DNA from: a virus
Reading direction: 5' to 3' (one strand)
Length of the DNA: 23,019 bases
IMG/VR virus record: IMGVR_UViG_3300009285_000829
Coordinates: 1 to 23,019 of that record
Shown piece after piece: positions 1-23,019 of the stretch (its first letter is position 1; the number at the start of each line of letters is the position of its first letter). Under the pieces are notes generated by a model. The model was not told the DNA's origin. It made no database searches and saw only the letters and a list, made by a program, of their open reading frames with translations. The position numbers and the translations under genes are program-made.

Positions 1-1
1 A

Positions 2-3000
2 AAAGGCGGGCACTTGATCCGTGAACGCCTGATTGAGGATGCCGGCCCTGCCACTGGTCCAGTCATTGGACGTACTCAATGGTCGCCGAAAGCCCCTTGG
101 TGGCCCGCTTTTGTACGGGACAAATCTGTGCGCATGGGGCCTGAAGAACTCCGTGCCGCCGTTGAAAAAGCTGCTACCGGCCAGCCTTTACGCGCCAAAG
201 AAGTCCGCGCTATTCGCTGGCTGTTGGATGAATCCACCAGACAAGTAGAGCCTGAGCAATACGCTGAGGAATCTTACACCGAAGATCCTTCCTGGTTGAC
301 CGAGTCCCAGACACCGATAGCCCTGGAACCCGGCGAAGAACGCGAGACCTTGGACTTGATGCACAAAGGTCTGCAAATGGGTCTGGACGCTGATATACTT
401 GAAGCTATCGTAGAACGTGCCGCGATACAGGAATTAAGCAATGACGACATCCTCCAACAGTTTGAAAATGCAGTCGCGCAGAAACGTGATCAAGAAGGCG
501 CTGCGGTTGTTCCGCCAGCAACGGAAACACGGGTACCAGCCGAAACCGCGCCAGAAGTAGACCTCTTTGGGCAAGATACACGTAGCGCGCAAGCCCTTGC
601 CGACCGTCAATCCGAAATAGACCGCAAACTCGGGAAAGACCGAGAAGCCGTACCCGCCGAATCCGCTGGAGACCTGTTTGATTCAGGTCGCGCCAAGCAA
701 ATCGATATTACGGAAGTTCCTGCTAGAATATCCCCCGCTAAACTGACTGAAAAAATTCAGTCGGAACAGGGGTATGTATATCACGCTACGAATGCTGATC
801 GCCTGGATGAAATCGCCACAACCGGAGAGCTAACCCCACACAGGCCGGATTACGGAACAGATCAGTTAGCTTGGCCCGATGGTTCGACTAAAAAACGAAG
901 TTACTTCAGTCGCAAGGCAGACATCGTATGGCAGTTTGCACCAGAAGACGGCAAGCCTGTAGTCATTAGAACGAAAGATGGAACTCATTTACAGACTGAA
1001 AGTACAGGAGATGTATTTTCTGGGAAACCAATCCCGTCGAGCGACCTTGAATATCTTGGTGAAGATGGGGCATGGCATCCTCTGGCAACAACGCAACAAG
1101 TTCTACCACGGCCTACCCAGGAACCGGATATCAATGCTTGGCGGAAAGACCGGTCCCCTGAATACCTGCAAGCCTACGATGCTTTCACACAGGTATCACG
1201 GGAACACGATGCAGTAACTGCGAAGTTTCGCAACAAGGAAGTAGGCTCCAAAGAGTTCCTGCTCTCCAAAGGCAGGCTCAATAAAGCCATGCAAGCCATG
1301 GATGAGGCAGAGCAGGCGGAAAAGAACGCGCCAGTACAATCTAAGCAAGTAGTACCGGATGGCCAACGTAGAGCCAAATGGAGGTCTCTCGGGAGAGATG
1401 TATCTATTGCATTACCATACAATGCCTCACGCTTCAAACCACAACCAAAAGATTTTATTGAGGCCGCAGGCAATCTTGGTATTACTCCAGCAGATGCTGC
1501 TACAGCATGGCGTATCTATGATGATAATCAGGGTGATATCGCTATCCCGAAGCGACGTAGTCCGCGTCCACTGATTACAGAGGCACAAAGAGAAGCATCT
1601 ATAGCCGCTGCACTGTCAACTGCAGCCACTCAAAAGAAGCCTTGGCAGTTGACAAAAGGAGAGTGGATAAATGCTGCTAGGAATTCTTTTGTACATCAGA
1701 AAGGTAAGCGCCGTTTGTTCCTGTCCTGGGACAACGAAATGCACCAGATTAAAGATCAATCCAACGGGAAATTAACCAAGCCAGTAGATGAGGTATTAAC
1801 TGATATCCATCGTGCCCTTGTGCAACAGCACATAGAACAACGCCGCCGCGACACGGTAGATGCGGAATCAGCCCCATATCCAGGTTTACGTGATATGGCA
1901 AAAGGCAGACTGGAGCGTCCGACCGAGTTTTATCCTACCGATGAAGTCCTCGCTGATTATCCTGAATTAAAGAAACCGGAACCGCCTACTGCCGCGCTTG
2001 TTGCTGAGAGCACACAAGCGCCTGCCGAGAAACCAGAGCGATACGCTGTAGGCAAGTCCCTCACTAAAGACCAACGTAACAAGGTTCTCAGTACCTTGGT
2101 AGATGTATACCAACTCAAAGGTGCGCCAACAGAATCAAAGGGTTTCGATCAGGAAGGTGCTGAAATATTCGGATATGTCTATTCCCCTGACCTATTTGAA
2201 AAATCGTCCATCACTGGCGCTGGGTTGCGGTACATTGTAACCCTCCCGGATGGGCGTATCGCACACCCGAGCGAATTATTCCCGGACTACACCCAGTCAG
2301 ATATTGATCGCGTCATGGCTGAGAGAAAGTACGCTGAACAGCAAGCGAAATTGGGAAGAGAAGATCGGATCCGCATACTCAACAATCGAAAAGCTGGTGA
2401 TATGAACACCGCGAATAGTATTTTCTGGAAACAGAATGCGGCTGTGGTCGATAAGATAAAACCAGAAGATACCTCCCTACTCACGGATGGGAAGCAGTAT
2501 ATCCGTGTGCTCAAACAGACGGCGGATAAAGACCTCACGATCCTTGGTGGAGAATGGGCAATCAATGCGCCCGTAACACCGGAACCAGGAGAGAGTAGCG
2601 TTGCGCCTACTCAGGACGGCGGATTGTTGGGCGGTTTAACGTTGTCTGAGGGGCTAAGGGCAGTCGAATTAAACAAAATAGTCGATAGCGGCGAGCAACT
2701 TACTCCAGACGAAACGGAGGAATTAAGACTTCTGAAAGAGAAGTACAATTCCAAACCAGAGCCATCCCCAGACCCCATGACCGCCGCCGCTACCAAGATG
2801 TCGGAAGCAGCGGATAAGCTGACGGCTGCGGCAGAGAAGCTGTCGAATGTGCAGGCGGCCAAGGAAACAGCAGAGGCTAAACCAAGCACTCCGATCACAA
2901 AGCATCTGGATGTCATGAGCCGCCTATCCAATAGGCAGGTAACGATTGACGAGTTCAAGCAGTCTTTTTCTGATCTGATATCGGCAGACCGCGCAACAAT

Positions 3001-6000
3001 CATCGAACAACTTTCTGACTACAAGAAAGCCGAGTTGTTGGAGATGGGTGGATGGGGCTTCACCAATCGTTATAAATCCGAGAAAAAGGACCGGATCGCC
3101 GACAGTCTGTACGTGAATTTTATCGAGGATTATGTGATCGATGGCAACGGTATTTCCTTCATGCTGGGGAGTGGTGATTACACGCAGAAGGTTATACAAG
3201 CTGTATCCACCAAGGTGGACGCCTACACGCAGCAGGATCTGGATGATTACGCAGCGAAGTACGCCAAGGGCAAAGAAGAACGCCAAGCGGCTATGGAAGA
3301 AGCCAAGGCAGGAATGGAGAACCCACAGACCACCGAGGATTACCGCAGGATAATCAATGCTCTTGCCAAAGAGAAAGACATCAAGACGTTTGCCGAAGCC
3401 AGGAAGTTACTGCCCTTGGAGCAGCGGATCCACTTCGATGAATTGGTAGCGCAGGAAACTCGTGAAAAGCGTACCGCCAATCAGTCCGATAAAAAGACGG
3501 GAATCAGAACGTCTGCACAGAAAGTATCTGGCGGGATTATCGAGACCAAGCATACCAAGAAAGGCCATGATTTGTTTGTGGTGCAACTCTCGGATCGGGT
3601 CTCCCGGGAGGATTACAATGCCCTCAATACTTCAGCGAAGCGCATGGGCGGGTATTATTCCTCTTTCCGTGGTGGTGACGCTATCCCAGGGTTCCAATTT
3701 ACTGAACGCCCACAGGCGGAAGCCTTCCAGAAGTTGGTCGCAGGCGACACTACGGAAGCGGAAAAGATAGCCGATGAACGCCGATCCGCTTTTGATGACA
3801 ACCGGGCGCAGACCTCAGTGGAGCGGTTGCGCTCTATGGCGGATGCCCTGGATGAGAAAGCCGATAATTCCCTTTTAGCAAGCCGCCAAACCAATACCGC
3901 CAGACGTGCGGCAATGGCATCCAGGGCAGAATCCTCAGCGAACCAGGACAAAGCTATGGCGCAGACCATGCGCAATATTGCCGATGGTATTGAAAGCGGG
4001 AACTTGAAGTATCTTGACCAGGTGCGCCAAAAGACTCAGGTGGAGATGCTGAACAGTATCATTGGCTCTGCTCATTACGATGAATTGAGGGAGACCTACA
4101 AGGATTACTCCGAGTATGAGAAAAACAAGGATCGTCCGCCGACCAACAACACCGTGGAATATGCCAAGTTTCCGAGTTACACCGCCTGGCGCGGAGACCT
4201 TGCCAAGCTGGGCCGACAACTGGTCGAGATGGACGGCTATAAGCAACTCGGGACCAAGCTGTTAAAACTGGCGGATGATGTATCGAGGGAATACGAGACA
4301 TTCGCCAAGGATAACTTGCAGAAAGTTTCTACCTTCGCCAAGCAGGACGGTGGTGCGGCGATTTTCACTACGCAAGACAAGGCCATGGAGGCTATTGCCC
4401 GATCCGGTTTCCGTGGTACCGCCATTCCTTTGCAGATCAAGCGTGGCCAGTACATGATCGTACTCAGTCCAGCGGAATCCACCAAGAAAGGGATCTGGCC
4501 AGGGGCAGAGGACAAGCAAATTACCCTGCCAACGGATCTTGGCGAGCAGTTGCTGGAGAAGGCTTCCCGGGCGAACAGGCAAAGGGTCAAGGTGGATATC
4601 CCGTGGCAACTGGAGTCAGCGCACGAGAAACGTACCCGCCTTAAAGGGATGAACATCGAGACTCCAGCAGAGTTCCGGTCTGCTTTGCGTGAATATGTCT
4701 CTATCCGTAATGCACCCAAAGAGCCGGACAGAATCAAGGCCATGGAACGCGCCATGGTTGGTCGATCGAAAGACGGGATGGACTTCTTCCCGACGCCAGA
4801 GAGCATTGCCAATGAAATGGTAGATACCGCCGACATTAAGGAAGGGATGGCCGTGCTGGAGCCTTCCGCTGGCATGGGTCACATTGCGGATGCGATCAGG
4901 GGTCAAGGCATTGAGCCTGATGTGATCGAGTTATCCAGTAGCCGCAGGGAGTTGCTGGAAGCCAAGGGGTACAACGTGGTTGGTAATAACTTCCTGGAGT
5001 TCACTGGCCAGTACGATAGGATCTTAATGAACCCTCCTTTCTCTGATCGGAGAGACGCGGCGCATATTCGACATGCTTATTTCCTACTCAAGCCGGGCGG
5101 GCGACTGGTTACAATCGCTGGAGAGGGCGTATTTTTCGGCAGTGACAAGAATGCACAGGAGTTCCGTGATTGGCTGGAGAGTGTTGGCGCCACCGATGAG
5201 AAATTAGCAGAAGGCGCCTTCATGGACAAGGATCTTCCTGTGAATACAGGCGTCAATGCCAGGATGATCGTAATTGAAAAGCCCGATCAAGGCGTGGCGA
5301 TGTTCTCGCTTGATTTGTCGCGCTTAGACGACAAGGCGACCTTATTCACCAAAGCCCAAGCCGAGGCCGCCATTGCCCAAGCCAGAAAGGGTGTCTCCGA
5401 CACCCTGGGCCTGCAAATCAATGTCATTGAATCTGCTGGAATACCCACTGAAGTTAAAGCCCAGATACCGGCCGGCAAGATACCCAAAGGCTTTGTCTAT
5501 CAAGGCCAGGTCTATCTGGTGGCGGATGCCATGAATAACGCCAGGGATGCGCAAGTTCAGTTCGCCCACGAGGTTATCGGACATGTCGGCATGGAAGCCA
5601 TCATGGGGACGGAACGCTGGCAGGCTTTGTTGCAACGCTTCACTGGACTCAAGAAGATTGGCGGTAAGGAGTTCCAGTCCCTCCTGGAAGAGGTCCACAG
5701 CCGCTATGCCGATCGGAAAGGGAATATCGACCCTGTAAAGGAGATGAAGGAATTCATCGCTCTGGCGGAAGAATCCCGGGAGCAGGCCGGGGCTGTGGCT
5801 ACTTTCTTACGCCAAGTCCGTGAGTTCCTGGCGAAAGCCCTCCGTGCCCTGGGCTTCAAGCAGCCGTTCTCCATGACGCAAATTCATGAGCTATTGTCGT
5901 CATCCGAGCAATACTTGAAACAAGGAGAGAGACAGGCACAGCCAGAGATGGCACCGGCTTTTTCGCAAGGCAATATCAGAGATACGCAACGTGCAGAGCA

Positions 6001-9000
6001 AGCGGCGTTCGATGCCGCAAATAAGGAATTACGGCGAGGCAGCGAGTTTGATGTCGAGGAAGAGATCCGTTCTATCGAAACAAGTGGCAGCATTGACTTA
6101 TCTGATCTGGCAGAAAATCCAGAATTCTGGAACGCAGAGGACGAAGATTTCACCGACGCAGGAAGAGACGAAGCAATACGCCGAACGAGAGAGATGGCAG
6201 AGCAGCGTGTTGGTTACGCCCCCGTTACATCACTGGATGAATTGAACGGTAAAAATCAATCAGTACAGGCCGAGGCTTTCCATGCCTATGCGGATGGTCT
6301 TGGCCTCAATTCAAAGAAAAGCTTCTCTGCTGGCGGAAGCCGGTATGTTGAAATCTCTTTCTCTGATGGAAAGACGGTAAAGTACCGGTTCGCAAATCAT
6401 TACAATACTGTTCGCGACACAGGGATGCAGCCGGATGTGAATGTTGCGCCTGGCGGGGTGGATTTTACAGATGCGATAGATTCACTGCTTAACCAATCAA
6501 CCTCTTTCTCCAACAGTGAACGCAACACCACCTTCTATTCCCAACTCCTGAAGACCATCCAGGAAGCGACTCAAGCCAAAGCCACTCCGCAGCAATGGGA
6601 AGCGTTATTCCAGAAGTCTGGTGTAAAGCAGGAAGAGATTGATTGGCTGGATGTAAAAGGTTTCTTCTCCGGTAAGCCGACTGTCTCAAAGAGCGATCTA
6701 GCCGAGTACGTGGCCGCGCACCAGGTGGAAGTGAAGGAGGGAGTGAAACAAGATACTGGTGATTGGGTTGTGTACGACGGCGAAGCAAATCAATACTTTG
6801 CTTCCAGGCAGCAGGCCGAGGAATACGCACGAGAGCAGGGGATAGATATCACGAGTGACTCTGTATTTGTGTCGCCCGATACGAAAGAGACCCACTTCGC
6901 CCAATACCAACTTCCGGGCGGATCCAATTACAGGGAGGTGTTGCTGACGTTGCCAAAACGTGAAGCAAAATCAATGGTTGATGTAATCAAAGGGAATTAT
7001 GCGAATTTCCAATCATCCCACTTCGATGAACCAAATATTTTGAGTCATGTAAGATTTAACGAAAGGGTTGATTCAGAAAATAATAAAGTTCTCTTCATAG
7101 AAGAGTTGCAAAGTGACTGGAGCGCAGCTGGCAGGAAAAAAGGATTTACCCCAGCAGATCATGTTGGTGAATTTACCGACGCACAAAGGGAAGAGGCGAA
7201 CCAGTATTACGATATTCGTCCAGAGGTCTGGGAAAAACTGTCCATCGAAGCGCGTGATTCTTATGTGCTGGAGATGAGGGAGACCCAAGGCAAACGTGCC
7301 GTACCAAGAGCCCCATTCGTCACCAAGACCCAAACTTGGGCACTTTTGGCAATGAAGCAAATGATACGCTACGCCGCTGAAAACGGATTTGAAAGAATCG
7401 CATGGACCACAGGAACTCAACAGATAGAACGTTATTGGGGAAACCAGACAATATCAGACGCTGTTGACAGGTTTAAGAAAGTTACCGAGCCACAAAGCGT
7501 TCGGGAACTCTCGCAGAATATCTTTGGCGCAGAAATGTCGGCCTTGATGCCTTTCGATATTGTGGATGGTGGTATGTTGGGATCGCTTAACAACGATAAG
7601 GTTAAGAGGATCGTTGTTTCCGATCTTCCCGTCGATGTGGTGAACATTCTCAGAGATAAGCAGCTTTCTGCCAATCAGATTTTCAGTGATCCTGAGATGG
7701 TCACGGCGCGTCTTTCCGTTGATGGTCGTCGCAGGGTGGCTGATGGCATTCTCAGTTCTATGCGCGACACCGGCGCAACGATAAGAACAAAACTTAGCGA
7801 CCTTCACCTTGGAGGGGGGGAGATACTTCTTTTCCCCGCATTGAGGGCAAGTGATCTCAATTCTAGTGAAGTTGCTGGCATTATAGCTCCGAGCGCCATC
7901 TTTCATCTTGGGCCCAGTATTAGCCCACAAGAAGCTGCTGCGGCAGGAGCGACCGCAAAATCTCTTTCTCATGAGGAGAGAAGGTTTTTTGGCGAAAAGT
8001 TCAGTCCCGCAAAATTCGCAGAATTTTTGAATGCTCATGCAGAGATTATACACGGTCAAGCAGGGCTTTTAAAGCACGGTTTTGAGGCCCCTCCACATGA
8101 AGGCATGAAAGCCTTCTACGACACCATGCTCCCGAACATCGTGAATAAATATGTGAAGAAGTGGGGGGCGAAGGTTGGTCCCGCCAAAATCAGCGGGGCT
8201 AAGGTTGAGATCACAAAGCAATCAAGTGGAAAATATCATGTTGCTACTGATAGTGAAGTGCTTGGTGTTTTTGATTCCTTGCAGGAAGCAGAGTCCGCAG
8301 CCGGGAAGTCTACAGTTCCATCCTTCGACATCACCCCCTCTATGCGCTCTTCCGTGCTTCAGGGCCAGCCATTGTTCTCCCAAATCAAGCAAACCGACTC
8401 ACCTGCTTTCAAGGCATGGTTTAAGGATTCCGTCGTTACCGTAGATGGTAAGCCAGGGAGTGAACCGCTTACCGTTTATCATGGCACATACGCTGAAGAT
8501 ATCACAGAATTTGACCCTGATTTAGCTGGGCAGTCTGGATTTGGTAGCGCTGCCGGTGGTATGGAATTTACTTCTTCTCAGTATGTTGCATCACATTACG
8601 CTGGGGCGAGCGAGCAGTATATAAACCTTGGTTATGAAGCGGGCAATGTAATGCCTGTATTTTTGAAAATACAAAAGCCTTTCGTTGTGACGGCAGATAT
8701 GCACGAAGGACAATTTGAGGTTGCCCATAGGTACGGTAATGAGATTAAACATCTAATAGAGGGGGAATTAACTATAGATGATTTGAGAGAATATGGAACA
8801 GATTCTAATCTGGTTAATGTCAATTTATTAATTGACGCTTGGGATAAACAAGGCGGCATTGATGGGATTATTATTGAAGATGCTTCATGGGACGCAGACG
8901 ATAGTGATCTCAATACTCAATATATCGCCTTCCGCCCAGAGCAAATTAAGAGCGCCACCGGTAATCGCGGCACCTTCTCCCCCACGGATCCAGATATCCT

Positions 9001-11803
9001 GTTCTCACTCGCAGATCGCGATCCGCCGTATGTGAGACGGTTGAAAGGAGAACAGGCCCAGATTGAAGAAGAATTGCTGCCGGCAGACGCGATGAGCAAA
9101 CTCGGTCTGTCCGAAACACAAGGCAACTCCCTGAAAGATAAAATCAGTAATCTGACCTATGCGGACCTCAAGTCAAACACAAATACCTATGCCAAGCGTG
9201 CCTACGAGGGCATCTTTGATGGCTTGATTGGGATCTTTCGAGCCGAGGAAGAAGTTGGCGGGGTTGCCCCAGAGAAGAGCGGGTACATTGGTGCGAGAAT
9301 GTCCACCAGCGTATCTGACTTGATGACGGCCGTATTAAAGTACGGGGCCCCAGAATGGCGTGACGGCGGGATCCAACACAAGGAAGGCACGATTGGCTTG
9401 ATGGATATCGTCCAAGACCTGGGGGCTGATTTACCGGCTTGGCTGGGATGGATGGCCGGCAACCGGGCAAAGCTCCTGAAGGGGCAGGGCCGGGAGCAGA
9501 ATCTGACGGATACGGATATTCAATGGTTGCTGGACCAGTCCCAGGGTAAGGAAGATAAGTTCCAGACCGCCAAGCAGGAATACAACAAGCTCAACCAGTC
9601 GATGCTGGACTTTGCCGAAGTCGCTGGTGAGATTGACCCGGGGTCCCGAAAGAAATGGGAATCGGATTGGTATGTCCCGTTCTATCGCGCCACTGAAGAA
9701 GATGTTTTGTTGGCGCCGCATACCAAGCGCGGGCTCTCTCACCAGTCCGCCGGCATCAAGGCGTTGCGTGGTGGGAAGTTACCGACCAATAACCTGCTTG
9801 AGAACATCCTGACGAACTGGGTCAAATTGACAGATAGCGCCACCAAGAATATGGCCCTGTTGAAAACCGTGGATAATCTGAAAGACACCCGGTTCCTCAC
9901 GGATGAAACCATGAAGTACAAGCAAGTCATCGTACCGAAATCCGAGATTGTGAAGCGCATCAAGGCAGATCGTGTTTACACGGAAATGGTTGCGGACATG
10001 CTGGGGATAATGCAGACGGATGCCTTATTGCCGTCAGCCTTGGAAGTCAAGGTTTTGCATGAGTTGGCTACGCTGGACAGAAGTGGTTTTGAAAAACTGT
10101 GGTCTATCGTGGCACCCACGGATAAAGACGTGATCCGGGTCATGCGTGGTGGCAAATATGAATACTACCGAGTCCATGATGCCGCTCTCCTGCGAGCCGT
10201 GTCACACCTTGGCTTCACTGGATTCAATGATCCAGTCACCAAGTCTATGCGCTGGTTCAAACGACTCTTGACCACTGGCGTCACCACTTCCCCTGACTTC
10301 ATGTTCCGCAACTTTGTCCGGGATGCAGCGCATGCCTGGGCGATCAACAAAGACGGATTCACGTTCGGAAAGGATTCGATAACCGGGCTCACCGCGGCCT
10401 TGCGTGAAGATGAGGATTTCCGGGCCTTGATGTTTGAGATGGGATCCTTCCAAGGTGGGTATGTGCATGGCACAGATCCGGAGGCCAATGCCCAAATCAT
10501 TCAGCGAACTCTGCAAGCCAAAGGACTCCAGGGCGCGGGATTGGATCTACATATGCGTTCCATCCTAAATACCCCGAAAAAGCTCTGGGATGCCGTCGAA
10601 TTTGGTTGGCAGAAGTATCGAGGACTGGGCGACAAGATCGAAAATTCCAACAGACTGGCCACCTACAAGCGGGCACTGGAAGCCGGGAAACACCCCGTCC
10701 AAGCCGCCTTTGAAGCGAAAGACCAGATGGACTATAACCGTCGCGGCAACTGGCAGGCTTTGATGTGGTTCACCGATGTAGTGCCGTTCCTGAATGCCAG
10801 ACTCCAGGGCACGGAAAAACTCTATCGTGCCGCCAAACAGGAAGGCAAACTGTCCCGTGTGTTCGCTATTAAATTCGCCAAAATTGCCACGTTCTCAGTG
10901 ATACTGACCATGCTGAATGATGATGATGACGATTACAAAGAATTACCAGACTGGGAGAAAGATGCTTACTGGCACTTCTGGATCGCTGATCAACATTTTC
11001 GGATCCCGAAACCCTTTGAAATCGGGATCCTGGCCGGCACCATCCCGGAGCGCATGTACCATGCCTGGGTGACGGGCTCCCAGCCGAATGAGAAATTACT
11101 CTGGTCGCTCAAGCATAACCTGTTCCAGACCTTGAATTTCAATCCTGTCCCGCAAATCGCGGTACCTGCTATTGAAGTCTGGGGCAACCGGTCGTTCTAC
11201 TTCGACACGCCTATTGAGGGCATGGCCGATCAGAATAAGTTACCAGAGGCACGGTTTAACGAGCGCACCACCGAGATCGCCAAGGGTTTCGGGGCCTGGC
11301 TGGGGGTATCGCCAAAGCAACTTGAACACCTATGGGAAGGGTATACAGGAACCATGGGGGCGTATATTCTGGCTGCGGCTGATATGGCGGCTAGACGTAT
11401 GCTAGACGCCCCTGGGCGGGCCTCTATGGAGCCAAGCCAAGTCATCGGCTTGAAAAGCTTCTACCGAGGCAGTGGGCCTGTCTACAGCACACAATACGAA
11501 ACCGACCTGTACGATGCACTGGAAGAGGTCAACCAAATCTATTCCACCATTACCGCCTACCAACGTGATGGGCTCATTGATCAGTCCAAGACAATGAGGT
11601 TAGCAGGGAAGGAAAAATTGAAGTACCGGGCTCGACTCAGACATGCCAGCGAACGGATCAACATATTACGGAAACAGATAGCCCAGACGCAACGCAGCAG
11701 GATCCTGTCTCCAGACTCTAAGCGGGAGAAGATTGACCAGTTATTGACCAAGAAAAACGAGATCGCTAAGCGTACCGCGGAATCAGTAGAGGAGGCTTTT
11801 TAA
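2..11803 (+). CDS. Giant phage polyvalent protein (ART, DNA methyltransferase, metallopeptidase, LPD38), 5' partial
   Basis: The frame is open to the left window edge. A TTG at 14 behind a purine-rich AAGGCGGG could be a start, but the gene probably begins further left. Residues are counted from that TTG (3929 aa). Visible domains in order: ART-like (YHAT, H257); LPD-like segment about 1196-1245 (GGYYSSFRGGD); N6-adenine methyltransferase about 1590-1760 (SAM motif EPSAGMG, catalytic NPPF at 1673-1676); metallopeptidase-like domain with HEVIGH at 1852-1857; LPD-type domain with SHFDEPN (about 2336), IEELQSDW and WTTGTQQIERY (to about 2475), resuming at GMKAFYD (about 2697); second ART domain about 2790-3000 (YHGT, H2823; ends in the typical FRPEQIKSATGNRGTF); LPD38-like C-terminus from about 3000. 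Family knowledge: such proteins are delivered with phage or plasmid DNA and act against host defences. Delivery here is inferred. The segment at about 2477-2690 is antisense to an HNH gene. Confidence 0.9.
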   Translation, partial: KGGHLIRERLIEDAGPATGPVIGRTQWSPKAPWWPAFVRDKSVRMGPEELRAAVEKAATGQPLRAKEVRAIRWLLDESTRQVEPEQYAEESYTEDPSWLTESQTPIALEPGEERETLDLMHKGLQMGLDADILEAIVERAAIQELSNDDILQQFENAVAQKRDQEGAAVVPPATETRVPAETAPEVDLFGQDTRSAQALADRQSEIDRKLGKDREAVPAESAGDLFDSGRAKQIDITEVPARISPAKLTEKIQSEQGYVYHATNADRLDEIATTGELTPHRPDYGTDQLAWPDGSTKKRSYFSRKADIVWQFAPEDGKPVVIRTKDGTHLQTESTGDVFSGKPIPSSDLEYLGEDGAWHPLATTQQVLPRPTQEPDINAWRKDRSPEYLQAYDAFTQVSREHDAVTAKFRNKEVGSKEFLLSKGRLNKAMQAMDEAEQAEKNAPVQSKQVVPDGQRRAKWRSLGRDVSIALPYNASRFKPQPKDFIEAAGNLGITPADAATAWRIYDDNQGDIAIPKRRSPRPLITEAQREASIAAALSTAATQKKPWQLTKGEWINAARNSFVHQKGKRRLFLSWDNEMHQIKDQSNGKLTKPVDEVLTDIHRALVQQHIEQRRRDTVDAESAPYPGLRDMAKGRLERPTEFYPTDEVLADYPELKKPEPPTAALVAESTQAPAEKPERYAVGKSLTKDQRNKVLSTLVDVYQLKGAPTESKGFDQEGAEIFGYVYSPDLFEKSSITGAGLRYIVTLPDGRIAHPSELFPDYTQSDIDRVMAERKYAEQQAKLGREDRIRILNNRKAGDMNTANSIFWKQNAAVVDKIKPEDTSLLTDGKQYIRVLKQTADKDLTILGGEWAINAPVTPEPGESSVAPTQDGGLLGGLTLSEGLRAVELNKIVDSGEQLTPDETEELRLLKEKYNSKPEPSPDPMTAAATKMSEAADKLTAAAEKLSNVQAAKETAEAKPSTPITKHLDVMSRLSNRQVTIDEFKQSFSDLISADRATIIEQLSDYKKAELLEMGGWGFTNRYKSEKKDRIADSLYVNFIEDYVIDGNGISFMLGSGDYTQKVIQAVSTKVDAYTQQDLDDYAAKYAKGKEERQAAMEEAKAGMENPQTTEDYRRIINALAKEKDIKTFAEARKLLPLEQRIHFDELVAQETREKRTANQSDKKTGIRTSAQKVSGGIIETKHTKKGHDLFVVQLSDRVSREDYNALNTSAKRMGGYYSSFRGGDAIPGFQFTERPQAEAFQKLVAGDTTEAEKIADERRSAFDDNRAQTSVERLRSMADALDEKADNSLLASRQTNTARRAAMASRAESSANQDKAMAQTMRNIADGIESGNLKYLDQVRQKTQVEMLNSIIGSAHYDELRETYKDYSEYEKNKDRPPTNNTVEYAKFPSYTAWRGDLAKLGRQLVEMDGYKQLGTKLLKLADDVSREYETFAKDNLQKVSTFAKQDGGAAIFTTQDKAMEAIARSGFRGTAIPLQIKRGQYMIVLSPAESTKKGIWPGAEDKQITLPTDLGEQLLEKASRANRQRVKVDIPWQLESAHEKRTRLKGMNIETPAEFRSALREYVSIRNAPKEPDRIKAMERAMVGRSKDGMDFFPTPESIANEMVDTADIKEGMAVLEPSAGMGHIADAIRGQGIEPDVIELSSSRRELLEAKGYNVVGNNFLEFTGQYDRILMNPPFSDRRDAAHIRHAYFLLKPGGRLVTIAGEGVFFGSDKNAQEFRDWLESVGATDEKLAEGAFMDKDLPVNTGVNARMIVIEKPDQGVAMFSLDLSRLDDKATLFTKAQAEAAIAQARKGVSDTLGLQINVIESAGIPTEVKAQIPAGKIPKGFVYQGQVYLVADAMNNARDAQVQFAHEVIGHVGMEAIMGTERWQALLQRFTGLKKIGGKEFQSLLEEVHSRYADRKGNIDPVKEMKEFIALAEESREQAGAVATFLRQVREFLAKALRALGFKQPFSMTQIHELLSSSEQYLKQGERQAQPEMAPAFSQGNIRDTQRAEQAAFDAANKELRRGSEFDVEEEIRSIETSGSIDLSDLAENPEFWNAEDEDFTDAGRDEAIRRTREMAEQRVGYAPVTSLDELNGKNQSVQAEAFHAYADGLGLNSKKSFSAGGSRYVEISFSDGKTVKYRFANHYNTVRDTGMQPDVNVAPGGVDFTDAIDSLLNQSTSFSNSERNTTFYSQLLKTIQEATQAKATPQQWEALFQKSGVKQEEIDWLDVKGFFSGKPTVSKSDLAEYVAAHQVEVKEGVKQDTGDWVVYDGEANQYFASRQQAEEYAREQGIDITSDSVFVSPDTKETHFAQYQLPGGSNYREVLLTLPKREAKSMVDVIKGNYANFQSSHFDEPNILSHVRFNERVDSENNKVLFIEELQSDWSAAGRKKGFTPADHVGEFTDAQREEANQYYDIRPEVWEKLSIEARDSYVLEMRETQGKRAVPRAPFVTKTQTWALLAMKQMIRYAAENGFERIAWTTGTQQIERYWGNQTISDAVDRFKKVTEPQSVRELSQNIFGAEMSALMPFDIVDGGMLGSLNNDKVKRIVVSDLPVDVVNILRDKQLSANQIFSDPEMVTARLSVDGRRRVADGILSSMRDTGATIRTKLSDLHLGGGEILLFPALRASDLNSSEVAGIIAPSAIFHLGPSISPQEAAAAGATAKSLSHEERRFFGEKFSPAKFAEFLNAHAEIIHGQAGLLKHGFEAPPHEGMKAFYDTMLPNIVNKYVKKWGAKVGPAKISGAKVEITKQSSGKYHVATDSEVLGVFDSLQEAESAAGKSTVPSFDITPSMRSSVLQGQPLFSQIKQTDSPAFKAWFKDSVVTVDGKPGSEPLTVYHGTYAEDITEFDPDLAGQSGFGSAAGGMEFTSSQYVASHYAGASEQYINLGYEAGNVMPVFLKIQKPFVVTADMHEGQFEVAHRYGNEIKHLIEGELTIDDLREYGTDSNLVNVNLLIDAWDKQGGIDGIIIEDASWDADDSDLNTQYIAFRPEQIKSATGNRGTFSPTDPDILFSLADRDPPYVRRLKGEQAQIEEELLPADAMSKLGLSETQGNSLKDKISNLTYADLKSNTNTYAKRAYEGIFDGLIGIFRAEEEVGGVAPEKSGYIGARMSTSVSDLMTAVLKYGAPEWRDGGIQHKEGTIGLMDIVQDLGADLPAWLGWMAGNRAKLLKGQGREQNLTDTDIQWLLDQSQGKEDKFQTAKQEYNKLNQSMLDFAEVAGEIDPGSRKKWESDWYVPFYRATEEDVLLAPHTKRGLSHQSAGIKALRGGKLPTNNLLENILTNWVKLTDSATKNMALLKTVDNLKDTRFLTDETMKYKQVIVPKSEIVKRIKADRVYTEMVADMLGIMQTDALLPSALEVKVLHELATLDRSGFEKLWSIVAPTDKDVIRVMRGGKYEYYRVHDAALLRAVSHLGFTGFNDPVTKSMRWFKRLLTTGVTTSPDFMFRNFVRDAAHAWAINKDGFTFGKDSITGLTAALREDEDFRALMFEMGSFQGGYVHGTDPEANAQIIQRTLQAKGLQGAGLDLHMRSILNTPKKLWDAVEFGWQKYRGLGDKIENSNRLATYKRALEAGKHPVQAAFEAKDQMDYNRRGNWQALMWFTDVVPFLNARLQGTEKLYRAAKQEGKLSRVFAIKFAKIATFSVILTMLNDDDDDYKELPDWEKDAYWHFWIADQHFRIPKPFEIGILAGTIPERMYHAWVTGSQPNEKLLWSLKHNLFQTLNFNPVPQIAVPAIEVWGNRSFYFDTPIEGMADQNKLPEARFNERTTEIAKGFGAWLGVSPKQLEHLWEGYTGTMGAYILAAADMAARRMLDAPGRASMEPSQVIGLKSFYRGSGPVYSTQYETDLYDALEEVNQIYSTITAYQRDGLIDQSKTMRLAGKEKLKYRARLRHASERINILRKQIAQTQRSRILSPDSKREKIDQLLTKKNEIAKRTAESVEEAF
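7454..8038 (-). CDS. HNH homing endonuclease, nested antisense in the giant gene
   Basis: 194-residue protein. Two Cys4 modules come first (C7, C10, C28, C32 and C64, C67, C84, C88), likely zinc-binding and DNA-contacting. They are followed by a canonical HNH nuclease motif at 132-159: VHHIDGK (H133, H134), NNDPLNL (N141, N142) and H155/H159. These residues make a DNA-nicking or cutting role secure at family level. Free-standing HNH genes of this type are homing endonucleases that spread into related phages. The ATG at 8038 is preferred. A TTG at 8057-8059 in the same frame is possible but lies inside a TTGACC stretch upstream of the TATAAT. No Shine-Dalgarno is seen; a perfect TATAAT lies 6 nt before the ATG. 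The gene is codon-for-codon in register with the sense frame of the giant gene, which has no stop across it. Confidence 0.87.
   Translation of the reverse strand: MSIQKFCEFCGTELFAKKPSLLMRKRFCGRSCRSSFLWANTGPKMKDGARSYNASNFTRIEITCPQCGEKKYLPPSKVKVAKFCSYRCAGVAHRTENAISHPATTINGKTRRDHLRITENLIGRKLLISENVHHIDGKIGNNDPLNLIVVKRSQHTTIHNIERHQGRHFCAKDILREFPNALWLGNFLKPVNSV
8045..8050 (-). promoter_or_regulatory. Possible -10 element for the antisense HNH gene
   Basis: A perfect TATAAT on the minus strand sits 6 nt upstream of the HNH start codon. A TTTAAA lies 17 nt further upstream (4 of 6 matches to a -35). If used, transcription would start at or next to the ATG and give a leaderless message, which fits the lack of a ribosome binding site. 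It lies inside coding sequence of the giant gene, so it could be chance. Confidence 0.35.
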
Positions 11804-11995
11804 CAAACCGATCCCTGTTACCAGAAAGGTGAAGCAAATCAGCGTGGTAAAAAATCTATCAACCGACATCACGTCTTGGCTCTGTTTGATTGAGTAACAA
11901 ATTGCTGTTGCCGGGAATACTGTTAAAAACATCCAACCTTCCTTGAATAACCAAAGCATGATTCCAAATAGGATGCCGATGAAGATACCTTGCAT
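11783..11995 (-). CDS. Small hydrophobic membrane protein, last gene of leftward operon
   Basis: 70 residues from the ATG at 11995 (a TTG directly before it is an alternative). The sequence is strongly hydrophobic, with about two to three membrane segments: roughly residues 2-18 (IFIGILFGIMLWLF), 20-33, and a C-terminal one in the last 25 residues. This suggests an inner-membrane protein. It is unrecognised; a holin-like or superinfection role is possible because it lies beside a lipoprotein gene, but nothing specific shows this. Its 3' end overlaps the giant gene by 21 bp in convergent orientation. No Shine-Dalgarno is seen; TATACT (12002-12007 on the minus strand) lies 6 nt upstream of the ATG. 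Confidence 0.55.
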   Translation of the reverse strand: MQGIFIGILFGIMLWLFKEGWMFLTVFPATAICYSIKQSQDVMSVDRFFTTLICFTFLVTGIGLLKSLLY

Positions 11996-12027
11996 CAATC
12001 AAGTATAACTCAGTTTGGCAACTATGG

Positions 12028-12423
12028 TCATCCCCACCCCACGGCTTTATGTCCCCTCCCCTGCATACACTCCAAAACTATCCCCTGTTTTTTCGCCTTG
12101 GCGCTGAAAATCCCGTCCTTTACCCCATTACTCGCCCCGAACGCGGCCAGCACTCCAGTCGTCAATCCGGTATCAATCGCCCCGATCACTCCCATCCCAG
12201 GCACCACAATAGACAACATCGACTGGAAGACCAGGCCAAATATTGCTGATTTAGCCGTATTTGCGGCGGTGTGGGTAACGATTTCCCTGGTGGCAGAGTA
12301 TTGGCTTGCCAGAATTTCGCAGTCTCTCAGGTCTTCCTGGTAGGCTGGGGAGGGTATCCCGTCCAGTATCAGTTGATTGGCGCAGCCGGTTAACAGCAGG
12401 CACAGGAGTAGTGTTTGCTTCAT
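12028..12423 (-). CDS. Phage lipoprotein with glycine-rich hydrophobic segment
   Basis: 131 residues. The N-terminus is a textbook lipoprotein signal: Lys2, a hydrophobic run, then LTGC with the lipidated Cys at position 14. Ala at +2 favours the outer membrane. The middle holds a glycine/alanine-rich hydrophobic stretch (about 57-100, VVPGMGVIGAIDTGL and AAFGAS), which resembles glycine-zipper membrane proteins. Cys35 and Cys118 could pair in the periplasm. The start overlaps the stop of the gene upstream by 4 nt (ATGA), so it is probably translationally coupled. No known family is recognised; a role at the host envelope (lysis or entry exclusion) is inference from location and lipidation only. 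Confidence 0.75.
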   Translation of the reverse strand: MKQTLLLCLLLTGCANQLILDGIPSPAYQEDLRDCEILASQYSATREIVTHTAANTAKSAIFGLVFQSMLSIVVPGMGVIGAIDTGLTTGVLAAFGASNGVKDGIFSAKAKKQGIVLECMQGRGHKAVGWG

Positions 12424-12641
12424 TTCGGCACCTTACGCCCTTCCAAGGCTTGAATTGTCTGGTTCAGGAGGATCAGTTTATCCCTGGCTGTCTCAATATC
12501 CTCCAGCACTTTAAGTATCGAGACAGGCAAGCCGTTGAGATGGTACATCAGCCCGCGCCCGTCTACCGTCAATCGTGCCGGGTGCGTCCTAACCACTTCC
12601 GCGCTCAGTTCTTTCAATGCTTCCAATTCACTCGTTTTCAT
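12420..12641 (-). CDS. Small hypothetical protein
   Basis: 73 residues with a strong Shine-Dalgarno (GAGGAGGAAC just before the ATG at 12641). It is mostly helical and charged, with a predicted coiled-coil-like C-terminal half (KVLEDIETARDKLILLNQTI). There are no cysteine motifs, signal peptide or membrane segment. The stop overlaps the lipoprotein start by 4 nt. The ribosome binding site and tight packing support a real gene; the function is not recognised. Confidence 0.7.
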   Translation of the reverse strand: MKTSELEALKELSAEVVRTHPARLTVDGRGLMYHLNGLPVSILKVLEDIETARDKLILLNQTIQALEGRKVPK

Positions 12642-12650
12642 TGTTCCTCC

Positions 12651-13040
12651 TCAATAGATAATTCCTGATGGCACTTGAAGCAAGTTTTCGATTCCATGTT
12701 CAGATAACAACATTCCTAGAATGGAAATACCACTAAAAACGAACGGAATGTCATCTTCCACAAAATCATCTGTTACGTGATTCGCCTGCGGTTTCTGCTC
12801 AGGTTTCTTCACGTCCTCATCCTTGCCTTGCGGTTTCCACGTATTAATCTCCGCGTACCACTTCCCGTCTTTTGATACTTTCACGTCCAGGTTAATCCAT
12901 CCCTCAGACTGGCTTGCTAGATATGCCGCTACCTCAGCCCGTTTCAACGAGATTTTGCACTTCACATAATCCGGCGCTTTCTCGTGCGGCGGCTTGACGT
13001 ACAGGCCGGGAATGAATTGTTTGTCAGTCATAGCATCCAT
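12651..13040 (-). CDS. Small recombination-cluster protein with internal SSB-like acidic motif
   Basis: 129 residues from ATG 13040, which has AGGA 6 nt upstream. An in-frame ATG at 13031 is also possible. Residues 1-75 form a compact domain (FIPGLYVKPPHEKAPDYVKC, then WINLDVKVSKDGKWYAEINTWKP) resembling small phage proteins often found beside annealing proteins and exonucleases (from memory). A Lys/Gln-rich linker follows, then FVEDDIPF. That motif resembles the extreme C-terminal tail of bacterial single-strand binding proteins, but here about 30 more, partly hydrophobic residues follow it. Its start overlaps the coiled-coil gene upstream. A role in the recombination module is inferred from position. 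Confidence 0.75.
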   Translation of the reverse strand: MDAMTDKQFIPGLYVKPPHEKAPDYVKCKISLKRAEVAAYLASQSEGWINLDVKVSKDGKWYAEINTWKPQGKDEDVKKPEQKPQANHVTDDFVEDDIPFVFSGISILGMLLSEHGIENLLQVPSGIIY

Positions 13041-14106
13041 ACTCAATCCTGACATGGGCTATCTTGCCGTCGCGGATGGTTTCGGTAACAATCTCTGCTA
13101 AGTCTTCCGCGAACTCAAGGTGGTAAATCAAAGCCTCAATCGTCTCCTTCTCCACCTTCGCCCGGTGTGACTTTTTGGCAACGCGGGCTTCCTCGGCTTT
13201 CCGCTCTTTCTCAGCCTTAAACTCATTCTCAGCCTGTTCTCTGGCAAATTGCGCCATTTTCTGTTGCTCTGCCCGCGCGACAGCCTCAACTTGCTCCTGT
13301 TTTGCCCTTTCCTGGGCCGCTATGGCCTCGCGTTCCGCCGTTTCCTTGGCAGCCTTGGCTTGGGCTTCCGCTGCCTTAATTCGTTCCTCAGCGCGTTCCT
13401 GGGCAATTTTTGCCTGTTCGGCCTGTTCTTTGGCCTTAGCTTCTGCCTTGGCGGTGGCTTCCTGGCGGATCTGCTCTTCCCGGTTGGCACGGTCCCGGTC
13501 AGCGGCCTCTTTGCGTAACCGCTCCAGTTCGATCTGTTCCTGCTCAGCTTTGAGACGTTCAGCCAACAAGGTATTCAGCCGCTTCACGACCTCAACCTGC
13601 GCCAGAGTCCCGTCAGCCTTGCGATGCTCAAAGGTGTCGTCAACCTCTATTTTGGCGAGGATTGATAATCGCCTGTTGACCTCGGCAGAATCAGGAGTAA
13701 ATGGCATTGAGGTAAGGTCGTCTTGGAAGAGTGCCAGGAGCCTTATTTCATCCACCCTGGCTTGTAATCCTTCCTCATGCGCCGCAATCTTAGCTTCATG
13801 GGTTTCGATCTGGGATTTGATTTTGTCCTGCACCGCTAGCAGATCGTCCTTGATCCGTTTCCGCTCACCGTCCAGTAAATCAACCTTTTCCTTCAGTGGC
13901 GCTTTTAATGCCTTATGCGCTTCATCAAGACGGGAGATGACTTTCCCGATTGAGAAACGGTCAGAGCGGGCTTTCTTTTCCTGCTCAGGCACGGTGAGAT
14001 CATATACGATTCCATCGTACCTGATTTTGAACTCTGCCAGTTTCCCGGCAAACTCATCAAACTCGATAATGGCGGTCTTGGGTACTTGCTGGGTCTGTGC
14101 GCTCAT
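13024..14106 (-). CDS. Coiled-coil TolA-like phage protein of the recombination cluster
   Basis: 360 residues. The N-terminal part (about 1-165) has charged helices. About 165-325 is an almost unbroken Ala/Glu/Lys/Arg/Gln coiled coil (repeated AEAKAKEQAEQAK and AAQERAKQEQ-like units), the kind of composition that often earns a 'TolA' label by low-complexity similarity. The last about 45 residues (KVEKETIEALIYHLEFAED...IRDGKIAHVRIEY) form a short conserved-looking C-terminal domain seen in phage proteins encoded beside YqaJ nucleases. No signal peptide or membrane anchor is present, so a true TolA function is unlikely. The start has a good GGAGG at 8 nt spacing and overlaps the upstream stop by 4 nt (ATGA). 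It probably scaffolds or partners the exonuclease/annealing pair, by position only. Confidence 0.8.
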   Translation of the reverse strand: MSAQTQQVPKTAIIEFDEFAGKLAEFKIRYDGIVYDLTVPEQEKKARSDRFSIGKVISRLDEAHKALKAPLKEKVDLLDGERKRIKDDLLAVQDKIKSQIETHEAKIAAHEEGLQARVDEIRLLALFQDDLTSMPFTPDSAEVNRRLSILAKIEVDDTFEHRKADGTLAQVEVVKRLNTLLAERLKAEQEQIELERLRKEAADRDRANREEQIRQEATAKAEAKAKEQAEQAKIAQERAEERIKAAEAQAKAAKETAEREAIAAQERAKQEQVEAVARAEQQKMAQFAREQAENEFKAEKERKAEEARVAKKSHRAKVEKETIEALIYHLEFAEDLAEIVTETIRDGKIAHVRIEYGCYD

Positions 14107-14378
14107 ACGTCATCCTCCGTTTTCCTGTATTCATCCTCTTCCAATTGCCGCCGCCTTTGTTCTTGTAGGTATGCCTCGCGGCTATGTTCGTCTTCCTCAT
14201 GCTTACGTTGTTCTTCTTGTCTCCGTTCTTCCTGGCGCTTTTGTTCATCGAACGCCTCTGTGTAGGCCCGTTGAGTATCGCTGCCGTGGCGGTCGTACAT
14301 ATCTCGATCCGGCCTTTGCCTTAATTGATAGTCACGTTCCGCCTTCCGTGCTGCGTCTTTTTCGTTAGAGTATCTCAT
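14103..14378 (-). CDS. Small highly charged helical protein
   Basis: 91 residues, dominated by Arg, Glu, Gln and Asp (about 35-85 is a run of RQEERRQEEQRKHEED-like sequence), predicted as one long charged helix or coiled coil. GGAGG lies before the ATG. It overlaps by 4 nt (ATGA) with the genes on both sides, so it is translationally coupled into the recombination operon. No known family is recognised. Confidence 0.65.
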   Translation of the reverse strand: MRYSNEKDAARKAERDYQLRQRPDRDMYDRHGSDTQRAYTEAFDEQKRQEERRQEEQRKHEEDEHSREAYLQEQRRRQLEEDEYRKTEDDV

Positions 14379-15016
14379 ACTGCCCTCCGCGTTAATTTTA
14401 ATTTAGCCAGCCTGGACTGCATCTCTCGCAGGAATCTGGCTATATTCATCTCCAGCTTCGAGATATAAGCATCATCTCTTTTGATCGTTCGCAGGAATTG
14501 ATTCTCACCGAAGTTCTCGTTGTATATCAGTAAATCCCATTCCTTCAGCCCAGTGCAGAACATGCCGCCTTGGATCTGCGGGATATGTTCGGTCGGGACT
14601 TTACCGCTCTCCATAATATCGACCATCGTGGAGAACGTGACTGATTTGATTTCGAGTCCCTTGACCGGGACACCATCGACGATTACCAGTCCATCGGGAG
14701 AACAGCCAACGTCACGCCGTTCGTCTCTGAATATGAAGGCGACTTCCCGAACCTCCTGATCAACTGTGACCGCGTACCAGTTCCGTGCGTCTGGTTCGAT
14801 CTCTGTGCCGTTCTTCATCGCGGTGGACTGGAATGTCTCGCGCCTTTTCCCGGATACGATCTCTTCCATCAGGTCTTTCATATATCGGTCGGCAGACTTG
14901 CTGTATTCACCTGTGGACGGTGTACAGATATCGCTGAATTTGCTTGCCGAAGGAATCCCGAGTTTTAAGGCAAACCATTCCTCGGTCCCCTGCTTGATAT
15001 TATCGACAATAATCAT
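14375..15016 (-). CDS. YqaJ-family (lambda exonuclease-like) viral recombinase nuclease
   Basis: 213 residues from ATG 15016; an in-frame start 11 codons upstream lies inside the ERF gene and is less likely. It opens with the family pattern QGTEEWFALKLGIPSASKFSDI (9-30, broken here as QGTEEWFALKLG then IPSASKFSDI). Catalytic core: AMKNGTEIEPDARNWY (67-81), GCSPDGL (104-110, metal-binding Asp108), LEIKS (121-125, the E-x-K of the PD-(D/E)xK fold) and HIPQIQGGMFCTG (144-156, Gln). Family role: a 5'-3' double-strand exonuclease that makes 3' overhangs for annealing. It is coupled by ATGA to the ERF annealing gene immediately upstream, a standard phage two-component recombinase pair. Confidence 0.92.
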   Translation of the reverse strand: MIIVDNIKQGTEEWFALKLGIPSASKFSDICTPSTGEYSKSADRYMKDLMEEIVSGKRRETFQSTAMKNGTEIEPDARNWYAVTVDQEVREVAFIFRDERRDVGCSPDGLVIVDGVPVKGLEIKSVTFSTMVDIMESGKVPTEHIPQIQGGMFCTGLKEWDLLIYNENFGENQFLRTIKRDDAYISKLEMNIARFLREMQSRLAKLKLTRRAV

Positions 15017-15810
15017 TTCGCCCCCCTTCTCTTCCGCGCCGCTTCGCATTTGTCGAGTGCCATTTGATACTTGCTTACCGGCAACTCAGCCAAGGACTCC
15101 ACTTTCAGCCAGGCAAGGAATGATTTTTTGTTGTTTATGTTATCTTCCATCATGGTGTGGAGATCCGCGGCCTGCTTTTCAGTGATGACTTCCACTAGTG
15201 GCGTCTGTGAATCGTCATCTTCTTTATCTTGCTCAGTCGCTAACCCCAGGCCCATACTCAAGGTCTGGCGCTTGGCATAATTGACCGACATCTGGATCAA
15301 CTGTGACGGAGAAACCTTTCCCTCCAGCCTCATATCAGGCATGGCCGGGAAAGGGTATTGTTCTGTATGCCCTTCCTCGTGCTTGATGGTGCAGGTTACG
15401 TTAATCCAAAGCACCCCTTTATCTCCCATGACCGGGGCATCCTGGCGGTGATCGAAGGTCAGCCCGCACTGCTCCATCCATGGGGTGACTGCCGCCACGA
15501 GGGCCGGGTAATCCGCGTATGAGAATAAGGTGTTCCCGGCTGTCTTCCCGGTTCTGTTATGTTTTACGTTCTTTTTCAGTCCATTGAATTTTGACATAGC
15601 CTTATGATAGGCTGCTTTTGCTAAGTCGGCGCGGTACTCACGCTCAAGTTCCATAAACTTTTGCAGCTTGTCAACATCGAGATTCCTTTCCACCGCCAGC
15701 CTCAACAGGCCGGATGGCGAGTTGTCTACCGGCACGAGACTATTATATGTTGGCGCTACCTGTAATGGCGCGATTGTCAGTTCTTCACCCATGCTATTCT
15801 TCTTTGTCAT
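15013..15810 (-). CDS. erf: ERF-family single-strand annealing protein
   Basis: 265 residues. The central ERF-like domain (about 45-195) includes KAMSKFNGLKKNVKHNRTG, then SYADYPALVAAVTPWMEQCGL (97-116 plus), and the glycine-rich IQMSVNYAKRQTLSMGLGL (172-190) followed by an acidic EQDKEDDD. These match the P22 Erf/ERF superfamily pattern. Role: binds single-stranded DNA and anneals complementary strands, working with the nuclease gene that overlaps its stop. A strong GAGGAGG precedes the ATG at 15810; Met7 is an alternative start. The 5' end overlaps the upstream small gene by 17 nt. Confidence 0.88.
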   Translation of the reverse strand: MTKKNSMGEELTIAPLQVAPTYNSLVPVDNSPSGLLRLAVERNLDVDKLQKFMELEREYRADLAKAAYHKAMSKFNGLKKNVKHNRTGKTAGNTLFSYADYPALVAAVTPWMEQCGLTFDHRQDAPVMGDKGVLWINVTCTIKHEEGHTEQYPFPAMPDMRLEGKVSPSQLIQMSVNYAKRQTLSMGLGLATEQDKEDDDSQTPLVEVITEKQAADLHTMMEDNINNKKSFLAWLKVESLAELPVSKYQMALDKCEAARKRRGAK

Positions 15811-16126
15811 GGTCGGCCACCTCCTCGATTTTATAAAAAGCTTCGCGTATGTTGCTTCGCCTAGTCTGTACCTGGATAAGAATCTCCCTCACTTTCCTCC
15901 CCAGCTCTGCATCTCGCGCAGCCTGCCCGTACAGATCACGATCCTCGCGGGGGAAATTCCGCCTCACGTCTTTATCAAAGAATTGTTTCTCACCCCATAG
16001 TTCTATTCTGCCGCCCTTCTCCAACAACTCCTTGTTCCTAGCCCTTCCCAGCAACTCCTTGTTCCGACTCACCGCGTCGGCCTGTATTGCGATTAAATCG
16101 GATGCTAATTGTTTGTAGTCAATCAT
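15794..16126 (-). CDS. Hypothetical leftward-operon protein with short internal repeat
   Basis: 110 residues, charged and mostly helical, with a good TAAGGAGG before ATG 16126. It carries RNKELL twice with a 9-residue period (about residues 21-26 and 30-35), encoded by a 14-bp direct repeat at 16025-16038 and 16052-16065. No catalytic or zinc motif is visible. The stop lies inside the ERF gene (17-nt overlap), so the two are probably co-translated. Function unknown. Confidence 0.7.
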   Translation of the reverse strand: MIDYKQLASDLIAIQADAVSRNKELLGRARNKELLEKGGRIELWGEKQFFDKDVRRNFPREDRDLYGQAARDAELGRKVREILIQVQTRRSNIREAFYKIEEVADHDKEE

Positions 16127-16135
16127 GTTTCCTCC

Positions 16136-16429
16136 TTACCTTCTATTTGCCTCTGCTGTTTGCAAATCAGCAACGCTTGAAACATCGTGATGGGCGCAAT
16201 CTTTTATCAGAGTGTCATAGCCGTGGATTTCCTGTACACGTTCTCCTGGGCGGTAATCTCTGGTTTGTAACGTCATCACGGTTCCGTCGGAGAATACAAT
16301 ACATCCAGCTTCTTCTGCCCAATTCCTGAGTTTCTTGAATGCGCCATTATGCACCGTCCGATGGACTATCCGCCTTTGCCCAGAGTAGCCAGACCACTCA
16401 CCCTCAATAATGAACCGTCTTGCTCTCAT
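16136..16429 (-). CDS. Hypothetical protein
   Basis: 97 residues with a strong Shine-Dalgarno (GAACAGGAGGAACC-ATG). It is basic at the N-terminus (MRARRF, RRIVHRTVH) with a beta-rich middle (GCIVFSDGTVMTLQTRDY). No recognised family. It is packed between two similar small genes of the leftward operon (9 bp to the next). Function unknown. Confidence 0.65.
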   Translation of the reverse strand: MRARRFIIEGEWSGYSGQRRIVHRTVHNGAFKKLRNWAEEAGCIVFSDGTVMTLQTRDYRPGERVQEIHGYDTLIKDCAHHDVSSVADLQTAEANRR

Positions 16430-16441
16430 GGTTCCTCCTGT

Positions 16442-16636
16442 TCATATCTCTTTGCCGTTTATGCCCGCGAGGTAAAGTCGTTCATTGCAGTGGTAAAACT
16501 GCAAGCTGATTCCATCCTGACGGGTTTGTTCAACGAGGTGGGCACCTCCGCATATACTGCAAGCAATGGTTTCACCAAGCTCCGGCTTAGCCGCCAGCTC
16601 TTTGCTGCTGATAGCAAAATAAGGGATTTTATTCAT
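16442..16636 (-). CDS. Small putative zinc-ribbon protein
   Basis: 64 residues. CSICGGAHL (C26, C29) followed by FYHCNERLYL suggests a partial or split zinc ribbon with one more Cys and nearby His ligands. The ATG at 16634-16636 overlaps the upstream stop by a few nt, which supports coupling. The function is not recognised; small zinc-ribbon proteins are common in phage early operons. Confidence 0.6.
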   Translation of the reverse strand: MNKIPYFAISSKELAAKPELGETIACSICGGAHLVEQTRQDGISLQFYHCNERLYLAGINGKEI

Positions 16637-16895
16637 CCTGTTCGTATTCCTCTTGCGCCACTCGCTCGGCTACTAGGGCCGCATATTTATCGTAGACCTT
16701 CTCGACCGGGTGCCTTTTCTCCACCATGATTTCATACAAGCAGTCAATCTTCTCATACGGCTCCATTGCGTGAAATAGTCGATCCCGGTCACAATATTCT
16801 TTCCACAGTCTCTCTATCTGCGGCTCAACATACATCGCCCACCGCGTATCAGCGGCCATTTCCTCGGGTGTTTCGTCCATTGGGTCACGGGGCAT
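16629..16895 (-). CDS. Hypothetical acidic protein
   Basis: 88 residues, acidic (many Glu/Asp), helical, with an aromatic-rich centre (TRWAMYVEPQIERLWKEYCD). GGAGG lies 8 nt before the ATG at 16895. It has no known motif and overlaps the downstream zinc-ribbon gene by 8 nt. Leftward operon member of unknown function. Confidence 0.65.
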   Translation of the reverse strand: MPRDPMDETPEEMAADTRWAMYVEPQIERLWKEYCDRDRLFHAMEPYEKIDCLYEIMVEKRHPVEKVYDKYAALVAERVAQEEYEQDE

Positions 16896-16916
16896 TTAGT
16901 GCGCCTCCGCCTCGGC

Positions 16917-17330
16917 TCAAGTGTAGTGGTCCTTATCGCTCAAGGAGACCTTCACCGTCAGCCGATACTGGTTGTCTATCGACGCCGCCAAGCCGTCAAC
17001 GAATGACCGCGCTACAGCATTGCGGCTTTTTGTTAATTGCCGCTTTACCGCTTCCGTGATAGCCGGTTTTTGTTCGTCAACAAATTCTTTCAGCGCCTGC
17101 TTTGCGCAGTCCATGATCGCTTCACGACAAAACCATTGTATGAAGGGGAGGCCCGAAGAGAAGCCTGATGAATTTCCTTTATGATCGACCTTTATGTTCA
17201 AGGCCGCCTCGATAATTTTATCGAGCATAATGGCAGATCCGCCGAACGCCTCAATTATTGCGGCGTGTATCTTTTCTCGAATGATAGGTTCAATTAATTC
17301 TTTGCTGATACTTAAATTTAGATCGCTCAT
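16917..17330 (-). CDS. First gene of leftward operon, hypothetical
   Basis: 137 residues from ATG 17330, chosen because GGAGG (17339-17343, minus strand) lies 8 nt upstream and the promoter lies just beyond. The longer frame to 17447 would cross the control region and the Cro start, so it is rejected. The protein is helical, with ISKELIEPIIREKIHAAIIEAF at the N-terminus and a C-terminal part that may bind a partner; there is no helix-turn-helix, so it is not an obvious cI substitute. Being promoter-proximal and opposite cro, it should be made very early. No family recognised. Confidence 0.75.
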   Translation of the reverse strand: MSDLNLSISKELIEPIIREKIHAAIIEAFGGSAIMLDKIIEAALNIKVDHKGNSSGFSSGLPFIQWFCREAIMDCAKQALKEFVDEQKPAITEAVKRQLTKSRNAVARSFVDGLAASIDNQYRLTVKVSLSDKDHYT

Positions 17331-17353
17331 GATTTGTACCTCCGTCTCATAAT

Positions 17354-17382
17354 ATAGTACAATCTTTCCTTGTTGTATACAA
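17354..17382 (-). promoter_or_regulatory. Leftward early promoter (PL-like)
   Basis: On the minus strand, TTGTAT (17377-17382) and TACTAT (17354-17359) are separated by exactly 17 nt, giving a plausible sigma70 promoter with a start near 17347 and a very short leader to the GGAGG and ATG at 17330. The spacer and both hexamers overlap the two operator-like sites, so it is probably repressed by the Cro-like protein. Confidence 0.55.
17358..17374. promoter_or_regulatory. Operator-like site 1
   Basis: TACAATCTTTCCTTGTT: imperfect inverted arms TACAA/TTGTT around a 7-nt centre. It is nearly identical to the site starting 20 bp further right. It covers the leftward promoter spacer and the edge of its -10. 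Likely bound by the Cro-like product of the adjacent gene (inference). Confidence 0.6.
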
Positions 17383-17394
17383 TCTTTCCTTGTA
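17378..17394. promoter_or_regulatory. Operator-like site 2
   Basis: TACAATCTTTCCTTGTA: perfect 5-bp inverted arms (TACAA/TTGTA) around the same 7-nt centre as site 1, 20 bp away (about two helical turns, same face). It overlaps the -35 regions of both divergent promoters. A further perfect palindrome TTGTATACAA (17373-17382) bridges the two sites. Phage repressor operators typically look like this. Confidence 0.65.
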
Positions 17395-17417
17395 TTTATT
17401 TCCATGGCGTCTATAAT
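17390..17417 (+). promoter_or_regulatory. Rightward early promoter (PR-like)
   Basis: Perfect -10 TATAAT (17412-17417) with a weak -35 TTGTAT (17390-17395) at 16-nt spacing. The start would be near 17424, followed by AGGAG (17428-17432) and the ATG at 17438. The -35 overlaps operator site 2, so autoregulation by the Cro-like protein is expected. Confidence 0.65.
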
Positions 17418-17437
17418 AACTGGAACCAGGAGAAAAT

Positions 17438-17668
17438 ATGCAAGCAAATCCCCTACAGAGGGCCATTAATCTGATCGGGATGCCAAAGATAGCGTTCATC
17501 TGCGGCGTCTCCTACCAGGCCGTACAGTCCTGGCTAAAACGCGGCCTTCCGTCTACCGAGTGGACCGGGGAAACGTTTTACGCCGAAAAAATCCAGTTCG
17601 AGACTTTAGGTAAGGTGTCCAGGAAGTCACTCCTAGACTGGAGTCTGTGGCAGAGAAAGAAGAAATGA
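17438..17668 (+). CDS. Cro-like helix-turn-helix transcriptional regulator
   Basis: 76 residues. The N-terminal half reads as a Cro/YdaS-type helix-turn-helix: LQRAINLIGMPKIAFICGVS (about 6-25) with the recognition helix YQAVQSWLKRGLP (about 26-38), then a WTGETFYAEKIQ segment typical of small Cro-like proteins. It is a dimeric DNA-binding repressor by family. The gene sits directly right of two operator-like sites and divergent promoters, behind AGGAG, which is the classic cro position. No partner cI gene is present on the opposite strand. Basic C-terminus (WQRKKK). Confidence 0.82.
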   Translation: MQANPLQRAINLIGMPKIAFICGVSYQAVQSWLKRGLPSTEWTGETFYAEKIQFETLGKVSRKSLLDWSLWQRKKK

Positions 17669-17955
17669 TCCACCTCTACACCGCTTCATACCAGCCAGCG
17701 ATTAAATTCACTGTAGATGACGACGGCTACTCTGAAGTATTCACCACCCCCGGCAATCGTCTTATTTGCACAGTCTGCTGCCGTAAGCGCCGACCTGCCA
17801 AGAATCTCCTGGCCCAAGTATTTTATGATAACGTGCGCTTCTCATGCGCCCAGGGGGAGGGCTGCAAGGATCCGAAAGTGATCGCGGCGAAACGGAAACT
17901 TGAGTTTGAGAATCGTAGCAAGGGGCAGAAAGCCAGATGGAGGAAGGCGTGTTGA
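17665..17955 (+). CDS. Hypothetical protein with Cys-rich putative zinc site
   Basis: 96 residues from ATG 17665, which overlaps the cro stop (ATGA). An upstream in-frame GTG at 17647 is less likely. CTVCC (about 36-40) and CAQGEGC (about 61-67) form a C-x2-C...C-x5-C pattern suggesting a zinc-binding module. The C-terminus is basic (RKLEFENRSKGQKARWRK). Probably nucleic-acid-associated, but no family is recognised. Rightward early operon. Confidence 0.65.
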   Translation: MIHLYTASYQPAIKFTVDDDGYSEVFTTPGNRLICTVCCRKRRPAKNLLAQVFYDNVRFSCAQGEGCKDPKVIAAKRKLEFENRSKGQKARWRKAC

Positions 17956-18245
17956 AGAAATACATTCTTGTAGACCGGATCCCAGTTCCCGAGCCTGATC
18001 TGATAAAGTGGGGTCAATGGTTTGAAACGGCAGCTAGAGTTGTGCGCCAAGAAACATTCGATGGCGTCACGGTTTCCACGGTGTTTTTGTCTCTTGATCA
18101 TAATTTCAGCCACGGTAAACCATTATTATTTGAGACAATGGTATTTGGCGGAGTCCACGATCAAGATCAGGAACGCTGTTCAACCTGGGAGGAGGCCGAA
18201 GCTATGCACGAGGCGATAAAGGCGAAAGTTAAGGCGGGCCTATGA
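17952..18245 (+). CDS. Conserved phage hypothetical protein
   Basis: 97 residues if started at TTG 17952, which gives the familiar N-terminus MKKYILVDRIPVPEPDLIKW and has GGAGGAAGG at 17939-17947. GTG 17949 and ATG 17937 are in-frame alternatives. The TTG overlaps the previous stop. The middle (VSTVFLSLDHNF, PLLFETMVFGG) and the ending STWEEAEAMHEAIKAKV match a widespread phage hypothetical family known to me by its sequence pattern. No enzymatic motif is evident. Confidence 0.75.
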   Translation: MKKYILVDRIPVPEPDLIKWGQWFETAARVVRQETFDGVTVSTVFLSLDHNFSHGKPLLFETMVFGGVHDQDQERCSTWEEAEAMHEAIKAKVKAGL

Positions 18246-18298
18246 AACTCACCGCCGCCGCTTTCTTTATTATCGGCTGGATTTGCGATCATGGTTGA
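18242..18298 (+). CDS. Possible 18-residue micro-ORF
   Basis: ATG at 18242 overlaps the upstream stop (ATGA) and encodes MKLTAAAFFIIGWICDHG. It is hydrophobic with a Lys at the N-terminus, like a tiny membrane peptide or a truncated membrane gene. Its end overlaps the -35 of the next promoter. The 4-nt coupling used throughout this operon is the only support. Confidence 0.3.
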   Translation: MKLTAAAFFIIGWICDHG

Positions 18299-18323
18299 CT
18301 TACCTGGTATGGTAAACTATGCT
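18295..18323 (+). promoter_or_regulatory. Internal sigma70-type promoter
   Basis: TTGACT (18295-18300, 5 of 6) and TATGCT (18318-18323, 4 of 6) with the optimal 17-nt spacing. The predicted start is near 18330, at the base of the long inverted repeat that ends in a T-run. It drives either a short RNA or an attenuated transcript into the GIY-YIG gene. Confidence 0.6.
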
Positions 18324-18326
18324 CTT

Positions 18327-18393
18327 AGCTACCGATGGGACAAGCGCCAGCCTTCTGATGCTGATACCATCGGATTACCATCGGTAGCTTTTT
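18327..18393 (+). ncRNA. Candidate small structured RNA or attenuator leader
   Basis: AGCTACCGATGG (18327-18338) and CCATCGGTAGCT (18378-18389) are a perfect 12-bp inverted repeat around a 39-nt loop, directly followed by T5. Inside the loop, CAGC...GCTG can form a small hairpin. The 3' arm is partly duplicated: TACCATCGG occurs at 18365-18373 and 18376-18384, so the 5' arm can pair with either copy. With the promoter ending at 18323, a transcript of about 64 nt starting at the stem and stopping at the T-run is predicted. No match to a known RNA family is recognised. Confidence 0.5.
18378..18393 (+). terminator. Rho-independent terminator-like end
   Basis: The 3' arm of the 12-bp stem followed by TTTTT (18389-18393). 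The loop is long, but the stem is perfect and GC-containing. Read-through would be needed for upstream promoters to reach the replication genes. Confidence 0.5.
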
Positions 18394-18416
18394 AACTCGT
18401 ATCAGGAGTTTCGTAA

Positions 18417-18761
18417 ATGAAAAACTGGATTGTCGTTTCTTGGAAGAACTTTATTCTCCCCCCAAAATCCGCTGTATATGCTGTATATATTGGTGGGAAA
18501 CTAACATACATCGGACAATCAGTAGATATCCGTAATAGGTTCTATGAACACAATATCAGATATGGATATGCAAAAAATATCATCACTCCGTGGGGCGATT
18601 ACCCAGATGATTCAACCATAACAATCAAGTACAGTTTATCAAAAAAATATGGTGACTGGGCCATGCGTGAGTTACGGTTAATCAGGAGATTAAGGCCACC
18701 CCTCAATAAATCAGGGAAAGGGCGAAAGTCCTTAATAAAAAATTCCTATGGAAGAGAATAA
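18417..18761 (+). CDS. Free-standing GIY-YIG endonuclease
   Basis: 114 residues with AGGAG before the ATG. The GIY-YIG core is at the N-terminus: AVYAVYIGGKLTYIGQS (19-35; Tyr21 and Y31-I-G33), then DIRNRFYEH (37-45, Arg39/Arg41) and the catalytic Glu85 in MRELRLIRRLRPPLN (83-97, Asn97). Only the nuclease domain is present, with no DNA-binding extension, as in small phage homing nucleases. It is AT-rich compared with its neighbours and lies directly after the promoter/terminator element, ahead of the replication genes, so it may be a mobile insertion. Confidence 0.85.
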   Translation: MKNWIVVSWKNFILPPKSAVYAVYIGGKLTYIGQSVDIRNRFYEHNIRYGYAKNIITPWGDYPDDSTITIKYSLSKKYGDWAMRELRLIRRLRPPLNKSGKGRKSLIKNSYGRE

Positions 18762-18762
18762 C

Positions 18763-19572
18763 ATGGCAAAATGTGATGTTTGGATGCCACTGTATATTGG
18801 TGATTATTTGTCCAATACTTCCAGATTAACCACCGAACAACATGGTGCGTATATGTTGCTTATTATGGATTATTGGGTAAATGGGAGAATACCTGACGAT
18901 GACCAGTCATTAGCAAATATCACTCGTTTACCAATGGATAGATGGCTTGGTATAAAGAGTGCAATATCAAAATATTTTACTATCTCAAATGGGGAATGGG
19001 TACAGGAACGCATTGAAGCAGAAAAAGAAAAGGCAGAATACCTATCAAAAGTGAGGGCTGTAGCTGGCAGCAAAGGGGGTAGCAAAACTCAAGCAAACAT
19101 AACAGCAAATATCAATCATAGCTTAACACCTTCACCTTCACCTTCACCTTCAGAATTACCTTCAGAAGAGAGCGTTGCGGGCAAGCCGCCCCCTAGACCT
19201 AAGTTTCAAAAACCTTCAAAGCGTAAAAAATTGTCAAATAATGTCATTGACAGTCAATTACAATCAGCAATGTCAACACATACAGATACAGATACAGATA
19301 CAAAAAAAGATATTGGTCATTTTGACCTATTCTGGTCTTTATATCCTCGAAAGGTAAAAAGAAAGGAGTCTCAGAAAGTTTGGTCATCGCGTAAACTTGA
19401 TAGCCACGTTGAGACCATCACTGCGGACATCAAAAACAGAATCAAGAACCACAAACAATGGGTTGAGGGATTTATTCCCCACCCAACGACCTACCTACGT
19501 GGAGAATTATGGAATGACGCCATTGAGCCAGCAGGAAGGCAGGCTGTAGATCCATTCAAGGGGGCGCAATGA
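18763..19572 (+). CDS. DUF1376-type replication initiator protein
   Basis: 269 residues from ATG 18763 (GGAAGAG upstream; another ATG 5 codons earlier overlaps the GIY-YIG stop). The N-terminal DUF1376 domain (MPLYIGDYLSNTSRLTTEQH, GAYMLLIMDYW, GRIPDDD; about 8-65) is winged-helix-like. A low-complexity linker follows (TPSPSPSPS and THTDTDTDT). The C-terminal domain (FDLFWSLYPRKVKRKESQKVW ... PHPTTYLRGELWND) is the form found at the end of lambda O-like initiators. Role: origin binding and helicase loading, by family and by its place just before the primase and helicase genes. The linker DNA contains repeats that may be the origin. Confidence 0.82.
   Translation: MAKCDVWMPLYIGDYLSNTSRLTTEQHGAYMLLIMDYWVNGRIPDDDQSLANITRLPMDRWLGIKSAISKYFTISNGEWVQERIEAEKEKAEYLSKVRAVAGSKGGSKTQANITANINHSLTPSPSPSPSELPSEESVAGKPPPRPKFQKPSKRKKLSNNVIDSQLQSAMSTHTDTDTDTKKDIGHFDLFWSLYPRKVKRKESQKVWSSRKLDSHVETITADIKNRIKNHKQWVEGFIPHPTTYLRGELWNDAIEPAGRQAVDPFKGAQ
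19128..19301. repeat. Short tandem repeats and TGTCA motifs in the initiator linker
   Basis: Four tandem copies of a TTCACC hexamer (about 19128-19153) and about four copies of AGATAC (about 19278-19301) flank an AT-rich stretch. That stretch has TGTCA at 19232, 19242 and 19271, and the palindrome TGTCATTGACA at 19242-19252. The hexamers encode Ser-Pro and Thr-Asp runs. The position inside an initiator gene resembles the lambda ori arrangement. Confidence 0.5.
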
Positions 19573-19985
19573 CGATTGACGAATTCCTCTCAAGACTGGA
19601 GAAAGTAAAGTGGAACGGAACTGATGGGATGGCCTCCTGTCCAGGACATGATGACAAAAACCCCTCCTTGACTATCAAATTGGCCCCAGACGGTAAAATC
19701 ATCCTCCACTGTTTTGCGGGATGTTCAGTGTTCGATATTTGCTCTGCCTTGGAGTTGGATATCACGGATCTCTTTCCAGATAAGATTGAAACTTACGAAC
19801 CTCACAAACGCACCTACTTCAACCCAGTCCATGTGTTCAACGCCCTCTATCGTGATCTGGTGTGGCTGGAGATGTGCGCCAAGCACATTGCCGACTATGG
19901 GGCTCTATGCCCAGAAAACCAGGAAAGGCTGCAAGGGGTATCCCAGCGGTTCCACGAAGCCCACGAGCATATCAATCAGCGATGA
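19569..19985 (+). CDS. CHC2-type primase zinc-finger protein
   Basis: 138 residues. A DnaG/T7 gp4-like CHC2 zinc-binding domain lies at 15-65: CPGHDDKNPSL (C24, H27) and ILHCFAGCSVFDI (C48, C52). It reads template DNA for primer synthesis in primases. No TOPRIM catalytic domain follows; the rest is a helical tail (LVWLEMCAKHIADYGAL...). It overlaps the initiator stop and the helicase start by 4 nt (ATGA each), so the three products are made together. It may recruit host or phage primase activity to the helicase; the missing catalytic domain is a real feature here. Confidence 0.85.
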   Translation: MTIDEFLSRLEKVKWNGTDGMASCPGHDDKNPSLTIKLAPDGKIILHCFAGCSVFDICSALELDITDLFPDKIETYEPHKRTYFNPVHVFNALYRDLVWLEMCAKHIADYGALCPENQERLQGVSQRFHEAHEHINQR

Positions 19986-20947
19986 GCGTACAAGGCCTGA
20001 ACCGCTCGGCGGATATTGGGGACAAGATGCTGCAAGTCATGGTGGATGAATCAGAGATCAACTTCGAAAAGTATCTTGACCCAATACCAGAAGCCGAACG
20101 AGTGAAACCGGCCCAGAGTTACGAGCAGGCACTTGTGGATCGTTTCTACGGCGAGAACCCAGACCCAGGATGTTACCTACCATGGCAGAAATCGCACAGT
20201 CAATTCAAGTTCCGGCCCGGGGAACTGTCGATCTGGGCGGGCACCAATTCTCACGGGAAGAGCATGCTGATCTCCCAGGTTGTGCTGTACCTTATGGCAC
20301 AATCGCAGAAGTGCTGTATCGCGTCGATGGAGATGAAGCCACTGGCTACACTCCAGAGGCAGGCCCGGCAGTTCGTTGGGTCGGAAGCCCCAACTATCCA
20401 GGCATTACGTGGATACATGACGTGGTGTGCTGGCCGATTATGGATTTACGATCAAATCGGGACGGTTAAAGCGGAGCGCATGCTGGCAGTAGCGAGACAT
20501 TGCATCAGGGAGATAGGGATTCAACATTTCGTGATCGACTCGCTGATGAAATGCGGGATCGGATCTGACGATTACAACCGACAAAAACACTTAGTTGACG
20601 AACTCTCCACGCTCGCGAAAGATACGGGGTCGCATATCCATTTAGTAGCCCATTCACGGAAGGGAGAGACAGAGCATAAGGTGATCGATAAATTTGATAT
20701 CAAGGGGGCAAGTGAGATCACGGACATGGCGGATAACGTTCTTATTGTCTGGAAGAACCGCCAGAAAGAGGACGGTGACAATTCTGTGGATCCTGATGCC
20801 ATGCTGATTATTGACAAACAGCGGAACGGGGAACACACGCCAAAATATAGACTGTTTTATCATCGCCCATCATTCCAGAGTATGACTTGGGCTGGCGATG
20901 GGAAAGCAATTCCAGAGGACTATCAGCGATGCCGGTGGATGGCATGA
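19982..20947 (+). CDS. DnaB-like replicative helicase (RecA-fold ATPase)
   Basis: 321 residues from ATG 19982, which overlaps the previous stop; a GTG far upstream lies in the primase gene and is rejected. Walker A AGTNSHGKS (86-94), an EMKP segment after strand 2 (117-120, catalytic Glu region), Walker B HFVIDSL (182-188), the conserved HLVAHSRK (220-227) and DKQRNGE near the C-terminus are all DnaB C-terminal domain signatures. There is no DnaB N-terminal domain; the first about 80 residues are short and unrelated. Role: 5'-3' unwinding of the replication fork, working with the CHC2 protein and the initiator. Confidence 0.88.
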   Translation: MSVQGLNRSADIGDKMLQVMVDESEINFEKYLDPIPEAERVKPAQSYEQALVDRFYGENPDPGCYLPWQKSHSQFKFRPGELSIWAGTNSHGKSMLISQVVLYLMAQSQKCCIASMEMKPLATLQRQARQFVGSEAPTIQALRGYMTWCAGRLWIYDQIGTVKAERMLAVARHCIREIGIQHFVIDSLMKCGIGSDDYNRQKHLVDELSTLAKDTGSHIHLVAHSRKGETEHKVIDKFDIKGASEITDMADNVLIVWKNRQKEDGDNSVDPDAMLIIDKQRNGEHTPKYRLFYHRPSFQSMTWAGDGKAIPEDYQRCRWMA

Positions 20948-21039
20948 GCAGCGAGGCCGTATTAACCGGCCAGGTGATTACGCAGGAGCGGATCGCTAAA
21001 GCAGACACGAGTATATTCAGAGGGCCGTTACATGACTGA
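20944..21039 (+). CDS. 31-residue micro-gene
   Basis: ATG 20944 overlaps the helicase stop (ATGA). It encodes a 31-residue polar peptide (MSSEAVLTGQVITQERIAKA then DTSIFRGPLHD) and ends inside the next gene start (8-nt overlap). The tight coupling on both sides supports translation. Function unknown. Confidence 0.5.
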   Translation: MSSEAVLTGQVITQERIAKADTSIFRGPLHD

Positions 21040-21301
21040 CACACCGATTGCTGATGCTTTCCAGGAATGGAGACACCGGATTAGGGAAAATCCAGACAGT
21101 GATATTTTCTATTCTGACCCAATTCTGGTATGGACTGAGAGTGCCCGTGCCTGCCTTGCGCAGATGAAGCCATTTCTTGATGCGTATCTGGCGTTCGAAG
21201 TTTCGACATTTGAAGATACTTGGTCACTCGAACAGGCAATGTATTCGACATACCGATCCCACGTCATTTCACTACTGAAAGAGTTGGAGGAAAAAGTATG
21301 A
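21032..21301 (+). CDS. Hypothetical protein
   Basis: 89 residues, acidic and rich in aromatics (AFQEWRHRI, WTESARACLAQM, EDTWSLEQAMYSTYRSH), helical throughout. It overlaps the micro-gene before it and the gene after it (ATGA at 21298). No motif recognised. Confidence 0.65.
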   Translation: MTDTPIADAFQEWRHRIRENPDSDIFYSDPILVWTESARACLAQMKPFLDAYLAFEVSTFEDTWSLEQAMYSTYRSHVISLLKELEEKV

Positions 21302-21489
21302 AAGTAACACGGGAAGAATATTTTAGGATGGTGAATGCACTTTTGTCTGGGGTTGCTAGGAATCCTGCTGTACAGATGACGGACGGCTATTCGATACAAA
21401 ACGTTACCAGCGCAGTTCTGGGCGCGGTTGCAATGTCCTTAAATAATGCCCCAGAGCCACCAGTTCATATTATGGATCAATTATTGTGA
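21298..21489 (+). CDS. Hypothetical protein
   Basis: 63 residues from ATG 21298, preceded by GGAGGAAAAAGT and overlapping the upstream stop by 4 nt. Sequence MKVTREEYFRMVNALLSGVA leads into an amphipathic helical region. The longer frame starting at 21220 is inside the previous gene and rejected. Unknown function. Confidence 0.65.
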   Translation: MKVTREEYFRMVNALLSGVARNPAVQMTDGYSIQNVTSAVLGAVAMSLNNAPEPPVHIMDQLL

Positions 21490-21650
21490 TGGACCACTAC
21501 GACCGCCGCCTTCGTGAACGCCTGTTAAAGCCACTGTACAAGGCACAGGAGGAAATTGACTTCAGCAGCCGCATTCTGGATAAACTTTGCCGGGATAACC
21601 GGGCGTTGAAGTTGGCGCTGGATGAACAACTGAAGAGGCAGAAGCGATGA
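21489..21650 (+). CDS. Small helical hypothetical protein
   Basis: 53 residues. The ATG shares its A with the previous stop (TGATG). Highly charged, predicted coiled coil (RLRERLLKPLYKAQEEIDF, LCRDNRALKLALDEQLKRQ). The stop overlaps the next ATG (ATGA). The chain of overlaps supports a real gene; function unknown. Confidence 0.55.
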   Translation: MDHYDRRLRERLLKPLYKAQEEIDFSSRILDKLCRDNRALKLALDEQLKRQKR

Positions 21651-21904
21651 CATATCTCATTAGAGAGTTGAATGAGGATACTATTTACCCAGGTAAATTA
21701 TCCTCTAAAGATCGACCGCGGTGGGTGTATTCTGAGCGAGACGACGCTGAACGTGCTGCATACAGAATGGCTTGCGATAAGGATTGTAAGGTCGGGCTGT
21801 ACGAGTTGATCGCTACCTGCGAAGGAAAGGTACTAGAGGATAACGATAAAATACGCGGTATAGGTGTAGCTCATGCCATGTATCCACGATGGTCGTCGCC
21901 ATAA
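21647..21904 (+). CDS. Hypothetical protein
   Basis: 85 residues with ATGA coupling to the previous gene. Contains WVYSERDDAERAAYRMACDK, a small alpha/beta pattern with two cysteines (about 43 and 47). No known family recognised. Confidence 0.65.
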   Translation: MTYLIRELNEDTIYPGKLSSKDRPRWVYSERDDAERAAYRMACDKDCKVGLYELIATCEGKVLEDNDKIRGIGVAHAMYPRWSSP

Positions 21905-21905
21905 A

Positions 21906-22118
21906 ATGAAACTCTGCAACAAATGCGACACAGAGAAACCGGAAGCGGAGTTTGGCAAATATCCGAGTGGCACTATAAAAGCCATGTGCCGTAAGTGCAG
22001 CAATGGCGAGTCAAGCAACTTCGGGTTTACCGAGAGCGGAACACGTGTCCGGCTGGATGAAATAGACCCATACAACCAGGCAATCCGAGTCAGGCAATTA
22101 TTGAGGATGCTTGCATGA
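21906..22118 (+). CDS. Small zinc-ribbon protein
   Basis: 70 residues from ATG 21906, one base after the previous stop. CNKCDTEKPEAEFGKYPSG (C4, C7) and CRKC (about C29, C32) give a clear C-x2-C...C-x2-C ribbon, the form also found at the front of phage HNH proteins, but no HNH motif follows. The C-terminus (VRLDEIDPYNQAIRVRQLL) is helical. Probably DNA- or RNA-binding. Confidence 0.65.
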   Translation: MKLCNKCDTEKPEAEFGKYPSGTIKAMCRKCSNGESSNFGFTESGTRVRLDEIDPYNQAIRVRQLLRMLA

Positions 22119-22261
22119 GTTGGATTTGTTTCTTCAAGCACTCCTGGCGCGAGACGATGTTTCTCGATCCGCAGGGCATCTGGTGGCGTTACTGCCGCCG
22201 CTGCCCGGCCCGGCAATATCTGCATGATTGCGAATCGCATACGGAGTGGAGGGATGTATGA
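22115..22261 (+). CDS. 48-residue Cys/Trp-rich micro-protein
   Basis: ATG 22115 overlaps the previous stop and the stop overlaps the next ATG (both ATGA). It encodes MSWICFFKHSWRETMFLDPQ, then GIWWRYCRRCPARQYLHDC; Cys5/His9 with the CRRC pair suggest a mini zinc ribbon. Function unknown. Confidence 0.55.
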   Translation: MSWICFFKHSWRETMFLDPQGIWWRYCRRCPARQYLHDCESHTEWRDV

Positions 22262-22479
22262 GCGATTTGCCCTGGTCTAGACAAGCACCGATAGTAGAGG
22301 TTGACAAAAAACAATTAGTTTTAAGGAGGTTCCCGAATGCAGTTTGTTGCGCCGGGTTATCTAAATACCAGTGTTGCCAGATCTTAATCTCCAGATCTGA
22401 GGCGATTAGCGATATGCACACTACAGAATCTCAAGCATGGGGTGATGCTGCCAGTCGTATAATGAGGGGCGCAAAATAG
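22258..22479 (+). CDS. Hypothetical protein
   Basis: 73 residues from ATG 22258 (ATGA overlap). Contains CCAGLSKYQCCQ near the middle, a cysteine cluster without a clear zinc pattern. Part of the nin-region-like string; function unknown. Confidence 0.5.
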   Translation: MSDLPWSRQAPIVEVDKKQLVLRRFPNAVCCAGLSKYQCCQILISRSEAISDMHTTESQAWGDAASRIMRGAK

Positions 22480-22483
22480 AACG

Positions 22484-22693
22484 ATGAACTGGACTCCCAC
22501 CAGCGCCGGGCTACTCTCTGAGGACAAGCAATTCCTGATCGCGATCTATGGTCAGGGAGACCAGCTAACTCATGTACTGTACGGGCAACACGAGGAAAGC
22601 AATACGCTGGCGAAGCTGATCAAGATGGGCACGTTGGACGACCTGAAAGGTCTCGCGGAATCGAAACGCGAGAAGTGGACGGATAAACTGTAA
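22484..22693 (+). CDS. Hypothetical protein
   Basis: 69 residues. Starts 4 bp after the previous stop, with only a weak ribosome binding site. Alpha/beta pattern (KQFLIAIYGQGDQLTHVLYG) and a charged helical end. Not recognised. Confidence 0.55.
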   Translation: MNWTPTSAGLLSEDKQFLIAIYGQGDQLTHVLYGQHEESNTLAKLIKMGTLDDLKGLAESKREKWTDKL

Positions 22694-22704
22694 TCGGAGG
22701 AACC

Positions 22705-22965
22705 ATGAAAATATCTAAACACCTTAGGCTTTTGCGTCACTTGGACCAGCATCGCTGTTTCACGATCAAGGATGTGCAGCGTGTGACGAACAGCAACAAC
22801 CCGTACCGAACTGTGGAATATCTCAAGGACCGTATCAAGGACCATATCCGCATCGATCATATCGACGTGCGGAAAGCGGACGGTATCGGGTTTCGAATTT
22901 ATTACATCACCAAGCAGGCGGCCTTGGATTTAATCGGGCGGCACGGCTGGAGGATAGCGGCGTGA
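22705..22965 (+). CDS. Putative winged-helix DNA-binding protein
   Basis: 86 residues with a strong CGGAGGAACC before the ATG. The pattern HLRLLRHLDQHRCFTIKDVQ, then VTNSNNPYRTVEYLKDRI, then IYYITKQAALDLIGRHGW looks like a small winged helix (helix, recognition helix about 30-45, wing). Possibly a late regulator of the rightward operon; the assignment is by pattern only. Confidence 0.6.
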   Translation: MKISKHLRLLRHLDQHRCFTIKDVQRVTNSNNPYRTVEYLKDRIKDHIRIDHIDVRKADGIGFRIYYITKQAALDLIGRHGWRIAA

Positions 22966-23019
22966 GAGGCGCGAAAGCAAAAGAGTTACGCGGCCAGGCC
23001 GAAGGCGAGACTACGGGCC
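22962..23019 (+). CDS. Start of a further phage gene, 3' partial
   Basis: GTG 22962 overlaps the previous stop (GTGA) and the frame is open to the window end. The N-terminus MRGAKAKELRGQAEGE resembles the opening (M-[RK]-G-K-KAK-LR) of a small phage family found in such operons. Too short to name. Confidence 0.5.
   Translation, partial: MRGAKAKELRGQAEGETTG

Follow-up and report, generated by a model that had tools for sequence, protein, structure and literature searches.

A homing-type HNH endonuclease gene has probably been tolerated as an in-frame antisense insert in a loop or expendable module of a giant modular phage protein, which is encoded in the window analyzed here (the whole stretch of 23,019 nucleotides of the IMG/VR virus record IMGVR_UViG_3300009285_000829). 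Two proteins, one on each strand, appear to be encoded by the same piece of DNA. Where codons face each other exactly, TTA, CTA, and TCA are the only ones that close the other strand, and all of them can be avoided without changing the nuclease. The chances are about even that such genes represent a distinct class of homing element, placed antisense and codon-for-codon, with synonymous codons adapted to keep the host ORF open, in which both the nuclease and a sense peptide of about 200 residues are selected and which recurs among phage polyvalent genes in three or more HNH lineages.

The giant ORF of the window is assigned to the phage polyvalent proteins because it carries ART-PolyVal and LPD38 domains (Table 1). 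A preliminary description of this DNA had placed a complete two-zinc-module HNH nuclease on the minus strand of a still-open giant gene, in exactly opposed frames and with none of its 15 leucines and 13 serines (counted from the ATG) encoded by TTA, CTA, or TCA. All of this was borne out. The HNH gene (7454–8038 from the ATG, or 7454–8059 from an upstream TTG) lies within the ORF at 2–11803, its codons stand precisely opposite the host codons and a recount of leucine and serine codons gave the same figures. The protein possesses both the HNH active-site motif, with an intact core, and two Cys4 zinc modules, and is matched by PHROG HNH families (best 4.5e-16). Its match to Pfam HNH_3 (1.3e-4) narrowly misses the curated cut-off, which is cleared by the homologous HNH protein of contig L207 (3e-9). 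The extension to the TTG is probably not used, since the homologues in contigs L002 and L207 start at ATG.

Table 1. Features of the giant host ORF and the nested HNH gene in the window.
Feature	Position	Strand	Remarks
Host gene, polyvalent-protein ORF, 3933 aa	2..11803	+	Enters at the window's left end; frame uninterrupted across the HNH gene
ART-PolyVal domain of the host protein	8462..8977	+	Pfam 5.9e-23; same frame, downstream of the insert
LPD38 domain of the host protein	10925..11419	+	Pfam 3.1e-42; same frame
Antisense HNH endonuclease gene, 194 aa from ATG	7454..8038	-	Stop at 7454-7456; no TTA, CTA, or TCA
Upstream extension of the HNH ORF to TTG	8039..8059	-	Probably not used
First Cys4 zinc-binding module (HNH protein C7, C10, C28, C32)	7943..8020	-	Cysteines common to window, L002, and L207
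Second Cys4 zinc-binding module (HNH protein C64, C67, C84, C88)	7775..7849	-	
HNH core, H133 to H159 (HHIDG...NN...NL...H)	7562..7642	-	Intact
Host-protein segment found only with the HNH gene	7441..8102	+	Alignment with empty-site relatives
Candidate promoter, TTTAAA-17 nt-TATAAT	8045..8073	-	Ends 6 nt before the HNH ATG; consensus match only

Some 80 viral contigs sharing the host domain were retrieved with the host motif GGEGMK[GA]FYD, and the 19 closest HNH-free contigs were aligned with the window and L002. The approximately 80 HNH-free relatives join the block GKExAxKI through a short spacer to the block SGLDLKVGGEGMK[AG]FYD and the insert is absent from them; no trace of the sense segment was found, either in the alignment of the 19 closest or among the ~80 contigs. 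Since neither the HNH gene nor the sense segment is present in these relatives of the host domain, the two together constitute an insertion. HNH-free relatives that conserve the sense segment, which the preliminary description had set against its own proposal, were looked for among the ~80 and none was encountered, so that the proposed insertion into a gene that stays open holds. In L002 the insert is placed exactly between the two conserved blocks. In the window the sense segment takes the place of a short DLSKQ...GKExAxKI...SGLDLKVGGE stretch of the HNH-free relatives and the junction is less tidy than in L002, the host residues from DLSKQ to GKExAxKI on the left of the insert being missing and about 40 host-domain residues beside it having been lost. 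Both flanks of the window insert are homologous to single uninterrupted ORFs (e.g., those of L013 and L026) and therefore represent two sides of one gene. Occupied and empty forms of the host site both exist, and the occupied form is rare: of the ~80 polyvalent loci retrieved with the host motif, just two (the window and L002) have an antisense HNH gene. No relative of the window locus was found by a DNA-level search of a phage collection, profile scans built on the two sequences recovered only L002 from viral contigs and gave no hit among genome contigs, and a search with the ART-PolyVal family reached no informative genome. Besides L002, a scan with a C-terminal motif returned two genome stretches that did not turn out to be relatives.

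The L002 contig (IMGVR_UViG_3300011416_000292) was fetched by HNH protein similarity alone and not by the openness of its host frame. Its HNH protein (L002a) is 56% identical to that of the window, and the gene is antisense, in the same opposed register and at the homologous host site of a giant ORF of 2849 aa that is open throughout. A second HNH gene in this ORF (L002b, L002:2912-3592) is likewise antisense, in register and devoid of forbidden codons. Four more contigs with the same layout emerged when viral contigs were scanned with a generic HNH pattern to obtain a control set (157 HNH ORFs in 259 loci): L188, with two HNH genes antisense in one ORF of 1451 aa, and L207, L250, and L192, with antisense HNH genes in ORFs of 1381, 2436, and 1026 aa, respectively. 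The total of antisense, opposed-register nested HNH genes thus amounts to at least eight in six contigs, including the window, and the host ORF remains open past the insert in the other contigs as well. Hosts with a recognized domain are polyvalent proteins (ART-PolyVal, LPD38, or ddrB-ParB domains): polyvalent-protein domains are present in the hosts of L207 and L250, the L188 host displays the polyvalent TPAFKAWF motif, and a domain search of the L192 host ORF gave no recognized domain. Host domains are not always preserved, since the window has lost the ~40 residues mentioned above and one L188 insert has taken the place of most of an ART domain. The antisense HNH insert at L188:493-987 occupies the expected place of the ART-PolyVal core, between TPAFKAWFGS and GIGNRGTLDQNNPNILFS, and the ART core is apparently lost.

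Among the 269 leucine and serine codons of the eight nested HNH genes (counted from the longest ORF starts) there are no TTA, CTA, or TCA codons. For the window case by itself this is only mildly unusual, the probability of zero forbidden codons being 6e-3 when codons are drawn at the frequencies of its giant gene and 2e-3 with a GC-matched HNH baseline; that more than chance is involved follows from the repetition of the layout by eight HNH genes in six contigs and not from the single window case. The joint probability for the eight genes, ~10^-22.7 with a GC-matched baseline of 107 non-nested HNH genes, needs to be discounted because six of the eight were recognized through their open host ORF and their zero counts are partly ascertained. 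The unbiased part is provided by L002, in which the probability of no forbidden codon is 0.017 and 0.0022 for its two HNH genes with the usage of its own giant gene. In L192 58% of the host leucine codons are TTA or CTA, and its HNH gene uses these in none of 10 leucines and TCA in none of 20 serines (P=3e-8 for both together). A general compositional avoidance of these codons, which the preliminary description had named as an objection to its proposal, was also examined, and GC-matched HNH homologues located elsewhere do use them. The suggested selection for an insertion that spares its host gene is favored by the recurrence of the same register and openness, including in the contig found by HNH similarity alone; the register by itself is weak evidence for it, being the one most readily left open.

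Conservation of the host frame was assessed by shuffling synonymous codons within each HNH gene, with both HNH proteins and the codon usage kept. The host-frame similarity of the window and L002 exceeds the expectation from such shuffles with z=4.9, the highest value among 103 HNH pairs; the host-only coding flanks of the two giants are saturated (z<1.1), and among 735 non-nested control pairs of less than 50% identity z=2 is reached by 4.8%. All 12 within-clade nested pairs are positive. Once third-position identity has been regressed out, their mean lies 1.8 residual sd above 1113 control pairs, compared with 0.16 for the 15 nested pairs between clades (pairs share sequences and are not independent). 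When five alternative frames were tested, the excess of third-position conservation was strongest in the opposed frame and was also raised in frame same1. Host-frame conservation was consequently dropped as clean evidence of dual coding, and part of the excess may reflect residual shared ancestry or another constraint, because it also appears in frame same1. As a test for overlapping genes the comparison gives a within-clade host-frame excess with partial frame specificity on a small sample, and this conservation within HNH clades is suggestive of dual coding. Between the window and L002 the HNH proteins are 56% identical vs. 36% for the adjoining host segment, which is consistent with mobility of the nuclease gene and could also be produced by a different constraint.

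Random insertion followed by survivorship, in which only the rare inserts that leave the host frame open persist and no continuing codon selection operates, is an unlikely explanation of these data. It draws on the fact that in non-nested phage HNH genes the opposed frame is the sole alternative frame ever open (4 of 107, vs. 0 of 107 for each of the others), so that this register is expected for a non-disruptive insertion with or without selection, and on the recognition of most nested cases by their openness. Against it, the HNH proteins of the window and L002 differ at 44% of their residues and their synonymous sites have diverged, yet both genes leave the host frame open although L002 was not selected for openness; the avoidance of forbidden codons in L192 and the host-frame conservation within clades speak in the same direction.

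The remaining alternatives concern the nature of the insert and of its host. HNH genes often live in introns and inteins, and L171, L217, L248, and L281 offer examples of inteins whose HNH gene is antisense or out of frame, but that the insert is itself an intron spliced from the host RNA, or an intein spliced from the host protein, with the HNH as its endonuclease, is very unlikely: no Rfam intron model matches at E<=1 across positions 6800–8800, intein splice blocks (leading Cys or Ser, terminal His-Asn) are absent at the insert in both the window and L002, unlike in L171 (Pfam Intein_splicing 3.7e-11), and for an intron an open host frame would be needless. The loss of neighboring host residues in the window and of the ART domain in L188 would fit a giant gene that is already functionally broken (a decaying module or a dead phage gene), in which an open frame has no consequence. 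This is highly improbable given that hundreds of downstream codons are open and recognizable, including the ART-PolyVal and LPD38 domains of the window, and that host ORFs are open beyond the insert in other contigs too. It is extremely improbable that the sense segment is an authentic host domain on which the antisense HNH is secondary or was overprinted later; the host frame is indeed conserved beyond expectation, but the HNH belongs to large, widespread families with free-standing relatives, the sense segment occurs in no HNH-free relative and, in structural models, a confident fold is obtained for the HNH reading but not for the sense reading. The predicted model of the window HNH protein has a mean pLDDT of 85, and in the predicted model of the host domain with its insert the flanking core reaches about 85–96 and the insert about 27–47. 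A fold search of the PDB with the HNH model gave no significant match.

Mapped on a tree of 138 HNH domains, nested-antisense placement requires 4 changes, compared with at least 6 (mean 7.9) when the labels are shuffled, which suggests a few lineages with a lasting habit of antisense nesting. A smaller tree separates, with moderate support, a group of the window, L002a, L207, and L192, a group of L188a, L188b, and L002b with the intergenic L141 and L201, and L250. The free-standing relatives L141 and L201 are positioned between genes. Promoter and Shine-Dalgarno matches provide candidate expression signals for the nested genes. The promoter-like sequence of the window (Table 1) is one of the two top-scoring sites of the region (the other has the same -10 and a shifted -35), L002a has the consensus match TTTACA-17-TAGAAT at the same distance before its ATG, and L207 shows only TATGAT at the corresponding spot, without a -35-like box. 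No Shine-Dalgarno sequence precedes the HNH ATG in the window, L002a, or L207 and their mRNAs may for this reason be leaderless; in L002b and L188b consensus matches of the GGAGG and AAGGAG types occur before the ATG.

In the reading preferred here, that of a tolerated antisense insert, the nuclease would be expressed from a promoter of its own on the other strand and would cut phage genomes carrying the empty site, into which its gene would be copied by recombination repair (as proposed for the ShiLan element, see below). The host would survive with an insert that is a multiple of three and sited where the giant protein tolerates extra residues, synonymous leucine and serine codon choice alone being enough to keep the opposed register free of stops. 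Host translation would run through the insert, giving a peptide of ~200 residues, and selection would keep the ORF open and, weakly, the character of the sense peptide.

The nesting of an out-of-frame HNH gene within an open host gene is already published as the ShiLan element, a same-strand HNH gene in the third frame of phage N6/N4 DNA methylases (Arsenault, Gosselin and Gogarten, 2025; PMC11855218), and the antisense, in-register arrangement is a variant of it. Both consist of an HNH gene of ~195 codons placed in frame within a phage gene whose ORF remains open, both lack intron and intein features, are patchily distributed and are predicted to fold poorly in the host frame; a contrast like that of the structural models above was reported for the methylase insert of phage Pacc40 (PMC11855218). 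The ShiLan layout was also seen here in phage Bipolar, and the HNH lineages are related (43% identity, 9e-17, between L188b and the Bipolar HNH; 28%, 2e-6, between the window and ShiLan HNH). They differ in that ShiLan lies on the host strand, in methylases, and its HNH has been proposed to be translated from the host transcript (PMC11855218), whereas the HNH genes of the window, L002, L188, L207, L250, and L192 run antisense with their codons exactly opposed, within large genes that are polyvalent wherever a domain is recognized (the window site is not in a methylase domain), and an antisense HNH would need a transcript of its own. The word "antisense" is absent from the text of the ShiLan paper (PMC11855218), and no description of such a placement was found in the openly available journal literature. 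The homing strategy unlike introns and inteins that had been proposed for the window is neither of these by sequence, and is not wholly new given the ShiLan precedent.

Free-standing phage HNH homing endonucleases (PHROG 1271 and 15471; Pfam HNH_3) share the family, the zinc modules and the HNH core with the window protein but sit between genes or interrupt them, whereas the window HNH gene overlaps an uninterrupted host gene on the opposite strand. Inteins and group I introns that carry homing endonucleases are likewise selfish insertions inside a host gene, with presumed homing, and differ from the window insert, which has no splicing features and remains in the host reading frame. The host gene itself belongs to the polyvalent proteins of phages and conjugative elements (ART-PolyVal, LPD38, ddrB-ParB), whose definition covers the host only and has no part for a nested antisense HNH gene.

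Introns and inteins spare the host gene by splicing. ShiLan is an unspliced homing gene hidden in another frame of the same strand, and the antisense cases are a third arrangement, which makes use of a feature of the genetic code, namely that the three closing codons are all synonymously avoidable. If selection on them is real, they would be long antisense dual-coding stretches (~200 codons) with a recognizable function on one strand. Gene callers that forbid overlaps would miss such nucleases in large phage ORFs or report the giant ORF only.

Other nested HNH genes were noted in the course of this work. Same-strand, out-of-frame HNH genes lie inside intein-ended ORFs at L149:4986-5582, L155:1910-2545, L157:1856-2488, L172:3174-3806, L184:1328-1921, L221:10662-11255 and 12438-12971, L226:6611-7132, L228:2100-2675, L143:2523-3068, and L257:3508-4047. 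As these ORFs have a leading Cys and a terminal His-Asn or Ser-Asn-Cys, the endonuclease overlaps the intein and is not fused to it, and HNH-overlapping inteins look common in phages. The same-strand nested HNH genes of the control sample, mostly within inteins, were not counted as the arrangement of the window. Inteins with an antisense HNH gene occur at L171:6553-7281 (opposed register), L217:1290-1859 and L248:4679-5338 (both shifted by one), and in the terminase large subunit of the cultured Pectobacterium phage Ymer (L281:906-3170, with the antisense HNH-like ORF at L281:2249-2974). For polyvalent genes, by contrast, no isolate carrying an antisense HNH gene was encountered. The HNH reading of the latter is without annotation in Ymer, and near-identical host proteins are found in Pectobacterium phages Abuela, Sabo, Amona, Koroua, Pappous, and Taid and in Dickeya phage Setonix.

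Methylase genes also host nested HNH genes. Cylindrospermopsis phage Cr-LKS3 has a ShiLan-type, same-strand, out-of-frame HNH in an N6/N4 methylase (L262:1480-3330) and, being a cyanophage, represents a case outside the actinobacteriophages. At L196:1044-1667 an HNH gene is nested on the same strand in a cytosine methylase ORF, and at L198:7449-8060 one lies antisense, in another register, in a DNA methyltransferase-like ORF; both host ORFs are open. The window itself contains a further small endonuclease-like gene at 18417–18761 (+) (PHROG endonuclease, 8.5e-6), which looks like a GIY-YIG domain and lies beside replication genes within an AT-richer stretch (GC down to 0.38, 18250–19250).
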